In this document: positions 1 through 64,000 of the stretch, piece by piece
Layout of the letters: every line of letters starts with the position of its first letter
Numbering within the stretch: the first letter of the stretch is position 1
Position numbers and translations under genes: made by a program
From: a virus
Direction: 5' to 3' (one strand)
DNA: 64,000 nucleotides
Virus record (IMG/VR): IMGVR_UViG_3300020202_000001
Span: 1 to 64,000 of that record
The notes under the pieces: model-generated
Database searches by the model: none
Told to the model about the DNA's origin: nothing
Seen by the model: the letters and a program-made list of their open reading frames with translations, nothing else

Positions 1-2
1 CG

Positions 3-266
3 TGCGGGTGCGAGGTCGGGCCGCTGCACACGGACGTCGAGCACGACGAGGTGGGCGACGGGGAGGGCGGCGAGATCCCGATCGTCGTCTGCCCCGTGTG
101 CCGCGAGGTCGTGGCGTTTACACTGGAGCGGCTGACGGACCAACAGTGCAAGGAGGCGCTCGATGGGGCTGGCGAGGCAACACAAGCTGGACGAGCTGCG
201 GCGGCGGTTCAAGATGGCGGCCAAGCGGAAGCGCATGGCGGCCCGGGACACGTCCGTCTACCGTAA
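3..266 (+). CDS. C-terminal part of a zinc-ribbon-like protein (5' partial)
   Basis: The gene enters from the left edge in the frame that starts at base 3. The visible protein has a Cys-Gly-Cys near its start and a CPVC about 30 residues later, a paired-cysteine layout typical of small zinc ribbons. Nothing else identifies it. The last ~35 residues overlap the next gene and look like low-information sequence, but no earlier stop exists in this frame. A similar CPHC motif lies in the gene running off the right edge, so zinc-ribbon baseplate or tail proteins are one possibility. The function is unknown. Confidence 0.4.
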   Translation, partial: CGCEVGPLHTDVEHDEVGDGEGGEIPIVVCPVCREVVAFTLERLTDQQCKEALDGAGEATQAGRAAAAVQDGGQAEAHGGPGHVRLP

Positions 267-345
267 CGCCGACGACGAGATGCGTAAGGTCGAGCAGGAG
301 ATGCGGGAGTTCTTCCGCGGGCAGAAGAAGCAAGGAGGCAAGTGA
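163..345 (+). CDS. Small basic helical protein, unknown function
   Basis: This 60-residue protein is rich in Lys, Arg, Glu and Met, with heptad-like charged stretches that suggest one long amphipathic helix or coiled coil. The start is supported by AAGGAGG about 7 bases upstream. Its TGA overlaps the ATG of the following glycosyltransferase gene (TGATG), so the two are probably translationally coupled. No recognisable domain. Confidence 0.6.
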   Translation: MGLARQHKLDELRRRFKMAAKRKRMAARDTSVYRNADDEMRKVEQEMREFFRGQKKQGGK

Positions 346-1055
346 TGGCCGGCGAGCTGACCGTCGTGATGCTGAACTGGATGCGGCCGGAGAACGTCCG
401 CCGCTTCGTGCACTTCTACGCCATGCACGACGCCGTGGCCCAGGTGCTGGTGGGCGACAACAACCCGCACGCCGGCCCGAGGCCGCACAGCCTGAACCTG
501 GCGAACCACCTGCCGCCCGACGCAGCCGAGAAGATCGTCGTGGCGTCGTTCAGCCAGGACGTCGGCCTGCCGTCGCGGTTCGCCCTGGCCGCCATGGCAC
601 GCACGGACCACGTCCTGATCTGCGACGACGACATCGACCTCCCCGACGACACGGTCCGCCGGCTGCTCGCCGAGTTCCAGCGGAACAACGCCGGGGCCGT
701 GGGCCTGCACGGCCGCAAGCCGGCGGAGGACGGGCGGTACACGATCGACAACCACTACGGCCCGGTGCCGATCCTGCTGACGCGGGCCGTCGTCACCACG
801 CCCCGCGTCGCCGGCGAGGCGCTGTGGCAGAGCGTCCGCATGGCCCGAGCCCTCGGCGGCGTCCCGTTCGGCAACGGCGAGGACATCGTGATGAGCTACG
901 TCGCGATGCGGCAGGCGGGCCGCCCGAACATCGCCGTGAGGCTGCCGTACAAGAACGTGGGGTTCAACGACGCCAACGCGATCAGCGTCCGCTACCCCAA
1001 GCACGAGGAGCACCGATCGAAAGTAGTTCAATGGTGCCGCGAGCACGTTCTCTGA
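345..1055 (+). CDS. GT-A fold glycosyltransferase-like protein
   Basis: This 236-residue protein has the features of a small GT-A/GT2-type glycosyltransferase: an N-terminal beta strand followed by NW, a DDD metal/nucleotide-binding motif near residue 88 (CDDDIDLPD), and a late GNGEDI acidic motif near residue 182 of the kind that supplies the catalytic base. There is no signal peptide or membrane segment, so it should act in the cytoplasm on a nucleotide-sugar donor; the acceptor is unknown. ATG 345 is chosen over GTG 342 because it forms a TGATG overlap with the upstream gene and follows an AAGGAGG. It is one of three glycosyltransferase-like genes here (also at 6313 and 47758). They could decorate virion protein, phage DNA or host surface glycan. 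Confidence 0.7.
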   Translation: MAGELTVVMLNWMRPENVRRFVHFYAMHDAVAQVLVGDNNPHAGPRPHSLNLANHLPPDAAEKIVVASFSQDVGLPSRFALAAMARTDHVLICDDDIDLPDDTVRRLLAEFQRNNAGAVGLHGRKPAEDGRYTIDNHYGPVPILLTRAVVTTPRVAGEALWQSVRMARALGGVPFGNGEDIVMSYVAMRQAGRPNIAVRLPYKNVGFNDANAISVRYPKHEEHRSKVVQWCREHVL

Positions 1056-1061
1056 AGTTTC

Positions 1062-1090
1062 TTGACACGTCCCCCCATCGGGGGTAACTT
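1062..1090 (+). promoter_or_regulatory. Sigma70-like promoter with C5/G5 dyad spacer
   Basis: A perfect TTGACA (1062-1067), a 17-base spacer and TAACTT (1085-1090). The spacer carries a run of C, then AT, then CGGGGG, the dyad seen in other promoters of this window. It lies just after the glycosyltransferase stop and would drive the non-coding region that follows. Confidence 0.7.
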
Positions 1091-1096
1091 TCCTGA

Positions 1097-1356
1097 CGCT
1101 GGACGGGCATGGACGTGGAACGGGGCCAGGGATGGCCACTGGGGACAAGGATGTCACCACCGCGTCCGGCCGGTTCGGTGGGCGTTTTGACGGACGCCCT
1201 AAGAGCCGCAGAGGAGATGAGGTGTGCCGACGCAGCTCGACCCTGCGACGGGAGCCTCAACAAGAAACGGGGGCGGCCAGTGACTCCTTGGCCGCCCCTA
1301 CATTGAAATCTTCCCTCCACAGCCCGACCGGCTCACCCACGCGGTCGGGCTTCTTT
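1097..1356 (+). ncRNA. Candidate GGA-rich structured RNA (CsrB/RsmZ-like?)
   Basis: The 368 bases between genes (1056-1423) contain a promoter, no convincing ORF and a terminator. The predicted transcript has nine GGA triplets between 1101 and 1253 and several hairpins: GGCCA-GGGA-TGGCC (1124-1137), GAC-AAGGAT-GTC (1144-1155), GGGCGT/ACGCCC (1180-1199), CGCAG/CTGCG (1231-1247) and a 10-bp stem GGGGCGGCCA/TGGCCGCCCC (1270-1298). GGA in hairpin loops and linkers is the signature of CsrA-titrating RNAs, and a tandem CsrA is encoded at 11.2-11.7 kb. That function is inferred; it could instead be the long 5' leader of the 1424 gene with an attenuator. Confidence 0.5.
1321..1356 (+). terminator. 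Intrinsic terminator
   Basis: Nine-base-pair stem AGCCCGACC/GGTCGGGCT (1321-1329 with 1343-1351) followed by TTCTTT. Confidence 0.75.
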
Positions 1357-1408
1357 GTAACTGGAGGTTCTAACCCGCCCCGGCCCAGCCGGCACGGGGC
1401 ATACTCGT

Positions 1409-1420
1409 AGCAAGGAGGCT
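1409..1420 (+). promoter_or_regulatory. SD hairpin, AAGGAG hexaloop (weak stem)
   Basis: AGC-AAGGAG-GCT, a 3-bp version of the SD-in-hexaloop element, 4 bases before ATG 1424. Confidence 0.5.
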
Positions 1421-1423
1421 CAG

Positions 1424-3085
1424 ATGCCTGACCTTCGCCCGCCGCCCGGTTCCGACCTGTCCAAGCTCCGCAACCTCAAGGACACGCGCGTCGTCCTGCA
1501 GCGCGGGGCGACCTACCAGGCCTCCAGCGACTGGGGGCTCAAACGCAACGTCGAGGTCGTGGCCGAGGGGACCGGCGGCCCACGCCCGCGGGTCGACTTC
1601 CTCGACAGCGGTGCCGGCGTCCACCTCCTCGGCGCGCAGAACATTGCCGTCTCCGACGTCGCCCTGATCTGCGTCCACCCCCAGCCGTCCTCGGGCGGCG
1701 TCCGCTCGGTCAGCTCGAAGGACGTCCGCCTCACCCGCGTCGAGGTCGCCGGCTTCCGCAACGGCATGACCAGCGAGGGCAAGCCCGGCGAGCGCAGCTC
1801 GAACTTCACGGTCGAGCAGTGCTACGTCCACAACAACTTCAACGCCAAGCCGCCTACCGGCAGCCCGCACGGCGGCGGCCACAGCCAGGGCATCTTCACG
1901 AGCTACACGGACGGCCTCCGGCTCCTCCGCACGGTCTGGGACACCAACGGGTGGACGCCGGGCAAGGGGATCGCGACGCAGTTCAACCACAACGCCTACC
2001 TGAACGCCTCGTGCGGACCGGCCGAGGTGGTCGGCAACCTGTTCTACAACGGGGCGGCGACCGGCCTGCAGCACCGGTGCGGCGGGCCGAACTCGTACAA
2101 CCTGTTCCTCAACAACCCGATCGGCCTGACGTACGGCCTGGTCAACGGCGGCGGCCCGCTGTGCCAGGGCGGCGTCAGCGGCGACGTGCACCACCTCGTG
2201 TTCGTCGGCGGCCGGGACATCAACGGCAGCCCGCGCGGCAACGCGATGTCGTTCGCCAACTGCAAGCGGGTCCGCGTACGCGACGTGCTGATCGCCCACG
2301 CCCCGCAGGACAAGTTCCAGGCCGTTGCCCTCGAACGGTGCCGGATGGGTGCCGACAGCGAGTACCTGAACAAGCCGGGCGGCATCGACATCGGGATCGC
2401 CGACCTGGAGTTCGACCGGGTCTACGTCTGGGACTGGCCCAAGGGCGAGTGGATTCAGTCGATCGGCGGCCAGGACGTGAAGCGGCTGGTCAAGCCGCAG
2501 AGCTGGGCTCCGCCGAAGCGGCCCGACCTCCGCGAGTGGATCGAGGAGCGGGGCGTGCTCGCCAACGCCCGGGCGAGCTACGCGACGTTCGACGCCAAGC
2601 CGCTGATCGACCAGATGTTCGCCCTCGCCGGCGCTGGCCAGGCCCCGACGCCCACGCCGACCCCGCCGCCCCCGCCCACCCCGCAGCCGACCCCGCCGAG
2701 CGAGCCGCGGCTCGACCTGATCGCGGTCAAGCTCGACGGCAAGCCGGTCGGCCGGCTGCAGGGCTCGTCGCTGCACTCCCCGGTCGCGGTCAAGGCCGTG
2801 CCCGTGCTGCCGGGCGGCCGGGGCATCGACCGCGTGCACTTCAGCCTCGACAAGCTCGGGGACGAGAAGCCGCCGCTGCTGGAGAAGGAGGAGCGGACCC
2901 CGCCCTACGCCTTCCCCGGCGACACGGGCGGCGACCGGTTCACCAAGTTCCCGTGGACCAGCGGGGCGTACCGCATGGTCGCCCGGGGGTACGCCGGGAC
3001 CAAGGAGGTCGTCAAGCAGGTGGCGGAGTTCAGCGTCTGCACCGACGAGGAGGTCGCGGCCGCGCTGGCGGCGAAGGACGACTAG
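1424..3085 (+). CDS. Parallel beta-helix protein, candidate tail spike or surface depolymerase
   Basis: This 553-residue protein has an N-terminal two thirds (about 20-340) made of repeating short strands with Asn, Gly, Val and Asp at regular spacing, the look of a right-handed parallel beta-helix of the pectate-lyase/tailspike class. A Pro/Thr linker follows (about 406-427), then a ~120-residue C-terminal domain rich in beta strand that may be Ig-like. Such helices bind or cleave polysaccharide; no catalytic residue set can be assigned here. There is no signal peptide, which fits a virion protein better than a secreted enzyme. The gene is preceded by a terminator and by an SD in a small hairpin. 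Tail fibre or spike is the most likely role, by inference. Confidence 0.6.
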   Translation: MPDLRPPPGSDLSKLRNLKDTRVVLQRGATYQASSDWGLKRNVEVVAEGTGGPRPRVDFLDSGAGVHLLGAQNIAVSDVALICVHPQPSSGGVRSVSSKDVRLTRVEVAGFRNGMTSEGKPGERSSNFTVEQCYVHNNFNAKPPTGSPHGGGHSQGIFTSYTDGLRLLRTVWDTNGWTPGKGIATQFNHNAYLNASCGPAEVVGNLFYNGAATGLQHRCGGPNSYNLFLNNPIGLTYGLVNGGGPLCQGGVSGDVHHLVFVGGRDINGSPRGNAMSFANCKRVRVRDVLIAHAPQDKFQAVALERCRMGADSEYLNKPGGIDIGIADLEFDRVYVWDWPKGEWIQSIGGQDVKRLVKPQSWAPPKRPDLREWIEERGVLANARASYATFDAKPLIDQMFALAGAGQAPTPTPTPPPPPTPQPTPPSEPRLDLIAVKLDGKPVGRLQGSSLHSPVAVKAVPVLPGGRGIDRVHFSLDKLGDEKPPLLEKEERTPPYAFPGDTGGDRFTKFPWTSGAYRMVARGYAGTKEVVKQVAEFSVCTDEEVAAALAAKDD

Positions 3086-3153
3086 GGGTAGCATTTATGG
3101 TCTCATGCGGTTTCGGGCCGCCCGCAACCCCACAGCGGCCCAGTCCAGCGTTT

Positions 3154-3169
3154 CGTGAAAGGAGTCACG
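3154..3169 (+). promoter_or_regulatory. SD hairpin CGTGA-AAGGAG-TCACG
   Basis: Perfect 5-bp stem presenting the Shine-Dalgarno as an AAGGAG hexaloop, 4 bases before ATG 3174. The loop fits the CsrA/RsmE ANGGAN rule, although the closing pair is A-T rather than C-G. Confidence 0.75.
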
Positions 3170-3173
3170 CACC

Positions 3174-3581
3174 ATGCGGACTTTCCGTTCCCGGTTCTCG
3201 GCCCTCGTGGCCGTCGCGTTCCTGTCCTCGCTCCTGCTCGGCCTGACCGGCTGCGGCGGGAAGAACATCAACACCGCCAACACCGGCGGCACGCTGACCG
3301 GCGTCGTCGACCGGCACGACAAGTACGTGCAGGCCGACCCCAACGTCGACCAGGCCGAGGCCCTCGCCGACTCGGCGGTGCTCAGGCAGGCGTGGCAGGC
3401 GGAAAGCGTACCGGCCAACGCGATCGAGGCCCCCTTAAACCGCGTCGCCGACCGGCACGACGGGTACGTCCAGTCGGACGGGACCCTGCCGCCCTACAAG
3501 CAACGCGCGAACCTACGCGACACCGCGATCCTGCGGGAGCTGCTGAAGGTCGGGAGGGCGACACCCGCCACCAACCCCTAA
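3174..3581 (+). CDS. Predicted lipoprotein with an internal tandem repeat
   Basis: The 135-residue product has a basic N-terminus, a hydrophobic core and a lipobox (LTGC, Cys27), so it should be lipid-modified and anchored in the envelope. The mature part contains two related units beginning VVDRHDKYVQAD (about residue 43) and VADRHDGYVQSD (about residue 91), each followed by a helical stretch ending LRQA or LREL, so it arose by internal duplication. Phage lipoproteins act in lysis (o-spanin), superinfection exclusion or receptor masking; nothing here chooses between them, and the size is large for an o-spanin. Its ribosome site sits in a CsrA-type hairpin. Confidence 0.7.
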   Translation: MRTFRSRFSALVAVAFLSSLLLGLTGCGGKNINTANTGGTLTGVVDRHDKYVQADPNVDQAEALADSAVLRQAWQAESVPANAIEAPLNRVADRHDGYVQSDGTLPPYKQRANLRDTAILRELLKVGRATPATNP

Positions 3582-3640
3582 CGGCCGTCGCCCCGTAGCG
3601 GCGGCCCGCACCGCGTCCACGGACGGACGCACGAGACGAC

Positions 3641-3656
3641 GTGACAAGGAGGTCAC
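3641..3656 (+). promoter_or_regulatory. SD hairpin GTGAC-AAGGAG-GTCAC
   Basis: Perfect 5-bp stem with an AAGGAG hexaloop closed by C-G (CANGGANG), 3 bases before the GTG start at 3660. Confidence 0.75.
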
Positions 3657-3659
3657 CCA

Positions 3660-3983
3660 GTGCCCAACCCCGAGAACGACAACCTCAAGCAGCAGGCGAC
3701 GCAGGCCCTCGTCGAGAGCCTGAACGACCTGATCGTCGGTGCCCGGTCCGACCTGCAGAACTTCGCCCAGGCGATCATCGCCGACTCGGTCGACGCGGCG
3801 GCGGCCGGCGACCAGGAGACGTTGGCCCAGCTCCGCAACCAGACGAAGTCCCTCATGGAACTGAACCGCCTCCGGGCGGTACACGGTGCCGAGCGGACGA
3901 TCTTCCGGCTGGTGGGGCTGGCCCTGAACCTGGTCCTGAAGTTCGTGGTCCCGATCCCCCTCACCGGCGTCCAGCAGATCTAA
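3660..3983 (+). CDS. Small helical protein with C-terminal membrane segment
   Basis: A 107-residue protein from a GTG start that follows an SD hairpin. Residues 1-80 are predicted helical and charged; residues about 84-102 (VGLALNLVLKFVVPIPL) are hydrophobic and could be a tail anchor. It sits directly upstream of a strong terminator and downstream of the lipoprotein gene, so the pair may act together in the envelope. No family recognised. Confidence 0.6.
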   Translation: MPNPENDNLKQQATQALVESLNDLIVGARSDLQNFAQAIIADSVDAAAAGDQETLAQLRNQTKSLMELNRLRAVHGAERTIFRLVGLALNLVLKFVVPIPLTGVQQI

Positions 3984-4014
3984 CCCACCTGCTGATCCCA
4001 CGACGCCACCGCCC

Positions 4015-4050
4015 AGAGCCCCCGGTCCGCCGCCGGGGGCTCTTTGTTTT
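4015..4050 (+). terminator. Strong intrinsic terminator
   Basis: Eleven-base-pair stem AGAGCCCCCGG/CCGGGGGCTCT (4015-4025 with 4033-4043) followed by TTTGTTTT. Confidence 0.85.
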
Positions 4051-4057
4051 CCCTCGG

Positions 4058-4079
4058 ATCTCAAAACCGGTTTTTGGGA
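4058..4079. repeat. Dispersed AAAACCGGTTTT palindrome, copy 1
   Basis: TCTCAAAACCGGTTTTTGGG, in the reverse orientation of the consensus, between a terminator and the next gene. A C/G dyad (ACCCGATCGGGG, 4091-4102) follows. Confidence 0.85.
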
Positions 4080-4208
4080 CTTTGCCGTAGACCCGATCGG
4101 GGGATGGTGGTTAAGATGGCCTCGCTCGAAGGAGTGTCACGGCACGGATGCCCCGCCCGCGTTGGGCGGTAAACAAGGACTTCTCTTGACCGTACCAGGC
4201 CCGCAATC

Positions 4209-4448
4209 ATGTTCTCAGTGGCCGCGAAAGTTCGGCCCTACTGCCCGGACGAGCACATCACCGCTCGCCAGCTCCGGGGGTTAGGCTTCTACCTCTCCGA
4301 GATGATCCCGGACGAGGCCTTCGTGCGCCGGGTGGCCGTGGGGTTGAACGACGACGAGGAGCTGGACGACGGCTCCTCGACCCTCGGCCTCCGGGTGGAC
4401 GAGCCGTTCGCAGTCGCGAGTGAGCTGGAGCTGGCAGCCGTGGCATAA
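4209..4448 (+). CDS. Hypothetical acidic protein
   Basis: 79 residues with an acidic DDDEELDDG stretch. No clear Shine-Dalgarno precedes the ATG and codon choice is less GC3-extreme than in neighbours, so the start is uncertain. The 225 bases upstream (3984-4208) hold a terminator, a palindrome and a C/G dyad. Confidence 0.45.
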   Translation: MFSVAAKVRPYCPDEHITARQLRGLGFYLSEMIPDEAFVRRVAVGLNDDEELDDGSSTLGLRVDEPFAVASELELAAVA

Positions 4449-4458
4449 TGCCCTCGAC

Positions 4459-4474
4459 GTGCAAAGGAGTGCAC
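4459..4474 (+). promoter_or_regulatory. SD hairpin GTGCA-AAGGAG-TGCAC
   Basis: Perfect 5-bp stem with AAGGAG hexaloop, 3 bases before ATG 4478. This element decides the start over the upstream ATG 4448. Confidence 0.75.
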
Positions 4475-4477
4475 ACC

Positions 4478-4888
4478 ATGAACCGCATCGGCTTCCTCTT
4501 CCGTTCCCTGCTCGCCCTGGTCGTCTCCCTGTTCCGCGTCTCGCGACGGCGGTACCGGGCCGCCCGCGCGAGCTGGTTCCCCCGCCAGCGGCCCGCGAAC
4601 GCCTACGCCAAGCCGCTCCAGACCTGTAAGGACATCGCCCGGATCACGGCGACGGCGATGCGGCAGAACCGCAGCGCCAACATCGTCGTCGACGCCGGCG
4701 GGTACGTGTACGAGTCGGACGTGACCATCCCGCAGGGGAAGGGTTACATGCCGCTCGAAGGCGTGCTCGTCGACGACTCGGCCTACTACGTCGGGGCCAA
4801 GTTCGACGTGCGGCACGACGGCCGCAAGAGCGTGGTCAACCTGGGCCGGTCTCGGCCCGCCACGCTGAAGACGCTCACCGCCGCCTGA
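4478..4888 (+). CDS. Membrane-anchored hypothetical protein
   Basis: 136 residues. The N-terminus (IGFLFRSLLALVVSLFRV) is one hydrophobic segment followed by an Arg-rich stretch, typical of a single N-in membrane anchor. The remainder is a small soluble domain with YVYESDVTIP and YYVGAKFDVRHDG beta-like segments. The start follows the SD hairpin rather than the ATG 30 bases upstream. No family recognised. Confidence 0.6.
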   Translation: MNRIGFLFRSLLALVVSLFRVSRRRYRAARASWFPRQRPANAYAKPLQTCKDIARITATAMRQNRSANIVVDAGGYVYESDVTIPQGKGYMPLEGVLVDDSAYYVGAKFDVRHDGRKSVVNLGRSRPATLKTLTAA

Positions 4889-4922
4889 AGACGCGGCCGG
4901 CTGACACACAGAGACCAGCGGG

Positions 4923-4953
4923 GACGGCCGTCGCGCGTGCGGCGGCCGTCTTC
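4923..4953 (+). terminator. Probable terminator hairpin
   Basis: GACGGCCG/CGGCCGTC stem (4923-4930 with 4943-4950) followed by TTC only, so a weak intrinsic terminator. Confidence 0.5.
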
Positions 4954-4970
4954 GCGTCACGAGGAGACGC
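4954..4970 (+). promoter_or_regulatory. SD hairpin variant, heptaloop
   Basis: GCGTC-ACGAGGA-GACGC: 5-bp stem, 7-base loop containing the AGGA of the Shine-Dalgarno. A relative of the hexaloop elements that does not fit ANGGAN exactly. Confidence 0.55.
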
Positions 4971-4971
4971 C

Positions 4972-5202
4972 ATGGAAGAGAGCACGGACAACAAGACGTT
5001 CGCCACCGAGGTGAAGGACCACGTCCACACGATCACGGTCCACGGGGCCGACGACAGCCTCCAGTGGGCCGTGGCCGACAAGGGGGCCAAGGCACCGGTC
5101 GCGGTGACCCGCTCGGGCTCGACCCTGACCGCCACGACCCGCGACGAGGCCACCGCCGCCGAGATCCAGGCCTTGCTGAAGGCTGCCGGGTACCGCGGGT
5201 AG
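4972..5202 (+). CDS. Hypothetical small protein
   Basis: 76 residues with a beta-rich pattern (HTITVHGADDSLQWAV, PVAVTRSGSTLTATT) and a helical end. The ATG is 1 base after an SD hairpin variant. No family recognised. Confidence 0.55.
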   Translation: MEESTDNKTFATEVKDHVHTITVHGADDSLQWAVADKGAKAPVAVTRSGSTLTATTRDEATAAEIQALLKAAGYRG

Positions 5203-5211
5203 GCCGTTTCC

Positions 5212-5240
5212 TTGCCCGTTATCCCCCGTTCGGGTACTGT
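5212..5240 (+). promoter_or_regulatory. Sigma70-like promoter with dyad spacer
   Basis: TTGCCC (5212-5217), 17-base spacer containing CCCCCGTTCGGG, TACTGT (5235-5240), 22 bases before the Tat-signal gene at 5263. Confidence 0.65.
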
Positions 5241-5262
5241 CTTGCGTCAAAGGAGACCCCCG

Positions 5263-6309
5263 ATGAACTCACGACGCGACTTCCTCCGAACGGCCGTGGC
5301 GGCCGGGACTGCAGCCTTGGTCCCGGCCGCCGCTTTCGGGCACGTCCAGAAGCGAACCGTGCTCAACAAGGAGTGGGCGGTCACGCTCGCCCCCGAGCTG
5401 CCGCCCAACCCGTTCGTCATCACGACGGACTTCGGCCGCAACACGACCTTCAGCCTCGACGACGCGAAGCTCTCCGGCCTGTGCGTCCAGTCGGTGACCG
5501 CCTTTCACCACCGGGCCAACGGCCCCGGGCGTGACGACGAGTACCACGTCACGATCGACGCGATCTACGTCACCCCGCCCAAGACCAAGCCCAAGCGGGA
5601 GCCGGTCACCCGCACGGTCATCCTGGCCCGCGCCGACATCGCCAAGGCCGAGCGCGGCCTGACGCCGCGGATCTCGCGGCTGGAGTGCTACGACGTCGTG
5701 AAGTGGATGCGGCACCCGGACCTCGACATCACCCAGCCGGTCGTCCCCCAGGTGCTCAAGTACCTGCACCGCGTCACCGACATTCACTGGGCCGCCTACA
5801 ACGACATCTTCGAGCAGGCCCCGATCGAGCCGACGTACGCCGGCCACGCGATCGTCGACCCCGTCGTCGGCAAGGTGCCGATGCTGGCGGACGGCACGAA
5901 GCTCCCGCTCCGGGTCATCTCGACCAACCGCGACGACTTCAGCTGCGTCCACAAGGTGACGCTGTGCGGCGTGGCGACCGTGAAGTTCGCCGTCGACATC
6001 GAGGCGGACTACTGGAAGGCCCTGCCGGTCGGCCGGCACACGTTCAAGAGCTTCCGGCTGGCCGTCCACGAGGACGGCTTCCTGCACGTCTTCAGCGAGC
6101 CCGAGGGCGAGGCCGACCCCAAGCTGTTCAGCTTCGGGCTGCCGGCGACCTACGGCCCGCCGCTGCGGTACATCACCCCGCGCGTCGACGTCAACCCGGA
6201 CACGGTGGCCAAGATCAGGTCGATGTTCCAGGAGAGCCGCAAGGGCGACTGGCACGTCATGCCGTACCCGGTCGAGTACCAGCCCCTGACGCCCACGATC
6301 GGAGGCTGA
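5263..6309 (+). CDS. Tat-exported protein of unknown function
   Basis: The 348-residue protein opens with a textbook twin-arginine signal (SRRDFLRT, then an Ala-rich hydrophobic core and a likely cleavage near AAAFG), so it should be exported folded through the host Tat system. The mature part is a mixed alpha/beta soluble domain without a motif I recognise; no cofactor-binding residues stand out. ATG 5263 is chosen over the TTG at 5212 because AAGGAG lies 9 bases upstream and the signal starts exactly there. It has its own promoter and is followed 3 bases later by a glycosyltransferase gene. Tat substrates are unusual in phages, so a host-derived periplasmic protein is plausible. Confidence 0.7.
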   Translation: MNSRRDFLRTAVAAGTAALVPAAAFGHVQKRTVLNKEWAVTLAPELPPNPFVITTDFGRNTTFSLDDAKLSGLCVQSVTAFHHRANGPGRDDEYHVTIDAIYVTPPKTKPKREPVTRTVILARADIAKAERGLTPRISRLECYDVVKWMRHPDLDITQPVVPQVLKYLHRVTDIHWAAYNDIFEQAPIEPTYAGHAIVDPVVGKVPMLADGTKLPLRVISTNRDDFSCVHKVTLCGVATVKFAVDIEADYWKALPVGRHTFKSFRLAVHEDGFLHVFSEPEGEADPKLFSFGLPATYGPPLRYITPRVDVNPDTVAKIRSMFQESRKGDWHVMPYPVEYQPLTPTIGG

Positions 6310-6312
6310 CCC

Positions 6313-7200
6313 GTGACGACGCTGCCCGTCATCGGCGTGATGCTGACGCAGCCGTCCCGCGAGGGCCTGGCGGTGCGGGCGATCACTGACTTCGTCAACC
6401 AGACGGTCCCCCGCAAGTCGCTGTACGTCTACACGACGGACCACGACTACGCGATCCGCCTGATGAACCGGTTCATGCCGCAGCTCGGCACCGTGTTCGT
6501 CGTCGCGGCCCGCCCGGGCTCGACCCCGCAGGACATGCTGCGGGCCGGGCTCTCGCAGGCCCGGGAGACGATGGGGTACGTCGCCCTCTGGGACGACGAC
6601 ATCCGCCACCACCCGGGCCGGCTGGAGCGGCAGACCGTCCAGACGGACGACGCGAACCGCCCCAGCCTGCTCAGCTCCGGCGTCTGGCACTTCTTCGACA
6701 GCGACGAGCTGTTCGTGTACCGCCTCGACAAGCGGCACGAGCCGCTGAAGGTGCGGCTGGTCGGCTCCACGCTCGTCTGCCGGGCCGAGCGGGTGACGGA
6801 CGACCTGATCCCGGTGAAGTACACTGGCAGCCCGACGCACGCCCTCGGCATGTCGGTCGTGCAGCGGTACGACGCCGTGCGGCCCACGGACGAGTGGTGG
6901 TGGATGGTGTTCGGCGTCCGCGGCGACAACGCGGGCGGTTACGAGTTTCACAGGAAGTGGGCCACGAACAAGGACCGGTGCCCTAGCGCCGCGTGGCTCC
7001 GAGAGAACCAGGTACTCCTGCGGCACTGGCTCGGTCAGTACGCGTGGGACGTTCCCAGGCTGGACGTCTGTGGCCAGGACGGCGTGGCGTTCCAGTTCGA
7101 GCCGCCCACGCTGTGGGGTCCAGAGGTGCCGCCGGTCGGCGAGCCCGAGGGCTTCGAGCGCGTGCGGGAAGTGCTGCAAGAGGAAACCAACAATGGCTAA
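6313..7200 (+). CDS. Glycosyltransferase family 2-like protein
   Basis: A 295-residue protein from GTG, with GGAGG about 10 bases upstream. It has the GT-A layout: an N-terminal PVIGVMLTQPSREG nucleotide-binding strand-loop, a central WDDDI metal-binding motif near residue 97, and a C-terminal acidic/aromatic region (WWWMVFGVRGDN) that may form the acceptor site. No membrane segment. It overlaps the next gene by 8 bases. Donor and acceptor are unknown. The position between a Tat-exported protein and an HTH protein does not clarify whether it modifies host surface or phage components. Confidence 0.65.
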   Translation: MTTLPVIGVMLTQPSREGLAVRAITDFVNQTVPRKSLYVYTTDHDYAIRLMNRFMPQLGTVFVVAARPGSTPQDMLRAGLSQARETMGYVALWDDDIRHHPGRLERQTVQTDDANRPSLLSSGVWHFFDSDELFVYRLDKRHEPLKVRLVGSTLVCRAERVTDDLIPVKYTGSPTHALGMSVVQRYDAVRPTDEWWWMVFGVRGDNAGGYEFHRKWATNKDRCPSAAWLRENQVLLRHWLGQYAWDVPRLDVCGQDGVAFQFEPPTLWGPEVPPVGEPEGFERVREVLQEETNNG

Positions 7201-7480
7201 GAAGACCAACGCCCTCGACCCCGAGACGACGCCGAACCACCCGGAGCTGACGCTGCGGGAGGTGCAGATCGCCATCGGGATCGCCGAGGGCAAGACCTAC
7301 CCCGAGATCGGCGACGCGCTGGGCCTCGGGTACGAGACCGTCCGGTCGTACGTCAACCGGCTCCGCGAGAAGACCTGCAGGCGGCGGAAGGCCGAGCTGG
7401 CCATCTGGGCGTCGCAGGAGCGGAGCTGGCTCGAACACCAACAGACCGACCTCACCGCGAAGGGCCAGACCGATGTTTGA
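7193..7480 (+). CDS. LuxR/GerE-type helix-turn-helix DNA-binding protein
   Basis: The 95-residue protein carries a LuxR-type C-terminal HTH: LTLREVQIAIGIAEGKTYPE followed by IGDALGLGYETVRSYVNRLREK (residues about 19-62), matching the family pattern of a scaffold helix, LT.RE.. start, E/I.L..S..TV recognition helix. There is no receiver or ligand domain, so it is a stand-alone DNA binder of the kind phages use as transcription regulators. ATG 7193 overlaps the upstream stop, and its own 3' end overlaps the next gene by 8 bases. Confidence 0.75.
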   Translation: MAKKTNALDPETTPNHPELTLREVQIAIGIAEGKTYPEIGDALGLGYETVRSYVNRLREKTCRRRKAELAIWASQERSWLEHQQTDLTAKGQTDV

Positions 7481-8024
7481 ACTCGTCAAGGGCTGGAACC
7501 TGCTCAAGGGGCAGGACGACTGGGAGGAGTACCGGAAGCAGTTCGCCGAGAACCAGGGCTGGGCCACCGACCAGGTCGCGTGGGGTGCCGGCCCGGTGAA
7601 GTTCCCGGCGATGGTCGTGTCGTACGCCCCGATGTACGCCAAGGTGGTCAGCTGCTACTTCTACGACGACGAGGCACGCAAGCTGCTGTCGGCCGCGACC
7701 GGCGTGCCCCTGCGGCCGCTGAAGGGCTGGCCGCCGCCGCAGACGCTCGACGGCCCGCAGCCCGAGCGGATCGTCGAGCGGGTCAACACGGTCGGCCCCA
7801 ACCAGGGCGAGACGAACAAGCACGTCGCGGCGACCCTGCTGAGCGTCGTGCAGGTGCTGCTCGACAAGCGGCTCATCACGGCCGAGGCGTTCGAGGCCAA
7901 GATGCAGGCGAACCTCGCGGCCGTCGACGGGTTCAAGACCGAGCACCAGGCGACGATCGCGTCCCTGGTCGACCCCACGCACATGCTCGGCGGCCTGCTG
8001 CCCGAGCCCGACACCGAGGGCTGA
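7473..8024 (+). CDS. Hypothetical protein, operon member
   Basis: 183 residues, soluble, mixed alpha/beta then helical. No recognisable domain. The start overlaps the HTH gene and the stop abuts the GTG of the next gene, so the three are probably co-translated. Confidence 0.6.
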   Translation: MFELVKGWNLLKGQDDWEEYRKQFAENQGWATDQVAWGAGPVKFPAMVVSYAPMYAKVVSCYFYDDEARKLLSAATGVPLRPLKGWPPPQTLDGPQPERIVERVNTVGPNQGETNKHVAATLLSVVQVLLDKRLITAEAFEAKMQANLAAVDGFKTEHQATIASLVDPTHMLGGLLPEPDTEG

Positions 8025-8318
8025 GTGGTCGACGAGATCATCGACGTCGAGTTCGTGCAGGCCGGACCGGTGATCGTCCACGCTCACCGGTCCGCCCTCG
8101 TCTGCATCACGATCGAGAGCCCCAAACCGCCGACCAAGCAGGAGCTGATCGCCAAGGTCCTGTACAATGCCGGGTACGACCCGGTCGCCTTCGCGGCCAA
8201 CCCCGCGGGCCAGATGATGATCCAGGAGTGCGTCGCCGGCCGGATGAACCGCGACGGGCTCCTGCACACGGCGAAGAACATCGCCGTGCTGGACCCGACG
8301 ATCATCCGGCGTCGCTGA
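8025..8318 (+). CDS. Hypothetical protein
   Basis: 97 residues from a GTG placed directly after the upstream TGA. A beta-rich N-terminus is followed by helices. The stop codon is embedded in a dispersed AAAACCGGTTTT palindrome. No family recognised. Confidence 0.6.
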   Translation: MVDEIIDVEFVQAGPVIVHAHRSALVCITIESPKPPTKQELIAKVLYNAGYDPVAFAANPAGQMMIQECVAGRMNRDGLLHTAKNIAVLDPTIIRRR

Positions 8319-8340
8319 TCCAAAAACCGGTTTTGAGATG
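8317..8340. repeat. Dispersed AAAACCGGTTTT palindrome, copy 2
   Basis: TCCAAAAACCGGTTTTGAGA in the forward orientation. It starts inside the TGA of the 8025 gene. Confidence 0.9.
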
Positions 8341-8352
8341 TGAGGGAGAGAC

Positions 8353-9255
8353 ATGGACGTCGGTATCCCCGGCAAGATCTGGCCCGCCCGGCTGCTGGAG
8401 CCGCCGGTGCCGTGCCCCAACTGCCAGCAGCCCGTCAACGGGTTCGTCAGCGGCGAGAGCCTGTACAGCGGCAACTCGATCACCCGGTCGGAGTCGATCG
8501 AGGGCGTGCCCGCCTCGAAGCTCAAGTCGACGATCGTCTACACCCTCCACCCGTGCTACTGCCAGGTCGACCAATACTGGATGAGCGCGTTCTCCGAGGA
8601 GATGGGCCGCCGCGAGAAGGGCCGCCCGCCCCGCAGCGTCGAGGGCCGGTCCCAGGCGAACAAGGAGGCGATGGTCGAGGAGCTGCAGGGCCGGCTCCGC
8701 GCCCTGTACACGAAGCGGGACGCCGCGATCGTGGCCGACATCCCCAGCCGCAAGGCCGCGATCGAGCGGGAGATCTGCCTGCTGGTCACCGAGCTGGCCC
8801 GGGCGATCCCCGGGTCGCACAACAAGGTCGCCGCGATCGCGCTGGAGCCCGAGGTCCTGCAGTGGGCCAGGCAGTCCAAGCTGAACGTCCCGCCCGGCTC
8901 CGGCTCCAACCCCGAGCGGGCCGTTAAGCTCACGCTGGAGCAGATCCACAAGCACCTGCAGCTCGACCCGGAGTTCAACGAGAAGCAGACCGGCCGCCGG
9001 CTGCTCGTGCTCGCCCAGGCGATGTTCAAGGAGCTGCAGGACTTCGTGAACAAGGGCAAGCCGGTCAGCCAGCAGACCCTTCGCGTCGCCGGCAAGCTAG
9101 TACCCGGGGCCGAGGGCTTCATCGTCGGCCGCGAGGTCGAGGGGCCGGTGATCGACGACCCGGAGACCGTCTTCCAGGACTCCTTCGCCCGCCGCCGGCG
9201 TCGGCGGCTCGACGTGCGGAACGACGACGACGGCAAGGATGTGGATGACGAGTGA
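8353..9255 (+). CDS. Putative zinc-binding helical protein
   Basis: 300 residues. A CPNC at about residue 21 and CYC at about residue 69 could form one zinc site. The middle is a long helical, probably coiled-coil region (about 95-240), and the C-terminus has a poly-Arg then acidic tail. GGGAG precedes the ATG. No family recognised; a structural or nucleic-acid-binding role is possible. Confidence 0.6.
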   Translation: MDVGIPGKIWPARLLEPPVPCPNCQQPVNGFVSGESLYSGNSITRSESIEGVPASKLKSTIVYTLHPCYCQVDQYWMSAFSEEMGRREKGRPPRSVEGRSQANKEAMVEELQGRLRALYTKRDAAIVADIPSRKAAIEREICLLVTELARAIPGSHNKVAAIALEPEVLQWARQSKLNVPPGSGSNPERAVKLTLEQIHKHLQLDPEFNEKQTGRRLLVLAQAMFKELQDFVNKGKPVSQQTLRVAGKLVPGAEGFIVGREVEGPVIDDPETVFQDSFARRRRRRLDVRNDDDGKDVDDE

Positions 9256-9299
9256 GGTCGCGGTGGACGGGACACGCTTCGGCGGGGTATGCTAGTAGC

Positions 9300-9580
9300 A
9301 GGTAAGCCGTTGGCCGCGAGCGTCGGCCGGTAATGGACGGGTGGCGATGCCAAGGATGGCGACACCACCCACGGAACGGCGTCATGGCGTGAAGGCCCGA
9401 CGCCCGGTGGTGCGACGGAACGCTCAATTCGCCGTCGCAAACGGAGTCACGCTTAGCGGCGTGATACCACGGAGCCGGAAACCGACTCGGACGCGGCGGG
9501 CGAACCGCCGTGACAACCCCGAGGTGGCTGGGGAAACCGGCAGCGAGCTTACCGCAGTACAACGCACGGACGTACCCGTA
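9300..9580 (+). ncRNA. Candidate structured GGA-rich RNA or long 5' leader
   Basis: The 344 bases between 9256 and 9599 lack a coding signal in any frame (the open frame has non-phage codon usage). A TATGCT (9288-9293) is a possible -10 element. Downstream, six hairpins can be drawn: GGCCG/CGGCC (9312-9328); GGGTGG/CCACCC (9339-9370) with an apical GCC-AAGGAT-GGC hexaloop; GGCGTC/GACGCC (9378-9404); GCGACGG/CCGTCGC (9412-9438); TCACGC/GCGTGA (9447-9464); CGGCGG/CCGCCG (9494-9510). About ten GGA triplets lie in loops or linkers. No terminator separates it from the 9600 gene, so it may be a long leader, a processed RNA, or a CsrA sponge. Confidence 0.45.
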
Positions 9581-9596
9581 GAGTCACGGAGGACTC
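9581..9596 (+). promoter_or_regulatory. SD hairpin GAGTC-ACGGAG-GACTC
   Basis: Perfect 5-bp stem, ACGGAG hexaloop closed by C-G, 3 bases before ATG 9600. Confidence 0.75.
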
Positions 9597-9599
9597 GCC

Positions 9600-10073
9600 A
9601 TGCCCGGCCACATTCTCGCCCAGAGCCTCGACACCTGGAACCCGCTGACCGTCATCATCGCAGCGGCGGTCCTGATCTACGTCGCCTGCCAGGGGGCCGT
9701 GATGGTCATCCGCGCCCTCCGCGGCGACAAGGAGAAGACCAGCTTCGAGCAGCAGATGGGCGGCATCCTGAGCCGGCTCGGCAACGTCGAGCAGCAGACC
9801 GGGAGCATCGCCAAGGACTTCGTCCCGCCCGACGCCTTCGCCGGGATGCTCAAAGGCCAGGTCCTCGACACGATCCTCGAAATCCAGCGGAGCCAGGACC
9901 AGCACGCGGCACTCGCGCGGCCGGTCGTCCCCCCGGCTCCGGTGGGCACCACGCAGACCACGGTCGCCGCCACGACGACCACGACGCAGCCCGTTCGGGC
10001 CGCAGCCCCCCGCCCGGCTCCAGCGCCGGGCACCGCCGTCCACACGGCGGCCGGGGCACTCGGTCAGCGATAG
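9600..10073 (+). CDS. Single-pass membrane protein with coiled-coil and Thr/Pro/Ala tail
   Basis: 157 residues: a membrane segment at about 17-38 (TVIIAAAVLIYVACQGAVMV), a helical region with heptad character (about 45-95), then a low-complexity Thr/Ala/Pro tail. It is followed closely by another one-pass coiled-coil protein with the same type of SD hairpin. The pair resembles small inner-membrane phage proteins (holin, i-spanin or exclusion proteins) in layout only; no motif decides. Confidence 0.55.
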   Translation: MPGHILAQSLDTWNPLTVIIAAAVLIYVACQGAVMVIRALRGDKEKTSFEQQMGGILSRLGNVEQQTGSIAKDFVPPDAFAGMLKGQVLDTILEIQRSQDQHAALARPVVPPAPVGTTQTTVAATTTTTQPVRAAAPRPAPAPGTAVHTAAGALGQR

Positions 10074-10130
10074 ACCAGCGGGGAAGGAAGGCGTGACGGG
10101 TCAGGATGGCCAAGTCGCGACGTAAACCCG

Positions 10131-10146
10131 AACGCACGGAGGCGTT
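10131..10146 (+). promoter_or_regulatory. SD hairpin AACGC-ACGGAG-GCGTT
   Basis: Perfect 5-bp stem, ACGGAG hexaloop, 1 base before GTG 10148. It argues that GTG 10148, not ATG 10106, is the start. Confidence 0.75.
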
Positions 10147-10147
10147 T

Positions 10148-10690
10148 GTGCCAGTCAACGAAACCGAGTTTGACGCCGTTAAGGATCGGCTCACACGCAC
10201 GGAGTCGACCCTCTCCCAGGTCGTCGACTCGGTGGGCCAGGTAGCCGCCACCCAGCAGCAGCAGCAGGCGGCCCTCGGCTCCCTGTCGAGCGACATGCAA
10301 TCGCTGCTGACGCTGATGAAGACCAAGGACGGCCGCCTGGACATCCGCCTGCTGATGGCGGTGATCGGCGGGCTGGCCGCCGTCATCGTCCCGCTCGGGG
10401 CCATGTTCCTCGCCCCGCTCAAGACCCAGGTCGACAACCTGCAGCTGCAGATGATCCGCGATTTGGGCAACACCCGGACGGACATCGACGTGCTTCGCAA
10501 GGACGGGGCACCCGTGATCCGCGAGCGGCTGGCGGTCGACGAGGAGCGGGCTAGGATCACCGCCGCTCAGATCGCCGAGCTGCAGGACCGTGAGCGGGCC
10601 AGGCTGGAGGCGGAGGCCGCCGCCGGCCGGCGGTTCCTCTACGGCGGCACCCCGGCCCCGCACGTCCCCGCCCCGAAGGACACGCCATGA
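10148..10690 (+). CDS. Coiled-coil membrane protein
   Basis: 180 residues from GTG 10148. A Gln/Ser/Thr-rich coiled coil (about 10-65) is followed by a membrane segment (LLMAVIGGLAAVIVPLGAMF, about 75-95), a second long coiled coil (about 98-155) and a flexible Pro-rich end. An in-frame ATG 42 bases upstream lacks a good ribosome site. The stop overlaps the 2H phosphoesterase start by 4 bases. Function unknown. Confidence 0.6.
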   Translation: MPVNETEFDAVKDRLTRTESTLSQVVDSVGQVAATQQQQQAALGSLSSDMQSLLTLMKTKDGRLDIRLLMAVIGGLAAVIVPLGAMFLAPLKTQVDNLQLQMIRDLGNTRTDIDVLRKDGAPVIRERLAVDEERARITAAQIAELQDRERARLEAEAAAGRRFLYGGTPAPHVPAPKDTP

Positions 10691-11241
10691 TCGAAGTGCT
10701 CGACGGCCCCGGCTACTGGGACAGGCAGGCGTACGCCCTCGGCAGGCTCAAGGCCGCCGAGGACGACACGCCGACGCCCTCCTACAGCATGTCCGGCCTC
10801 CTGTACGTCTCCGAGGCGTCGGGGCGGCCGTGGGCGTGCCTGTCCGTGCCGAACGCCCTGGTCCGTGGCATGTTCGACGCGCTGACCGAGCCGGGGATCG
10901 AGCTGCCGATGACGGACGGGAAGCTGAACGCGCACATCAGCGTCTTCCGGCCCGAAGAGATCGAGATGCTGGGCGGACCCGAGGCACTAAAAAACGACCG
11001 AGGGAAGCCCTTTCGGTACTCCCTCGGTCGTCTGGTCGAGTTGACCCCGGCGGCTTGGGCCGACATGGCCAAGTGCTGGGTGCTTAGGGTTCATTCGCCC
11101 GAGCTGCAACAGCTGCGTCGAAGCCATGGGCTCTCGGGGCTGCCGAAGGACGGCGAGTACGACTTCCACATCACGGTGGCTGTCAGGCGGAAGGGCGTAC
11201 TCGGTCGCAACGACACCGCCAAGGCTACGGACGCGGCTTAG
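10687..11241 (+). CDS. 2H phosphoesterase-like protein
   Basis: The 184-residue protein has two spaced histidine motifs, HISV (His83) and HITV (His161), each at the end of a beta strand. This is the H-x-[ST]-x pair of the 2H phosphoesterase superfamily (LigT/2',5'-RNA ligase and cyclic-nucleotide phosphodiesterases), and spacing and length suit the fold. Family members process RNA 2',3'-cyclic ends or degrade cyclic (oligo)nucleotides; the phage anti-CBASS protein Acb1 belongs here, so counter-defence is one option, but no Acb1-specific feature was verified. The 3' half overlaps an intrinsic terminator that works on the opposite strand for csrA. Confidence 0.6.
   Translation: MIEVLDGPGYWDRQAYALGRLKAAEDDTPTPSYSMSGLLYVSEASGRPWACLSVPNALVRGMFDALTEPGIELPMTDGKLNAHISVFRPEEIEMLGGPEALKNDRGKPFRYSLGRLVELTPAAWADMAKCWVLRVHSPELQQLRRSHGLSGLPKDGEYDFHITVAVRRKGVLGRNDTAKATDAA
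10989..11031 (-). terminator. Intrinsic terminator for the minus-strand csrA transcript, inside an opposing gene
   Basis: Perfect 12-bp inverted repeat ACGACCGAGGGA/TCCCTCGGTCGT (10994-11005 with 11020-11031). Read on the minus strand it is followed by six U. It lies within the + strand 2H phosphoesterase gene. Confidence 0.8.
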
Positions 11242-11729
11242 CAGGCCAGGCTAGGGGCGAAAGGGGACGGGGCCGCCTGACGGTTCTCGCGGCGGATCGC
11301 CTCGTACACTTCCTTACGGTGGACCGGGACGTCGGCCGGGGCCACGAACCCGAGCCGGACCTTGTCGCCGCGGATGTCGACGACCGTGTACTCGCAGGCC
11401 GTGGGTACCTTGTACCCCTCGCCCCTGCCGGCCGCGACCGCGTCGGCGAACTTCTGCAGCTCCGCGGGCTCCACCAGCACGATCGACTCGTCCCGCTGGC
11501 GGGAGAGGACGAGGTTGCCCCCGCCCTTGCGCTCGCGGACCGGCGGCGGCTGGTTGCCCCGGGCGATGTCCTGTAGGATCTGGACGTAGAGTTCCTTGCG
11601 GTAGACCTGGTACTGCTCCGGGGCCTTGATGCCGGTACGGACCTTGTCGCCGCGGATGTCAACGACGGTGACCTCGACGTCATCGCCGATGAGCGTGGAC
11701 TCGTCTCGTTGACGGGAGAGAACGAGCAT
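11238..11729 (-). CDS. csrA: Tandem CsrA (two fused CsrA/RsmA domains)
   Basis: CsrA is a homodimeric RNA-binding repressor of translation that binds GGA-hairpins at ribosome sites. Here one 163-residue chain holds two copies. Copy 1 (1-58) aligns with bacterial CsrA without gaps over its first 50 residues and keeps Leu4, Arg6 and Arg44 (VYRKELY), the RNA contacts. Copy 2 (72-150) keeps Leu75, Arg77 and Arg138 (VHRKEVY) but has a ~25-residue insertion after its first strand. A linker with VRERKGGG joins them. The chain may fold as a pseudo-dimer. It is the only minus-strand gene I support, with its own dyad promoter, an SD hairpin of the CsrA-target type (possible autoregulation) and a terminator placed inside the opposing gene. 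Confidence 0.9.
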   Translation of the reverse strand: MLVLSRQRDESTLIGDDVEVTVVDIRGDKVRTGIKAPEQYQVYRKELYVQILQDIARGNQPPPVRERKGGGNLVLSRQRDESIVLVEPAELQKFADAVAAGRGEGYKVPTACEYTVVDIRGDKVRLGFVAPADVPVHRKEVYEAIRRENRQAAPSPFAPSLAC

Positions 11730-11730
11730 G

Positions 11731-11746
11731 ATCGACTCCTTTCGAT
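11731..11746 (-). promoter_or_regulatory. SD hairpin of csrA, ATCGA-AAGGAG-TCGAT
   Basis: On the minus strand the csrA Shine-Dalgarno is an AAGGAG hexaloop on a perfect 5-bp stem, 1 base before its ATG: the same element as on many + strand genes, consistent with autorepression. Confidence 0.75.
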
Positions 11747-11789
11747 GCAGGAAGAATCGGGAAAATTGACTTCCTGACAGCCGGTAAAG

Positions 11790-11818
11790 ATACTACCCCC
11801 GAACGGGGGACGACACAA
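11790..11818 (-). promoter_or_regulatory. Sigma70-like csrA promoter with dyad spacer
   Basis: Minus strand TTGTGT (11818-11813), 17-base spacer carrying CCCCCGTTCGGGGG, TAGTAT (11795-11790). The symmetrical dyad is well placed to be an operator. Confidence 0.7.
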
Positions 11819-11838
11819 GCAACACTGGACACATTGCC

Positions 11839-13542
11839 ATGGATGGCACGACGACCGCGCAAATCTGTCTTCCGCGGGTGGAGCTGCCCCCGAGCGGACT
11901 GAACAACGCCCGCTTGGCCTTGTCGAAGCTGGGTGAGGCCCGAGCCCTCGCCGAAGAGGTGGCTTCCGCGGCTGCCGCCACGGACGTAAAACCCACCCTC
12001 GCTCAGCGTAAAGCCGGTAACTACAAGAAGGGGAAGGTCGCCATCCATGGCCTTGTGGTCTCCGTCGAAAACCCTCGGGGCTCATACCGCGAGGGGACCG
12101 CACCGGACGGAAGCAAGTGGCGTACCAAGATGGAGCACCACTACGGCGCGATCACGGGTACGACAGGACGTGACGGCGACGCGGTCGACGTGTTCGTCGG
12201 CCCCGACCCCGACTGCGAGCTGGTGTTCGTGGTCAACCAGAACGACCCGGCGACCGGCCGGTTCGACGAGCACAAGGTCATGCTCGGGTTCACGACCGAG
12301 GCCGACGCGCGGGCCGGGTACCTGGCCTGCTACGAGAAGGGGTGGAAGGGGCTCGGCTCGATCAAGCCGATGACCCTCGACGATTTCAAAAACCGGTTTT
12401 TGAAAGGCGACCTCACCAAGAGGGCCAAGGAAGGCGACCATGCCCGTAGCGAAGATGCCGCCGCAGAAGGTGAACCTGACCGGGAAGATCCTGCGGGGGA
12501 AGGACGGCCGCCGGCGGCAGATGGTCAGCGGCCAGCTCGTGATGCTCGACGGCCCGACGACGCCGGCGAGCAGGGCGGCGACTCCATCCTCGCCGGCCTC
12601 CCCGACGCCGCCGACCGGGAACCACCTGCTGTCGCCGCCGATGGTGATCGCGGACGCGGACGGCCTGGCGAAGGCGGCGAGCCGGGGGCTGAAGGTGGGC
12701 GTGCTGCGGTACCCGGACGGGTCGCTGGCGGTGGTGCACGGCCTGTCGGGGAAGAACCTGCTGACGGACCGCGGCCGGATCGACATGATGGTGACGCAGG
12801 CGGGCCACGACCCGAAGCGGCTGGTGAAGTTCGGGGAGATGAAGGCGGCGGACGTGATCCGCTACCGGCGGGAGAACGCGAAGCTCGCGAACCAGCCGAG
12901 CGGGCGGATGAAGGAGGCGGACGCGGACGCTGGACCGATCTACTCGCTGGTCTCGTCGGGCCTGCTGACGAGCGAGGAGGCGATGGCGATCCTGGGGACG
13001 ATCACGACGCCGACGCCGCAGACGCCGCACGGCCGGCTCCGGGCGATGGGCTTCAAGGACGAGCTGATCGAGACGATCGTGCGGGACAGCCCGGCGTCGC
13101 CGACGATGCTGGCGTCGCCGGCGGCGGCCCCGCCGATGATCCCCAAGCCGGCCAAGGAGAGGAAGCGGCGGATCGACCAGCTCCCCGACCCAAGACCGTA
13201 GCCGTCGACCTCGACGGCACGCTCGCCGAGGAGTACGAGACGTTCGACCCGAAGGTGATCGGCGAGCCGATGCCCGACGTCGTCGCCTGGCTCCGCAAGT
13301 TCAAGGCGACCGGGGCCGTCGTCATCATCTGGACCGTCCGCGGCGACGACGCCCTGGTCAAGGCCTGGGCCGACAAGCACCAGATCCCGTACGACTACAT
13401 CAACGAGAACCCGCACCAGCCGCCGGACAGCAGCGGCAAGCTCGTCGCCGACGTCTACCTCGACAACCGGGCGATCCGGGCGGAGGGGACGTGGGACGAG
13501 TTCGCGCCGGCGGTGCTGGAGCAACTTCAGGAGGCCGCATGA
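11839..13542 (+). CDS. Pyrophosphatase-like (InPase) domain reading open into a HAD domain; frame probably discontinuous
   Basis: Residues about 50-190 match the inorganic-pyrophosphatase-like domain found in phage proteins: EHHYGAITGTTGRDGDAVDV, then VFVGPDPD, VVNQNDPATGRFDEHKVMLG and a GW.G.GSI end. A HAD-type phosphatase domain forms the C-terminus (DLDGTL at about residue 457). Between them this frame gives ~250 residues of Gly/Ala/Asp/Arg-rich sequence that looks like an out-of-frame reading, while another frame (12440-13201) encodes a convincing protein there. So either this is one 567-residue protein overlapping a gene, or frameshifts or sequence errors split three true segments. There is no good Shine-Dalgarno before ATG 11839. 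A palindrome repeat lies near the end of the first domain. Confidence 0.55.
   Translation: MDGTTTAQICLPRVELPPSGLNNARLALSKLGEARALAEEVASAAAATDVKPTLAQRKAGNYKKGKVAIHGLVVSVENPRGSYREGTAPDGSKWRTKMEHHYGAITGTTGRDGDAVDVFVGPDPDCELVFVVNQNDPATGRFDEHKVMLGFTTEADARAGYLACYEKGWKGLGSIKPMTLDDFKNRFLKGDLTKRAKEGDHARSEDAAAEGEPDREDPAGEGRPPAADGQRPARDARRPDDAGEQGGDSILAGLPDAADREPPAVAADGDRGRGRPGEGGEPGAEGGRAAVPGRVAGGGARPVGEEPADGPRPDRHDGDAGGPRPEAAGEVRGDEGGGRDPLPAGEREAREPAERADEGGGRGRWTDLLAGLVGPADERGGDGDPGDDHDADAADAARPAPGDGLQGRADRDDRAGQPGVADDAGVAGGGPADDPQAGQGEEAADRPAPRPKTVAVDLDGTLAEEYETFDPKVIGEPMPDVVAWLRKFKATGAVVIIWTVRGDDALVKAWADKHQIPYDYINENPHQPPDSSGKLVADVYLDNRAIRAEGTWDEFAPAVLEQLQEAA
12384..12405. repeat. Dispersed AAAACCGGTTTT palindrome, copy 3 (perfect)
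   Basis: TTCAAAAACCGGTTTTTGAA with flanking T/A gives a perfect 22-bp palindrome, inside the coding frame as FKNRFLK at the end of the pyrophosphatase-like domain. Confidence 0.9.
12440..13201 (+). CDS. Hypothetical protein in the alternative frame
   Basis: 253 residues. Almost every codon ends in G or C, and the sequence has normal protein character (VIADADGLAKAASRGLKVGV, GRIDMMVTQAGHDPKRLVKF), so this is the genuine frame over this interval. AAGGAAG precedes the ATG. The end is Pro/Ala-rich and the stop at 13199-13201 falls exactly where the HAD domain begins in the -1 frame without any start codon, suggesting that this protein may continue into HAD by frameshift. No domain recognised. Confidence 0.6.
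   Translation: MPVAKMPPQKVNLTGKILRGKDGRRRQMVSGQLVMLDGPTTPASRAATPSSPASPTPPTGNHLLSPPMVIADADGLAKAASRGLKVGVLRYPDGSLAVVHGLSGKNLLTDRGRIDMMVTQAGHDPKRLVKFGEMKAADVIRYRRENAKLANQPSGRMKEADADAGPIYSLVSSGLLTSEEAMAILGTITTPTPQTPHGRLRAMGFKDELIETIVRDSPASPTMLASPAAAPPMIPKPAKERKRRIDQLPDPRP
13192..13542 (+). other. HAD-like phosphatase domain lacking a start codon
   Basis: Motifs VAVDLDGTL (motif I, nucleophile and acid aspartates), IIWTVRG (motif II) and VYLDNRA (late acidic motif) mark a short HAD-family domain of about 115 residues. No ATG, GTG or TTG lies in this frame near 13150-13200, so it must be reached by reading through from 11839 or by a -1 shift from the 12440 frame. CCCC at 13183-13186 allows a one-base P-site slip, and AAGGAGAGG (13154-13162) lies upstream. 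Its stop overlaps the next gene (ATGA). Confidence 0.6.
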
Positions 13543-14018
13543 CGTTCGATCCGAACAAGGTCCAGGTCGTTCCCGCGACCGAGGGCACGACCTACTCGAT
13601 GATCCTCGGGCCGGACGGCAAGCCCGCCCCGGTCCCGCCCCCGGAGCCGCCGAAGCACCAGGTCGGCTTCTACGCCTACGAGACGGTCGGCTACACGCCG
13701 GTCGACCCGTACCCGCAGCCGGTGCCGACCGTCGAGGAGATCGCGGCCCGGTTCCGCGAGGCGCTGGTGCCGTTCATCGGGAAGACGAACGTGACGCAGC
13801 AGCTCGTCACGGCGATCAAGGAGCAGGTGGCAGACATCCTCGACGCGCACGGCCCGCGGTTCACGGTCGAGGCGGTGCCCGAGGAGTCGACGCCCGACAA
13901 GCTGACCGTGCGGATCAGGACCGACGACCCGGTCCTCGGCGCGATGCTCCGCGAGGCGATGAACGCCCCGACCGGCGACGCGTCGATCGAGATGGACTTC
14001 CAACCCGAGAAGCAGTGA
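13539..14018 (+). CDS. Hypothetical protein
   Basis: 159 residues. The N-terminus has a Pro-rich segment (about 30-40) and the C-terminal half is alpha/beta (FTVEAVPEESTPDKLTVRIR). ATG 13539 overlaps the upstream stop and follows CAGGAGG. The stop overlaps the next gene (TGATG). No family recognised. Confidence 0.6.
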   Translation: MTFDPNKVQVVPATEGTTYSMILGPDGKPAPVPPPEPPKHQVGFYAYETVGYTPVDPYPQPVPTVEEIAARFREALVPFIGKTNVTQQLVTAIKEQVADILDAHGPRFTVEAVPEESTPDKLTVRIRTDDPVLGAMLREAMNAPTGDASIEMDFQPEKQ

Positions 14019-14362
14019 TGCCCACAGCACAAGAGAAGGCCCACCGCCTGGAACGGCTGATCGCCCTGTACGGAACCGACGACGTCGAGGAGATCGCCCG
14101 CGCGCTGGGCTGCTCCGTCAACGACGTGACGCTCGACCACCTGCCCAACATGGGCGGCGACGGGTTCGGCAACCCGCCCCTCCCGCTGGTCATGAACACA
14201 ACAACGGACAACACCCAAAATCCGTTGTTCAAATTGTGGCAGGACGGACAGACGAGGCCGTTGCATCCCCCGAAGAGGGGGTCCACAATAGGCGGTGCCG
14301 CACTGGAGGCCGCGGTGGCCGCAGTGGTAGACGGCTTGAAGGGTCCGGGTTTGCGTAAGTAG
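14018..14362 (+). CDS. Hypothetical protein with a possible helix-turn-helix
   Basis: 114 residues. Residues 8-35 (ERLIALYGTDDVEEIARALG then CSVNDVTLDHL) resemble a small HTH, so a regulator is possible. The C-terminal third overlaps two promoter-like sequences that point at the ribonucleotide reductase genes. Codon usage is poorer in GC3 after about residue 60. Confidence 0.55.
   Translation: MPTAQEKAHRLERLIALYGTDDVEEIARALGCSVNDVTLDHLPNMGGDGFGNPPLPLVMNTTTDNTQNPLFKLWQDGQTRPLHPPKRGSTIGGAALEAAVAAVVDGLKGPGLRK
14261..14289 (+). promoter_or_regulatory. Sigma70-like promoter with dyad spacer, inside the upstream gene
   Basis: TTGCAT (14261-14266), 17-base spacer with CCCCCGAAGAGGGGG, CACAAT (14284-14289). 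Upstream of the nrd leader. Confidence 0.6.
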
Positions 14363-14380
14363 CTGCCGCTCAGCTATACT
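14351..14380 (+). promoter_or_regulatory. Second sigma70-like promoter for nrdB
   Basis: TTGCGT (14351-14356), 18-base spacer, TATACT (14375-14380). No dyad. It overlaps the stop of the 14018 gene. Confidence 0.6.
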
Positions 14381-14386
14381 GCCCCG

Positions 14387-14514
14387 GGCAATTTCAACGA
14401 ATCGTGCGAAGGCAAGGAGGCCACACGTCAGCCTCCTCTTCGCGACTATGTCAGGCCCGACCTAACCGCCGGCAAACGGTGGGTCGGGCGAGGAAGTTCT
14501 AGGAGAGCTGGACT
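14387..14514 (+). promoter_or_regulatory. Structured 5' leader of nrdB
   Basis: The 128-base leader has two stable hairpins. One pairs CGAAG and GGAGGC with GCCTCC and CTTCG (14407-14442) and buries an early AAGGAGG. The other pairs GCCCGACC with GGTCGGGC (14455-14489), with inner ACCG/CGGT. GGC-AAGGAG-GCC (14411-14422) is an alternative hexaloop. The genuine Shine-Dalgarno (TAGGAG) follows. A riboswitch, attenuator or CsrA-responsive leader is possible. Confidence 0.5.
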
Positions 14515-15840
14515 ATGTCCCAGGTTCCAACAGCCGCGTCGCCGTCCCCCGACATCAAGGTCCGCAAGCGGTCGGGCAAGGTGGTCGACTTCGCGACGAA
14601 GAAGATCGTGCAGGCCGTGCGGCTCTGCCTCGTGAACGGGTGCCGCCGCGAGGACAACGACGACACGACGACGCTCGCCACGCGGGTCGCCGAACGCATC
14701 ACGGTGATCCTCTCCCGCAACCCCGGCTCCACCGTCACGGTCGAGCACATCCAAGACCTCGCCGAGACGGTGCTCATGTCGTTCGGCGAGCACGACGCCG
14801 CCAAGCACTACATCCTGTTCCGCGACGAGCGCCGCCGCCTGCGGGAAGAGCAGGAGGCCAAGCGGGTCTCGATCTTCAAGAAGCGCGAGGCGTTCAAGCC
14901 GTTCGAGTACCCCGACGTCGTCGCCTACAAGAAGGCGATCCAGCACGCCTACTGGACCGTCGACGAGTTCGAGTTCATCAGCGACCACCACGAGTTCCAC
15001 GTCAAGCTGCAGCCGTACGAGCGGGAGGCGATCACCCGCGCCCTGCTCGCCATCGCGCAGATCGAGGTCAGCGTCAAGCGGTTCTGGGCGAACATCGGGC
15101 TCCGCTTCCCGAAGGCCGAGATCGAGCAGGTGGGCATGGTGTTCGCGGAGAGCGAGGTCCGCCACGCCGACGCCTACTCGCACCTGCTGCAGGTCCTCGG
15201 GCTCGACAGCGCGTTCGACGACATCCTCAAGGTCCCGGCCATCCGCGCCCGCGTCGACTACCTGCAGGAGTCCCTCAAGGGGGCCGGCAAGTCGGAGGAC
15301 GACGAGTACGCCATGACCCTCGCCCTGTTCTCCCTGTTCGTGGAGAACGTCTCGCTGTTCAGCCAGTTCGCGATCGTGAAGAGCTTCAACAAGCACCGGC
15401 AGGTGCTCAAGGACGTCGACAACGTCGTCCAGGCGACGCAGAAGGAAGAGCAGGTTCACGCCCTGTTCGGCGTCTGCCTCGTCAACCACATCCGCGCCGA
15501 GCGGCCCGAGTGGTTCGGGTCCGACTTCTACGACAGGCTCAACGCCATCGCCCAACGGGCGTTCGAGGCGGAGTCCAAGATCATCGACTGGATCTTCGCG
15601 GAGGGCGAGCTGCCCTTCCTCCCGAAGGCGTCGCTGGTCGAGTTCATCAAGCACCGCATGAACGAGAGCATCGCCATGATCGGCGGCTCGGGCCACTTCA
15701 TCGTGGACGAGCAGGCGATCGAGGGCATGCGGTGGTTCACCGACGAGATCGCGGCCGACGTTCGCGCTGACTTCTTCCACAAGCGGAACGTGCTGTACAC
15801 GCAGGGCGAGAAGGCGTACGACGCCAACTCGCTCTTCTGA
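14515..15840 (+). CDS. nrdB: Class I ribonucleotide reductase beta subunit with fused N-terminal ATP-cone
   Basis: NrdB makes the radical that NrdA needs to reduce ribonucleotides to deoxyribonucleotides. Residues 14-105 form an ATP-cone allosteric domain (IKVRKRSGKVVDFATKKIVQ to VTVEHIQDLAE), normally found on NrdA. The R2 ferritin-like core follows (about 130-441). Metal ligands are visible: Glu184 (AQIEVSV), Glu214 and His217 (AESEVRH), a Glu in LFVENVSLF, and Glu/His in QKEEQVH. The radical tyrosine, Tyr221, lies four residues after His217, as in E. coli R2. The C-terminus ends ANSLF. The gene is followed 77 bases later by nrdA and preceded by two promoters and a structured leader. Confidence 0.93.
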   Translation: MSQVPTAASPSPDIKVRKRSGKVVDFATKKIVQAVRLCLVNGCRREDNDDTTTLATRVAERITVILSRNPGSTVTVEHIQDLAETVLMSFGEHDAAKHYILFRDERRRLREEQEAKRVSIFKKREAFKPFEYPDVVAYKKAIQHAYWTVDEFEFISDHHEFHVKLQPYEREAITRALLAIAQIEVSVKRFWANIGLRFPKAEIEQVGMVFAESEVRHADAYSHLLQVLGLDSAFDDILKVPAIRARVDYLQESLKGAGKSEDDEYAMTLALFSLFVENVSLFSQFAIVKSFNKHRQVLKDVDNVVQATQKEEQVHALFGVCLVNHIRAERPEWFGSDFYDRLNAIAQRAFEAESKIIDWIFAEGELPFLPKASLVEFIKHRMNESIAMIGGSGHFIVDEQAIEGMRWFTDEIAADVRADFFHKRNVLYTQGEKAYDANSLF

Positions 15841-15917
15841 TTTCCCGGCGGACGCTTCCCGACACTCGACCGGACCACGGCGGCCCCGCGCCGCCACGAC
15901 GACCTTTGGGACAACTC

Positions 15918-17645
15918 ATGAGCACGAACGATTACGTCTGGCTGAACCCCGACTCGCAACGCTTCCTCGAAATGGACTACCTGCTGCCCGGCCAGACGGT
16001 CGACCAGCGGGTCGACATCATCTGCAACCGCGCCGAAGAGATCCTGAACCGCGACGGCGTGAAGCGGCCGGGGTGGGCCGCGAGGTTCAAGGCGAACGTC
16101 AAGAAGGGCTGGTACAGCTTCTCGTCGCCGGTGTGGGCCAACTTCGGCGTCACCCGCGGGCTGCCGATCAGCTGCTTCGGCTGCAACATCAACGACAGCG
16201 TGAAGAGCATCATGCAGGCCCACTACGAGGCCGGCATGATGTCCAAGTACGGCGGCGGGACCAGCGGCTACTTCGGCAACATCCGACCGCGCGGCACCCC
16301 GATCAAGGACAACGGCGAGTCGGCCGGCACGGCCAACTTCGCCCTGATGTTCGAGACGCTCATCAAGGTCATCAGCCAGGGCAGCACCCGCCGCGGGCAG
16401 TTCGCCGGCTACTGGCCGATCGAGCACGGCGACATCATGGAGGTCCTGCAGTTCCGCTCGAAGGGGCACGACATCAAGCAGATGTCCTTCGGCGTGTGCG
16501 TCCCCGACGAGTTCATGGAGCGGATGATCGGCGGCGACATGAAGGCCCGCCAGATCTGGGCCGAGGTCCTCAAGGCCCGCGCCCGCACCGGCTACCCGTA
16601 CATCCTGTTCATCGACAACGCGAACAAGTACGCCGTCGACGTCTACCGCGACAAGGGGATGCGGATCGTCGCGAGCAACCTGTGCACGGAGATCATGCTC
16701 CCGGCGACGGCCGGCGACTCGCTGACCGAGCAGGCGACCGGCGTCCGCACGACGGGCGGCGCGGCCGAGGAGGGCGAGAGCTTCGTGTGCGACCTCGGCT
16801 CGATGAACGACCGGTACTACGACGACTGGAAGGACACCGACGCCGTCCAGCTGAAGGTCGAGTTCCTCGACGCCGTCATGACGGACTTCATCGACCGGGC
16901 CACGGGCAAGGCCGGGATGGAGCGGGCCGTGCGGTTCGCGACCCGACACCGCGCCCTCGGACTCGGACAGCTCGGGTACCACGACTACCTGCAGTACAAG
17001 AACGTGCCGTTCGAGAGCATGCAGGCCAAGCGGTACAACGCCGAGATCTCGCAGACGATCCAGCGGCAGGCCCTCGAAGCGTCCCGCCGGCTCGCGGCCG
17101 ACTACGGCGAGCCGGAAGTGCTCAAGGGGTACGGCCGGCGGAACACGACGCTGACCGCGATCGCCCCGACGATGTCGTCCAGCTTCATCCTCGGCGGCGC
17201 GTCGCAGGGCATCGAGCCGTGGCAGGCGAACTACTTCATCCGCGACCTGCAGAAGGGGAAGTTCACCATCGTCAACCAGCAGCTCAAGGCGGTGCTGGCG
17301 GCGAAGGGCAAGGACGACCGCGAGACGTGGGAGTCGATCCTCAAGCACGGCGGCAGCGTCCAGCACCTCGACTGCCTCGACGCCCACGAGAAGGACGTCT
17401 ACAAGACGTTCGCCGAGATCAACCCGATGGAGATCGTCGTGCAGGCGGCGCAGCGGCAGAAGTACCTGTGCCAGGGCCAGTCGACGAACCTGCTGATCGA
17501 CCCCAAGGTGTCGGTGAAGGACGTCAACGCCCTGTACGTCGAGGCCTGGCGTCTCGGGGTGAAGTCGCTGTACTATCAGATCAACGAGAACGCCGCGCAG
17601 CAGTTGAGCCGGTCGATCCTCACCTGTTCGAGCTGCGAGGGCTGA
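15918..17645 (+). CDS. nrdA: Class I ribonucleotide reductase alpha subunit without ATP-cone
   Basis: The 575-residue catalytic subunit starts directly with the R1 core (a TTG 12 bases upstream is less likely than ATG 15918) and lacks the ~90-residue ATP-cone. Hallmarks: PISCFGC with the first redox cysteine, GGGTSGYFGNIRP substrate loop, NLCTEI with the thiyl-radical cysteine and catalytic Asn and Glu, SFVCDLGSMN with the second redox cysteine, and a C-terminal CSSCEG that re-reduces the active site. With the ATP-cone on NrdB instead, overall activity control would be through the beta subunit. The Shine-Dalgarno is weak; translation may be coupled to nrdB. The phage thus supplies its own dNTPs. 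Confidence 0.93.
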   Translation: MSTNDYVWLNPDSQRFLEMDYLLPGQTVDQRVDIICNRAEEILNRDGVKRPGWAARFKANVKKGWYSFSSPVWANFGVTRGLPISCFGCNINDSVKSIMQAHYEAGMMSKYGGGTSGYFGNIRPRGTPIKDNGESAGTANFALMFETLIKVISQGSTRRGQFAGYWPIEHGDIMEVLQFRSKGHDIKQMSFGVCVPDEFMERMIGGDMKARQIWAEVLKARARTGYPYILFIDNANKYAVDVYRDKGMRIVASNLCTEIMLPATAGDSLTEQATGVRTTGGAAEEGESFVCDLGSMNDRYYDDWKDTDAVQLKVEFLDAVMTDFIDRATGKAGMERAVRFATRHRALGLGQLGYHDYLQYKNVPFESMQAKRYNAEISQTIQRQALEASRRLAADYGEPEVLKGYGRRNTTLTAIAPTMSSSFILGGASQGIEPWQANYFIRDLQKGKFTIVNQQLKAVLAAKGKDDRETWESILKHGGSVQHLDCLDAHEKDVYKTFAEINPMEIVVQAAQRQKYLCQGQSTNLLIDPKVSVKDVNALYVEAWRLGVKSLYYQINENAAQQLSRSILTCSSCEG

Positions 17646-17722
17646 GCACGCCGGTAGTCGTGCGGGTGACGTAGCCCGCCGACGCTCACGGCAAGAGACC
17701 CCTCCGTTCTAGGAGACGCGCC

Positions 17723-17800
17723 ATGGCCACGAAGAAGGCTCCCGCGAAGAAGCCGGCCGCCAAGAAGCCGGCCGCGAAGAAGACGACCAAGGGCAAGTAA
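17723..17800 (+). CDS. 25-residue lysine-rich histone-H1-like peptide
   Basis: A tiny ORF with a proper Shine-Dalgarno (TAGGAG, 8 bases upstream) encodes a peptide of alternating KK and PAA units (APAKKPAAKKPAAKK then TTKGK), ten lysines in 25 residues. This composition matches histone H1 tails and bacterial Hc1/AlgP-type DNA-binding tails. It should bind DNA or RNA non-specifically, for genome condensation or as a modulator. It follows nrdA and ends before a strong terminator. Codon use is GC3-rich, as in real genes here. Confidence 0.65.
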   Translation: MATKKAPAKKPAAKKPAAKKTTKGK

Positions 17801-17826
17801 GCCCGGTCGCCACGCACCACGAACAC

Positions 17827-17864
17827 GGACGCCCCGGGCCACGCTCGGGGCGTCCTGCTTTATT
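17827..17864 (+). terminator. Intrinsic terminator after the nrd operon
   Basis: Ten-base-pair stem GGACGCCCCG/CGGGGCGTCC (17827-17836 with 17846-17855) followed by TGCTTTATT. Confidence 0.8.
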
Positions 17865-17888
17865 AGTCGGCCCCGCCCGTGGTATCAT
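17859..17888 (+). promoter_or_regulatory. Possible promoter
   Basis: TTTATT or TTATTA (17859-17865), 17-18 base spacer, TATCAT (17883-17888), just after the terminator and 30 bases before the 17918 gene. Confidence 0.4.
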
Positions 17889-17917
17889 CGAAGGGCTGAC
17901 AACACTGGAGACGCGAC

Positions 17918-19066
17918 ATGGAGGTCGAACCCATCCCCAGCGTTGAGGAGATGGCCGCTTGGATGCGGCTGCCCCTCGCCGCCCTCAAACAGGCAGAGGA
18001 CCTGGCCGCGACGGCCTGGGACCTCCGCCAGTCGTTGCGCGGCGTCTACACGTCCGTCCCGGTCGGCGTGTACGTCCGCAGCCTGCACGACGGGTCGGTC
18101 AAGCTGGCCGCCGTCTGCGACGACACCGGCCTCGCCACCCCGCAGGACCTCGCCCTCGTCAAGTCCGCCGTCTCCCGCGTGGCCGACAACGCCGGCTGCC
18201 TCGACCTCACCGAGTTCAACGCCGAGGCCGCCCTGAGCCAGTGGACGAAGGTCGCGTACAGCCCCTTCCTCCGCCGCACCGGCGAGCTGCTGAACTTCTT
18301 CCCCGGCAAGTACCCCGGCGGCATCCCCAACTCGCCCGGCCCCGTCCAGTCGATGCTGACGAGCGGGCTGGTCGGCGCTGGCCTCGGGTACGGTGCCGGG
18401 TGGGCCGCCGAGAAGCTGATGCCGCAGACGTGGAAGAAGGGGCGGCTTCGCAAGACGCTGGCCGTCGCCGGCGGGCTGGCCGGGGCCGTGCCCGGGGCGA
18501 TCTGGGCCGGCTCGAACCTGCAGCAGGGGAAGGGCTTCAACGACAACTCGCTCCTCACGCAGCCCACGCAGATGAGCCCACAGGACATGCCGTGGAAGGC
18601 GGCGTTCGACTCGATCAAGCTGGGCACCCGGTACACCGAGGCGTGCGCCGCGTACGCCGAGAAGCTCGCCGCCGACAACGAGGGGATGCTCAAGGAGGCG
18701 TTCGGCGACTCCTTCGCGACCAGCTACGGCTCCGCCCCGCCGCCGAGCCCCATGAGCGTCAACGTCGACGCGATGGGCCGCACGCTGTGGGAGACCGGGG
18801 CCAGCCCGCAGACGGCGGGGATGACGATGGGTGCCCTCGCGGCCGCCCAGCAGATGCCCGGCGGCGACCAGCCCGGCTTCGTCACCCCGGCTCAGATGGC
18901 GAACCTGGCCGTCCACATGGGGGCCGGGTATCTTTCCGGGGCCGTCGTGGGTCACACGCTCGGCCTCCTCACCGGCATGCCGGATTCCACCGTGGATCGT
19001 CTGAAGCAGACGGGCATGTACCTCGGGATCGTGAAGTCCGTTGTCCCGAGGCTGTTCGGTCAGTGA
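17918..19066 (+). CDS. Hypothetical protein with glycine-rich membrane-type segments
   Basis: 382 residues. A soluble N-terminal domain (about 1-120) is followed by Gly/Ala-rich hydrophobic stretches (GLVGAGLGYGAGWAAEKL at about 150; AVAGGLAGAVPGAIWAGSNL at about 185; VHMGAGYLSGAVVGHTLGLL at about 335) of the glycine-zipper type. Several neighbours share this character, as do internal virion proteins that enter membranes during DNA injection; that role is inference only. Confidence 0.6.
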   Translation: MEVEPIPSVEEMAAWMRLPLAALKQAEDLAATAWDLRQSLRGVYTSVPVGVYVRSLHDGSVKLAAVCDDTGLATPQDLALVKSAVSRVADNAGCLDLTEFNAEAALSQWTKVAYSPFLRRTGELLNFFPGKYPGGIPNSPGPVQSMLTSGLVGAGLGYGAGWAAEKLMPQTWKKGRLRKTLAVAGGLAGAVPGAIWAGSNLQQGKGFNDNSLLTQPTQMSPQDMPWKAAFDSIKLGTRYTEACAAYAEKLAADNEGMLKEAFGDSFATSYGSAPPPSPMSVNVDAMGRTLWETGASPQTAGMTMGALAAAQQMPGGDQPGFVTPAQMANLAVHMGAGYLSGAVVGHTLGLLTGMPDSTVDRLKQTGMYLGIVKSVVPRLFGQ

Positions 19067-19080
19067 GACGGACACGCGCG

Positions 19081-19098
19081 CGAAGCAAGGAGGCTTCG
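19081..19098 (+). promoter_or_regulatory. SD hairpin CGAAGC-AAGGAG-GCTTCG
   Basis: The longest of the set: a perfect 6-bp stem with an AAGGAG hexaloop closed by C-G, 3 bases before ATG 19102. Confidence 0.8.
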
Positions 19099-19101
19099 AT
19101 C

Positions 19102-19446
19102 ATGGGACAGAAACAGCACGGCGTCGAAGGCCAGACCTCGGTCCCCCCGGGACTGCAGGCCCTTTACCGCTCGCTCAAGGAGATCAAGGACAGCGCCCAG
19201 TGCGGCGTCGACAAGCCCGAGGCCGTTACGCGGATGGTCGTGCTCGACGCGCTCATGCTGTTCGCGAAGCTGACGGGCAGGCCGCCCCGCCTGATCCACA
19301 TCCCGCCCTCGCTGGAGGCCGTGCTGCAGATCGACCGGGGCCAGAACCTGGGCATGCCGTCCAAGACGCACGGCAAGCTCCGGGAGCACGAGCTGGTGTT
19401 CACCTGCCGCCCCGTGTGGGACGCGGCCGAGTTTCGTGTAGAATGA
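19102..19446 (+). CDS. Hypothetical protein
   Basis: 114 residues, mostly helical with a short beta region near the end (HELVFTCRPVW). No family recognised. The start is fixed by the SD hairpin. A palindrome repeat follows 24 bases after the stop. Confidence 0.6.
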   Translation: MGQKQHGVEGQTSVPPGLQALYRSLKEIKDSAQCGVDKPEAVTRMVVLDALMLFAKLTGRPPRLIHIPPSLEAVLQIDRGQNLGMPSKTHGKLREHELVFTCRPVWDAAEFRVE

Positions 19447-19469
19447 ACCCGAACGGGGGGACGGGCGTT

Positions 19470-19490
19470 CTAAAAACCGGTTTTGAGAAG
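19470..19490. repeat. Dispersed AAAACCGGTTTT palindrome, copy 4
   Basis: CTAAAAACCGGTTTTGAGAA, forward orientation, intergenic. A C/G dyad (CCCGAACGGGG) lies just upstream. Confidence 0.9.
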
Positions 19491-19513
19491 TTTCCCACGG
19501 AAGGGTTTGACAG

Positions 19514-19918
19514 ATGGCTATCCCGATCATTCGCGGCCGCAACGGCGTCATCTTCGAGTCCGTCGACCCCAAGACGGGCCGGACGAACGAACGGTACCGC
19601 TGGTGGGCCGAACGCGGGCTGATGCACTGGGAGAACCAGAGCAACGGCAACTACGGGTCGGTCTCGATCCGCCTCGTGCTCCAGCGGCTCCAGGCGATCC
19701 AGGACATGATCCGCAACAGCCGCACGGAGCGCGGCTACATGAAGCCGGACGACGTGAACCGCTACCAGCGGTACGTCGACGACATGATCGTCGAGATCCA
19801 GAAGGCGAAGGAGCAGGGCGACCCGCACAACGCCAAGCACTCGAAGCAACACGCCGAGGACTGGAAGGCCAAGCGGCACAGCCGCCTGGTCGTCGTCCCC
19901 GGCCTGCGGACGTTCTGA
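19514..19918 (+). CDS. Hypothetical protein
   Basis: 134 residues, basic and helical (RLVLQRLQAIQDMIRNSR; VDDMIVEIQKAKEQGDP). No family recognised and no strong Shine-Dalgarno (GAAGGG at some distance). Confidence 0.55.
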   Translation: MAIPIIRGRNGVIFESVDPKTGRTNERYRWWAERGLMHWENQSNGNYGSVSIRLVLQRLQAIQDMIRNSRTERGYMKPDDVNRYQRYVDDMIVEIQKAKEQGDPHNAKHSKQHAEDWKAKRHSRLVVVPGLRTF

Positions 19919-19956
19919 ACGACCGGTAACTGACTGACGGACCGACAAGGAGGCGC

Positions 19957-20319
19957 ATGGACGCGCGTACCGCATTTAAGCAGGGCTTCATCGCCCACTG
20001 CATCGAGCTGGGACACACCGACCCGGCCGCGATCCGCGACATCGTCAAGCAGGCGTTCGTCACGGAGGCGGTCAACAAGGTCACGAACTTCGCCACCGGG
20101 GCCGGCAAGCTCGGCCTCGGGCTCGCCCTCGCCGCCCCGCCGATCGTCGGCGGCGTCGCCGGCCACCTCGCGGCCAAGGCGACCGACGTCTCGGACTACG
20201 ACGTCGAGGAGGCCAAGAAGCAAGAGGTCATCGACGAGTACCGCCGCCAGGCCGAGCGCATGCGGCGGTCCGGGCTGCTGCGTCGGTACACGGCGGGCGG
20301 GCCGGGCAACCTGCTCTAA
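19957..20319 (+). CDS. Hypothetical protein with a Gly/Ala hydrophobic segment
   Basis: 120 residues: an amphipathic helical N-terminus, a Gly/Ala-rich hydrophobic stretch (about 45-70, LGLGLALAAPPIVGGVAGHL), and a charged coiled-coil C-terminus. ACAAGGAGG precedes the ATG. Confidence 0.6.
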   Translation: MDARTAFKQGFIAHCIELGHTDPAAIRDIVKQAFVTEAVNKVTNFATGAGKLGLGLALAAPPIVGGVAGHLAAKATDVSDYDVEEAKKQEVIDEYRRQAERMRRSGLLRRYTAGGPGNLL

Positions 20320-20328
20320 AGGACGGCC

Positions 20329-20730
20329 ATGGCCAGCTCCAGCATCTTCAAGTTCGCGAACCAGACGAACGGCGGCAAGGGCCGCATCCTGCACTGGGGC
20401 CGCGCCGACATCGACGGTGCCCCGTTCCGCGGGTCCGCCCCGCCGATGCTGCAGGGCGAGGAGATGGAGGACCGGCTCGTGCGGGTCGCCGACCCGCACG
20501 TCCGCATCTTCGACCTGAGCAACGAGCACGACACGAAGGCCTACCTCGAAGTGCGGGACATGATCGTGAACGGGTGGGCGCACACGGTCTACTGCAAGCG
20601 GGTGGTGACACGGAACCGGAAGACGGACCTGATCCGCGTTCGCATCGTCCTTGAGTGGGTCCAGTTCTACATGCAAGACGGCCAGCCGATGATGTCGCAG
20701 CGGCCGTACATCGGGAGGTCCAATGACTAG
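20329..20730 (+). CDS. Hypothetical protein
   Basis: 133 residues, predicted beta-rich (RILHWGRADIDGAPFRG; VVTRNRKTDLIRVRIVLEWV). AAAGGA precedes the ATG and the stop overlaps the next gene by 8 bases. No family recognised. Confidence 0.6.
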   Translation: MASSSIFKFANQTNGGKGRILHWGRADIDGAPFRGSAPPMLQGEEMEDRLVRVADPHVRIFDLSNEHDTKAYLEVRDMIVNGWAHTVYCKRVVTRNRKTDLIRVRIVLEWVQFYMQDGQPMMSQRPYIGRSND

Positions 20731-21613
20731 CGCGAACCCCTTCGTCACCCTCGGCCGCTTCGCCGCGAGCGAGAAGCAGGCCCTCGACCCGGCCGCGTAC
20801 GAGCAGCAGCTCGCCAGCGCCGGCATGAAGGACATCATGCACACCGGGCTGGCCGCCCTCGGCGTCGGCGCGGCCGCCCGCGGCGCGATGGGCCTGGCGA
20901 ACCTCGTCAAGCGGCACACGAACCCGCCCCGGCCGAAGTACCCGCAGGCGATCGTGACCCGCGTGCCCGTCCCCGTCGAGGAGGACGAGGAGAAGACCGC
21001 CGCGATCACGGCCAAGGACGCCCACCCGTGGTACTACCCGGGCATGCTGCTGGCCGGCGGGGCGGGCCTGGTCGGCGGGTGGAAGGGCGTGGACTTCCTG
21101 CTGGAGAAGCAGCGGACCGCCCAGAAGGAGCACGAGCTGCGGCGGGCCAAGGGCGACTTCGAGGAGGCCCTGCTGTCGAGCTACGGCCAGCCCCGCAAGA
21201 TCGGGCCGGGCGGGGTCGCGACCAAGACGGCCGCCGCCGAGCTGGGCGAGCTGCTCGACGGCGTGTTCGACGGCATGCAGCAGAAGCAGGCGTTCAACTG
21301 GGACAACCTCAAGGGCCGGATCGGCGGCATGTACGGCATGTACGCCCTGGCGACCGGCATCCCCGCCGCGATGTGGCAGTACAACCGCACGAGCAGCACG
21401 GGCCGCGGGGCCACGCTCGACAAGGCGATGAAGCTCCGCAGCCGCAAGGCGTACATGAACCGCCCGAGCGAGATCTACGCGGTCCCGGAGCCGGTGCTGC
21501 GACGCAAGCCGGCCCCGGCCGCCGACGCCGCCGCGCTGGCCGAGGTCGAGGGCGAGCCGACGCTTGAGGGCGACGCGCCGCTCAAGCCCCGCCGCCGCGT
21601 CGACTTCCTGTAA
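20723..21613 (+). CDS. Hypothetical protein with membrane-type segments, upstream of RNA polymerase
   Basis: 296 residues with Gly/Ala-rich hydrophobic stretches near 40-60, 105-125 and 195-215 separated by charged linkers, and a Pro/Ala tail. This resembles its upstream neighbours and the 17918 product. No enzyme motif. It ends 33 bases before the RNA polymerase gene. A virion-internal or membrane role is possible. Confidence 0.55.
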   Translation: MTSANPFVTLGRFAASEKQALDPAAYEQQLASAGMKDIMHTGLAALGVGAAARGAMGLANLVKRHTNPPRPKYPQAIVTRVPVPVEEDEEKTAAITAKDAHPWYYPGMLLAGGAGLVGGWKGVDFLLEKQRTAQKEHELRRAKGDFEEALLSSYGQPRKIGPGGVATKTAAAELGELLDGVFDGMQQKQAFNWDNLKGRIGGMYGMYALATGIPAAMWQYNRTSSTGRGATLDKAMKLRSRKAYMNRPSEIYAVPEPVLRRKPAPAADAAALAEVEGEPTLEGDAPLKPRRRVDFL

Positions 21614-21646
21614 CCGCCGCTGCCGCACGCTCAGGGAAAGGACGCC

Positions 21647-24600
21647 ATGGGCCGCCTCGGATCTGGCATCAACATCATGGGGGATTCGGACCTCGGCATC
21701 ATGGACGCGATGCCGGGGTTCGTCTCCGCGCCCATGCAGCTGCAGGCCCCGAAGCCCGTCGAGGAGGTCGAGGCCGAGCCCGAGGGGCTGCGGGCGTTCG
21801 GCGACGTGGACGCGACCCGCAAGGCGATCTACGACTCCGTGTTCGAGGCCGCCTCGAAGATGGAGCCGACGAAGAACCAGAAGCACACGCTCCGGCTGAC
21901 CGGCGTGCAGTGGCAGGACCCGGACAAGTTCACGATCCGCCAGCGGAAGGAGGCCCTGCTGCGGGGCGAGACGCTCGGCCGCCGGCTCAAGGGCACCTGG
22001 GAGCTGCTCGACAACGCGACGAACCAGGTGATCGACCGCCGCGAGCAGACCGTGCTCCGCGTCCCGCACCTGACCGGGGGCGGCACGTTCGTCCACAACG
22101 GAAGCGACTACGCGCTGGGCAACCAGCAGCGGCTCCGCTCGGGCATCTTCGCCCGCGTGAAGGACAACGGCGAGTACGAGTCGCACGTCAACGTGCTGGA
22201 GGGCGGCCCCTCGCACAAGATCCAGCTGAACCCGGAGAAGGGCGTCTTCTACGTCAACATCGGGCAGGCGAACATCCCGCTGCTGCCGCTGCTGCAGACG
22301 CTCGGGGCGAGCGAGAAGGACCTCCGCGCGGCGTGGGGCGACGACCTGTACGCCCGGAACTACCAGAAGGCGGACGGGACGGCGATGGCGAAGATCGTCG
22401 CCAAGTTCCTGAAGAAGCCGCCGGTCGACGGCACGAGCACGGCCGACGCCCTCCGCCAGACGTTCGAGAACATGCGGCTCGACCCCGAGGTCACCAAGCG
22501 GACGCTCGGCCAGCCGTACGACCGCCTGGGCAAGGACGCGCTGGTCGCCGCGACCGCCAAGCTCCTGCGGGTCCACCGCAAGGAGGAGGAGCCGGACGAC
22601 CGCGACCACCTCGCGTACCAGACGTTCCTCGGCCCCGAGGACCTGTTCGCCGAGCGGCTCCGCAAGGACCGCGCCGGCGTCCGCCGCAACATGCTCTTCA
22701 AGATCAGCGGCAAGGGCAGCCTGCGGGCGATGGGCTCCAGCCCGCTGCAGGACCAGATCGACTCGGCGATCATGTCGTCGGGGCTCGGCCAGGCCCTCGA
22801 AGAGATCAACCCGGCGGAGATCCTCGACAAGAACACGAAGATCAGCCGGATGGGCGAGGGCGGCATCCCGAGCTACGACGCGGTCCCCGACGAGGCCCGC
22901 GCCGTGCAGCCGTCGCACTTCGGGTTCATGGACCCGCTCCGCACCCCGGAGAGCTTCAAGGCCGGCGTGGACGTGTTCCTGAGCGGCAACGTCCGCAAGG
23001 GCCGCGACGGGAAGCTGTACGGCCGGTTCGTCGACGCCCGCACCGGCAAGCCGGCGTGGAAGACGCCGCAGGAGGTCGCGGACGCCGTCGTCACGTTCCC
23101 GGGGGCCGACAAGCTCCCGTACAAGCGCATCCCCGCGATGAAGAACGGGCGGATGGGCTGGGCGACCCGCGAGGAGGTCGGCCTGGTGCTGCCGACGATG
23201 GAGCACGCGTTCAGCCCGATCGACAACCTGATCCCGCTCAAGAGCCAGCTCAAGGGCCAGCGGGCCAGCATGGCGAGCCGGATGACCACCCAGGCCCTGC
23301 CGCTGGTCGGCGCTGAGGCCCCGCTGGTGCAGAGCGGCCTGCCCGGCTCCAAGGGCGAGCGGAGCTACGAGGAGGAGTACGCGAAGCACATGGGGGCCGT
23401 CGTCGCCGACCGCGGCGGCAAGGTCCTGGCCGTGACGCCGGACGCGATGACGGTGAAGTACGACGACGGCAAGGTCGACACGATCGAGCTGTACAACAAC
23501 TTCCCCTACAACCGCAAGACGGGCATCACGCAGACGCCGACCGTCAAGCCCGGCCAGCGGTTCGAGGCCAAGCAGCCGATCGCCCGGTCGAACTTCACGG
23601 ACGACAAGGGGGCCGCCGCGCTGGGGCTCAACGCCCGCGTCGCGTACATGCCGTGGGGCGGCCAGAACTTCGAGGACGCGATCGTCATCAGCGAGGGCAT
23701 GGCCAAGCGGATGACGTCCGAGCACATGTACCAGAACGGGCTGGAGGTGAACGACCGCACGAAGGTCGGCCGCAAGGAGTTCATCTCGCTCTTCCCGTCG
23801 AAGTACGACAAGGCCACGCTGGCGAAGCTCGACGATAAGGGCCTCATCAAGCCCGGCACCCAGGTCCACTTCGGCGACCCGCTGATCCTCGCCGCCGAGG
23901 AGCGGAGCACGGCCCAGAACAAGATCCACAAGAAGGGCACGCCCGCGTTCAACGACGTGTCCGTCACCTGGGACCACCACGACCCCGGCATCGTCACCGA
24001 CGTCGTCGAGGGCAAGAACGGCCCGGTCGTCCTGGTGAAGAGCCAGCACCCGATGCAGGTCGGCGACAAGATGAGCGGGCGGTACGGCGACAAGGGCGTC
24101 GTCAGCGCGATCATCCCGGACGACCAGATGCCGCACGACAAGGACGGCAAGCCGTTCGAGGTGCTGCTGAACGACCTGGGCGTCATCAGCCGGACGAACC
24201 CGAGCCAGTGGGCCGAGGCCAAGCTCGGGGCGATCGCCGCCAAGCTGGGCAAGGCGATGAAGGTCGAGGACTTCGACCCGGCGGTCGAGGACCGCGCGGC
24301 GTGGGTCGAGGAGCAGATGCGGAAGCACGGCATCCCCGACCAGGAGGACGTGACCGACCCGGTGCGGGGGACGAAGATCCCGGGCATCTCGACCGGCAAC
24401 CGCTTCTTCATGAAGCTCCACCACACGGCCGAGTCCAAGGGGCAGGGCCGCGGGTCGGGCGCGTACGCCTCGGACGACACGCCGGCCAAGGGCGGCGAGA
24501 CGGGCAGCAAGCGGAACTCGCTGCTGAACGTGAACGCCCTGCTCTCGCACGGGGCGACCGACTACCTGCAGGACGTCGGGGCGATCAGCGGCCAGCGGAA

Positions 24601-26152
24601 CGAGGACTACTGGCTCCAGTTCATGCAGGGGTTCTCGCCCCGCAAGCCGAAGGTCCCGCTCGTGTACGAGAAGTTCGTCAACGAGCTGAAGGGGGCCGGG
24701 ATCAACGTCGTCCGCGAGGGCAGCCAGCTCCACGTCATGGCGCTGACGGACAAGGACGTCGACCACCTGGCCGGCGACCGCGAGATCGAGGTCGGCGACA
24801 CGGTCGACTTCTACAACGAGCTGAAGCCCGTGAAGGGCGGCCTGTTCGACAAGACGAAGACCGGCGGCCACCACGGCAACCGGTGGGCGGCGATCAAGCT
24901 CGCGGAGCCGATGCCGAACCCGGTCATGGAGGAGCCGATCCGCCGCGTGCTCGGGCTGACGCAGAAGCGGTTCGAGGACGTGATCGCCGGCCGCGAGCCG
25001 CTGAACCCGCAGACCGGGGCGACCGGCCCGCGGGCGATCGCCGAGGCCCTGAAGACGATGAACGTCGACCGGGAGATCGCGATCGCCCGGGCGAAGATCC
25101 AGAACGGCACGAAGGCCGAGCGGGACATGGCCGTGCGGAAGCTCGGCTACCTCAAGAGCGCGAAGAAGACGGGCGTCCTGCCGGGCGACTGGGTGCTGAA
25201 CCGCGCCCCGGTCCTGCCGCCGCAGTTCCGCCCCGTGAACGTGATGGGCGGGAAGAACGTACCGCTCGTCGCGGACGCGAACTTCCTCTACAAGGAGCTG
25301 TTCGAGGCGAACAAGAACCTCCGCGACATGAGCGAGCAGGTGGGCGACGACGTCGGCGACGAGCGGCTGGCGGTGTACCACGCGTTCAAGGCGGTCACGG
25401 GCCTCGGCGAGCCGATCACGCAGAAGAGCCAGGAGAAACAGGTCAAGGGAATCCTAAAATCGGTTTTTGGATCTTCGCCGAAGTTCGGCACCGTGCAGCG
25501 GAAGCTGATCGGCTCCACGGTCGACAACGTCGGCCGGGGCGTCGTCGTCCCGAACCCGGACCTCGACATGGACAGCGTCGGGCTCCCGGAGGACCGGGCG
25601 TTCGACGTCTACAGCCGGTTCGTCGTCCGCCGCCTCCGCCGCTCGGGCATGCCGATGGCCCAGGCCCTGCGGCACGTCAAGGACAAGAGCCCGCTGGCCC
25701 GGAAAGTGCTGGTCGAGGAGATGGACCACCGGCCGGTGGTCGTCAACCGCGCCCCGGTGCTCCACCGGTTCGGCATCATGGCGTTCCGCCCCAAGCTCGT
25801 GAAGGGCTCGGTGCTGCACGTCCCGCCGCTGATCGTGAAGGGCTTCGGCATGGACTTCGACGGCGACGCGGTGCAGTACCACGTCCCGACGAGCGAGGAC
25901 GCCCGGGCCGAGGCCCTCGACCGGATGCTGCCCAGCCGGCAGCTGCTGAGCCCCGGCGACTTCAAAAGCCCCGTGCACGTCCCGGGGCAGGAGTACGTCG
26001 GCGGGCTGTACAAGGCGACGAGCGGCCGCAGCAAGCGGCCGGTCCGCTACTTCCGCAGCGCCAAGGACGTCCGCCACGCCTGGGAGCACGGTGAGGTCGC
26101 GATCGACGACGTCATCAAGGTCCTGGGCGACGCGGTCGCGGCGAAGCGGTAG
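21647..26152 (+). CDS. Multisubunit RNA polymerase: beta subunit fused to the N-terminal half of beta'
   Basis: One 1501-residue chain carries both catalytic double-psi barrels. The beta part includes NFEDAIVISEG (about 675) and VGDKMSGRYGDKG (805-817), with the two active-site lysines Lys808 and Lys816 spaced as in bacterial beta. The beta' part begins by about 1190 (VLNRAPVLPPQFRPVNVMGG), then VVNRAPVLHRFGIMAFRP and DFDGD with the Mg-binding Asp1403, Asp1405 and Asp1407. Beta' stops soon after, and its bridge helix and trigger loop are in the 28817 gene. Fusing beta to half of beta' in one chain is unlike the split genes of phiKZ-like phages. Its neighbours suggest a polymerase either packaged in virions or used for late genes. 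GGAAAGGA precedes the ATG. Confidence 0.92.
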   Translation: MGRLGSGINIMGDSDLGIMDAMPGFVSAPMQLQAPKPVEEVEAEPEGLRAFGDVDATRKAIYDSVFEAASKMEPTKNQKHTLRLTGVQWQDPDKFTIRQRKEALLRGETLGRRLKGTWELLDNATNQVIDRREQTVLRVPHLTGGGTFVHNGSDYALGNQQRLRSGIFARVKDNGEYESHVNVLEGGPSHKIQLNPEKGVFYVNIGQANIPLLPLLQTLGASEKDLRAAWGDDLYARNYQKADGTAMAKIVAKFLKKPPVDGTSTADALRQTFENMRLDPEVTKRTLGQPYDRLGKDALVAATAKLLRVHRKEEEPDDRDHLAYQTFLGPEDLFAERLRKDRAGVRRNMLFKISGKGSLRAMGSSPLQDQIDSAIMSSGLGQALEEINPAEILDKNTKISRMGEGGIPSYDAVPDEARAVQPSHFGFMDPLRTPESFKAGVDVFLSGNVRKGRDGKLYGRFVDARTGKPAWKTPQEVADAVVTFPGADKLPYKRIPAMKNGRMGWATREEVGLVLPTMEHAFSPIDNLIPLKSQLKGQRASMASRMTTQALPLVGAEAPLVQSGLPGSKGERSYEEEYAKHMGAVVADRGGKVLAVTPDAMTVKYDDGKVDTIELYNNFPYNRKTGITQTPTVKPGQRFEAKQPIARSNFTDDKGAAALGLNARVAYMPWGGQNFEDAIVISEGMAKRMTSEHMYQNGLEVNDRTKVGRKEFISLFPSKYDKATLAKLDDKGLIKPGTQVHFGDPLILAAEERSTAQNKIHKKGTPAFNDVSVTWDHHDPGIVTDVVEGKNGPVVLVKSQHPMQVGDKMSGRYGDKGVVSAIIPDDQMPHDKDGKPFEVLLNDLGVISRTNPSQWAEAKLGAIAAKLGKAMKVEDFDPAVEDRAAWVEEQMRKHGIPDQEDVTDPVRGTKIPGISTGNRFFMKLHHTAESKGQGRGSGAYASDDTPAKGGETGSKRNSLLNVNALLSHGATDYLQDVGAISGQRNEDYWLQFMQGFSPRKPKVPLVYEKFVNELKGAGINVVREGSQLHVMALTDKDVDHLAGDREIEVGDTVDFYNELKPVKGGLFDKTKTGGHHGNRWAAIKLAEPMPNPVMEEPIRRVLGLTQKRFEDVIAGREPLNPQTGATGPRAIAEALKTMNVDREIAIARAKIQNGTKAERDMAVRKLGYLKSAKKTGVLPGDWVLNRAPVLPPQFRPVNVMGGKNVPLVADANFLYKELFEANKNLRDMSEQVGDDVGDERLAVYHAFKAVTGLGEPITQKSQEKQVKGILKSVFGSSPKFGTVQRKLIGSTVDNVGRGVVVPNPDLDMDSVGLPEDRAFDVYSRFVVRRLRRSGMPMAQALRHVKDKSPLARKVLVEEMDHRPVVVNRAPVLHRFGIMAFRPKLVKGSVLHVPPLIVKGFGMDFDGDAVQYHVPTSEDARAEALDRMLPSRQLLSPGDFKSPVHVPGQEYVGGLYKATSGRSKRPVRYFRSAKDVRHAWEHGEVAIDDVIKVLGDAVAAKR
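25453..25475. repeat. Dispersed AAAACCGGTTTT palindrome, copy 5 (degenerate), inside the RNA polymerase gene
   Basis: CTAAAATCGGTTTTTGGATC, reverse orientation with one core change (T for C). In frame it encodes ILKSVFGSS. Confidence 0.75.
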
Positions 26153-26167
26153 CGTCAAGGAGGACGC
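26152..26167 (+). promoter_or_regulatory. SD hairpin GCGTC-AAGGAG-GACGC
   Basis: Perfect 5-bp stem, AAGGAG hexaloop closed by C-G. It begins at the last base of the RNA polymerase stop codon and ends 5 bases before ATG 26173. Confidence 0.8.
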
Positions 26168-26172
26168 GCACC

Positions 26173-26487
26173 ATGGAACTGATCGCTCGACCACTGAAGT
26201 TCGGCGGGCCGAAGCTGCGGCGGGTCGCCCAGGCCGCCCGGGACCGCAGCGGGCGGCTGGCGGTGAACACCCCGATGCTCCACCTGATCGAGGCGTGCTA
26301 CGCCGGCGGCCCCGACGACGTGCGGCTGGGCGTGGAGCACTACCACGACCCGCTGCTCGACGGGCTGTACGCCGACCCCGTGGCCGTCGCGGTGACCGCC
26401 GACCGCTCGCTCGTCGGGCCGGGTCACCCGGACGACCAGTACCGAGGCATCCCGCCGGAGCGGGCCGCCTGTATCCTGTTCTCCTGA
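26173..26487 (+). CDS. Hypothetical protein between the polymerase genes
   Basis: 104 residues, soluble alpha/beta, no motif recognised. It starts 20 bases after the RNA polymerase gene under an SD hairpin, so its output can be controlled separately from the polymerase on the same mRNA. Confidence 0.6.
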   Translation: MELIARPLKFGGPKLRRVAQAARDRSGRLAVNTPMLHLIEACYAGGPDDVRLGVEHYHDPLLDGLYADPVAVAVTADRSLVGPGHPDDQYRGIPPERAACILFS

Positions 26488-26565
26488 CCGCCGCAGCGCA
26501 CGGGGCTGGCGGCGGACCCGGTAGTTGTTACACTAACGGGTGAGCACGCAAGGAAGCACTCAACA

Positions 26566-26577
26566 CGCAAGGACGCG
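26566..26577 (+). promoter_or_regulatory. SD hairpin CGC-AAGGAC-GCG (weak stem)
   Basis: A 3-bp stem with AAGGAC loop (CANGGANG), 4 bases before ATG 26582. A second AAGGA lies 20 bases upstream. Confidence 0.5.
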
Positions 26578-26581
26578 ACCT

Positions 26582-27349
26582 ATGTCGAAGCACCTCGTCA
26601 ACCCCCAGCTCCTCGGAATGGCGTACCAGAGCGTCGCCGGGTCGCTGGCCAAGCACGCCGCCGCACCGCAGCCCGTCGCGCGGTCGTTCAACCTGATGGA
26701 CCCGAACGGGTACGACAAGGCAGCCTTCGTGCCGGCCGGCGACCCGAGCATGGACCCCGCGGCGGCGGCCGGCGGCGGCGCTCCCCCGCCCCCGGGTGGC
26801 GACCCTGCGGCCGGCGGCGGCGGTGCTCCCCCGGCCCCACCGGCGGCCCCGCCGGTCGACCCGAACATGATCGCCCAGCAGGTGCTGTCGATGATCCAGT
26901 CGCAGGGCGGCGGGATGGGCGGCGGCGGGGGCATGGGCGGCGTCGAGCCGATCAAGCCGAAGATCGACGTCAACGTCGAGATGCTCCAGATCAAGAAGAT
27001 GCTCGCCAAGATCTGCGACACGCTCGGCATCGTCATCCCCGCGAGCGACATGGCCGTCACCAGCCAGGACCTGACCCAGATGGCCCAGCAGCAGGGCCAG
27101 GCGGGCGGGGCCGGCGGCGGTGCCCCGCAGCAGAGCGCGATCGCCCCGATCTCCCCGATGCAGCCGGCCGCGCCGGGCATGGGCGGGGGCGGCGACGCCG
27201 GCGGCGGCATGGGCGGCGGGCCGAAGATGGCCAGCGCCAAGCAGGCCGCGGTCAACAACGGCCGCGGGTTCAGCACCGAGGGCCTCGGCAACCTGACCAA
27301 CAAGGCGGCCGCGATCGCTCAGCTCCGCAGCCGCCGCCGGGCGGGGTAA
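26582..27349 (+). CDS. Gly/Pro/Ala-rich low-complexity protein
   Basis: 255 residues. Long Gly/Pro/Ala/Met-rich tracts (about 58-130 and 165-220) flank a short ordered helical segment (IDVNVEMLQIKKMLAKICDT, about 139-158) that could oligomerise. The same composition recurs in the 31573 and 42913 products. Scaffold-like or virion-internal; no homologue recognised. ATG 26582 is preferred to GTG 26540. Confidence 0.55.
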   Translation: MSKHLVNPQLLGMAYQSVAGSLAKHAAAPQPVARSFNLMDPNGYDKAAFVPAGDPSMDPAAAAGGGAPPPPGGDPAAGGGGAPPAPPAAPPVDPNMIAQQVLSMIQSQGGGMGGGGGMGGVEPIKPKIDVNVEMLQIKKMLAKICDTLGIVIPASDMAVTSQDLTQMAQQQGQAGGAGGGAPQQSAIAPISPMQPAAPGMGGGGDAGGGMGGGPKMASAKQAAVNNGRGFSTEGLGNLTNKAAAIAQLRSRRRAG

Positions 27350-27358
27350 GCAGCGACC

Positions 27359-27637
27359 ATGTTCGTCGAGATCCTGTCCAAGTTCGGGGGCGAGCCGATC
27401 CGCATCGAGGCGGCCCAGCTCGTCGTGCGTAACGACTCCGGCACGCCCGTGATGGTGGCGGGGGAGTACGGCCCGAACAGCACGATCCGCGTCTCGCACG
27501 GCGCGGACGAAGACTTCAACCAGTCGCTCAGGGCCTTCGGCTACGGTCAGGAGACCGTGGTCATGGAGACCGTGAGCACCAGCAACACGCCGATCCCGGC
27601 CGGTGCCCGCCGCGTTGGCGGCCCGTTTGGTCGGTGA
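27359..27637 (+). CDS. Hypothetical small protein
   Basis: 92 residues, beta-rich (RIEAAQLVVRNDSGTPVMVA), no cysteines and no known motif. Only 9 bases separate it from the previous gene, with no clear Shine-Dalgarno. Confidence 0.55.
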   Translation: MFVEILSKFGGEPIRIEAAQLVVRNDSGTPVMVAGEYGPNSTIRVSHGADEDFNQSLRAFGYGQETVVMETVSTSNTPIPAGARRVGGPFGR

Positions 27638-27665
27638 CACCCCGTTCTCCGAAGGAGACACCCCG

Positions 27666-28682
27666 ATGGCAGCGAACGAAAGCTCGAACAAGGCCTACTA
27701 CGGCAGCGGCCAGAAGTCCGTCATCAACAACAAGAACCCCCTGTACCGCACGGGCAACGTCAACGACCCGCTCCAGGCCAACGCCTCCCCCGTCCACGTC
27801 GCCGGCGACACCTCGACCGACCAGTATTACAAGAACGGCGGCTCGAAGATGCAGCGGCGGGCGGCCGAGCCCGCGAAGTTCATCCCGGTCGACCCCCGCG
27901 CCGACTCCAAGGCCCGCCCGGCCGCCGGTGCCGCGTACACGACGCCGCTGGAGGGCGACCTCCGCCGGCCGCTGCTGGTGAAGGAGGGCCACCCCGCCGC
28001 GATCCGCGCCGCCGTCGCCCGCATCGTCGAGCTGCTGCTCGGCGGCACGAGCCCGGTAATCGTCCACGTCGCCGACGTCGGCTTCGAGCCGGACATCCGC
28101 ACGGGCCTCGACATCCGCGTCGCCCGCGAGGAGATCTCCCGCGACCAGTACCGCGACGTCCAGTTCTCCCTGGCCCCGAAGACCGGCACCGAGCTGGCCG
28201 ACCAGACGTTCGGCGCGATCGACCCGGCGAGCCTGCCCGAGGTCAAGGTCGGCGAGGACCCCGAGGACGCGATCCCCGACGACATCGAGGCGTTCGTCAA
28301 GGGCAACACCGACGCGGACGACGTCGCCCCGGCCGCCCCCGAGGCGAGCCGCGTCCAGACGATCTCCGCCCCGGCCGCCCCGGCCGAGGACAACGACGAC
28401 ACGGACGACGACGTGACCAACACGCAGGGCTCGGACGGCCCGCAGGGTCCGGCCGGCGTCGCCGACGAGGCCCCGGTCGGCAACGTCCCCCGTCCCGAGG
28501 CCGTCAAGGCGGCCCCCGAGGCGAGCAACGAGGAGCCGGCGATCTCCACGACCGCCCCGGCGGCCGCCGACACCGACGACGAGGCCGAGACGGCCGACGA
28601 GCCGGCGGCCACGGGCGACGCCGCCCCCGCCGCCGCCGCCGACGCACCGGCGACCGGCAAGAAGGGCCGCAACCGCCGCTGA
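27666..28682 (+). CDS. Hypothetical protein with acidic low-complexity tail
   Basis: 338 residues. The first ~190 look ordered (PVIVHVADVGFEPDIRTGLD). The last ~140 are Asp/Glu/Ala/Pro-rich and probably disordered, ending in a short basic GKKGRNRR. ATG 27666 is preferred to an upstream start because GAAGGAG lies before it, in a TCTCC-GAA-GGAGA hairpin. It lies between the two RNA polymerase genes. Confidence 0.6.
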   Translation: MAANESSNKAYYGSGQKSVINNKNPLYRTGNVNDPLQANASPVHVAGDTSTDQYYKNGGSKMQRRAAEPAKFIPVDPRADSKARPAAGAAYTTPLEGDLRRPLLVKEGHPAAIRAAVARIVELLLGGTSPVIVHVADVGFEPDIRTGLDIRVAREEISRDQYRDVQFSLAPKTGTELADQTFGAIDPASLPEVKVGEDPEDAIPDDIEAFVKGNTDADDVAPAAPEASRVQTISAPAAPAEDNDDTDDDVTNTQGSDGPQGPAGVADEAPVGNVPRPEAVKAAPEASNEEPAISTTAPAAADTDDEAETADEPAATGDAAPAAAADAPATGKKGRNRR

Positions 28683-28704
28683 TCCTGACAGTCCGCACGC
28701 GACG

Positions 28705-28757
28705 ACGACGCACCCCGCGGACCGGCCTCGGCTGGCTACCACGGGGTGCGTCGTGTT
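28705..28757 (+). terminator. Long hairpin, probable terminator between polymerase genes
   Basis: Thirteen-base-pair stem ACGACGCACCCCG/CGGGGTGCGTCGT (28705-28717 with 28742-28754), followed only by GTT, so termination may be partial. Confidence 0.55.
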
Positions 28758-28759
28758 AA

Positions 28760-28783
28760 GATCCAAAAACCGGTTTTGAGAAG
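28760..28783. repeat. Dispersed AAAACCGGTTTT palindrome, copy 6
   Basis: TCCAAAAACCGGTTTTGAGA in the forward orientation, between a terminator hairpin and the RNA polymerase beta' C-terminal gene. Confidence 0.9.
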
Positions 28784-28802
28784 CCACGGACGGCGACACA
28801 CA

Positions 28803-28816
28803 AGGCACGGAGGCCT
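28803..28816 (+). promoter_or_regulatory. SD hairpin AGGC-ACGGAG-GCCT
   Basis: Perfect 4-bp stem, extendable by three more pairs past one bulged A (CAC/GTG). ACGGAG hexaloop closed by C-G, abutting GTG 28817. Confidence 0.75.
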
Positions 28817-31573
28817 GTGCAAACGACGGTCGGCCAACTCCTCGTCAACGAGCACCTGCCCGAGGACCTGCGGAACCACGACCGCGTCCTCGACAAGAAG
28901 GGCATCAACGCGCTCCTCCGCGACGTCGCCCAGCGGCACCCCGAGAAGTACCGCGAGATCTCCCACGCCCTCTCGACGATCGGCTGGCGGGCCGCCCAGG
29001 AGACGGGCGGCTACAGCTTCGGCATGCAGCACCTCCGCCCGGCGAAGGCCGCCCTGGCCCTGCGGGCGAAGCTCCGCGAGCAGATGCGGCAGGTGCTCGA
29101 CGACGACAACCTCGACGACAAGACCCGCGAGGACCGCATCACCCGGCTGGCCGGCGCGCTCCAGAAGCAGCAGCAGGAGGATGTGTTCAACGAGAGCCTG
29201 GCCGAGAAGAACCCGCTCGCCTACCAAGTGCTCTCCGGCTCCCGCGGCAACAAGATGAACCTCGCGAGCCTGCGGGGCTCGGACATGCTGTACGCCGACC
29301 ACCGGGACAACGTGATCCCGGTGCCGGTCCTGTCGAGCTACAGCGAGGGGCTGAAGCCGTGGGAGTATTGGGCCGGGACGTACGGTGCCCGCAAGGGTGT
29401 CATGGACGTGAAGTTCGCGACGCAGGACGCCGGCTTCCTGTCCAAGCAGCTGAACCAGGTCACGCACCGGCTCGTGGTCGAGGCCCTCGACCGCGACGGC
29501 GACGGCGAGCCGGACGCCCCGCCCCGCGGGCTCCCGGTCGACACGGACGACATGGACAACGAGGGCTCGCTCCTCGCCCACGACGTCGGCCCGTACAAGC
29601 GGAACACGGTGCTGACCCCGAAGATCCTGTCGCACCTCCGGCAGATCGGGCAGAAGCGCATCCTCGTGCGGAGCCCGGCCGTGGGCGGCACCCCGAACGG
29701 CGGCGTGTACGCCCGCGACGTCGGCGTCCGCGAGCACGGCACGCTCCCCGGCCGGGGCGAGATGCCCGGCCTCGCCGCCGTGCAGGCGCTGTCCGAGCCG
29801 CTGACGCAGGCCCAGATCTCCTCCAAGCACACGGGCGGCGTCGCCGGCGAGGGCAAGGCGATCTCCGGCTTCGAGTACGTCAACCAGCTCGTGCAGGTGC
29901 CGAAGAAGATGAAGGGCGGGGCGGCCCACTCCGACGAGGACGGCGTCGTCGGGCGGATCATCCCCGCCCCGGCCGGCGGCAACTACGTCTACGTGAACGG
30001 CAAGGAGCACTACGTCCCCGAGGGCGTCGAGCTGAAGGTCAAGCCGGGCGACCAGGTCGAGGCGGGCGACGTGCTGACCGCCGGCCTGCCGAACCCGTCC
30101 AAGATCGTCGAGCACAAGGGCATCGGCGAGGGCCGGCGGTACTTCGTCAAGGCGTTCCGGGAGGCGATGGGCGGGGCGAACATGACCGCCAACCGCCGGA
30201 ACATCGAGCTGCTGTCGCGGGGGCTCATCAACCACGTCCGGCTGACGGACGAGGTGGGCGAGCACGCGCCGGACGACCTCGTGCCCTACCACCTGGTCGA
30301 GAGCCGGTACCAGCCCCGCGACGACGCCGCCGAGGTCGAGCCGACGCTGGCCGGCAACCAGTACCTCGAACAGCCCGTGCTGCACTACACGGTCGGCACC
30401 CGCGTCCGCCCGAGCGTGATGCGGGACCTGCAGGAGTTCGGCGTGAAGAAGGTCCGCGTCCACCGCGACCCGCCGCCGTTCAAGGCCGAGATGGTCCGCG
30501 GCATGACCAGCCTGGCGAACGACCCGGACTGGATGACACGGATGTACGGCTCGGGGCTCAAGGGCGGGCTGCTGAAGGCGGTCCACCGGGGCGGCACGAG
30601 CGACGAGGCGGGCACGAGCTTCGTCCCGAGCCTGGCCAAGGCCGTCGACTTCGGCCGCACGCCCGGCGGCATCGTCCGCAAGCCGTCGCCCGGGTGGGCA
30701 CCCGAGCCGCCCGCCGCGATCAAGGTCGGCAGCTCCCCCGGCGTCCCGGGCGGACCGGCCGCCGGCGACGCCCCCGGCGCGCCGGGCGGGATCGGCTCGC
30801 CCCCGGGCGGGCTCGCCCCGCCGAAGCTCGCGCCGGCACCCGCCGCTCCGAAGCCCGCAGCGCCGGCCCCGCCGCCGGCGGCGACGCCCGCCCCCGCGCC
30901 GGCACCGGTGAAGCAGTACATGCCCGACACGGCCGCCCCGGAGCCACAGGCCCCGCTGTGGTTCGGCGGGTACCAGCCGCAGCGCGGGTTCAACCAGCAG
31001 GCGGCGACCGCCCTGATGCCGTACGCCCAACACCTGGGGCCGCTCGCCCCGCTGGCGGTCATGGCCGGCGTCGACTTCAAGGCCCTCGGCACGCTGACCG
31101 GGCAGAAGGACTGGACGCACGGCACCGACTACACGCAGGGCCTTAGGACGCCGCAGACGCCCGCACCCGCCCTCCCGGCCCCTCCGACGCCCCCGGCGGC
31201 TCCTGCGACGCCCCAGGCCCCTCCGGCGGCCCCTGCGGTCCCGCCCCAGCAGCCGCCGGCACCCGTCCAGCCGCCGCCGGCCGCCCAACAACCGGGCTCA
31301 GCCGCTCCGAAGCCGCCTCTGCAGTTCAAGAGCGAGGCCGAGTTCTTCGCCCACCCGCCGGTGCAGACCGCGCTGCAGGGCTTCCGGGGCAAGCTGTTCA
31401 GCCAGGTGACGCCGCAGGGCTTCCACTGGGCAGGCGAGATCGCCGGCATGCCGCAGATGCAGCAGGCGGTGAAGTGGGAGCTGGAGCAGTACGTGCACCA
31501 CCAGGACCCGGCCCGCCTGCAGGCCGGGCTCGACGCCGTGTACCAAGTCGTGATGAAGGCGAGGCAGCCATAA
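28817..31573 (+). CDS. RNA polymerase beta' C-terminal half (bridge helix and trigger loop) with Pro/Ala tail
   Basis: This 918-residue protein continues beta'. It has a G-x-L region near residue 55 (STIGWRAAQETGGYSFG), GSRGNKMNLASLRG, SYSEGLKPWEYWAGTYGARK, then GVMDVKFATQDAGFLSKQL for the bridge helix/trigger-loop region (188-222). A later SEPLTQAQISSKHTGG (about 325-341) matches the conserved trigger-loop GEPGTQLTMRTFH.GG segment. Residues up to about 620 look ordered. The last ~250 are Pro/Ala-rich with a small ordered end, which bacterial beta' lacks. The GTG start sits against an SD hairpin. The gene is 2.7 kb from the beta-beta'N gene, with three small genes between. Confidence 0.9.
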   Translation: MQTTVGQLLVNEHLPEDLRNHDRVLDKKGINALLRDVAQRHPEKYREISHALSTIGWRAAQETGGYSFGMQHLRPAKAALALRAKLREQMRQVLDDDNLDDKTREDRITRLAGALQKQQQEDVFNESLAEKNPLAYQVLSGSRGNKMNLASLRGSDMLYADHRDNVIPVPVLSSYSEGLKPWEYWAGTYGARKGVMDVKFATQDAGFLSKQLNQVTHRLVVEALDRDGDGEPDAPPRGLPVDTDDMDNEGSLLAHDVGPYKRNTVLTPKILSHLRQIGQKRILVRSPAVGGTPNGGVYARDVGVREHGTLPGRGEMPGLAAVQALSEPLTQAQISSKHTGGVAGEGKAISGFEYVNQLVQVPKKMKGGAAHSDEDGVVGRIIPAPAGGNYVYVNGKEHYVPEGVELKVKPGDQVEAGDVLTAGLPNPSKIVEHKGIGEGRRYFVKAFREAMGGANMTANRRNIELLSRGLINHVRLTDEVGEHAPDDLVPYHLVESRYQPRDDAAEVEPTLAGNQYLEQPVLHYTVGTRVRPSVMRDLQEFGVKKVRVHRDPPPFKAEMVRGMTSLANDPDWMTRMYGSGLKGGLLKAVHRGGTSDEAGTSFVPSLAKAVDFGRTPGGIVRKPSPGWAPEPPAAIKVGSSPGVPGGPAAGDAPGAPGGIGSPPGGLAPPKLAPAPAAPKPAAPAPPPAATPAPAPAPVKQYMPDTAAPEPQAPLWFGGYQPQRGFNQQAATALMPYAQHLGPLAPLAVMAGVDFKALGTLTGQKDWTHGTDYTQGLRTPQTPAPALPAPPTPPAAPATPQAPPAAPAVPPQQPPAPVQPPPAAQQPGSAAPKPPLQFKSEAEFFAHPPVQTALQGFRGKLFSQVTPQGFHWAGEIAGMPQMQQAVKWELEQYVHHQDPARLQAGLDAVYQVVMKARQP

Positions 31574-33777
31574 TGCGATCCACGTTCGCCCCTCTCCTCG
31601 AACCGTTGCTCAAGGCCGCCGAGGGCGTGCCCGGCAGCACCGGCGCGGCTACGGTCCCGGGCGGCGGCGGTGCCCCCAAGCCGATCGGCCTGAACTTCGG
31701 CGGCGGCGGTGCCGGCGGCGGCGGCACGAACCCGTACCTCAAGCCCGCGACCCAGCCCACGACCGTGCCGCCCGGCACGCTCGCCCCGGCCCCGAACCGG
31801 CCGGCGGCGGCGGCACCCGCCGCCCCCGCGCCCGCGCAGCCCGTGCAGCCCAACGCCAACGGCGGCGGCTTCCACCTGCCCGGACCCGGCGGCGGCCAGC
31901 CGCAACCGCAACAGCAGCAGCAGCCCGCGCCGGCACCGCCCCCGGCCGGCGGCAACCCGTTCCTGTCGAACCCGTACCTCCAGGGTCCGCCCAAGCTCGA
32001 CCCGAGCGCGTACGACCAGCAGACGCTGGCCAACGCCGGCACGAGCTGGGCCGGCGGCACCCCGCCGCCCGAGGTCGCGGCCCGTTGGGATTCGGTGCGG
32101 AACCCGCCGTGGCGGCCGAGCGTGCGGTCGCAGATGAGCCGCGACCGGTGGCCCAACGTCCCGTTCGTGGGGCTGCAGGACCCGACGAACACCGGGCAGG
32201 GCGTCCCCGGCGGCGCGATGGCGATGCAGAACAACCTGTTCGCCGGCACGCTCGCCAACGACTTCGCCCTCCGCCCGACCGCGTGGGGCGCGGGCCAGGG
32301 CGCGAGGCTGCTCACCGGCTCGACCCCGGCGTGGCTCGGCGGCACGAGCCGGTTCCTCGGCGGGGCCAGCCACCTCGGCAACGCGGCCGCCCCGCTGATG
32401 CTGAACTACGACGTGACCGAGGACGGCAGCGGGAACATGAACCAGGCGGTCATGTCGCCGGCCATGCTCCGCATGCTCGCGACCGGGAAGTACGCCCCCA
32501 CCGCTGCCCCCGGCGCGACGGCGCTCGGCCGGGCCGGTGCCGCCGGCGGTCGCGTCCTGCCGTACGCCTACTGGGCGGCCGAGCTGGGCAAGGAGGGGTA
32601 CGGCAGCTACGCCCGGGGCAAGGAGCTGGACCCGAACGCGAACTGGCTCGTGGCGACCGGGAAGGGCAACGCCGACCGGTACATGCAGCTGACGCGGGCG
32701 AACGACCGGGCCGCCCACGGCAGCTGGGCCGACGTCATGGCCCAGGCGGGCGAGAACATGGACCACCCGGTCCAGATGCTCGAACACGCCCCCGAGGTCG
32801 TCTACCGGGGCGGGCAGGCGATCAACGCCGGTGCCGGGGCCTGGTCGTCCGCCCGCGACGTGAACGCCGGCTCGGGCCGACTGGACACGGCGCTGGAGGC
32901 CGCCAACGCCGCGCGGCAGCAGTCCGGGGCGACGCCGTACGAGCGGCGGATCGGCAGCACCCAGGTCGACTTCACCGACCGGACCTCGAACGCCTGGCAG
33001 CTCGGGTTCCTGCCCGACGACAAGCGGGTCCGGCCGAAGCACCTGGGCACGGGCGAGGTGTACGAGGACGAGCGGCTCTTGCCCCAGCGGTGGCAGGTTG
33101 CCCGCCGGCTCGACGCGGCCCGGCCGTTCATCCACCCGAACCTCCCGGAGCCGTACGCCCACGCCCTGACCGCCGTGTTCGACCCGAACCACCCGGAGTA
33201 CAACGACGACGGGGCGATGATCCTCCGCGAGCGGCTGGCCGCCAGCCCGCCCAAGGACGCCGCCGGCGTGCAGCAGGCGGTCGACGCGGTGTTCGGCCCG
33301 AACAACGGCCCCGCCCAGCAGACCGCTGCCCTGCGGCAGTCGGCGGCCGAGGCCGCGCGGGCGCACCAGCGGGCCGTCGACGAAGCGCCGCGGACCGGCG
33401 GCGGGTCGCGGACAAGTTGTTTCAGCGGCCTGCCGCAGGGCATGGTCGACACCCGCCGGTGCCACGCGATGACGCGGAGCATCGGCCAACTGCAGCTGAG
33501 CGGGATGGACCCCTACCGGGAGGGGGCGCGGGAGGACTGGCTGCAGCGGAACGCGCCGGCCGTCCAGCAGGCCCGCGACGCTTCGCGGTACACGCACCAG
33601 GCGATCGACGAGGACGCCCCGGTCCCCCAGCCGACGTACCGGCACTACGGGCCGGACCTGGTGACCGGCCGGATGCAAGGCAGCGGCCGCGACCCGGCGA
33701 CGCTCTCCCCCGAGGATCTGGCGATCCTCCGGCGGTGGATCAACGGCCAGAGCGCCGCCCCGGACCAGCCGAAGTGA
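31573..33777 (+). CDS. Large low-complexity virion-type protein
   Basis: 734 residues, starting in a TAATG overlap with the RNA polymerase gene. The first ~130 residues are Gly/Pro/Ala/Gln-rich. The remainder looks ordered and contains Gly/Ala-rich hydrophobic stretches (about 260-330) and helical regions. A CFSG...C pair lies near 616. There is no catalytic motif I recognise. Coupling to the polymerase gene suggests co-packaging or assembly, but that is inference. Confidence 0.55.
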   Translation: MRSTFAPLLEPLLKAAEGVPGSTGAATVPGGGGAPKPIGLNFGGGGAGGGGTNPYLKPATQPTTVPPGTLAPAPNRPAAAAPAAPAPAQPVQPNANGGGFHLPGPGGGQPQPQQQQQPAPAPPPAGGNPFLSNPYLQGPPKLDPSAYDQQTLANAGTSWAGGTPPPEVAARWDSVRNPPWRPSVRSQMSRDRWPNVPFVGLQDPTNTGQGVPGGAMAMQNNLFAGTLANDFALRPTAWGAGQGARLLTGSTPAWLGGTSRFLGGASHLGNAAAPLMLNYDVTEDGSGNMNQAVMSPAMLRMLATGKYAPTAAPGATALGRAGAAGGRVLPYAYWAAELGKEGYGSYARGKELDPNANWLVATGKGNADRYMQLTRANDRAAHGSWADVMAQAGENMDHPVQMLEHAPEVVYRGGQAINAGAGAWSSARDVNAGSGRLDTALEAANAARQQSGATPYERRIGSTQVDFTDRTSNAWQLGFLPDDKRVRPKHLGTGEVYEDERLLPQRWQVARRLDAARPFIHPNLPEPYAHALTAVFDPNHPEYNDDGAMILRERLAASPPKDAAGVQQAVDAVFGPNNGPAQQTAALRQSAAEAARAHQRAVDEAPRTGGGSRTSCFSGLPQGMVDTRRCHAMTRSIGQLQLSGMDPYREGAREDWLQRNAPAVQQARDASRYTHQAIDEDAPVPQPTYRHYGPDLVTGRMQGSGRDPATLSPEDLAILRRWINGQSAAPDQPK

Positions 33778-33787
33778 CACCGCAGGT

Positions 33788-33817
33788 TTGTCCCCCGTAG
33801 GGGGCAACGGTTATAGT
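33788..33817 (+). promoter_or_regulatory. Promoter-like sequence with C/G dyad
   Basis: TTGTCC (33788-33793), 18-base spacer, TATAGT (33812-33817). The dyad CCCCCGTAGGGGG (33792-33804) overlaps the -35 rather than being centred in the spacer. It precedes the head module. Confidence 0.55.
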
Positions 33818-33843
33818 TGAGGCTCGGGCTACACGGACCGGTT

Positions 33844-33857
33844 TTCCACGGATGGAA
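33844..33857 (+). promoter_or_regulatory. SD hairpin TTCC-ACGGAT-GGAA
   Basis: Perfect 4-bp stem, ACGGAT hexaloop (CANGGANG), 3 bases before ATG 33861. It argues for 33861 over the ATG at 33852, which lies inside the hairpin. Confidence 0.65.
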
Positions 33858-33860
33858 CAA

Positions 33861-36458
33861 ATGACGCACACGAAGCAAGCACCGACCGCGTCGCGTCGGG
33901 GTATCCGCAAGGCCGCCTCCGACCTGGGCGGGACGTACTGGGCGGCCCCCGGCTACACCCACCGCGAGCTGCGGGCGATGTGCCTGCGCTTCGACCGCAC
34001 GAAGCAGGCCGACATCGGCGGCGAGCAGGAGACCGGCTTCGAGCAGGCGTTCTCCTCGCTGGCCTACGCCTACATGAAGGACAAGGCCCCGCGGCTCCTC
34101 GACTACGTCGTCGGGTTCCAGCTCGTCGACCGCAACGAGGACAACACCAAGGCCGTCGCGGTGTTCGGCTTCAAGGTCGGCAAGCAGTGGCTGTACGCCC
34201 CGGTGTTCTTCCTGAACGGGGACCTCAAGGGCCACGAGCTGCTGTACATCAAGAACCAGGACGCCTTCGTCCCGATGAAGGAGAACTGGGTCAACTACAT
34301 CATGTCCCGCAAGCCGCACGTCCTGGGCGAGGGGAGCCCGAAGGACGTGTTCCAGCTCGGCGGGCTCACGCCGAACATCGAGCGGCTCGCGTGGCCGCCG
34401 GCCCACAGCAAGTACGGCAGCGACGGCGGGCTCGGGTTCGACTGCGACGAGTGGGCGCGCGGGTTCCTCCCGCCGCTGGCCGCCGCCGCGACGAAGTCCG
34501 CCCGGTTCATCTGGCGCGACCGCCAGCCCGGCGAGAAGGTCGACCTGACCAAGCTCGCGTCGGCCGGGCTCCTGCCCGCGTTCGTCGGCAACCAGGACCT
34601 GGAGACGCTGCTCGGCGAGAGCCTGCAGCTGACGAAGATCGCGTTCGACTGGTCCCGGCAATTCCCCGGCATCAAGCTCGCCCTCGACCGGTTCTACGGG
34701 CCGGACCTGTTCGAGCGCGTCGCCACCCGGATCAAGGAGGCCGCCGACCGGTCCGACCTGAACATCCTCCCGGCCGACCGCGTGAAGCGCGCGGCCGCCG
34801 CCGCGATGCCCGGCATCTCGATCATGCCCGAGGCCCCGCGCGTCAAGCAGGCGTCGGGCGACGAGAAGGTCAAGATCGTCACCCGCGACGACGTGGCGAA
34901 GGCCAACGTCCAGGAGCTGAACGAGGACGAGAAGGGCAAGGCCCTGCAGGACGGCTACCTGGTCCGCGACCACCGCGAGCCCGAGGAGGTCACGAAGGTC
35001 TACGCGACCCAGATGCGACAGGAGCTGACGAACCCGCACGAGAGCGGGATCTACGAGGTCCTGGAGCGGCCGGGCAACTTCGAGCAGATGATCGTCCTGA
35101 CCAACCCGTACACGAACGCGGGCAAGCAGGGCTTCTGCACCGTCATCCGCAAGGGCGACGGCGAGAAGAGCTGGATCAACGCCCACCGGTCCACGATCTT
35201 CGCCAAGAAGATCGAGATGGACGAGGACTACAAGAAGTGGTTCAAGGGGCTGGCCGATAAGCAGTCGCTGGAGAAGGGCGGCGTGTACGTCGCGCTGAAC
35301 CACAGCGGCCAGGGCACGACCCCGTTCACGGTCCGCGAGGCGTACGACGACGGCCGGTACAAGGTCGACTTCCGCGAATACTTCGACAAGCCCCGCGCCG
35401 GCAACCTGCCCCGCACCGCGCTCGACGGCCCCGGCGAGCCCGGCGGCGAGTACATCAGCGGGTACGGCGCGCTGCTGGTCGTGAACAAGCGGAAGGACTG
35501 CAAGCTGCGGGCGGTCAACGGGGAGCTGCACGTCCCCGAGGCCGACTTCAAGTTCCTCCGGCTCAAGAGCCCGCCGAAGCCCAAGAAGGACGAGGACTCG
35601 ATCCTGTCGTGCTGCCCGTCCGTCTCGTGCGACGAGAGCGGCAGCGAGCCGAAGCCGATCACGCCGGGCGACCTGAAGGACCTCCAGCTGCTCTTCACCG
35701 AGAAGACCGCGCGGGTCAAGCTGCTCGGCGACGCCCACGAGGTGTCGATCACGACGGAGAAGACCGGCAGCGCCCGGCTCCCGTACGGCCAGGCCCTCTT
35801 CCACCTGATCCGCGTCCACGGGTGCAGCGAGGCCGGGGCGACCGAGATGCTCAAGGCCGCCCAGGCCAAGGGCCGCGTCCGCGCCCCGGTCGTCTACCGC
35901 CTGAAGTACGCCAACGGCTACCCGGGCATGGAGGGGCCGAACGCCCCGGCGATCCCGCAGCCCATGTACGGCAGCGAGGCGATCGGCTACAACAACGTCA
36001 ACGCGATCTACCCGCAGGAGGAGGAGATCCCGGTGCCGGGGATGTCCTCGCACCGGACGGACCCGCGGATCTACGACCCGTTCCTTCGGATCACCCCCGA
36101 CCAGCAGGCGATGGGCATGGCCCAGCAGGCCGGTCAGGAGGGCCAGAAGGAGGTCTTCGACACCGCGATGATCTCCGGGATGCTCAAGGCCGTCCGGCAG
36201 GACACGCTGGTCGACCGCTACCTCGGCGACCTGATGAAGGCCGTCGACAAGCTCGGCCGCCTCCTGTTCATGTTCTACTGGCACCAGGAGGAGTTCAGCG
36301 AGCGGTACGGCAAGAGCGACCTCCCCGAGCTGGAGGACTCGCTCCGCAACGCGTTCGAGACGCTGGGCGACGTCGTGCTGTTCCTGAAGGAGAAGACGAT
36401 CGAGCCGGGGCTGGACGACATCCAGGACCCGACGATCGAGGACGCGGCCCGTAACTGA
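33861..36458 (+). CDS. Large head-module structural protein, unknown role
   Basis: 865 residues. It is mostly ordered alpha/beta, with a cysteine pair (ILSCCPSVSC) near 585 and a helical C-terminus (VDRYLGDLMKAVDKLGRLLF, then acidic). Its position (first gene after a new promoter, upstream of protease, scaffold and capsid) and size would suit a portal or large core protein, but I see no diagnostic portal feature, so the role is left open. Confidence 0.6.
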   Translation: MTHTKQAPTASRRGIRKAASDLGGTYWAAPGYTHRELRAMCLRFDRTKQADIGGEQETGFEQAFSSLAYAYMKDKAPRLLDYVVGFQLVDRNEDNTKAVAVFGFKVGKQWLYAPVFFLNGDLKGHELLYIKNQDAFVPMKENWVNYIMSRKPHVLGEGSPKDVFQLGGLTPNIERLAWPPAHSKYGSDGGLGFDCDEWARGFLPPLAAAATKSARFIWRDRQPGEKVDLTKLASAGLLPAFVGNQDLETLLGESLQLTKIAFDWSRQFPGIKLALDRFYGPDLFERVATRIKEAADRSDLNILPADRVKRAAAAAMPGISIMPEAPRVKQASGDEKVKIVTRDDVAKANVQELNEDEKGKALQDGYLVRDHREPEEVTKVYATQMRQELTNPHESGIYEVLERPGNFEQMIVLTNPYTNAGKQGFCTVIRKGDGEKSWINAHRSTIFAKKIEMDEDYKKWFKGLADKQSLEKGGVYVALNHSGQGTTPFTVREAYDDGRYKVDFREYFDKPRAGNLPRTALDGPGEPGGEYISGYGALLVVNKRKDCKLRAVNGELHVPEADFKFLRLKSPPKPKKDEDSILSCCPSVSCDESGSEPKPITPGDLKDLQLLFTEKTARVKLLGDAHEVSITTEKTGSARLPYGQALFHLIRVHGCSEAGATEMLKAAQAKGRVRAPVVYRLKYANGYPGMEGPNAPAIPQPMYGSEAIGYNNVNAIYPQEEEIPVPGMSSHRTDPRIYDPFLRITPDQQAMGMAQQAGQEGQKEVFDTAMISGMLKAVRQDTLVDRYLGDLMKAVDKLGRLLFMFYWHQEEFSERYGKSDLPELEDSLRNAFETLGDVVLFLKEKTIEPGLDDIQDPTIEDAARN

Positions 36459-36500
36459 TCCCCCGCAGCATCGCGTGGCAAGGACGCCGCGACCCCTGAC

Positions 36501-36514
36501 AGCAACGGAGTGCT
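36501..36514 (+). promoter_or_regulatory. SD hairpin AGCA-ACGGAG-TGCT
   Basis: Perfect 4-bp stem with ACGGAG hexaloop, 3 bases before ATG 36518. The closing pair is A-T rather than C-G. Confidence 0.7.
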
Positions 36515-36517
36515 CCG

Positions 36518-37141
36518 ATGACGCCCTACAGCAAAGAGTTCACGATCACCACGACCGGCGCGAACGAGGTCGTGGCCCTCGACTTCCCGGGGCGGTGCCG
36601 CATCCGGTCGATCCAGGCGCTGAACCTGGGCGGCGGGTCGCACACGATCGACTTCTACTCCCGGGCCTTCGCCGGGCCGGTCATCGCGATCGGCAAGGTC
36701 CGCAGCGGCTCGGGCGGCAAGGCCGAGGTCGTGCTGGAGGACTTCCTGCCCGTCCGCCCCAGCGACGCCGTCACGATCGCCGGCAGCCACGCCGACTACA
36801 ACGGCACCCGCCGCGTCACGAAGGTCGTCCAGTCGCCGACCGCCGGGGTGTACGCCCAGGTGCCGGCCCTGGTCCTGACGCTCGACGTCGCCTACTCGGT
36901 CGACGCCGAGGGCGGCACCGCCCAGACGGTCGTCCCCGCCGCCGAGGAGCCGCTGTTCAAGGTCGCCGGGCTGACCGGTGCCGGCATCCAGACGACGGCC
37001 GCCGAGTTCGAGTACAAGAACCAGGACCCCGAGCCCAAGCGGAACATCGGGACCCCCCGCAAGATCTACGCCCGCGTGCTCGCCGCCGGCACCTACCGGA
37101 TCGTCATCCGGTCGGCCGAGGGCATCGGCATGGGCGGCTGA
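36518..37141 (+). CDS. Beta-rich structural protein
   Basis: 207 residues, almost entirely short beta strands (FTITTTGANEVVALDFPG; SIQALNLGGGSHTIDFYSRA) with a Thr/Val/Gly bias, typical of virion decoration or connector proteins. It ends exactly at a dispersed palindrome. No family recognised. Confidence 0.55.
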   Translation: MTPYSKEFTITTTGANEVVALDFPGRCRIRSIQALNLGGGSHTIDFYSRAFAGPVIAIGKVRSGSGGKAEVVLEDFLPVRPSDAVTIAGSHADYNGTRRVTKVVQSPTAGVYAQVPALVLTLDVAYSVDAEGGTAQTVVPAAEEPLFKVAGLTGAGIQTTAAEFEYKNQDPEPKRNIGTPRKIYARVLAAGTYRIVIRSAEGIGMGG

Positions 37142-37163
37142 TCCCAAAACCGGTTTTTGAAAC
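37140..37163. repeat. Dispersed AAAACCGGTTTT palindrome, copy 7
   Basis: TCCCAAAACCGGTTTTTGAA, overlapping the TGA of the 36518 gene. Confidence 0.9.
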
Positions 37164-37173
37164 TGCTCCTCCT

Positions 37174-37187
37174 GGTCACGGACGACC
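37174..37187 (+). promoter_or_regulatory. SD hairpin GGTC-ACGGAC-GACC
   Basis: Perfect 4-bp stem, ACGGAC hexaloop closed by C-G (CANGGANG), 3 bases before ATG 37191. Confidence 0.7.
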
Positions 37188-37190
37188 GAC

Positions 37191-38246
37191 ATGGCTCAGC
37201 AGATCGACTTCGAGAAGTTCAACCCGTTCCGCCGCCCCGACTGGCGGATGGACCGTGTGCTGCAGATGGTCGACCGCATGCCCAACCCGGGCCGGTCGAC
37301 CAAGCGGGACGACGACTACGTCAAGGGCCTGCGGAACTTCATGCTCCGGTACCGGGCGTACGACGACGCCGCCCGCAACCAGCTCGGGTACGAGAACCCG
37401 GGGTTGTTCTGGGCCTACCAGATCCACGACCGGCGGGAGGACGACGGCAAGCGCAAGGCGATCATGGTCGAGGCCCGCATCCTCGCCGGGCAGACGGACG
37501 AGCAGATCGCCGACGAGCTGGGGACCGTGCCGGGCGTCGTGCACTGGTACGAGAAGGTCTTCTTCAACGTCCGCGACCGGCTGAAGAACCACGACTGGGT
37601 CATCGACCACGTCCTGATGCCGGCGTGGGAGGCCGAGCACCTGGACGAGGAGGAGGACGAGGTCAACCCGGCCCACGTCGCGTTCAAGCAGGTGAGCCGG
37701 CCGTACTTCGACTGCACGACGAAGTTCTTCGCCTACTTCGGCGGCGTCTTCTGCCTGGACTACGTGCTCAGCGGGTTCCGCCGGGGCAACCAGGTGATGG
37801 AGCGGGAGGGCGTCGGCGAGTGGATGGACAACAACTACATCGACCGGCTGCGGCACCGCTCGAACATGGCGATGCACACGTTCGAGCCGAACCGCTACCA
37901 GATCATGCAGCTGTTCGAGCTGAACAACCAGATCATCCAGATCGAGCGGAACAAGGACGCGGCCCTGCAGGCGAAGGACAACTTCCACAAGGCCGTGCAG
38001 GCGATGCTCACGAGCATGGACTGGGCGGTCGGCGACGAGGGCAACAAGCTCGTCGAGGGCACGCTGGTCCAGAAGTACGACGAGTCCGCCGTCGAGCTGC
38101 GCGACGACGAGGTGCTCCTGCTGTCGGCGGGGCGGAAACCTGATAAGATCGAAGGGATCGAGACATTCAAGCTGCCGCCCCCGCGGCCGCGTGGCAACGC
38201 TGGTCAGGAGGACCAACAGCATGCGAACGCTCAGCAAGGAAGCTGA
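37191..38246 (+). CDS. Helical protein with an internal helix-turn-helix
   Basis: 351 residues. Residues about 97-130 (AGQTDEQIADELGTVPGVVH then WYEKVFFNVRDRL) read as an HTH of the sigma-region-4/LuxR type, in an otherwise helical protein with a disordered Gln-rich end. A DNA-binding role in packaging (small-terminase-like) or transcription with the phage polymerase are both conceivable. Position in the head module slightly favours packaging. It overlaps the next gene by 26 bases. Confidence 0.55.
   Translation: MAQQIDFEKFNPFRRPDWRMDRVLQMVDRMPNPGRSTKRDDDYVKGLRNFMLRYRAYDDAARNQLGYENPGLFWAYQIHDRREDDGKRKAIMVEARILAGQTDEQIADELGTVPGVVHWYEKVFFNVRDRLKNHDWVIDHVLMPAWEAEHLDEEEDEVNPAHVAFKQVSRPYFDCTTKFFAYFGGVFCLDYVLSGFRRGNQVMEREGVGEWMDNNYIDRLRHRSNMAMHTFEPNRYQIMQLFELNNQIIQIERNKDAALQAKDNFHKAVQAMLTSMDWAVGDEGNKLVEGTLVQKYDESAVELRDDEVLLLSAGRKPDKIEGIETFKLPPPRPRGNAGQEDQQHANAQQGS
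38201..38215 (+). promoter_or_regulatory. SD hairpin variant TGGTC-AGGAG-GACCA
   Basis: Perfect 5-bp stem with a pentaloop AGGAG, 5 bases before ATG 38221 and inside the end of the previous gene. One loop base short of the ANGGAN rule. Confidence 0.6.
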
Positions 38247-39783
38247 ACAGGCCATCATCTCTGCGGCCAAGGAGGCCGTCGACCTGGTCGACGGCGGGGG
38301 CATGTCCCCCAACGCCGCCGTGGAGAAGATCGCGCGCCGCGAGAAGCTGGGGTCGCACAAGATCCGGTTCCTCGCCCACGCGTACAACACCGGCCGCCAG
38401 ACCGCCCAGCGGGAGGGGGCCGACACCGCGCTCGCGAAGTTCGCCGACTTCCCGATCGTCGACCCCGAGCACGTCATCGGGCAGATCTTCCCCGAGACGA
38501 AGGAGGCCGTGCTCAAGCAGGCGTCCGACCTCGGCGTCTCCCTCGACTACCGGCAGCCGCCGCAGTGGACGAGCCTCCGCGCCCACCAGCAGGAGCAGGG
38601 CCGGCTGAAGGCCGCCCGCGAGAAGCACGCGGCCGAGAACCCGCCCGCCCCCAAGCCGACCCGCACCGGCGTCGAGTACGTGTACAACACGCACCTGTCG
38701 CTCAAGCGGGCCGCCGAGGAGGCGCGGACCAAGGCCGGGCAGGCGAACGACCGCCTGATCTCGGCGATGGGCCGGCTGGCCGACTACTTCCGCCAGAGCC
38801 CGCAGAGCCGCGAGAAGTTCGCCGCCGCCGAGTTCGCGGCCGTCACCTACCACGGCAACGCCGGCCGGCAGCTGATGGACTTCGTCTACGGCCGGAACAA
38901 GATGAAGGAGGCCCGCGCCGGCGACCGCATGCCGCTCGTGCACGCCGACCCGACCCGCGCGCCGTACAACCTGATCCAGGAGTGCCTGGACCTCGCCCAG
39001 ACCGTCAACACCAAGCGGGCGGCCGAGAAGGCGGCCAACGACGCGCTGGAGGCCCATGCGATCGGCGAGCTGGCCCCGTACGTCGCGTCCCCGAAGATCC
39101 TGAAGCGGGCGACGGACAGCCTGATCCCCGAGAAGGACATCGCCTACTTCGACGCCGACGACGTGCGGGCGTTCCTCCCGCACCGCCTCCGCGCCAAGGA
39201 GGCCGCCGCCCCGGAGAAGCAGGCCGCCGCCCCCGAGGAGGAGTGGTCGCTGCTCGCCGGCGTGGACAAGCAGGCCGCCAACTCGCTCGACTGGGCGAAG
39301 GGAACGGCGGTCGGCATGGGCACCCGGGGGCTCCTGGAGAAGGCGTTCGGGGACCAGGACCCAGCCCCCAAGATCAACAGCACCTACCTCGAACTCGAAG
39401 ACCCGGCGCACGACGCCCAGCTTCGGCAGATCAAGAGCCAGGCCCTCCTGACGGACCTGATGAACGACGACGTGATCGGCGGGTACGACCCCGACGACGT
39501 GGCCAAGGCGTACAACGAGATCTCGCAGATGGCCCCCCGCACGGCTACGCAGCCGATCGCCGTGCGGAGCCTCCTGCGTCACCACCTGCAGTCGAACCTG
39601 GAGCCGCACGAGGCCCAGCAGATGACGTCGATCGAGTCGGGCATCATGGGCACGAACGCCCCGACGCCCGAGTCGCTGCAGCCGATCCCGAAGACCAACG
39701 TGCCCAAGGCCAAGCCGCCGGTGAAGGCGGCCGAGGACCCCTACAGGATCATCCCCGATGACGCCGAACTCTCCATCCTGTGA
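38221..39783 (+). CDS. Helical head-module protein
   Basis: 520 residues, predominantly helical and charged, with repeated Ala/Lys/Glu stretches and an AAAPEKQAAAPEEE linker near 335. No enzyme motif. ATG 38221 is preferred to upstream starts because of the SD hairpin. It overlaps the next gene by 26 bases (or less if that gene starts downstream). Probably an internal or core virion protein. Confidence 0.55.
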   Translation: MRTLSKEAEQAIISAAKEAVDLVDGGGMSPNAAVEKIARREKLGSHKIRFLAHAYNTGRQTAQREGADTALAKFADFPIVDPEHVIGQIFPETKEAVLKQASDLGVSLDYRQPPQWTSLRAHQQEQGRLKAAREKHAAENPPAPKPTRTGVEYVYNTHLSLKRAAEEARTKAGQANDRLISAMGRLADYFRQSPQSREKFAAAEFAAVTYHGNAGRQLMDFVYGRNKMKEARAGDRMPLVHADPTRAPYNLIQECLDLAQTVNTKRAAEKAANDALEAHAIGELAPYVASPKILKRATDSLIPEKDIAYFDADDVRAFLPHRLRAKEAAAPEKQAAAPEEEWSLLAGVDKQAANSLDWAKGTAVGMGTRGLLEKAFGDQDPAPKINSTYLELEDPAHDAQLRQIKSQALLTDLMNDDVIGGYDPDDVAKAYNEISQMAPRTATQPIAVRSLLRHHLQSNLEPHEAQQMTSIESGIMGTNAPTPESLQPIPKTNVPKAKPPVKAAEDPYRIIPDDAELSIL

Positions 39784-41347
39784 CCTGACCGCCGTGACCG
39801 TGAAGCAGGCGGCCGCCGCCCTGGCGTGCCGCGCGCTGGCGGTCCGCGGCGGCAGCCCGACCGTCGAGAAGGTCGCGTTCGAGAAGGCCGCGGAGGGCTT
39901 CCTCGGCGCGCTGGCCGGCAAGTACGCCCCCGGCGCGCTAAAGACGGTCTCGGACGGGGTGACCGGGGCGGCCAACAAGGTCGGCCTCGGCGGAGCCCTG
40001 GCGTCGACCAAGGGCATCTGGGACAGCCTCGGCTCGACCGCGCAGTCCGGCATCCAGGGCGGCCTGCTCGGCGGCCTGGGCGGGGCGGCGCTGGGCGGGC
40101 TGACCGAGGACGAGGAGGGCGAGAGCCACCCGTGGTCCGGTGCCCTGCGGGGCGCGCTGGTCGGCGGGGCCATGGGTGCCGGCGGCCAGGCGGCCTACAA
40201 CCACTTCAGCCGCGTCGGCGAGCCCGCCACGCTCAAGATCCCCGGCAAGCCCAAGGGCAGCCCGCTGGACGCCGTCCCCCGCGGTGCCGGCGGCAAGCCC
40301 GGCGAGAAGCCCGGCGTGCTCAGCCCCGAGACGTGGCGGTCGAACTACCGCCGGTCGGGCGTGTCGGTGCCCGAGGGCAACCCGGACAACGCCGCCCTCG
40401 CGGAGCTGACGCGGAAGAAGACCGAGTTCCAGGCGGCGAACCCGGGCCAGGACTTCGAGGTCCCCGGCGGCCTGGGGCTCGTGCCGGAGCAGTCGGCGCT
40501 CCGCGACCGCAACGGGCTGCTGAACCGGGCGATCGAGGCCGGCGGCAACGCCTACGACGCCCCACACAGCACGCTCCCCTACGCCGCCGCCGGCGTCGCC
40601 CCCGGCCTCGCGTACGAGGGGCAGATCCTCGCCCGCCGCGCCCACGCCGCCCGGGGCTCGGCCGCCCTGCAGGGCGTGTTCGACGCCGCCAAGGGCGACC
40701 CGCTCAAGACGGTCGGGCTGACGCCCGCCCAGGCCCAGGCGATGCACGGGGCCAGCCCGGCCACCCGCCAGGCGCTGCAGGCGGCGATGGCGAACAACGG
40801 GGCCGTGTCCCCCGCCCTGCTGGCCCGGGTGCCCGAGGGCGAGCGGGGCCTCCTCCGGGGCGTCGTCGACCGCAACGGCTCCCGCGCCCTCGCCCCGGCC
40901 GCGAGCAAGGTCCAAGGCGCGCGGGTGGCGGCCGGCAACGCCGTGACCGGCACGCAGAACGCGGCGACCTGGGTGGCGAACAAGGTGTGGCGGAACTCGG
41001 CCAACCCGATGCACGCCCCGCACGCCGTGCCCCCGCAGCAGCCGATGCGGCCGCTGACGGCCGCCCCGCGGATGTCGATGCCCAGCGGGTACACGCCACT
41101 GGCGGCGACGGCCAAGCCGCAGTACGGCGGGCTGACCGGCAACAACCTGCCCGGGGCGGTCGCGGCGAGCCGCGCCGGCCTGCGGGCGGACGCGCGGAAG
41201 AGCATCACCGGCAGCAAGGGCGGCCGGGCGTTGGCGTGGGGCGGTCCGCTGCTGATCGCCGCCCAGCAGTACGCCCAGAACAACAGCGGCCTGAACCCCG
41301 ACGAGGCAGCCCGCCTCCAGCAGATCGACGGTCTGCTGGGCAACTGA
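39758..41347 (+). CDS. Gly/Ala-rich virion-type protein with membrane-like segments
   Basis: Up to 529 residues; GTG 39794 or 39800 would remove the first 12-14 and leave no overlap. A Gly-rich hydrophobic region (about 90-150, GGLLGGLGGAALGGL, GALVGGAMGAGGQAAYNH) resembles glycine-zipper segments in other proteins here. Long Pro/Gly/Ala linkers follow. Function unknown; a DNA-ejection protein is one possibility. Confidence 0.5.
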   Translation: MTPNSPSCDLTAVTVKQAAAALACRALAVRGGSPTVEKVAFEKAAEGFLGALAGKYAPGALKTVSDGVTGAANKVGLGGALASTKGIWDSLGSTAQSGIQGGLLGGLGGAALGGLTEDEEGESHPWSGALRGALVGGAMGAGGQAAYNHFSRVGEPATLKIPGKPKGSPLDAVPRGAGGKPGEKPGVLSPETWRSNYRRSGVSVPEGNPDNAALAELTRKKTEFQAANPGQDFEVPGGLGLVPEQSALRDRNGLLNRAIEAGGNAYDAPHSTLPYAAAGVAPGLAYEGQILARRAHAARGSAALQGVFDAAKGDPLKTVGLTPAQAQAMHGASPATRQALQAAMANNGAVSPALLARVPEGERGLLRGVVDRNGSRALAPAASKVQGARVAAGNAVTGTQNAATWVANKVWRNSANPMHAPHAVPPQQPMRPLTAAPRMSMPSGYTPLAATAKPQYGGLTGNNLPGAVAASRAGLRADARKSITGSKGGRALAWGGPLLIAAQQYAQNNSGLNPDEAARLQQIDGLLGN

Positions 41348-41360
41348 GGAGCATCCCGCC

Positions 41361-42854
41361 ATGGCAATGACGAAGATCATCGACCCGCGTGGCTGGGACT
41401 TCGACCGTCCCGTCGCGATGATGGTGAAGGTGTCGAGCCGGGGCCTGATCGGCTCCGACCGCCGCGACTTCATCAAGGTCGCCGGCCACCAGTTCCTCGA
41501 CGCGATCGACGGGCTGAAGGTCGCGAAGGATGAGGTGCCGATCCACCTCGTCGCCCTCGGCGCGTCCGAGTATTACGGCCCGAACCGCAACGGCGACGGG
41601 TTCAAGGCCGCCACCTGCAAGGAGCACCACAAGACGTTCGAGAAGTACGCCAAGTGGTTCCGCAACCACAAGAACAAGCTGTCGAACAACGACCCGTTCT
41701 ACGGGTACGTGAAGCAGTCGGCGTACAACGACGCGATGCACCGGGTCGAGCTGCTCGCGATGCTCAACGCCTCGAAGGAGGCGGCCGAGCGGAACGGCGG
41801 GTTCGTCGCCGACAAGGAGCTGGAGAAGCTCGCCAAGGACGAGGACATCCCCGTCTCGATGGCGTGCCGCGTCCCGTTCGACATCTGCAGCGGGTGCCAG
41901 AAGCAGGCCCGCACCCGGAACGAATACTGCACGAAGGGGACGTGCAAGTACGGCGGGTGCAAGGACAACCTCACGAAGATCGCCGAGGACGGGCACATCC
42001 TCCACGTCGACAACCCGAACCCGGTCTGGTTCGACATCAGCAACGTCTACCGCCCGGCCGACCGGATCGCGTACGGTGCCCGCGCCGACTGGCTGGCCAA
42101 GGCCGCGAGCCACCAGTTCACGCCCGGGGCCGAGATGGCCGAGATGCTCGGCGTCACCGCCCCGCTGGGCGTGTGCATCGGGCAGAACGACGCCGCCTAC
42201 TGGGGCGAGCACGTCGCCGGCCAGATCAAGCTGGCCCAGGCCCTCGCCGCGATCGAGCACGCCCCGCTCGCCGGCACCGGGCTCGACCCCCGGTGGTGCG
42301 ACGGCCGCGTCATGGGCAGCCTGAGCGACGCCCAGCTCGCGCTGATCGGCCCCGCCGGCAGCGAGAAGGCGGCCGCCGCCCTCGCCGCCCTGGCCGACCA
42401 CAAGATCATCCTGCCGCTGGCGGACTTCGCCCGGTGGCGGGGGAAGGCCGCCGCCGCCGACGCGGCCGCGGAGCTGCTGACGGGCGTCTTCGGCCGGCTG
42501 GCCGAGTCGGACGACCTGGGCGAGCGGCTGACCCACAACCTGTTCGAGGTCGGACACGCGAAGACGGCCTCCGTCGCAGTGCGGGGGCTGGCGAGCAACC
42601 TGGTGCCGGCGTTCTCCTTCGAGAAGGCCGCCGCCCAGGACCGGGCGATGCGGAGCGCGGTGCGTCACCGCGATGTGCCGGTTCTCAAAACCGGTTTTTG
42701 GAACGAGAAGCAGGCGGCGGATCACCCCGACGCTGCCTCCCTTGCCGACGAGTACGCGGTCTACAAGCTGGCCGCCCTCTACCGGATCGCCTCGAACGAC
42801 GGGGACTTCAATTTGACAGCGCGCCTTGCGGTCGGGCAGAATAGGGTCTGGTAA
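41361..42854 (+). CDS. Candidate prohead (capsid maturation) protease
   Basis: 497 residues. Residues about 60-135 (SEYYGPNRNGDGF, EHHKTFEKYAKWFRNHKNK, YGYVKQSAYNDAMHRVELLA) and VSMACRVPFDICSGC near 170 resemble head-maturation-protease-like proteins of large phages, as far as I recall. A cysteine-rich patch (C..C, then CTKGTCKYGGC) may bind zinc. I could not place a catalytic triad, so the call rests on that likeness and on position just before scaffold-like and capsid genes. The C-terminal ~60 residues carry a dispersed palindrome in frame (VLKTGFW) and a promoter-like sequence for the next gene. Confidence 0.5.
   Translation: MAMTKIIDPRGWDFDRPVAMMVKVSSRGLIGSDRRDFIKVAGHQFLDAIDGLKVAKDEVPIHLVALGASEYYGPNRNGDGFKAATCKEHHKTFEKYAKWFRNHKNKLSNNDPFYGYVKQSAYNDAMHRVELLAMLNASKEAAERNGGFVADKELEKLAKDEDIPVSMACRVPFDICSGCQKQARTRNEYCTKGTCKYGGCKDNLTKIAEDGHILHVDNPNPVWFDISNVYRPADRIAYGARADWLAKAASHQFTPGAEMAEMLGVTAPLGVCIGQNDAAYWGEHVAGQIKLAQALAAIEHAPLAGTGLDPRWCDGRVMGSLSDAQLALIGPAGSEKAAAALAALADHKIILPLADFARWRGKAAAADAAAELLTGVFGRLAESDDLGERLTHNLFEVGHAKTASVAVRGLASNLVPAFSFEKAAAQDRAMRSAVRHRDVPVLKTGFWNEKQAADHPDAASLADEYAVYKLAALYRIASNDGDFNLTARLAVGQNRVW
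42682..42704. repeat. Dispersed AAAACCGGTTTT palindrome, copy 8, in coding sequence
   Basis: TCTCAAAACCGGTTTTTGGA, reverse orientation, encoding LKTGFWN in the protease candidate. Confidence 0.9.
42813..42842 (+). promoter_or_regulatory. Promoter for the scaffold-like/capsid genes
   Basis: TTGACA (42813-42818), 18-base spacer, CAGAAT (42837-42842), inside the 3' end of the protease candidate gene. Confidence 0.6.
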
Positions 42855-42912
42855 TTCACCGGGCTTCGGCAAGAGGCCAGACTGCAAGGACGCGGTTCAC
42901 AGGAGACCAAGG

Positions 42913-44223
42913 ATGGCAACCAAGCAAGCATCGGGCCGCCCGGCCTTCGCGACCGTCGAGTCGTTCCTCAGCGAGGTTCGCGGGAACGTCAAGGCGGCCG
43001 AGGCCCACACCGAGCCCGGGAGCATCGGCGGGGCGACGACTCACCCCGTCAAGTCGGTCGACGACAACACCAGCGCCGCCACCGAGGGTGCCCGCTCCGC
43101 CGAGAACACCAAGGACGTGAAGAAGGACCAGGGCTCGCCCTCGGTCGACTCCACGGCCGAGGCGAAGGCGAAGACGGCCGCCCTGAAGCGGGCCGGCGGC
43201 CCGGGCGCGGAGGACCACCTCCAGCTCGGCACCACGGTCGCCGCGACCGGCGAGGACCCCGAGAACGAGACGGGCAAGGCCAAGCCGGGTAAGGACGACC
43301 CGGGCTCCAGCCACCCCGCCCGCACCGACAACGCCTCGCTCGACGGCTTCAAGTACGCCGGCGACCTCCAGAACGCCCCGCTGACCAAGCTGGCCGAGAT
43401 GCTCCAGGACCTGGGCGACGCGATCTGCGCCGACCTGACCGTCCAGGGCGTCGAGGTGAAGCAGGCCGGCGACGGCACCGTCACCCAGGTCGCCCCGGCC
43501 CAGCAGAAGCAGGCCGGTCAGATCGACCCCGCCCTCGCCCAACAGGTCGGCTGGCAGATGGCCGGCATCCTCACGGGCACCCTCGACAAGCAGGCGACCG
43601 ACGCGGTCGTCGTCGAGCAGATCGACACGATCATCAAGTTCGCCGAGGACGACGCCGACCGCACCGCGGCCTGGCTCGGCGACTTCTTCGCCCAGAAGCA
43701 GGCCCAGGCCCGCGCCCAGAAGCGTGCCGAGGCCGGTCTCCCGCCCGAGGCGGCGGCCGGCGGTGGCGGCGGCGGTGAGGACATCGCGGCCGCGCTCGGC
43801 GGCGGCGGTGCCCCCGGCGGCGCTCCCCCGGAGGACCCGGCGGCCGGCGGCGGCCTGCCCCCCGAGGCGGGCGGCGAGGCCGGCGGCGGCGGGCTCCAGG
43901 CCCTGCTCGAACAGCTCGGCATCTCCGAAGAGGAGCTGATGGCCGCGATCCAGGAAGAGGCGGCCGGCGGGGGTGCCCCCGGTGGTCCGCCCGCCCCGGG
44001 CGGCGAGGGTGGCGCTCCGGCCGGTCCGGGCGGGCCGGGCGGCGGTCTGCCGCCCGAGGCTGCCGGGATGCCCCCGGGCGGTGCCGGTGCCGGCATGGAG
44101 GTCGCCGCCGGCGATCGCCGTGGCCGCGCCGCGACCCCGCCCCCGAAGGAGGCCGTCGCCAGCTACGTCCGCGAGGTGGTCTCGCGGAGCCGCGCCCAGA
44201 AGGCTGCCGCCGCCCAGCGGTAA
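42913..44223 (+). CDS. Scaffold-like protein
   Basis: 436 residues. A charged, Ala/Asp/Glu/Lys-rich N-terminal part (about 1-150), a helical middle (about 150-290) and a Gly/Pro/Ala-rich disordered region with a single helix (LQALLEQLGISEEELMAAIQ), ending in a basic helix. Lack of globular sequence, abundance of helix and position between protease and capsid genes suit a scaffolding protein. ATG 42913 follows AGGAG; an in-frame ATG at 42826 would precede the promoter. Confidence 0.55.
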   Translation: MATKQASGRPAFATVESFLSEVRGNVKAAEAHTEPGSIGGATTHPVKSVDDNTSAATEGARSAENTKDVKKDQGSPSVDSTAEAKAKTAALKRAGGPGAEDHLQLGTTVAATGEDPENETGKAKPGKDDPGSSHPARTDNASLDGFKYAGDLQNAPLTKLAEMLQDLGDAICADLTVQGVEVKQAGDGTVTQVAPAQQKQAGQIDPALAQQVGWQMAGILTGTLDKQATDAVVVEQIDTIIKFAEDDADRTAAWLGDFFAQKQAQARAQKRAEAGLPPEAAAGGGGGGEDIAAALGGGGAPGGAPPEDPAAGGGLPPEAGGEAGGGGLQALLEQLGISEEELMAAIQEEAAGGGAPGGPPAPGGEGGAPAGPGGPGGGLPPEAAGMPPGGAGAGMEVAAGDRRGRAATPPPKEAVASYVREVVSRSRAQKAAAAQR

Positions 44224-44288
44224 CGCGGCCAGTCACGAACGTGTGTCCACTGAACCGGGCGGCATGAGGCCGTCCTCGAAACCCAGAA

Positions 44289-44302
44289 GATCACGGAGGA
44301 TC
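44289..44302 (+). promoter_or_regulatory. SD hairpin GATC-ACGGAG-GATC
   Basis: 4-bp stem, ACGGAG hexaloop closed by C-G, 5 bases before ATG 44308. Confidence 0.7.
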
Positions 44303-44307
44303 ACCTT

Positions 44308-44766
44308 ATGTCGACCCCAACGGCCAACATCGACCCGGCCAAGGTGCTCCAGTTCATCACCGTCTCCAGCGTCCTCGGCAAGCGGGCTTGTGACCAGATC
44401 ACCGAGAAGGAGGCCGCCGAGAAGCGTGCCGCCGACCTCGTGCCCGACCTGCTGAAGGTCATGCTGGACGCCGGTGTGATCGGGGAGCACCAGAAGGCCG
44501 CGGCCGAAGCCGCGCTGGGCGACCACGCCCAATCGCTCCACCTGCTCAAGAACGCCGTCACCAAGCTCGCCTCCTTCAAGGGGCAGGGCAAGGTCGCCGG
44601 CGACCGCCTCGGTGCGGGCGTCGATTCGGAGAAGGCCGGCACGGATAGCCAGCCCGCTTCGTACGACTCCCTCCGCTCGCCATTCGTGGGCGCTCGGACC
44701 GGCACCGGCGTGAAGAAGGCGTCGGACCTCGCGTTCGCCGCCGGCCTGGGCGTCAACCTCGGGTAA
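44308..44766 (+). CDS. Small helical head protein
   Basis: 152 residues. Helical first half with conserved-looking Ala/Lys/Glu pattern; the second half is Gly/Ser-rich. It lies between scaffold-like and capsid-decoration genes, so an assembly factor or internal head protein is likely. No family recognised. Confidence 0.55.
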   Translation: MSTPTANIDPAKVLQFITVSSVLGKRACDQITEKEAAEKRAADLVPDLLKVMLDAGVIGEHQKAAAEAALGDHAQSLHLLKNAVTKLASFKGQGKVAGDRLGAGVDSEKAGTDSQPASYDSLRSPFVGARTGTGVKKASDLAFAAGLGVNLG

Positions 44767-44837
44767 GCACCCGGGGGCGGCGACGCCCAACTGTGTCTCT
44801 TTCAACCTGAACGGATTCGCTGGGCCAGCCATGGCCC

Positions 44838-44853
44838 TTGTCACGGAGGACAA
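44838..44853 (+). promoter_or_regulatory. SD hairpin TTGTC-ACGGAG-GACAA
   Basis: Perfect 5-bp stem, ACGGAG hexaloop closed by C-G, 5 bases before ATG 44859. Confidence 0.8.
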
Positions 44854-44858
44854 TCACA

Positions 44859-45401
44859 ATGGCAGCTCCTCGCCAGATGACGGCCGAGACCCTGAACGCC
44901 CTCAAGGGCTGGCCGCAGATGAACGCGGTGGACTTCGAGGCCAAGCTGGACGCGTCGGTTTCGACGCGCCTCCCGCCCGGCAGCGTCGTGCACGTCAGCG
45001 CTTCCAAGACCTTCCTGCCGGGCGTCGGCAACGTCGCCCGCATGCCCCTCTACACGTTCCAGGCCAGCGACGACCCGGACGTGAAGAACGAGGGCGGCGA
45101 CCCCGCGACCGACAAGGGCGCGTGGATCGGCATCAACCCGACCGGCGTGATGATGGCCCTCGTGGCCATCGGTTCGTACGAGCTGGTCTCGACGAACTAC
45201 AACTCGGCCGTGTCGTACGCCCCGAACGACTTCCTGACCTCGCCGACCGTGGCGGGCGGCGGCGTGAACGCCGGCCAGCTCACCAAGGGCACGATCAAGA
45301 CGAACTGCCTGTGCGGCGTCGTCTCGCGCGGCGTGGTCGACAACGGGTACGGCGAGGACGCGCTGGCGTTCTGGGCGTACTACCTGCCCCCGATCGCGTA
45401 A
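44859..45401 (+). CDS. Candidate capsid decoration protein
   Basis: 180 residues, largely beta strand (PPGSVVHVSASKTFLPGVGN; LVAIGSYELVSTNYNSAVSY). It sits directly upstream of the major capsid gene, the usual place for head decoration or stabilisation proteins. That is positional evidence only. Confidence 0.5.
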   Translation: MAAPRQMTAETLNALKGWPQMNAVDFEAKLDASVSTRLPPGSVVHVSASKTFLPGVGNVARMPLYTFQASDDPDVKNEGGDPATDKGAWIGINPTGVMMALVAIGSYELVSTNYNSAVSYAPNDFLTSPTVAGGGVNAGQLTKGTIKTNCLCGVVSRGVVDNGYGEDALAFWAYYLPPIA

Positions 45402-45504
45402 GCACCGGGAGCAGTCGCAGCAGTGTTCTTTTGAGTCACCGTAGGCCGGTTACGCCTCAGGGATGAGGCGAGGCCTGCGGGAGACGGATCGACAACCACG
45501 ACAA

Positions 45505-45520
45505 CGATCACGGAGGATCG
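45505..45520 (+). promoter_or_regulatory. SD hairpin of the major capsid gene, CGATC-ACGGAG-GATCG
   Basis: Perfect 5-bp stem, ACGGAG hexaloop closed by C-G, 3 bases before ATG 45524. Confidence 0.8.
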
Positions 45521-45523
45521 ACC

Positions 45524-46468
45524 ATGCCCGCAGGCATCACCACCCAGGAAGAGAGCCGCCTCCTCAACGAGGCCCTGTTCGAGAAGCTCTCCAGCCACGA
45601 CCCCTCGCTCGAAAAGCAGGCCGTGGACGCGGTGAACGACTTCACCCGCACGAAGATGCGCGAAGACGGCTTTTACCGGCGGATCATGCCGCCGCTGCCG
45701 ATCAGCAACGACGAGCTGGACCGCCAGGTCGACACCGACAAGCCGGTCAAGGTCGTCGACAAGGAACCGGACAGCCCGGCCGCGATCAGCATCCCGTTCG
45801 CGACGCTGCCGCAGAACCTGTACATCCGCGGCCCGCGCTACCGCGTGATGTTCGACCGCATCGTGACGCCCCGCTTCACCAAGGACGTCGACGAGCTGCG
45901 GACCTGGATCATGGACATCCGACAGGTGCTGTCGGACAACGCGATCAAGGACATGCTGGCGGAGGAGGACGGCAAGTTCGTCCGCGCCGTCAACACCGCG
46001 ATGGTCGGCGCGGGCCTGGTCGTCCCGACCAGCGGCGTCGTCCAGCACGAGGTCATCAGCGGCGGGATCACTCGCGACACCCTCTGGGACGCGATGAAGA
46101 TCATGCCGAACACCCCGTCGAACCTGGAGGTCCACACGATCCTGGTGAACCACATCACGATCAAGGAGATCTGCAAGTTCGGCCGCAACGAGATGGGCGG
46201 CGACCTGTCGCAGGACATCATGCGGAACGGGTGGACGCAGACGGAGTTCATGGGCAAGACCTGGATCATCACGATCAAGAAGGGTCTCGTGCCGACGAAC
46301 ACGATGTACATGTTCAGCGACCCGAAGTTCATCGGGAAGTCGTACGTGCTCGAAGACACGACGATGTACATCCGGCGCGAGGCGTTCATGCTGGAGTTCT
46401 TCGCGTACGAGACGATGGGTGGCTCGATCGGCCACACCAGCGGCCTCGCCCGCGTCGACTACCAGTGA
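45524..46468 (+). CDS. Major capsid protein (HK97-type fold likely)
   Basis: 314 residues. The N-terminal ~70 are helical and charged (EKLSSHDPSLEKQAVDAVND), as in the arm or delta region. The rest alternates long strands and helices, with FDRIVTPRFTKDVDELRTWI spine-like helix and a C-terminal EFFAYETMGGSIGHTSGLAR typical of phage capsid C-termini. Position after protease, scaffold-like and decoration genes supports the call. It is followed by a strong intergenic hairpin. Confidence 0.75.
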   Translation: MPAGITTQEESRLLNEALFEKLSSHDPSLEKQAVDAVNDFTRTKMREDGFYRRIMPPLPISNDELDRQVDTDKPVKVVDKEPDSPAAISIPFATLPQNLYIRGPRYRVMFDRIVTPRFTKDVDELRTWIMDIRQVLSDNAIKDMLAEEDGKFVRAVNTAMVGAGLVVPTSGVVQHEVISGGITRDTLWDAMKIMPNTPSNLEVHTILVNHITIKEICKFGRNEMGGDLSQDIMRNGWTQTEFMGKTWIITIKKGLVPTNTMYMFSDPKFIGKSYVLEDTTMYIRREAFMLEFFAYETMGGSIGHTSGLARVDYQ

Positions 46469-46506
46469 TCGGGTGGTCAGCCCAGTAACGGGTGAACAAG
46501 CGGGTT

Positions 46507-46536
46507 GCCCCGGCCGGACATTGAGCCGGCCGGGGC
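46507..46536 (+). terminator. Strong hairpin after the capsid gene
   Basis: Eleven-base-pair stem GCCCCGGCCGG/CCGGCCGGGGC (46507-46517 with 46526-46536), without a U tract: a weak terminator or an mRNA 3'-stabilising hairpin. Confidence 0.5.
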
Positions 46537-46581
46537 CGCCCCAGTGAACGGACAACCACTCAACCACGCGAGGTAACAACC

Positions 46582-47019
46582 GTGAACGGACAAGCACAAG
46601 CGGGCGCGCTGCCCGACCCCAAGACGGCCTACGACACGCTCTTCCAGAACGTCCACGCCCGCGCCTTCTTCGGCCGGCTGGCCCAGCACGGGTTCACGCC
46701 CGCGTCTGAGAAGCAGGCCCAGGAGTACCTGGACCTCGCCGGCAAGCTCCGCGTGGTCGAGCAGGACCCGCGCGTCAAGGCCGCCAACGATGCGAACGAC
46801 CCGATCGCCGAGGCGAACGCCGCCCTCTCGAACGTCATGGCCCGCCACGGGCTCGACGGCGGGATCAAGGCCGCCGCCGCCAACGACGCCCAGGTCGCCC
46901 GCCGGCAGGCCGCCATCCAGCTCGCCCAGGACCCGAGCATCTACAACTCGGCCCTGAGCCTGAAGGCGGCGGAGGCGTCGCAGCTCGCGGCGCAGATCGG
47001 GTACGGGCAGAACGCCTAA
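46582..47019 (+). CDS. Helical hypothetical head protein
   Basis: 145 residues from GTG, Ala-rich and helical throughout. CGAGG lies about 12 bases upstream. It follows the capsid gene; no family recognised. Confidence 0.55.
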   Translation: MNGQAQAGALPDPKTAYDTLFQNVHARAFFGRLAQHGFTPASEKQAQEYLDLAGKLRVVEQDPRVKAANDANDPIAEANAALSNVMARHGLDGGIKAAAANDAQVARRQAAIQLAQDPSIYNSALSLKAAEASQLAAQIGYGQNA

Positions 47020-47090
47020 CGCAGGGCCGCTGCTCGGCGGCACCCGTGTGGCGTCCACGCTCGAAGTCACTTTGAACAAGGACAACGACC

Positions 47091-47462
47091 ATGAGCAGGA
47101 CCGGACATTTCGACAAGAACTGCCTCTACTCGACGATCAAGAACGTCTCGGGTAAGAAGATGCGGTTCGGGTTCCTTCCGCCGCACGGCGTCGAGCTGGC
47201 CAACAACCAGGTCTTCACCGTGTTCGGCAACATCATCGAGGCCGTGGGCCGGGGCGACCGCGTCACCGACAAGCGGCAGTACCAGGCCCTCGCCGACGCG
47301 CTCGACCGGGGCGACATCGAGATCCTGACGACCCCGTCGCCGATCCTCCAGGACGCGACGACCGGGGCCAACAAGATGCTCCGGCTGAACAACGGTACCC
47401 TCAGCGCGGTCGACCCGTGCTGGCGGACCTCGGACAGCCTGGACTACGCCGTCGCGGCCTAA
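47091..47462 (+). CDS. Hypothetical head/neck protein
   Basis: 123 residues, beta-rich (KKMRFGFLPPHGVELANNQV) then helical. AACAAGGA precedes the ATG. Last gene before a terminator; probably the end of the head operon. Confidence 0.55.
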   Translation: MSRTGHFDKNCLYSTIKNVSGKKMRFGFLPPHGVELANNQVFTVFGNIIEAVGRGDRVTDKRQYQALADALDRGDIEILTTPSPILQDATTGANKMLRLNNGTLSAVDPCWRTSDSLDYAVAA

Positions 47463-47514
47463 CGGCTGCAGCGGGGGAAGCCGGAGGCTTCCCACATCGC
47501 ACGGAGGCGAACGG

Positions 47515-47550
47515 AGCGGCTCACCCTCGGGTGGGCCGCTTCTGTTTTGT
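47515..47550 (+). terminator. Intrinsic terminator ending the head operon
   Basis: AGCGGC/GCCGCT with inner CACCC/GGGTG (47515-47540) followed by TTCTGTTTTGT. It overlaps the next promoter. Confidence 0.75.
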
Positions 47551-47568
47551 CCCCCGATCGGGTATCGT
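47540..47568 (+). promoter_or_regulatory. Dyad promoter for a leaderless gene
   Basis: TTCTGT (47540-47545), 17-base spacer with CCCCCGATCGGG, TATCGT (47563-47568). The ATG at 47576 is where transcription should start. Confidence 0.55.
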
Positions 47569-47575
47569 CCCGGGC

Positions 47576-47761
47576 ATGGCCGAGCAGATCCAAAAGCCGG
47601 TTTTGAGATTCGGGGTCCGCCGCCGGATGGTGTTCCTGCGGCGGCAGAAGCGGGCGGGCCTGATCTACTGCCCGCCGCCGCCGAAGAGCCTGGAGGAGGC
47701 GCTGGCCCGGGCCGGGATCTCATCGCAGGAGCTGGCGGCCGAACTGGAGGCCGCACGATGA
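47576..47761 (+). CDS. Small basic protein, probably leaderless mRNA
   Basis: 61 residues: a basic N-terminal part (LRFGVRRRMVFLRRQKRAGL) and an acidic helical end. No Shine-Dalgarno precedes the ATG, which lies 7 bases after the -10 element. A dispersed palindrome covers codons 5-12. It overlaps the glycosyltransferase start (ATGA). Confidence 0.55.
   Translation: MAEQIQKPVLRFGVRRRMVFLRRQKRAGLIYCPPPPKSLEEALARAGISSQELAAELEAAR
47588..47610. repeat. Dispersed AAAACCGGTTTT palindrome, copy 9
   Basis: TCCAAAAGCCGGTTTTGAGA, forward orientation with one arm change, in the 5' end of the 47576 gene. Confidence 0.85.
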
Positions 47762-49041
47762 CGCCCAAGCTCTCACTGTTCACCCCGACGCACAACGCGA
47801 AGCACCTCCGGGAGGTCTACGACGGCATCAAGGCCCAGGCGTACGAGAACTGGGAGTGGGTGATCGTCACCAACGGCCCGGACAGCTCGATGGTCGATCT
47901 CCAGGCCCTGATCGCGGCGATCGGTATCAGCGACAAGCGGGTCCGCGTGCACCACTCCGCGATCGGCTCCGACAAGATCGGGGCGTTGAAGCGGGAGGCC
48001 GTCGAGCTGTGCCACGGCGACGCCTTCATCGAGATGGACCACGACGACCTCCTCGTGCCCGGCACGCTGGCGAAGGTCGCCAAGGGCATCGCCGAGGGGG
48101 CCGGGTTCGTCTACAGCGACGTGGCCGTGTTCAACGACGGGAAGCTCGACAGCTGGGGGTACGCCCCGTCGTGGGGCTGGGAGCACTACCCGCTCCGGGT
48201 GTACGACAAGCCGTTCCTCGTCACCCGCAACTTCGACATCAGCCCCCGGTCCCTGTGCGAGGTCTACTTCGCCCCGGACCACGTCCGCGTCTGGAGCCGC
48301 AAGGCGTACTGGGCGGCCGGCGGGCACGACGCGAGCATGTCGGTGGGCGACGACCACGACCTGATCTGCCGGACGTACCTGACCGGGGTCCCGTTCCACC
48401 ACATCGGCGGCTGCGGGTACCTGTACCGCTACCACGCCTCGAACACCGTCAAGGCCCGCAACGACGCGATCCAGGCCCAGCAGCGGGCCAACCGGCACAA
48501 GTACCTCGCCCCGCTGATCGGCGAGTGGTGCCGGCGGGAGGAGCACCTGACGCTCGACCTCCTCTCGCAGATGCGGGAGAAGAGCTGGCACCCCGACCAC
48601 CCGACCCAGCTCCGCCGGCCCGAGCTGTCCAACCAGCGGCTGAAGCTCGGGGAGAGCGTCTACCTGAAGAACCGGTTCGGGTACATCACGGCGAGCGACT
48701 GCCTCCAGCTGATCCGCCCCGAGCACCTGGTCGAGGTCATGAACGCCCTGTACGAGGCCCTGCTGCCCGGCGGCTACCTGACCGTGATCGTGCCGGCGCT
48801 GACCGGCCGGTACGCCGACCAGAACCCGCTCCACCGCACCCGGTTCAACCTGAACACGTTCCTCCACTTCAGCCGCAAGGAGTTCGCCGCCCAGCTCCCG
48901 GGCGTGGCGTGCAAGTTCGACCTGATCCAGTCCGAGGAGTTCTACCCCGACGACTTCCACAAGCAGCACGACATGAAGATGCTCCGCGTCGACCTCTGCG
49001 CCCTGAAGGGTCAGCGGCACCCGGGGCCGAAACTCATTTGA
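47758..49041 (+). CDS. GT2 glycosyltransferase fused to a truncated methyltransferase-like domain
   Basis: 427 residues. Residues 1-250 are a GT2 domain: LSLFTPTHNAKHLREVYDGI, MDHDDLLVPGTL (metal-binding acidic motif near 85) and GDDHDLICR (catalytic ED-like motif near 200). Residues about 285-415 resemble the second half of a class I SAM-methyltransferase (SDCLQLIRPEHLVEVMNALY, then LLPGGYLTVIVP), but the first-strand GxGxG SAM motif is not present, so it may be a non-catalytic remnant. It overlaps the previous and nearly abuts the next gene. The target is probably a glycan; unknown. Confidence 0.7.
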   Translation: MTPKLSLFTPTHNAKHLREVYDGIKAQAYENWEWVIVTNGPDSSMVDLQALIAAIGISDKRVRVHHSAIGSDKIGALKREAVELCHGDAFIEMDHDDLLVPGTLAKVAKGIAEGAGFVYSDVAVFNDGKLDSWGYAPSWGWEHYPLRVYDKPFLVTRNFDISPRSLCEVYFAPDHVRVWSRKAYWAAGGHDASMSVGDDHDLICRTYLTGVPFHHIGGCGYLYRYHASNTVKARNDAIQAQQRANRHKYLAPLIGEWCRREEHLTLDLLSQMREKSWHPDHPTQLRRPELSNQRLKLGESVYLKNRFGYITASDCLQLIRPEHLVEVMNALYEALLPGGYLTVIVPALTGRYADQNPLHRTRFNLNTFLHFSRKEFAAQLPGVACKFDLIQSEEFYPDDFHKQHDMKMLRVDLCALKGQRHPGPKLI

Positions 49042-49050
49042 AGGTTCCCC

Positions 49051-49950
49051 ATGAGCAAGCTGATCGCGCGAGACAAGCGGGTCGAGATGGCGGCGAAGTA
49101 CGTGTCGTCGTTCGGGGACGACCCGACGCCCTGGTACCGGCGGATGTACTGGCGGTGGCGGTTCCGCCTCGAAGAGTGGGGCCTCCGCGAGCTGAAGCGT
49201 GACGCGCGGGTGATCGGGCAGATGGTCCAGCACCCGCGGGCGTTCAGGAAGTTCGTCGGGTTCGTCCGGCCCTGGCTGAAGGCGTGGCGGGCCAGCGGGT
49301 TCGACCCGAAGTGGCTGGAGGGCTACGGCTCGACGCCGAACCGGGTCCGGCGGTACCTGCTGGAGGCCTGGTCGATCGCCCGGCACGGCAAGCGGCACAT
49401 GCGGATCTACCTGCCCGTGATCTCAAACACGTTCGACGCCCCGTGCGAGGGCTGCGGGCGGTGCTGCCGGGTGCCCAAGGGCGAGAGCGGGTACGTCCAG
49501 GTGCAGGTCTTCCCGTGGGAGCGGTTCCGCTTCGTGCACCCGGACATCGCCGTGGTCCACCCGGAGCGGCCGAACGAGTACATGTTCCGGTTCGTGGACG
49601 ACGGCGAGGGCGGGAAGAAGTGCCCGATGCTCGCGGCGGACGGCCGGTGCTCGGCGTACGGGTACCGCCCGACCGCCTGCGTGGTGTTCAACTGCGCGGA
49701 CGGGATGAGCGAGTTCTCCGAGGGGATGTTCTCGGCGGGCCAGTTCCTTCGGAACGTGCCGAAGGTCAAAGAGCGGCTCGTGCAGATCGGTTTCAAGAAG
49801 GTGGAACGGTACGAGGTCGAGGACGGCCTCCGCCGGCGACGAAGGGACAGCCAATGGCCAAACTCAATACCGGTTTTTGGATCGACGACGCGGGCATCAT
49901 GCGAGGGGTCGGCCGCGAAACCCCGCCGGACCGCATCGTCCACGTCATGA
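49051..49950 (+). CDS. YkgJ-type cysteine-cluster protein
   Basis: 299 residues. A basic N-terminal half is followed by the cysteine-cluster pattern CEGCGRCCRVPKG (about 132), then CPMLAADGRCSAYGYRPTAC and FNC, as in the YkgJ/CxxCxxCC zinc- or iron-chelating family. The biochemical role of the family is poorly known. The frame stays open for 97 bases into the next gene, where the sequence becomes uninformative, so the functional protein may effectively end near residue 270. Confidence 0.6.
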   Translation: MSKLIARDKRVEMAAKYVSSFGDDPTPWYRRMYWRWRFRLEEWGLRELKRDARVIGQMVQHPRAFRKFVGFVRPWLKAWRASGFDPKWLEGYGSTPNRVRRYLLEAWSIARHGKRHMRIYLPVISNTFDAPCEGCGRCCRVPKGESGYVQVQVFPWERFRFVHPDIAVVHPERPNEYMFRFVDDGEGGKKCPMLAADGRCSAYGYRPTACVVFNCADGMSEFSEGMFSAGQFLRNVPKVKERLVQIGFKKVERYEVEDGLRRRRRDSQWPNSIPVFGSTTRASCEGSAAKPRRTASSTS

Positions 49951-50087
49951 CGGACGGGACCGAAATGCCCGACGCGATCGAGGCGAAGGTCGTGGAGGAG
50001 TACCTGAAGCGGAAGATCCCGGTGCCGGCGAAGCAGTTGAGCGCCGGGGCGTCGAGCAGCGACGAAATTGACGCGCGGAAGGGCTAA
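49854..50087 (+). CDS. Hypothetical small protein
   Basis: 77 residues, starting inside the previous gene in another frame. The first codons (MAKLNTGFWIDD) contain a dispersed palindrome. Helical, charged; no family recognised. GAAGGGA precedes the ATG. Confidence 0.55.
   Translation: MAKLNTGFWIDDAGIMRGVGRETPPDRIVHVMTDGTEMPDAIEAKVVEEYLKRKIPVPAKQLSAGASSSDEIDARKG
49862..49884. repeat. Dispersed AAAACCGGTTTT palindrome, copy 10 (one arm change)
   Basis: CTCAATACCGGTTTTTGGAT, reverse orientation, in the 5' end of the 49854 gene, encoding LNTGFW. Confidence 0.85.
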
Positions 50088-50112
50088 AAAACGGCCCGGA
50101 ACGTGTCATAAT

Positions 50113-50402
50113 AGGTGAGCAGCCGCTTAGCCCACGCGGGCGGCAGTTTTTCGTACACTTCGGTGGCGACAAGACGTTTTTAGGGAAGGAGGCACCGCAT
50201 GGAGTGACGCCAGGCCCAGCCCCGGACCCTCGGACGCCCAACGTCGAGGCCACGGACCAGCGGGAAGCGTCACCTACTCACCACCTTCACTCGAAGAGAC
50301 CCCCTAAAACCAGGGGTCGACTTCAAACTGCCACCAGCGCCGGGGTCACCCGGCACTGGTGATTCAGAGGCCGCCGGGCGTTCCGGCGGCCTCTTCGCGT
50401 TT
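50113..50402 (+). ncRNA. Possible non-coding RNA or long leader
   Basis: The 345-base gap 50088-50432 has no good ORF. It has a CATAAT (50107-50112) without a clear -35, a hairpin GACCCC/GGGGTC around 50300, a 10-pair hairpin CCAG.GCCGGG/CCCGGC.CTGG around 50330-50360, and then a terminator. An AAGGAGG followed by ATGGAGTGA (a two-codon ORF, about 50200) is present. Function unknown. Confidence 0.35.
50366..50402 (+). terminator. Intrinsic terminator
   Basis: Ten-base-pair stem AGAGGCCGCC/GGCGGCCTCT (50366-50375 with 50385-50394), then TCGCGTTT. Confidence 0.75.
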
Positions 50403-50414
50403 CCACACTCTTCA

Positions 50415-50429
50415 CATCCTGGGAGGATG
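50415..50429 (+). promoter_or_regulatory. SD hairpin type 2, CATCC-TGGGA-GGATG
   Basis: 5-bp stem, pentaloop TGGGA, with GGGAGG as the Shine-Dalgarno. Identical leaders occur at 51262 and 52375. The start is ATG 50433. Confidence 0.65.
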
Positions 50430-50432
50430 CCT

Positions 50433-51224
50433 ATGAAGACGACCCTCGCCTCCGCCGGCCGAGTCCTGATCGCGATCGCGATCCTCGGCGGCATCGTGAC
50501 CGGCCTGCTGTACGCCGCCGGCCGCGCCCCGTACGTGCCGTACCCGCAGCTGCCGCTGCTCGCCACGGCGGCCCTCGCGACGGCGTTCTCGGCCGTGTTC
50601 GTGCTTGGGCTGGCCATGCGGCCGCGGCCCGAGACGGGCAAGTTCGCCGGCTTCCTGGCGAACGTCGACGCCGTGACGCACGGCCTCGGCAACGGCCGCC
50701 GCCGGGTCACCTCGCTGCCGAAGCGGGTGTGGGCCTGGTGGAAGAAGCCGAAGGAGGTCGTCGTGGTCAAGAAGGCCAAGCCCAAGCGGAAGTCCCGGGC
50801 CAAGAAGCCCGCGACGACGGCGGCGGCCACGGCGGTCCCTACCACGCGGCCGGCGCGAAAGCCCCGCCGGCCCGTCCCCGTCGTCGCCTCGGCCCCTGAC
50901 GCCGACGACACGGACGACGACACGGACGACGACGCGCCGGCGGGCGGCCTGGCCGGTCACGTCAACCGGTTCGCCGCCAGCAGCGCCGTCGCCGCGAAGG
51001 AGGCCACCGCGATCGCCGCCGCGGTCGTGGGCACCGAGGCCGAGCTGCTCGACGTCGACGAGCCCGGCATCCCCAACTCGGAGCGGGTCCGCCGGTCGAA
51101 GCACAACAAGGCCGTCCGCAAGGCACAGCGGCGGGCCTTGCGGCAGGCCCCGGCGGCGGCCGACGACGACGGCGACGACGTCGACGGGGTACTCGACAAC
51201 GGCTCGCTCGTCGGCGGCCGTTAA
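50433..51224 (+). CDS. Membrane protein with Lys-rich and acidic low-complexity tail
   Basis: 263 residues. Two membrane segments (VLIAIAILGGIVTGLLYAAG, about 9-28; ALATAFSAVFVLGLAM, about 48-65) are followed by a basic stretch (VKKAKPKRKSRAKKP), Asp-rich patches and a helical end. The two-segment N-terminus and the leader are shared with the next gene, so the pair look paralogous. A holin-like or membrane-remodelling role is possible, unproven. Confidence 0.6.
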   Translation: MKTTLASAGRVLIAIAILGGIVTGLLYAAGRAPYVPYPQLPLLATAALATAFSAVFVLGLAMRPRPETGKFAGFLANVDAVTHGLGNGRRRVTSLPKRVWAWWKKPKEVVVVKKAKPKRKSRAKKPATTAAATAVPTTRPARKPRRPVPVVASAPDADDTDDDTDDDAPAGGLAGHVNRFAASSAVAAKEATAIAAAVVGTEAELLDVDEPGIPNSERVRRSKHNKAVRKAQRRALRQAPAAADDDGDDVDGVLDNGSLVGGR

Positions 51225-51260
51225 GGGGTCGGGACGTTCCCGGCCTCGTTCCAGTTCACC

Positions 51261-51277
51261 ACATCCTGGGAGGATGT
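51261..51277 (+). promoter_or_regulatory. SD hairpin type 2, ACATCC-TGGGA-GGATGT
   Basis: 6-bp stem, pentaloop TGGGA, directly before ATG 51279. Same core as 50415-50429. Confidence 0.65.
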
Positions 51278-51278
51278 C

Positions 51279-51722
51279 ATGCAGCAGTTCTGGACCCGAG
51301 CACGCCAGGTGCTCCAACAGCGGGGCCTGATGGTCCCGTTGGGCGTCCTGCTGGCGATCTTCGTGATCGCCGGCCTCCTGCGGCTCAACACGAAGTTGCA
51401 GCCGCACCCGAGCCCGCACTTCGCCGCCGCGACGCTGATCGTGGTCGCGTTCGTGCTGGGCGTCGGGCTCCGGCCGGTGATGATCCGGCGGAAGATCTGG
51501 CCGGGCCTCATCCGCGTGCTGGACCTGTTGTTCAGCAGCGCGGCAGAGTACCGCGCCCTCGCCGAGGAGCTGAAGGCCCGGCTGCGGACCCGCCGCAACC
51601 AGCTCCGCCGGCTCAAGCAGAAGCTGCGGCAACAGCGGCAGCACCCCCGCCGGCGTCACAACGACCAGCGGCCCCCGGGCGACCGGAGCCACAGGTTCGA
51701 GGACGCCGCGCACCGCGTCTGA
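51279..51722 (+). CDS. Two-pass membrane protein with basic C-terminus
   Basis: 147 residues. Membrane segments at about 16-34 (LMVPLGVLLAIFVIAGLL) and 50-66 (AATLIVVAFVLGVGL) are followed by a helical and then very Arg-rich tail. The second segment and the GLRP that follows match the preceding gene's product (VLGLAMRP), suggesting duplication. It is followed by a strong terminator. Confidence 0.6.
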   Translation: MQQFWTRARQVLQQRGLMVPLGVLLAIFVIAGLLRLNTKLQPHPSPHFAAATLIVVAFVLGVGLRPVMIRRKIWPGLIRVLDLLFSSAAEYRALAEELKARLRTRRNQLRRLKQKLRQQRQHPRRRHNDQRPPGDRSHRFEDAAHRV

Positions 51723-51736
51723 GTTAGACGACCCCC

Positions 51737-51767
51737 GGCCCGCCGGCGCGTTGCCGGCGGGCCTTTG
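51737..51767 (+). terminator. Intrinsic terminator
   Basis: Eleven-base-pair stem GGCCCGCCGGC/GCCGGCGGGCC (51737-51747 with 51753-51763) then TTTG. Confidence 0.8.
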
Positions 51768-51813
51768 TCCCCGCAAGTAAACCGTTCACAGAAACCACGA
51801 AGGAGACCAAGCC

Positions 51814-52242
51814 ATGAACAAGTTCACCACCACCCTCGTTCTCGCCGCCCTGTCCCTGACCGCCCTCGTCGGCTGCGACGCCAAGCTCGGCGGTGACGCC
51901 GAGGTCCCCAGCGGCACCCACGAGGTCGCCGTCGAGTACGTGCGGGAGTTCTACCCGCAGTGCCCGATGGACCGGATCAACACGGCGGCCGTCGCGGCGG
52001 CCACGCAGCTGACCGAGGAGGAGATGAAGACGCTCCTGTCGGTCCACCGCGGCACCGTCAAGGCCAGCGACGTCGACCTGAAGCAGCTGTCGCCGATGGT
52101 CGAGAAGCACGACGCCGTGATGCCCGTGCTCCAGGACATCACGCGGTGCCAGCGCGTCGGCCAGGCCACGGCGGCGACGCAGGCCGGTAAGCCGGTGACC
52201 CCGGCCGCGCCGCCCGCGACGCAGCCCGCCGCCAAGGCGTAG
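51814..52242 (+). CDS. Predicted lipoprotein
   Basis: 142 residues with a signal peptide ending in lipobox LVGC (Cys21). The mature domain is small and helical with two further cysteines (YPQCPMD, ITRCQRV) that could form a disulfide, and an Ala/Pro/Thr tail. It follows a pair of membrane proteins. Lysis, exclusion or envelope remodelling are possible roles. GAAGGAG precedes the ATG. Confidence 0.65.
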   Translation: MNKFTTTLVLAALSLTALVGCDAKLGGDAEVPSGTHEVAVEYVREFYPQCPMDRINTAAVAAATQLTEEEMKTLLSVHRGTVKASDVDLKQLSPMVEKHDAVMPVLQDITRCQRVGQATAATQAGKPVTPAAPPATQPAAKA

Positions 52243-52374
52243 GCAATCCCTCTCTCCCCCGAGGGCACCGGTCGCGGGGCGTGCCCCCACGCCCCCGCCG
52301 GTGTAAGGTCCCCCGATCGCCCGCGTGGGCGACGGGGCCGGGTCCCAAGCCCCGGAGCACCGAGAGTCGCCAAA

Positions 52375-52389
52375 CATCCTGGGAGGATG
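52375..52389 (+). promoter_or_regulatory. SD hairpin type 2, CATCC-TGGGA-GGATG
   Basis: Third copy of this leader hairpin, 3 bases before ATG 52393. The 130 bases upstream are GC-rich with a CCCCCGATCG half-dyad. Confidence 0.65.
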
Positions 52390-52392
52390 ACC

Positions 52393-53673
52393 ATGGCAGA
52401 ACTGAAGATCATGTCCAAGCACGACCAGGCGACCCCTGTAGTCGTGGTCCCGTTCGACCAGACCGTGCCCGCACAGGAGGCGGGGCTCGCGTTCGGCAAG
52501 TGGCTGCGGCTGAACGTCCCGCAGGCGTTCGTCGACGCCATGCAGGCCGGGCTCAAGAGCACGCTGGCGGAGATCGGCGACCCGCACACCCGCATCGTCG
52601 TAACGCGGGAGGAGATCGCCCACGCCGAGTACGTCGAGGTCGACGGCGTGAAGCTGAAGTCGCGGGACGGCGACACCGGGTTCCTGGTCCCGCCGATCAA
52701 GGACGTCCTCGGGCGGGAGGTCCACGGCCGGGTGAACTCGATGTTCAACTGGCCGCTGATGTTCAGCCCCGGCCGGCGGCCCCGGCGAGAGACGGTCCGG
52801 TTCGACGTCGAGGCCCAGCCCGACCGGGCGAAGTTCGTGGCGGCGGCGGCCGCGCTCGGCATCACGGTGCCGGCGGAGGACGACCTACCGGCCGACCAGC
52901 GGGCGGCGGTCGAGTATACGAAGCGGTGGTTCACCGAGAAGGGCTTCACCGTCGTCCGCGAGGAGCGGCTCGGCAACGGCGAGGTCCAGCTCGTGATCGA
53001 CAGCCAGCAGGTGCCCGAGCCGCAGCGGTCCCTGATGACGCACGGCACCGGCCCGAACTCGCGGTTCAAGCGGGTCGTGCAGGAGGCGATCGCGAAGGCG
53101 AACGACGTGGCGCTCAGCTGGGGCCACGAGTACATCGGCACGGAGCACCTGCTGTACGGGATGGCGATGACCGAGGCGGGCCAGAAGCTCCTGACCGCGT
53201 GTGCCATCGCCCCGGAGCCGATCTCGGCGGCGGAGGTCATCCAGGCCCGCATCCGCGACTTGGTGAAGCTCGGGCCGGCGATCGCCACGGCAGGCAAGCT
53301 GGAGGCAACGCCCCGCGCGAAGGCGGTCCTGACCCAGTTCGCCTTGAAGGAGGCGGGCGAGGGCCAGATCGGGCTGCGGGAGCTGCTGATCGGCCTGCTC
53401 GCCGAGAAGCACGGGGTAGCCGGGCACATCCTGGAGGACCTCGGGCTGACGGCCGAGAGGGTCCGGTCGACGCGGCTCTCCCCGGAGTCGTACAACGCCG
53501 GCGTCTTCGACGAGGGGACGGACGTGGGCAACCTGGTGATCCTCGACGAGGTTCACGCCAGCCCGGCCCAGATCCCGCCCGGCCCGGTGAACCCGCTGGG
53601 CGAGAACGACGCCGACGCGGCGAAGGATCACGTCGAACGGCCGGCGGCTCACGACGCCGACTTCGGACGATGA
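52393..53673 (+). CDS. Protein with a C-terminal Clp N-domain (ClpA/ClpC type)
   Basis: 426 residues. Residues about 223-360 form a double Clp N-repeat: VVQEAIAKANDVALSWGHEY IGTEHLLYG, then ATPRAKAVLTQFALKEAGEG with LRELLIGLLAEKHGVAGHIL. In ClpA and ClpC this domain docks substrates and adaptors. No AAA+ ATPase follows, so this is a stand-alone copy fused to an unknown N-terminal region (1-220). It could intercept adaptors or substrates of the host Clp protease, as decoy or adaptor; that is inference. Disordered last ~60 residues. Confidence 0.7.
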   Translation: MAELKIMSKHDQATPVVVVPFDQTVPAQEAGLAFGKWLRLNVPQAFVDAMQAGLKSTLAEIGDPHTRIVVTREEIAHAEYVEVDGVKLKSRDGDTGFLVPPIKDVLGREVHGRVNSMFNWPLMFSPGRRPRRETVRFDVEAQPDRAKFVAAAAALGITVPAEDDLPADQRAAVEYTKRWFTEKGFTVVREERLGNGEVQLVIDSQQVPEPQRSLMTHGTGPNSRFKRVVQEAIAKANDVALSWGHEYIGTEHLLYGMAMTEAGQKLLTACAIAPEPISAAEVIQARIRDLVKLGPAIATAGKLEATPRAKAVLTQFALKEAGEGQIGLRELLIGLLAEKHGVAGHILEDLGLTAERVRSTRLSPESYNAGVFDEGTDVGNLVILDEVHASPAQIPPGPVNPLGENDADAAKDHVERPAAHDADFGR

Positions 53674-54002
53674 CGGTCGTCGTCGACAACTGGGTCGGCG
53701 TCGCCGACAAGCGCCCCACGAGCCCGGCCGTGCCCCCGCAGGTGTGTGAGTACCTGCGGTTCACGGGCTCGTGGGGACAGCTCCGGTGGTTGAAGATCTC
53801 GCGGTGCCTGGGTAACAATCTCGGCGTCCTCGTGTTCCCGCACGGCGACTTCGAGCTGCGGTACCCGTCGCTGGAGTACACGATCGCGTACGAGAGCGCG
53901 TGGAACGAGATCATCTACCGGGTCGGCCGCCGCTCGCAGCGGCAGCACGCGTTCTTCGCGAGCCGGGAGGTCGGCCGACGTAAGCGACGCACCGGGTTCT
54001 AA
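53670..54002 (+). CDS. Hypothetical protein
   Basis: 110 residues starting in an ATGA overlap with the Clp N-domain gene. Beta/alpha character (LGVLVFPHGDFELRYPSLEY) with a basic C-terminus (RREVGRRKRR-like). The stop TAA is part of a dispersed palindrome. No family recognised. Confidence 0.6.
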   Translation: MTVVVDNWVGVADKRPTSPAVPPQVCEYLRFTGSWGQLRWLKISRCLGNNLGVLVFPHGDFELRYPSLEYTIAYESAWNEIIYRVGRRSQRQHAFFASREVGRRKRRTGF

Positions 54003-54021
54003 AAACCGGTTTTTGAATCTC
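53999..54021. repeat. Dispersed AAAACCGGTTTT palindrome, copy 11
   Basis: CTAAAAACCGGTTTTTGAAT. Contains the stop codon of the 53670 gene. Confidence 0.9.
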
Positions 54022-54034
54022 ATCCCCCCAGGAG

Positions 54035-54074
54035 AAGCCGGCCCGCCCGCGAGGGCGGTCACCGGCTTTTCTTT
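54035..54074 (+). terminator. Intrinsic terminator
   Basis: AAGCCGG/CCGGCTT with inner CCGCCC/GGGCGG (54035-54068), followed by TTCTTT. Confidence 0.8.
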
Positions 54075-54096
54075 ACCTATCGGCGGCGGTTATAGT
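54066..54096 (+). promoter_or_regulatory. Possible promoter of the neck/tail module
   Basis: A good -10, TATAGT (54091-54096), follows the terminator. The -35 region (TTTTCT/TTTCTT) is poor. Confidence 0.45.
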
Positions 54097-54135
54097 GGAT
54101 GGCTCGCGGCCACGGACGGCCGCCCCCACGCGACA

Positions 54136-54149
54136 GAGCAAGGAGGCTC
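54136..54149 (+). promoter_or_regulatory. SD hairpin GAGC-AAGGAG-GCTC
   Basis: Perfect 4-bp stem, AAGGAG hexaloop closed by C-G, 1 base before GTG 54151. Confidence 0.75.
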
Positions 54150-54150
54150 C

Positions 54151-55080
54151 GTGTCCGATCTCCTCGACGTCATCGAGCCCGGCATCCCCGTGAAGGACGG
54201 CTGCCCCGTCCTCCGGCGGATCAAGGCGTTCGTCAGCAACGAGGGCGTCCACGCCACCCTCCGGTACACGTTCCGCCACCGCCAGACCGGCCTCCCGATC
54301 GACTTCACGACCGCGTTCGTCACCGCCGTGTCCGAGCCCGCCGGCGTCACCAGCGAGAGCCTGGAGCCGGTCGACGCCGACACGGTCCTGGTCAAGTTCC
54401 GCGAGTTCACCGGGTCGAGCACGGCCGCCGACGAGTGCGTCACGGCCGAGGGCAAGGTCGTCGACCCCGAGAACGGCATCGTCGACTGCAAGATCCCGGT
54501 CAAGGTGTTCTCGCAGAGCGGCATCTACACGGTCGGCTGGGGGTACGTCCACGACGGCCAGCTCAAGGTCACGCAGAACTCCATGCTCAGCATCGAGCGG
54601 AGCCTGTTCGGGTTCGACGACGCCAGCCGGTACCGGACCGAGGGGCCGCCGACGCTCGGCGAGATCCGCATGGCGATGATGGACGACGGCCTGGCCAACT
54701 CGCTGCTGGGCGACGTCGAGTTCGACGACGAGCAGATCCTGCTGGCGCTGGTCAAGCCGATCCAATACTTCAACGAGACGAACCCGCCGCTCAGCCAGCG
54801 GTGGGACACCCGCAACTTCCCCTGGAAGGCCCACTGGGTCGACGCGATCAAGGGCTACCTGCTGGAGATCGCGGCGATGAACTACCGCCGGGAGCGGCTC
54901 CAGGTCACCGGCGGCGGCAAGACGCTGGACGACAAGAACAAGGAGCGGGAGTACCTGGGCGAGGCCAAGCAGCTGATCGCCGAGTGGAAGGACTTCGTCC
55001 TGCGTAAGAAGGTCGAGCTGAACATGGCCGCGTGCGTCGGGTCGTTCGGGTCGACGTACGGCGGGTGGGTGCGGAGCTGA
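54151..55080 (+). CDS. Neck or head-tail connector protein candidate
   Basis: 309 residues from GTG fixed by an SD hairpin. The N-terminal half is beta-rich and Ig-like in pattern (HATLRYTFRHRQTGLPIDFT). The C-terminal half is helical (IRMAMMDDGLANSLLGDVEF; EYLGEAKQLIAEWKDFVLRK). First gene of the neck/tail module; the stop overlaps the next ATG. The role is inferred from position only. Confidence 0.5.
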   Translation: MSDLLDVIEPGIPVKDGCPVLRRIKAFVSNEGVHATLRYTFRHRQTGLPIDFTTAFVTAVSEPAGVTSESLEPVDADTVLVKFREFTGSSTAADECVTAEGKVVDPENGIVDCKIPVKVFSQSGIYTVGWGYVHDGQLKVTQNSMLSIERSLFGFDDASRYRTEGPPTLGEIRMAMMDDGLANSLLGDVEFDDEQILLALVKPIQYFNETNPPLSQRWDTRNFPWKAHWVDAIKGYLLEIAAMNYRRERLQVTGGGKTLDDKNKEREYLGEAKQLIAEWKDFVLRKKVELNMAACVGSFGSTYGGWVRS

Positions 55081-55976
55081 TGCCGATGGACCCCAACAAC
55101 CCCGCGTGCCGCCCGTGCCGGCCGAGCGACTGCGGCAACCCGTTCGACCGGGTCGTCGTCAGCTACCTCGTCGCCGGCGGCACCCACGTCTTCTGGGACC
55201 TCCGGGACGACTTCACCGACCCCCGGCCGCTGACGTTCCAGCTGGAGGTCGGGCAGAGCGAGAACCCGGACGCCGACGACTGGAAGCCGGTCGGCGCGCC
55301 GGTCGTCGACACGTTCCTCGCCGTCGACGGCGAGCAGCGGGTCTTCGGCAAGGTGCGGTGGCAATACTACCGGGTGCGGCTCGACACCCAGCTCGGGACG
55401 TACTACTCCGCCCCGACCGGGCTGACCGGCACGCTCGACCACCGCGACTGGCGGCTGGCCCGGGCGACGATGCGGGCCGAGCAGGCGTACATGCGGGCCG
55501 GCGACGGCCAGCTCGGGTACCTGCTGAAGCGGCGGGTCGCCGGCGACCGGTGCCGGAGCTGTACGGAGCCGCAGACGGGCGAGGTCACGAACATCTACTG
55601 CCCCGAGTGCTACGGCACCGGGTTCCGGTGCGGGTACTTCTTCCCGATCGGGTGCGTGTGGGCGGACATCAACCCCCGGACGATCCACCTGACGCAGGAC
55701 AAGAGCCGGGGCACGGTCGCCGACGTCGGGGTCTCGGCCCGGATGCTGAACACCTGGGCGCTGGTCGAGGGCGACGTGTTCATCCACAAGACGACGGACG
55801 ACCGGTTCCACGTCCACCGCGTCCAGAACGTGATCGAGTTCCGCGGGGTGCCGATCGTCGCCAACGTCGAGCTGCGGCCCGCCCCCGCAACGGACCCGGT
55901 CTACATGCTCGACGTCCCGCACCAGGTCGACGACGTTGCCCGGCTGAAGGTGAGGGCCAATGCCGCACGTCCCTAA
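55080..55976 (+). CDS. Neck/tail protein with a zinc-ribbon-like cysteine cluster
   Basis: 298 residues. Four or five cysteines in CRSCTEPQTGEVTNIYCPEC and FRCGYF (about 160-190) form a likely zinc ribbon between beta-rich segments. A second group lies at the N-terminus (CRPCRPSDC). It starts in a one-base overlap with the upstream gene and overlaps the next by 17 bases. Structural connector or baseplate role by position. Confidence 0.55.
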   Translation: MPMDPNNPACRPCRPSDCGNPFDRVVVSYLVAGGTHVFWDLRDDFTDPRPLTFQLEVGQSENPDADDWKPVGAPVVDTFLAVDGEQRVFGKVRWQYYRVRLDTQLGTYYSAPTGLTGTLDHRDWRLARATMRAEQAYMRAGDGQLGYLLKRRVAGDRCRSCTEPQTGEVTNIYCPECYGTGFRCGYFFPIGCVWADINPRTIHLTQDKSRGTVADVGVSARMLNTWALVEGDVFIHKTTDDRFHVHRVQNVIEFRGVPIVANVELRPAPATDPVYMLDVPHQVDDVARLKVRANAARP

Positions 55977-56289
55977 GCAGCCGCTCGGGAGCCCGAGGCT
56001 CGCGTCGACGACGAGCCCGATCCCGCTGGAGATCGCCAGGAGCCGGTGCGACGACGCCGTGCCGCCGGCCGCCGGCCAGCAGCCGAAGCAGCGGCCCGGC
56101 GTGATCCGGGTGCGGCCGCCGACGATCAGCGTCCGCAACTACCGGGTCGACACCGACAAGGTGATCGCCCAGCTGTTCGGCCGCGAGCTGAAGTTCAACG
56201 AAGTGACGGGAGTGTGCGACCTGTATGAGCCATCAAACCCCCGCAACCTGGTGCCCGCCTCAATCCCCAACCCCGCCGTCCCAAGATAG
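55960..56289 (+). CDS. Hypothetical small protein
   Basis: 109 residues, Pro/Arg-rich, with a short ordered segment (VRNYRVDTDKVIAQLFGREL). It overlaps both neighbours (17 and 65 bases). Overlap and composition make it the least certain gene of the tail module. Confidence 0.45.
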   Translation: MPHVPKQPLGSPRLASTTSPIPLEIARSRCDDAVPPAAGQQPKQRPGVIRVRPPTISVRNYRVDTDKVIAQLFGRELKFNEVTGVCDLYEPSNPRNLVPASIPNPAVPR

Positions 56290-56920
56290 GCGGCAGCTGC
56301 TGGGGCACTGCATCAAGGGGTCGCTCGCGCACATCGGGTGGCGGCCGATCCTGATGACCGGCCTGCTGCGGCAGAAGCTGATCGAGCACTTCGCCAACGT
56401 CAGGAACATCGAAGACCCGGCGCTGCGGGAGGGGCCGAGCCCGGCCGTCTGGCGTGAGATCCTCCCCACGGGTATCATGATTGAAACGGTGCACAGGTGG
56501 AGGGGCGATCTCGTCGAGAAACGCCCCGCCGTCCTGGTCAACCGAAACGCCTACCGGAACCTGAGGGTCGGAATCGGGGACCGGCATGTGGCAGACGGAC
56601 TTGGGTGGGAGCACTACACGACCCTCTGGGTAGGCTCCCACACCCTGTTCTGCATCCACGGATCGGGTGCAAGTTGCGAGATCCTGGCGACGGAGGTGCA
56701 GCGTGAACTCACGGAGTTCGCACCGGCGATCGTCCAGCAACTCGGCCTCCACAAGTTCCAGGTGACGGAGGTCGGCGCTATCGGCGAAGTTGAAGAGGCC
56801 CGGCAGAACTACGTCGTCCCCATCACGATCGGCTGGGCGTTCCAGCAGACGTGGAAGCTGGAGACGGCGGCCCTGCCCCTGGCGGCCGTCAGCTTCGAGG
56901 TGAACATCGAAGACTGTTGA
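56225..56920 (+). CDS. Candidate tail terminator or neck protein
   Basis: 231 residues, alpha/beta, with VHRWRGDLVEKRPAVLVNRN and a long amphipathic helix (CEILATEVQRELTEFAPAIV). Placement just upstream of the sheath gene is where tail terminator or neck proteins occur. No sequence motif confirms it. Codon use is somewhat less GC3-rich than in its neighbours. Confidence 0.5.
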   Translation: MSHQTPATWCPPQSPTPPSQDRRQLLGHCIKGSLAHIGWRPILMTGLLRQKLIEHFANVRNIEDPALREGPSPAVWREILPTGIMIETVHRWRGDLVEKRPAVLVNRNAYRNLRVGIGDRHVADGLGWEHYTTLWVGSHTLFCIHGSGASCEILATEVQRELTEFAPAIVQQLGLHKFQVTEVGAIGEVEEARQNYVVPITIGWAFQQTWKLETAALPLAAVSFEVNIEDC

Positions 56921-56944
56921 GACGGATCTCGACAACCCCAACAT

Positions 56945-56958
56945 TGGCACGGAGGCCA
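56945..56958 (+). promoter_or_regulatory. SD hairpin of the sheath gene, TGGC-ACGGAG-GCCA
   Basis: Perfect 4-bp stem (plus one wobble pair), ACGGAG hexaloop closed by C-G, 5 bases before ATG 56964. Confidence 0.75.
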
Positions 56959-56963
56959 GTATC

Positions 56964-59858
56964 ATGCCCACGTACGTCATCCCCCAGGTCGAAGTCTTTC
57001 AGGATCTCCAGACCGCCCCCGCCGTCGTGGCGAACGCCCTGCGAGCCCACATCAGCGGGCCGCACGCGTACCTGCTCCGGTACGCCGACGAGGAGGAGCG
57101 GCCGCTCGGCCAGCTCGACTACTACGACAACCTGAACGACGTCGCCGTCGACTGGCCCCACCGCCCGGCCGGCGGCCAGGTCGACGAGCCCAGCGTGCGC
57201 CTGTTCGTCGAGGACGCGCTCCTGCGGTACTTCCAGGGCGCGGCCGGCAGCACGAGCGGCGGCGTCAAGGTCGCGGGCCACACGAACCGCGTCCGCGCGA
57301 CCGGCACGAACTTCGTCACCAACGGCAGCTTCACCCGCGACGCCGACCTGTTCGACCGCGACGTCCAGGTGGGCGACGTGGTCAAGCTGCGGTTCAGCAA
57401 CGGCGGCGACCCGATCACCGTCTGGTCGTACGTTAAGGGCGTGATCGGTGACGCGGTCGCGGCCGTCGTCGCCGCCGCCACCCGCGACGCCAGCAACGCG
57501 GCCACCGCCACGGCCCTCGCCACGCACAGCCAGGTCCGCGGGCCGTTCAACGCGGTCCAGATCACCGGTGCCAGCGCGGCCAGCTACAACCCGTACAAGA
57601 CGGGCAAGGTCACCGAGACGTACACGATCGTCGTGACCTCCAGCTCGGTCGGCGGCGACCACACGACCGCCACGCTCCGCGTCATCTCGGCCTCCGGGCT
57701 CGACGACGTCGCGGTCGTGACCCCGTCCGCGCAGGGCGTGGCCACCCCGATCGGGACGCTCGGCGCGACCGTGACCTTCAACGGCAACGGCAACGCCGAC
57801 GCCTCGCAGTCCGCCGAGGACCAAGGCATCCCGACCGACGACCTCCTGGTCGGCCAGAAGTTCCAGCTCGTCGCCCGCGCGGCGTTCACGCAGACCGCGG
57901 CCCCGACCAGCGGCGGCACCTACACGGACGAGAACGACACGACCTACATCGTCGAGGTCGTGAAGGGCTCGAAGTTCGCGGACGGCGTCCCGCAGATCAA
58001 GGTCACGACCACGACCGGGATCGACATCAGCGGCCCGACCAACGTGCCGGCCGCCGGGCAGGCGATCCCGATCGGCAGCCACGGCGTCACCGTCACCTTC
58101 GCCGGCCTCGGCCTCGCGAAGGGCGACCGGTTCTACGTCGACGTGACCGCCGAGGGCGTCGGCCCGATGCGGACGCTCGTGCTCGGCAACTCGATCCCGA
58201 GCGACGTCGCCGACAACGACACCGCGGACCTGACGCTGTACATCCGCCAGCCCCTGCTGGAGGTCAGCCGCAACCGCACCGACTCGGCCCCGCTCGTCAA
58301 CTTCGAGACGAGCGACGTCGAGATCACGATCAAGAGCGGGATCACCGCGTACGACCCGACGTGGACGGACGGCGGCGAGCCGCTCGCGCTGGAGCTGGAG
58401 AGCGAGAGCAGCCAGGGCTACGGCCGGCTGTACGTCGAGTACCGTGCGTGGGTGCAGGAGCTGTGTAACGAGGTCGGCACGATCTCGGACGTCGGCGAGC
58501 TGAACGACCGGATCTCCGGCCCGCTCGACCCGGCGAACCCGCTGAAGTGGGGCATCTTCAAGGCCCTGAGCAACAGCAACGGCGTGCCGGTCAAGTACAC
58601 GTCGGTCTGCAACCCGGACGACGTCGACAGCTGGACGAACGTGCTGGAGCTGCTGCTCGGCCGCGACGACGTGTACGGCCTCGTGCCGCTCACGCGGAAC
58701 GCGACGGTGCTCAGCCTGTACGCCGCCCACGTCGACGGCCAATCGAGCCCCGAGCAGGGCCTGTGGCGCGTCCTGTGGGTCAACCTGCAGGGCCTGGCGG
58801 AGATCCCGGTGGTCTCGGCCGGCACCACGGTCCCGGGCCACACGCAGGCGACCACGGCGGACGGCGGCGTCTGCCTGGCGAAGATCGTCGACAACCCGAA
58901 CGACGCGGGCACGCAGTACACGCTGCTGTCGGTGCCGGCCGGGAACGGCGACTTCATCAAGAACGGCGTCCGCGCCGGCGACATCGTCCGCGCGCTGTAC
59001 ACCAGCGACGGGTTCGGGAACTCGACGTACCAGGAGTTCGTCGTCGACCTCGTGCAGACCGAGGAGTCGCTCCGGCTGCTGGCCGGGCCGGCTGCCCCGA
59101 TCAACGCCCCGGCGAAGATCGAGATCTGGCGGAACCTGACCCCGACCGCCGAGGCGACCGCCATCGGCAAGGTGGCCGGGGCGTACGCCAGCCGCCGGGT
59201 CCGCGCCGTCTGGCCGGACACGATCGAGACGGCCGGGACGATCCAGGAAGGGTACCACCTGTGCGCGGCCCTCGCCGGCCTCCGCTCGGGCGTGTTCCCG
59301 CACCAGGGCCTCACGAACGTCGCGGTCGAGGGCTTCGACAACGTCGCCCGCACGACCAAGAAGTTCAACAAGCCGCAGCTCGACATCATGGCGGGCAGCG
59401 GCGTGTGGATCGTGACGCAGGCCCCGACCGGCGAGATCTTCACCCGGCACGCGGTCACGACCGGACCGTACGAGGACATCAACCAGCGCGAGGAGATGCT
59501 GACGTCGAACATCGACAGCATCTCGTACCGGTTCAAGGACACGTTCGCCCCCTTCATCGGGATCGCGAACGTGACCCCGAGCCTGATCTCCCTGCTCCGG
59601 CTGGAGATCATCTCGCTGATCGAGGTGCTGAAGACCGAGAAGTTCACGACGATGCTCGGCGGTCAGATCATCAACGCGACGATCATCGACCTGCGGCAGC
59701 ACCTGACGATCAAGGACCGGATCGTGCTGATCCTGAACCTCGAACTGCCGTACCCGTTCAACAACTTCGAGGTGCACCTGGTCGTGCCGTCCGCGTCGGC
59801 CGCCCAGATCGCCCTCGCCGCCCAGCCGGGCGCGACGACGCCGACCACCACCGGGTGA
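56964..59858 (+). CDS. Tail sheath protein, enlarged
   Basis: 964 residues, larger than typical sheaths. The start (MPTYVIPQVEVFQDL) and the C-terminus (LRLEIISLIEVLKTEKFTTM, then NNFEVHLVV) match tail-sheath ends that interlock subunits in contractile tails. The inserted middle has two similar beta domains, YTIVVTSSSVGGDHTTATLR (about 219) and YIVEVVKGSKFADGVPQIKV (about 327), each ending in a GxxVTF strand, probably surface-exposed Ig-like insertions. The tube gene follows. The phage is therefore a myovirus-type particle. Confidence 0.85.
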   Translation: MPTYVIPQVEVFQDLQTAPAVVANALRAHISGPHAYLLRYADEEERPLGQLDYYDNLNDVAVDWPHRPAGGQVDEPSVRLFVEDALLRYFQGAAGSTSGGVKVAGHTNRVRATGTNFVTNGSFTRDADLFDRDVQVGDVVKLRFSNGGDPITVWSYVKGVIGDAVAAVVAAATRDASNAATATALATHSQVRGPFNAVQITGASAASYNPYKTGKVTETYTIVVTSSSVGGDHTTATLRVISASGLDDVAVVTPSAQGVATPIGTLGATVTFNGNGNADASQSAEDQGIPTDDLLVGQKFQLVARAAFTQTAAPTSGGTYTDENDTTYIVEVVKGSKFADGVPQIKVTTTTGIDISGPTNVPAAGQAIPIGSHGVTVTFAGLGLAKGDRFYVDVTAEGVGPMRTLVLGNSIPSDVADNDTADLTLYIRQPLLEVSRNRTDSAPLVNFETSDVEITIKSGITAYDPTWTDGGEPLALELESESSQGYGRLYVEYRAWVQELCNEVGTISDVGELNDRISGPLDPANPLKWGIFKALSNSNGVPVKYTSVCNPDDVDSWTNVLELLLGRDDVYGLVPLTRNATVLSLYAAHVDGQSSPEQGLWRVLWVNLQGLAEIPVVSAGTTVPGHTQATTADGGVCLAKIVDNPNDAGTQYTLLSVPAGNGDFIKNGVRAGDIVRALYTSDGFGNSTYQEFVVDLVQTEESLRLLAGPAAPINAPAKIEIWRNLTPTAEATAIGKVAGAYASRRVRAVWPDTIETAGTIQEGYHLCAALAGLRSGVFPHQGLTNVAVEGFDNVARTTKKFNKPQLDIMAGSGVWIVTQAPTGEIFTRHAVTTGPYEDINQREEMLTSNIDSISYRFKDTFAPFIGIANVTPSLISLLRLEIISLIEVLKTEKFTTMLGGQIINATIIDLRQHLTIKDRIVLILNLELPYPFNNFEVHLVVPSASAAQIALAAQPGATTPTTTG

Positions 59859-59881
59859 TCGGTCGAGTGAGTGAGGCCTTT

Positions 59882-59914
59882 CCCCCGGGGGCAACGTCGC
59901 CCCCGGGGGTCTTG
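59882..59914 (+). terminator. Hairpin between sheath and tube genes
   Basis: Eleven-base-pair stem CCCCCGGGGGC/GCCCCCGGGGG (59882-59892 with 59899-59909), then TCTTG. Probably partial termination, or a hairpin setting the sheath:tube ratio. Confidence 0.6.
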
Positions 59915-59950
59915 CAAGGAAGCAAGGAAGCTGCCCCCGGCCCGGGGGCT

Positions 59951-59966
59951 CGGTTAAGGAGAACCG
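59951..59966 (+). promoter_or_regulatory. SD hairpin of the tube gene, CGGTT-AAGGAG-AACCG
   Basis: Perfect 5-bp stem, AAGGAG hexaloop closed by T-A, 3 bases before ATG 59970. Confidence 0.75.
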
Positions 59967-59969
59967 ACC

Positions 59970-60431
59970 ATGCCCGATCTTTTCCAGCGCGTCGCATCCA
60001 ACCTGGGTGGCGTGTTCACGGCCGACAAGGCGAAGCTGAACATGGGGGCGGACATGTCCGTCCTCATCCAGCAGATGAACGCGTCCTACCAGCAGAACAT
60101 CACTCGGCTCTACGAGGTCGGCGGCGACCGGAGCTACTACATCGGCGGCCGTACGCAGGGGCAGCTCCAGCTGAACCGCGTCGTGGGGCCGACCGCCACG
60201 ATCAAGGCGTTCTACAAGAAGTTCGGGGACGTCTGCCAGGCCCGCAACAACAACATCGAGCTGGAGCTGACCGAGACGGACTGCTCCGGTGCCGGCGGCG
60301 TCGGCGGCGGCTCGATCAAGTACCTCTGCAAGTTCTGCGTGCTGCAGCAGGTGACGATCGGCGTCCAGGCGCAGGACATGGTCATCAACGAGTCCAGCTC
60401 GATGATCTTCATGTCGATGGAAGTGACCTGA
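59970..60431 (+). CDS. Tail tube protein
   Basis: 153 residues, size and beta-rich layout of contractile-tail tube proteins (SYYIGGRTQGQLQLNRVVGP; KFCVLQQVTIGVQAQDMVIN), directly after the sheath gene. The protein should polymerise into the inner tube. Four cysteines (VCQ, DCSG, LCKFC) are unusual but may be buried. Confidence 0.8.
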   Translation: MPDLFQRVASNLGGVFTADKAKLNMGADMSVLIQQMNASYQQNITRLYEVGGDRSYYIGGRTQGQLQLNRVVGPTATIKAFYKKFGDVCQARNNNIELELTETDCSGAGGVGGGSIKYLCKFCVLQQVTIGVQAQDMVINESSSMIFMSMEVT

Positions 60432-60469
60432 TCCCGGCCGTCCCGACGACGGCGGGAGAGACTCTACCG

Positions 60470-60516
60470 GGGCGGCCCCTTCCCACCACGGGCGGGGGCC
60501 GCCCCCAGGGCCTTTG
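60470..60516 (+). terminator. Hairpin after the tube gene
   Basis: Eleven-base-pair stem GGGGCGGCCCC/GGGGCCGCCCC (60470-60480 with 60496-60506), then CAGGGCCTTT. Confidence 0.5.
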
Positions 60517-60546
60517 AGCCCGAACATCGCACCTTCAAGGTGAGCA

Positions 60547-63252
60547 ATGCCCCCAGACGCCACGAACGGCACCGGGGCTGGACAGACGCGGCGGGACCGA
60601 CGTACCGAAGACCTGGTCACCGACGCGCACAGCCACGGGGTCCTGAACAAGTCGCTCCGCCAGCTCACGGCCGACCCCCACCGCGGGGCCGGGCAGGAGC
60701 AGTCGGGGCACCAAGCCCGCCCGACCACGCACACCGGCGTGGTCGTCTACTCCGTCCCGTACTGCAACTGGTACCGCGTCCAGCTCGACGGCCTCGGCGG
60801 CACGATCGCGTGCACGGCCGGCGGCGAGTCCGCGTACGTCCCGGTCGGCCCCCGGGCCACCGGCGTGATCCCGCCCTACAGCCAGGTCGTCGTCCAGCTG
60901 ATCCCCGGCCGCAAGCACGGCGTCATCCTCGCCGCCTACCCGCTCACGCAGCACGACGGCACGATGGCCTGCCCCGACTGGATCAGCCAGGGCGGCCAGA
61001 GCGGGCTGCTGCGAGAGGACGCGTACAAGCAGCCGTTCCAGCTCTACCGCGAGGGCGGGATCGACGCGTTCGGGTCCAACCGCCCGGTCGACTCGACCAC
61101 GATGGACTGGGGCCGGATCACCGAGACCGGCGTCGGCATCCACGTCGACGCGTACATGACGTTCCTGCGGGTCAGCGAGATCTGCGGGATCTTCGCCAAC
61201 TACTGGGACGACCACCTGCGGGTCGCCGGCTGGAACATGGACCTGCAGACGGCGGCCCACGAGGTCGTCGTCCGGTCCGACGAGGGCGAGCTGCGGTACG
61301 TCGAGCGGCACAGTACCTACCCGCACGAGGCGCTCGGCCAGTACAAGGACGGGACCGACTACACGACCGAGAACGGCGACGCCGACGTCCAGTTCGAGAA
61401 GCCCGTGGGCAAGCTCGACCTGAAGGACGGCGAGCACGACGTGCAGAGCGTGGCCCGCTACGAGGAGTACGGCGGGTACCTCGGGCAGGGCCGCAAGCGG
61501 GTCGTGAACATCCCGGCCAAGGAGAGCGGCAAGCGGCTGTACAAGGACGACCCGACCTCCGAGCCCGACATGGGCGTGTGGGAGGAGAACGTCGGCCTCG
61601 ACGGCACCTACTCGATGCGGTCGGCCCGCGCGTACTTCAACGTCAAGTACCCGGTGATCCCGGTCGCCAAGGAGATGCGGCTCCCCGAGGACCAGCAGAC
61701 CGGCGACGACGCCCGCAAGGGGAACTACAAGTTCAGCGGCAAGCACGGCGGCGGCGACCCGCACAAGATCAAGGACGTGAAGATCGAGGGCGAGCAGAAG
61801 CACCTGCTGACCGTCGCCGGCGTCATGGACCTGATCGCCCACGCCTTCAACTGGCAGGGGCTCCACCCGTTCCACTACCACAAGGAGGACTACAAGGTCC
61901 CGCAGGAGAAGGACGTCCAGAACAAGGCGGGAGCCCCCGACAAGGCCCAGGACTTCCTGAACTTCGGCTCGCTCGCGAACCAGATGTACATGGACTACCC
62001 GACGCCGCGGACCGTGAAGGTCGACGAGCGGTACGGGGACGTCAAATACTTCGCCCGCGTCGCCTACCACGCGATGCTGCCGGACGGCGGCCAGGTGTGG
62101 GGCGACGGGTACGGGGCCGAGATCACGATGACCGGCGGCCGCATCCGCCTGTCCGCCCCGGGCGGCATCGACGTCACGCCGGGCACGGACTTCAACGTCC
62201 TCGCCGGCCGCGACATCAACCTCCGCGCCCTCGAATCGTTCGACGCCTCGGCCGGCAAGAAGGACCTCCGGCTCAAGGGCCAGATGAACGTCCAGATCGT
62301 CAGCAACAAGGCCGGCATCCTGCTGGAGAGCAAGGCCCCGACGTTCCTGGCCGAGTTCCGCGACAAGGTCGGCGAGGAGGTCGTCAGCGGCGGGATCGTC
62401 CTGAAGGCGAAGGACTCGGCCGTCGTCGCGTACGGCGGCGACGTGTACCTCCGCACGGGCGGGTCCAACCTGCGGGCCGGGCAGATCGTGCTCGACGCCA
62501 GCAAGGGCCGCGACACGGTGGCGATCAAGGGCACCACGGTCAACCACTACGCCCGGTCGAGCGTGAACCACTTCGTCGGCCCCGAGGGCGACAGCAGCAC
62601 GGTGCGGGCCGCCTACTCGTTCAGCGAGAGCGGGGCCATCATCGACAAGCAGGTGTCGATCGGCGGGCAGCTCGGCGTGCTCGGCGGGGCCGTGTTCGAC
62701 GGCGGCATCGTCAACCGCGACGGGTACGGGTCGGTCAACAACAACCCGTTCGTCGGCGACATCCCGGGCAGCGTGATCTCCGAGGCCGCCGGCGCGATCC
62801 GCCAGGCGATCGAGGGGCTGAAGAAGGCCGGCAAGGAGTCCCACAAGGCGATGTTCCCGGACTGGCTCTACAAGGAGAAGCAGCCCGGGAACGACGACAC
62901 GATCAAGGACCTGGAGTTCTCGTTCCGCGACAAGGAGGGCGGCCAGCAGTACCACGCGACCCAGTTCAAGTTCACCGAGAGCCGCTGGCAGATGATGGCC
63001 CGGCTCGGCGGCGGGTCCGGCGGCAAGGAGTGGGACGAGCCCAAGGTGACGTACCAGGGCCGCGAGCAGCTCCCGTACCCCGGCAAGCAGAAGTGGGAGG
63101 ACGAGCCGACCCTCCTGCAGCTCGACTCGTGGACGATGTTCGACGCGGCCAAGGGGCACGCGAAGGACCGCCCCGGGCCGTACGAGGACCCGAAGCTCGG
63201 CACCCTGACCCCCGTTCCGCCGAAGACCGGCTTCAAGGTCATCGGCGGCTGA
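60547..63252 (+). CDS. Baseplate central spike (gp5/VgrG-type OB domain and beta-helix)
   Basis: 901 residues. Residues about 60-130 (VVVYSVPYCNWYRVQLDGLG, then ATGVIPPYSQVVVQLIPGRK) fit the OB-fold of phage spike hubs. A repetitive region near 520-680 (GGRIRLSAPGGIDVTPGTDF, then DINLRALESFDASAGKKDLR) reads as the triple-stranded beta-helix or prism of a membrane-puncturing spike. The large middle (170-480) is unrecognised. AAGGTGAGC precedes the ATG. The stop overlaps a dispersed palindrome. Confidence 0.7.
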   Translation: MPPDATNGTGAGQTRRDRRTEDLVTDAHSHGVLNKSLRQLTADPHRGAGQEQSGHQARPTTHTGVVVYSVPYCNWYRVQLDGLGGTIACTAGGESAYVPVGPRATGVIPPYSQVVVQLIPGRKHGVILAAYPLTQHDGTMACPDWISQGGQSGLLREDAYKQPFQLYREGGIDAFGSNRPVDSTTMDWGRITETGVGIHVDAYMTFLRVSEICGIFANYWDDHLRVAGWNMDLQTAAHEVVVRSDEGELRYVERHSTYPHEALGQYKDGTDYTTENGDADVQFEKPVGKLDLKDGEHDVQSVARYEEYGGYLGQGRKRVVNIPAKESGKRLYKDDPTSEPDMGVWEENVGLDGTYSMRSARAYFNVKYPVIPVAKEMRLPEDQQTGDDARKGNYKFSGKHGGGDPHKIKDVKIEGEQKHLLTVAGVMDLIAHAFNWQGLHPFHYHKEDYKVPQEKDVQNKAGAPDKAQDFLNFGSLANQMYMDYPTPRTVKVDERYGDVKYFARVAYHAMLPDGGQVWGDGYGAEITMTGGRIRLSAPGGIDVTPGTDFNVLAGRDINLRALESFDASAGKKDLRLKGQMNVQIVSNKAGILLESKAPTFLAEFRDKVGEEVVSGGIVLKAKDSAVVAYGGDVYLRTGGSNLRAGQIVLDASKGRDTVAIKGTTVNHYARSSVNHFVGPEGDSSTVRAAYSFSESGAIIDKQVSIGGQLGVLGGAVFDGGIVNRDGYGSVNNNPFVGDIPGSVISEAAGAIRQAIEGLKKAGKESHKAMFPDWLYKEKQPGNDDTIKDLEFSFRDKEGGQQYHATQFKFTESRWQMMARLGGGSGGKEWDEPKVTYQGREQLPYPGKQKWEDEPTLLQLDSWTMFDAAKGHAKDRPGPYEDPKLGTLTPVPPKTGFKVIGG

Positions 63253-63274
63253 TCCAAAAACCGGTTTTGAGAAG
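63251..63274. repeat. Dispersed AAAACCGGTTTT palindrome, copy 12
   Basis: TCCAAAAACCGGTTTTGAGA in the forward orientation, starting inside the TGA of the spike gene. Same 20 bases as copies 2 and 6. Confidence 0.9.
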
Positions 63275-63289
63275 CAAGAGGAGACCCCC

Positions 63290-64000
63290 GTGGCAAAGAG
63301 CGTCCAACTGTCCCCCGGCCCGCGTCCCGGCGTCGCCCCCGTCGCCGCCCCGCCGCCCGTGTCCCAGCCCGTCAACCAGGGCGTGAAGCTGACCGGCCTC
63401 CCGCTGCCGACCGGCCGCGTGTTCGAGGCCCCGGCCGGCATGACGGAGCTGGAGCGAAACCAGCTGAAGCAGGTGGGCTGGGACGGCGGCAAGATCACGC
63501 CGGAGATGCAGGCGGCCGTGCAGGCGATGAACGCCGACGCCCGCGTCCGCCCGCCCGTGCCGATCGACCCGGCGACGCCGGCCGTCGACTTCCAGACCAA
63601 GGACATCAGCGAGCTGCCCCCGGAGGAGCAGCACCGGGCTCGCGCCCAGATCGCCGAGGCCCTGCAGTCCCAGCCGGCCACCGCCCACGTCGGCCAGCAG
63701 CCCCGGCTCCGCACCGGCGAGGTCCAGGCCGTGCAGCCCGGGCCGGCGCTGAACCCGCACGCCCAGAAGGTCGAGGAGGCGAAGATGATCCCGGTGGCGT
63801 ACGGGGAGCCGGCCCGCCCGGCCACCCGCCCGATCCCCGGGGCACCGACCGCCAAGGCCGTGAACCCCAAGGCCGCCAAGCCCGCCGCCCCGCAGTACCC
63901 GGTGGACCCGGCGGAGGCCGCCCGCTCGATCCGCACCGAGGACCCGATCGCCCCGATGGAGAACTGCCCGCACTGCGGGTGGGAGCTGGCCCGGCCGGAC
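63290..64000 (+). CDS. Pro/Ala-rich tail or baseplate protein with a zinc-ribbon start (3' partial)
   Basis: At least 237 residues from GTG (AGAGGAG upstream), continuing past the window. The visible part is disordered and Pro/Ala-rich except for a short ordered helix (ELERNQLKQVGWDGG), and at the edge a CPHCGWEL, a paired-cysteine zinc-ribbon element often seen in baseplate hub-associated proteins. Function inferred only from position after the spike. Confidence 0.55.
   Translation, partial: MAKSVQLSPGPRPGVAPVAAPPPVSQPVNQGVKLTGLPLPTGRVFEAPAGMTELERNQLKQVGWDGGKITPEMQAAVQAMNADARVRPPVPIDPATPAVDFQTKDISELPPEEQHRARAQIAEALQSQPATAHVGQQPRLRTGEVQAVQPGPALNPHAQKVEEAKMIPVAYGEPARPATRPIPGAPTAKAVNPKAAKPAAPQYPVDPAEAARSIRTEDPIAPMENCPHCGWELARPD

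What the first reader, a model, noticed from the sequence alone, without database searches (positions are those of the whole stretch)
1062..1356. Stand-alone GGA-rich RNA with its own promoter and terminator
A perfect TTGACA promoter and an intrinsic terminator bracket about 260 bases with no ORF, nine GGA triplets in the first ~155 bases and several stem-loops with GGA in loops (GGCCA-GGGA-TGGCC; GAC-AAGGAT-GTC). This is the layout of CsrB/RsmZ sponges. A phage carrying effector, targets and sponge would have a complete Csr circuit.
Basis: partly seen in the sequence, partly recalled or inferred. Interest (0 to 1): 0.8.

Follow-up and report, generated by a model that had tools for sequence, protein, structure and literature searches.

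The report
Candidate CsrA-binding small RNA in phage
A giant bacteriophage that carries its own copy of the RNA-binding regulator CsrA also carries a short, apparently non-coding transcription unit displaying two textbook CsrA-binding hairpins, so it may be a small decoy or partner RNA for that regulator, though with far fewer sites than a classic CsrB-type sponge and with no proof that it is made.

Summary
The anatomy holds up; the sponge reading is only partly supported. In a 224-kb jumbo-phage record, 1062-1358 holds the genome's only TTGACA-N17-TAnnnT promoter (null 0.08), about 260 nt without coding signal, and a strong intrinsic terminator. GGA triplets are not enriched (9 seen, 8.6 expected). 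The real signal is two CsrA-type hairpins 19 nt apart: GGCC-A-GGGA-U-GGCC, and GAC-A-AGGA-U-GUC, which holds the genome's only SELEX decamer ACARGGAUGU. They sit on a very stable 5' domain (z -5.6). The phage encodes a tandem two-domain CsrA 10 kb away, whose promoter shares the unusual spacer palindrome. 33 of 90 ANGGA Shine-Dalgarno sites sit in hairpins (9.4 expected), and the capsid-gene hairpin covaries across 59 distinct leaders, so a Csr-type target set is well supported. However, two sites is what ordinary target leaders here carry, Rfam sees no CsrB/RsmZ family, and no homologue of the RNA was found. In the one syntenic relative the same promoter position drives the leader of a lipoprotein gene, without a terminator. 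Most likely: a low-capacity CsrA-binding RNA, possibly a leader cut off when a new gene was inserted. Transcription, binding and titration are untested.

The parts
1062..1090 (+). Promoter: TTGACA (1062-1067), 17-nt spacer with palindrome CCCCC-ATC-GGGGG, TAACTT (1085-1090)
   Evidence: Only TTGACA-N16-18-TAnnnT in the genome; hairpin-spacer motif 8 observed vs 0.5 expected genome-wide, shared with the csrA promoter
1097..1358 (+). Candidate non-coding RNA, about 260 nt (start inferred about 7 nt after the -10)
   Evidence: Codon statistics non-coding in all frames; MFE z -4.7 for 1091-1360
1095..1201 (+). Very stable 5' domain: closing stem carrying both CsrA-type hairpins, plus the hairpin GGGCGTTTTGACGGACGCCC
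   Evidence: MFE -61.1 kcal/mol, z -5.6; structure
1124..1137 (+). CsrA-type hairpin 1: GGCC-A-GGGA-U-GGCC, GGA in tetraloop
   Evidence: GGA unpaired probability 1.0; A-NGGA-T tetraloop class enriched 9-fold in this genome
1144..1155 (+). CsrA-type hairpin 2: GAC-A-AGGA-U-GUC; holds the SELEX decamer ACAAGGAUGU at 1145-1154
   Evidence: Only ACARGGATGT on either strand of the 224-kb genome, null 0.17; unpaired probability 1.0
1269..1299 (+). Long G+C hairpin (GGGGCGGCCAG...TTGGCCGCCCC) without U tail
   Evidence: Fold -25.1 kcal/mol for 1263-1305
1321..1358 (+). Intrinsic terminator: 10-bp stem, 11-nt loop, tail TCTTTGT
11238..11729 (-). Phage csrA gene: 163-aa protein with two CsrA domains in tandem
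   Evidence: Two Pfam PF02599 stretches, 2.9e-35; leucine and arginine at the CsrA RNA-contact positions kept in both halves; a CsrA-like strand order in each half of a low-confidence model
11730..11818 (-). csrA promoter (TTGTGT-17-TAGTAT with CCCCC-GTT-CGGGGG spacer) and SD hairpin ATCGA-AAGGAG-TCGAT
   Evidence: the same SD hairpin in relatives G002 and G004
45459..45523 (+). Example target leader: major capsid gene with upstream hairpin CGCCTC-AGGGAT-GAGGCG and SD hairpin CGATC-ACGGAG-GATCG
   Evidence: SD hairpin covaries over 59 distinct relatives' leaders

Best explanation
The unit is transcribed from its own promoter into a terminated, non-coding RNA of about 260 nt whose folded 5' domain presents one pair of high-affinity CsrA hairpins 19 nt apart. 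That is enough to hold one CsrA dimer, or one molecule of the phage's own tandem CsrA. It most likely acts as a small titrating or buffering partner of the phage CsrA, relieving CsrA repression of phage mRNAs whose Shine-Dalgarno sites sit in ANGGA hairpins. Shown by sequence: the anatomy, lack of coding signal, the two hairpins, the csrA gene, the target-leader signal and the shared promoter architecture. Inferred: transcription, binding and titration.
For: Unique TTGACA-N17-TAnnnT promoter and the only SELEX decamer in the genome lie in the same 300 bp. Two CsrA tetraloop hairpins 19 nt apart, p 0.01 for two ANGGA hairpins; this is the closest A-NGGA-T tetraloop pair in the genome. Non-coding. 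5' domain z -5.6. Strong terminator. Tandem CsrA encoded. SD hairpins 33 of 90 vs 9.4 expected; A-NGGA-T hairpins 18 vs 2.1; covarying capsid SD hairpin. Same spacer-palindrome promoter type as csrA. SELEX consensus RUACARGGAUGU and antagonist sRNAs as described in PMC7652899.
Against: Only two exposed sites, no more than ordinary target leaders here, several of which carry two or three. Total GGA at chance. No homologue in 50 related records or in phage GenBank. In the syntenic relative G004 the promoter drives a lipoprotein leader with no terminator. Weak -10 (3 of 6). No expression data.
Confidence: 0.4

Rival explanations
1. Stranded leader: the unit is the former CsrA-bound 5' leader of the lipoprotein gene (3174-3581), cut off when the beta-helix gene 1424-3085 and a terminator were inserted; the RNA is a by-product with at most incidental CsrA binding.
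For: In G004 the order is glycosyltransferase, gap, lipoprotein; the gap opens with that record's only TTGACA-N17-TAnnnT promoter and holds GTTAAGGATGAC and further GGA hairpins. The beta-helix gene has no match in 50 related records. The G000 lipoprotein gene has its own SD hairpin CGTGA-AAGGAG-TCACG.
Against: The two hairpins are close to ideal and the 5' domain unusually stable, which is not what decay predicts. The two gaps do not align by BLAST. Only one relative shows this order.
Confidence: 0.27
2. CsrA-controlled attenuator: the unit is the long leader of the beta-helix gene 1424-3085, and CsrA bound to the two hairpins changes read-through of the terminator or the fate of the mRNA.
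For: Same strand, about 65 nt between terminator and gene, no convincing separate promoter in 1359-1423, and a weak ANGGAG stem at the gene's SD (AGC-AAGGAG-GCT).
Against: No antiterminator: the best upstream partner for the terminator's 5' arm is no better than for shuffled arms (p 0.21). The CsrA hairpins lie about 165 nt from the terminator and do not overlap it.
Confidence: 0.17
3. Non-CsrA structured RNA, or an untranscribed spacer carrying chance hairpins and the upstream operon's terminator.
For: GGA content is at chance, the -10 is weak, and no conservation was found.
Against: Joint occurrence of the genome's only such promoter and only SELEX decamer, plus two loop-exposed ANGGA hairpins in a phage rich in such sites.
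Confidence: 0.16

Closest known systems
CsrB/CsrC (E. coli) and RsmX/Y/Z (Pseudomonas) antagonist sRNAs
   Same: Non-coding, own promoter and intrinsic terminator, GGA motifs in hairpin loops, cognate CsrA encoded in the same genome.
   Different: CsrB has 22 GGA motifs and binds about 18 CsrA subunits (PMC7652899); here only two exposed sites, GGA total at chance, no Rfam match, no known regulator of its synthesis.
Low-site CsrA-binding sRNAs such as McaS
   Same: An sRNA proposed to antagonise CsrA (PMC7652899); that McaS has only about two sites is from my own knowledge.
   Different: McaS is a base-pairing sRNA of E. coli; here no base-pairing signal above the null was found.
CsrA-repressed mRNA leaders (E. 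coli glgC type, own knowledge)
   Same: Two ANGGA hairpins within bridging distance; in this phage the second often covers the SD.
   Different: Here no SD or gene follows the pair before a strong terminator.
Phage-borne csrA alleles (e.g. rsmM of P. aeruginosa phages)
   Same: CsrA carried by phages is known: 30 of 2517 phage genomes (PMC7366521).
   Different: Here the CsrA is a tandem two-domain protein, and the phage's own leaders carry the sites.

Membership tests
CsrB/RsmZ-type CsrA antagonist RNA | Stand-alone non-coding transcript with own promoter and terminator | tested here: met
   By sequence only, transcription not shown:
CsrB/RsmZ-type CsrA antagonist RNA | Many (about 5-22) GGA motifs in loops or single strands | tested here: not met
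   Only 2 of 9 GGA fully exposed; GGA count at chance
CsrB/RsmZ-type CsrA antagonist RNA | Match to a curated family (Rfam CsrB, CsrC, RsmY, PrrB/RsmZ) | tested here: not met
   No match at gathering; none of these among weak matches to 1040-1420
CsrB/RsmZ-type CsrA antagonist RNA | Binds CsrA and relieves its activity | not testable with these tools
   Needs binding and reporter assays
CsrA high-affinity site (SELEX RUACARGGAUGU hairpin) | ACA and GGA with GU, GGA in the loop of a short hairpin | tested here: met
   GGACAAGGAUGU at 1143-1154, 11 of 12 positions; GGA unpaired probability 1.0
CsrA protein family (PF02599) | CsrA domain above the curated cut-off, RNA-contact residues kept | tested here: met
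   Two stretches, 120 bits vs cut-off 27; both halves keep the N-terminal leucine and the arginine before helix 1
CsrA-repressed mRNA leader | Site overlaps or precedes the SD of a gene on the same transcript | tested here: not met
   Terminator at 1321-1358 intervenes before the gene at 1424; no coding signal inside; read-through not excluded

The most novel reading that the evidence does not exclude
A jumbo phage carries a complete Csr circuit of its own: a tandem CsrA, dozens of phage mRNAs with SD-covering CsrA hairpins including the capsid gene, and a dedicated small antagonist RNA that shares csrA's promoter type, together timing translation during infection.
Probability: 0.3. Interest if true: 0.8.

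Novelty: new variant of a known kind. Interest (0 to 1): 0.5.

Why it matters
Phage csrA genes are recorded but their use is unclear; the held papers showed no phage with its own Csr targets and antagonist RNA. If this RNA titrates the phage CsrA, the phage would run a self-contained translational control circuit over its structural genes. That is directly testable with purified protein and reporters, even without the host. Whatever the RNA does, the covarying capsid-leader hairpin and the excess of SD hairpins make the target side of such a circuit a solid lead.

Tried and rejected
BLAST of the RNA against GenBank phages and 50 related records: nothing real. Related loci by glycosyltransferase, beta-helix, lipoprotein and the gene next to csrA: only G004 is truly syntenic. 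Rfam: no match. Peptide reading of the 42-, 65- and 92-aa ORFs: rejected by codon use; the 92-aa one has no Pfam hit. Antisense action on SDs through the loop GUGACUCCUU (10-nt match to the lipoprotein SD): hardly more long matches than with the RNA read backwards. Antiterminator pairing: not above shuffles. A first gene caller chose antisense frames in this G+C-rich genome and was discarded (fixed). Comparing GGA tetraloop enrichment between csrA-plus and csrA-minus relatives on 20-kb flanks was uninformative (27 vs 16.9 and 10 vs 5.1 expected). Host could not be named: genome bins with the capsid gene were distant and of mixed phyla.

Full report
What is there. The window is the first 64 kb of a 224,418-base virus record, G+C 69%. 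A glycosyltransferase gene ends at 1055 (Pfam) and a beta-helix-like gene begins at 1424. Between them lie TTGACA-N17-TAACTT at 1062-1090, about 260 nt without coding signal, and a G+C-rich terminator at 1321-1358. The -35 is perfect and the -10 poor (3 of 6), but TTGACA-N16-18-TAnnnT occurs only here in the genome, against 0.08 expected.

Coding test. Three ORFs cross the region (42, 65 and 92 aa). Their GC3 is 0.64-0.68 and codon log-odds about -1, whereas neighbouring genes have GC3 0.87-0.98 and positive log-odds. The longest runs through the terminator and has no Pfam hit.

CsrA sites. GGA is not enriched: 9 against 8.6 in shuffles. Two ANGGA hairpins (0.15 expected, p 0.01) are the real signal, and theirs are the only GGAs fully exposed. 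The GGAs are 19 nt apart (1130 and 1149), within the range known (own knowledge) to allow one dimer to bridge. The second contains ACAAGGAUGU, the core of the SELEX consensus RUACARGGAUGU in which ACA and GGA are invariant (PMC7652899), and it is the only ACARGGATGT in the genome (null 0.17). The decamer is also common in the relatives compared with its reversed control, with the caveat that it can include SD-plus-start sequence. The 5' domain 1095-1201 folds at -61.1 kcal/mol, z -5.6.

The circuit around it. The phage encodes a 163-aa protein with two CsrA domains, close to solved CsrA/RsmA chains; relative G004 has the same tandem. CsrA is found above the cut-off in 30 of 50 capsid-related records, at a conserved place in six of the seven relatives read in full. 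A-NGGA-T tetraloop hairpins are 18 of 57 ANGGAT sites here against 3.6% for all loops, and enriched 3- to 4-fold in G001-G004 but little or not at all in G005, G007 and G009. Of 90 genes with an ANGGA SD, 33 have it in a hairpin, against 9.4 after shuffling the flanks; G001, G002, G003 and G004 show excesses too, and G005, G007 and G009 none. The capsid gene's SD hairpin NNNC-ANGGAG-GNNN is kept across 59 distinct leaders, with pairs 2-5 at 45, 47, 38 and 37 standard pairs against 34, 28, 26 and 26 under independence. Those leaders are related, so the counts are not independent events. The set also includes records where no csrA was seen, so a host CsrA may matter as well.

Promoter link. The spacer palindrome C-run/G-run next to TAnnnT occurs 8 times against 0.5 expected, 6 of them intergenic, including the csrA promoter. 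In relatives G002, G003 and G004 the csrA promoters keep a spacer palindrome with changed letters.

Comparison with relatives. No sequence homologue of the RNA was found. In G004, the one relative with the same gene order, the only TTGACA-N17-TAnnnT promoter of that record stands just after the glycosyltransferase gene, and the gap holds GTTAAGGATGAC and other GGA hairpins, but it runs without a terminator of comparable strength into the lipoprotein gene. In G004 the AAGGAT hairpin's GGA is only about half unpaired. The beta-helix gene of the window is missing from all 50 relatives. So the promoter position looks conserved while the stand-alone, terminated form is seen only here; this is why the stranded-leader rival stays strong.

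Verdict. The CsrB-like label fails the multi-site test and Rfam. 'Works like a small CsrA decoy' remains the best reading at about 0.4. Expression, CsrA binding and titration are all inferred.

Noticed in passing
11238-11729 (-): csrA is a tandem two-domain fusion here and in G004 but single-domain in most other relatives checked; it may form a one-chain pseudo-dimer.
   Followed up: partly
45402-45523 and L023-L102: The capsid gene's Shine-Dalgarno lies in a covarying ANGGAG hexaloop hairpin across the jumbo-phage clade (59 distinct leaders).
   Followed up: yes
1071, 5223, 11809(-), 47551 in the window; 152321 and 198074(-) in the record: Recurrent intergenic motif: C-run/G-run palindrome directly before TAnnnT, about 16 times more frequent than expected over the genome; perhaps a phage promoter class or operator.
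   Followed up: partly
11730-11745 (-): csrA's own SD sits in ATCGA-AAGGAG-TCGAT, also in G002 and G004, which suggests autoregulation.
   Followed up: partly
1269-1299: Loop GUGACUCCUU is complementary over 10 nt to the SD of the lipoprotein gene (3159-3168), but such matches are hardly above the null.
   Followed up: yes
L011:9469-9525 (record 93469-93525): A second close pair of A-NGGA-U tetraloop hairpins, 43 nt apart, the later one enclosing a likely start codon; outside the window.
   Followed up: no
3438-3526 (-) and 20067-20146 (-): Two predicted tRNA genes (Tyr, Lys); the first lies antisense within the lipoprotein gene and may be false.
   Followed up: no
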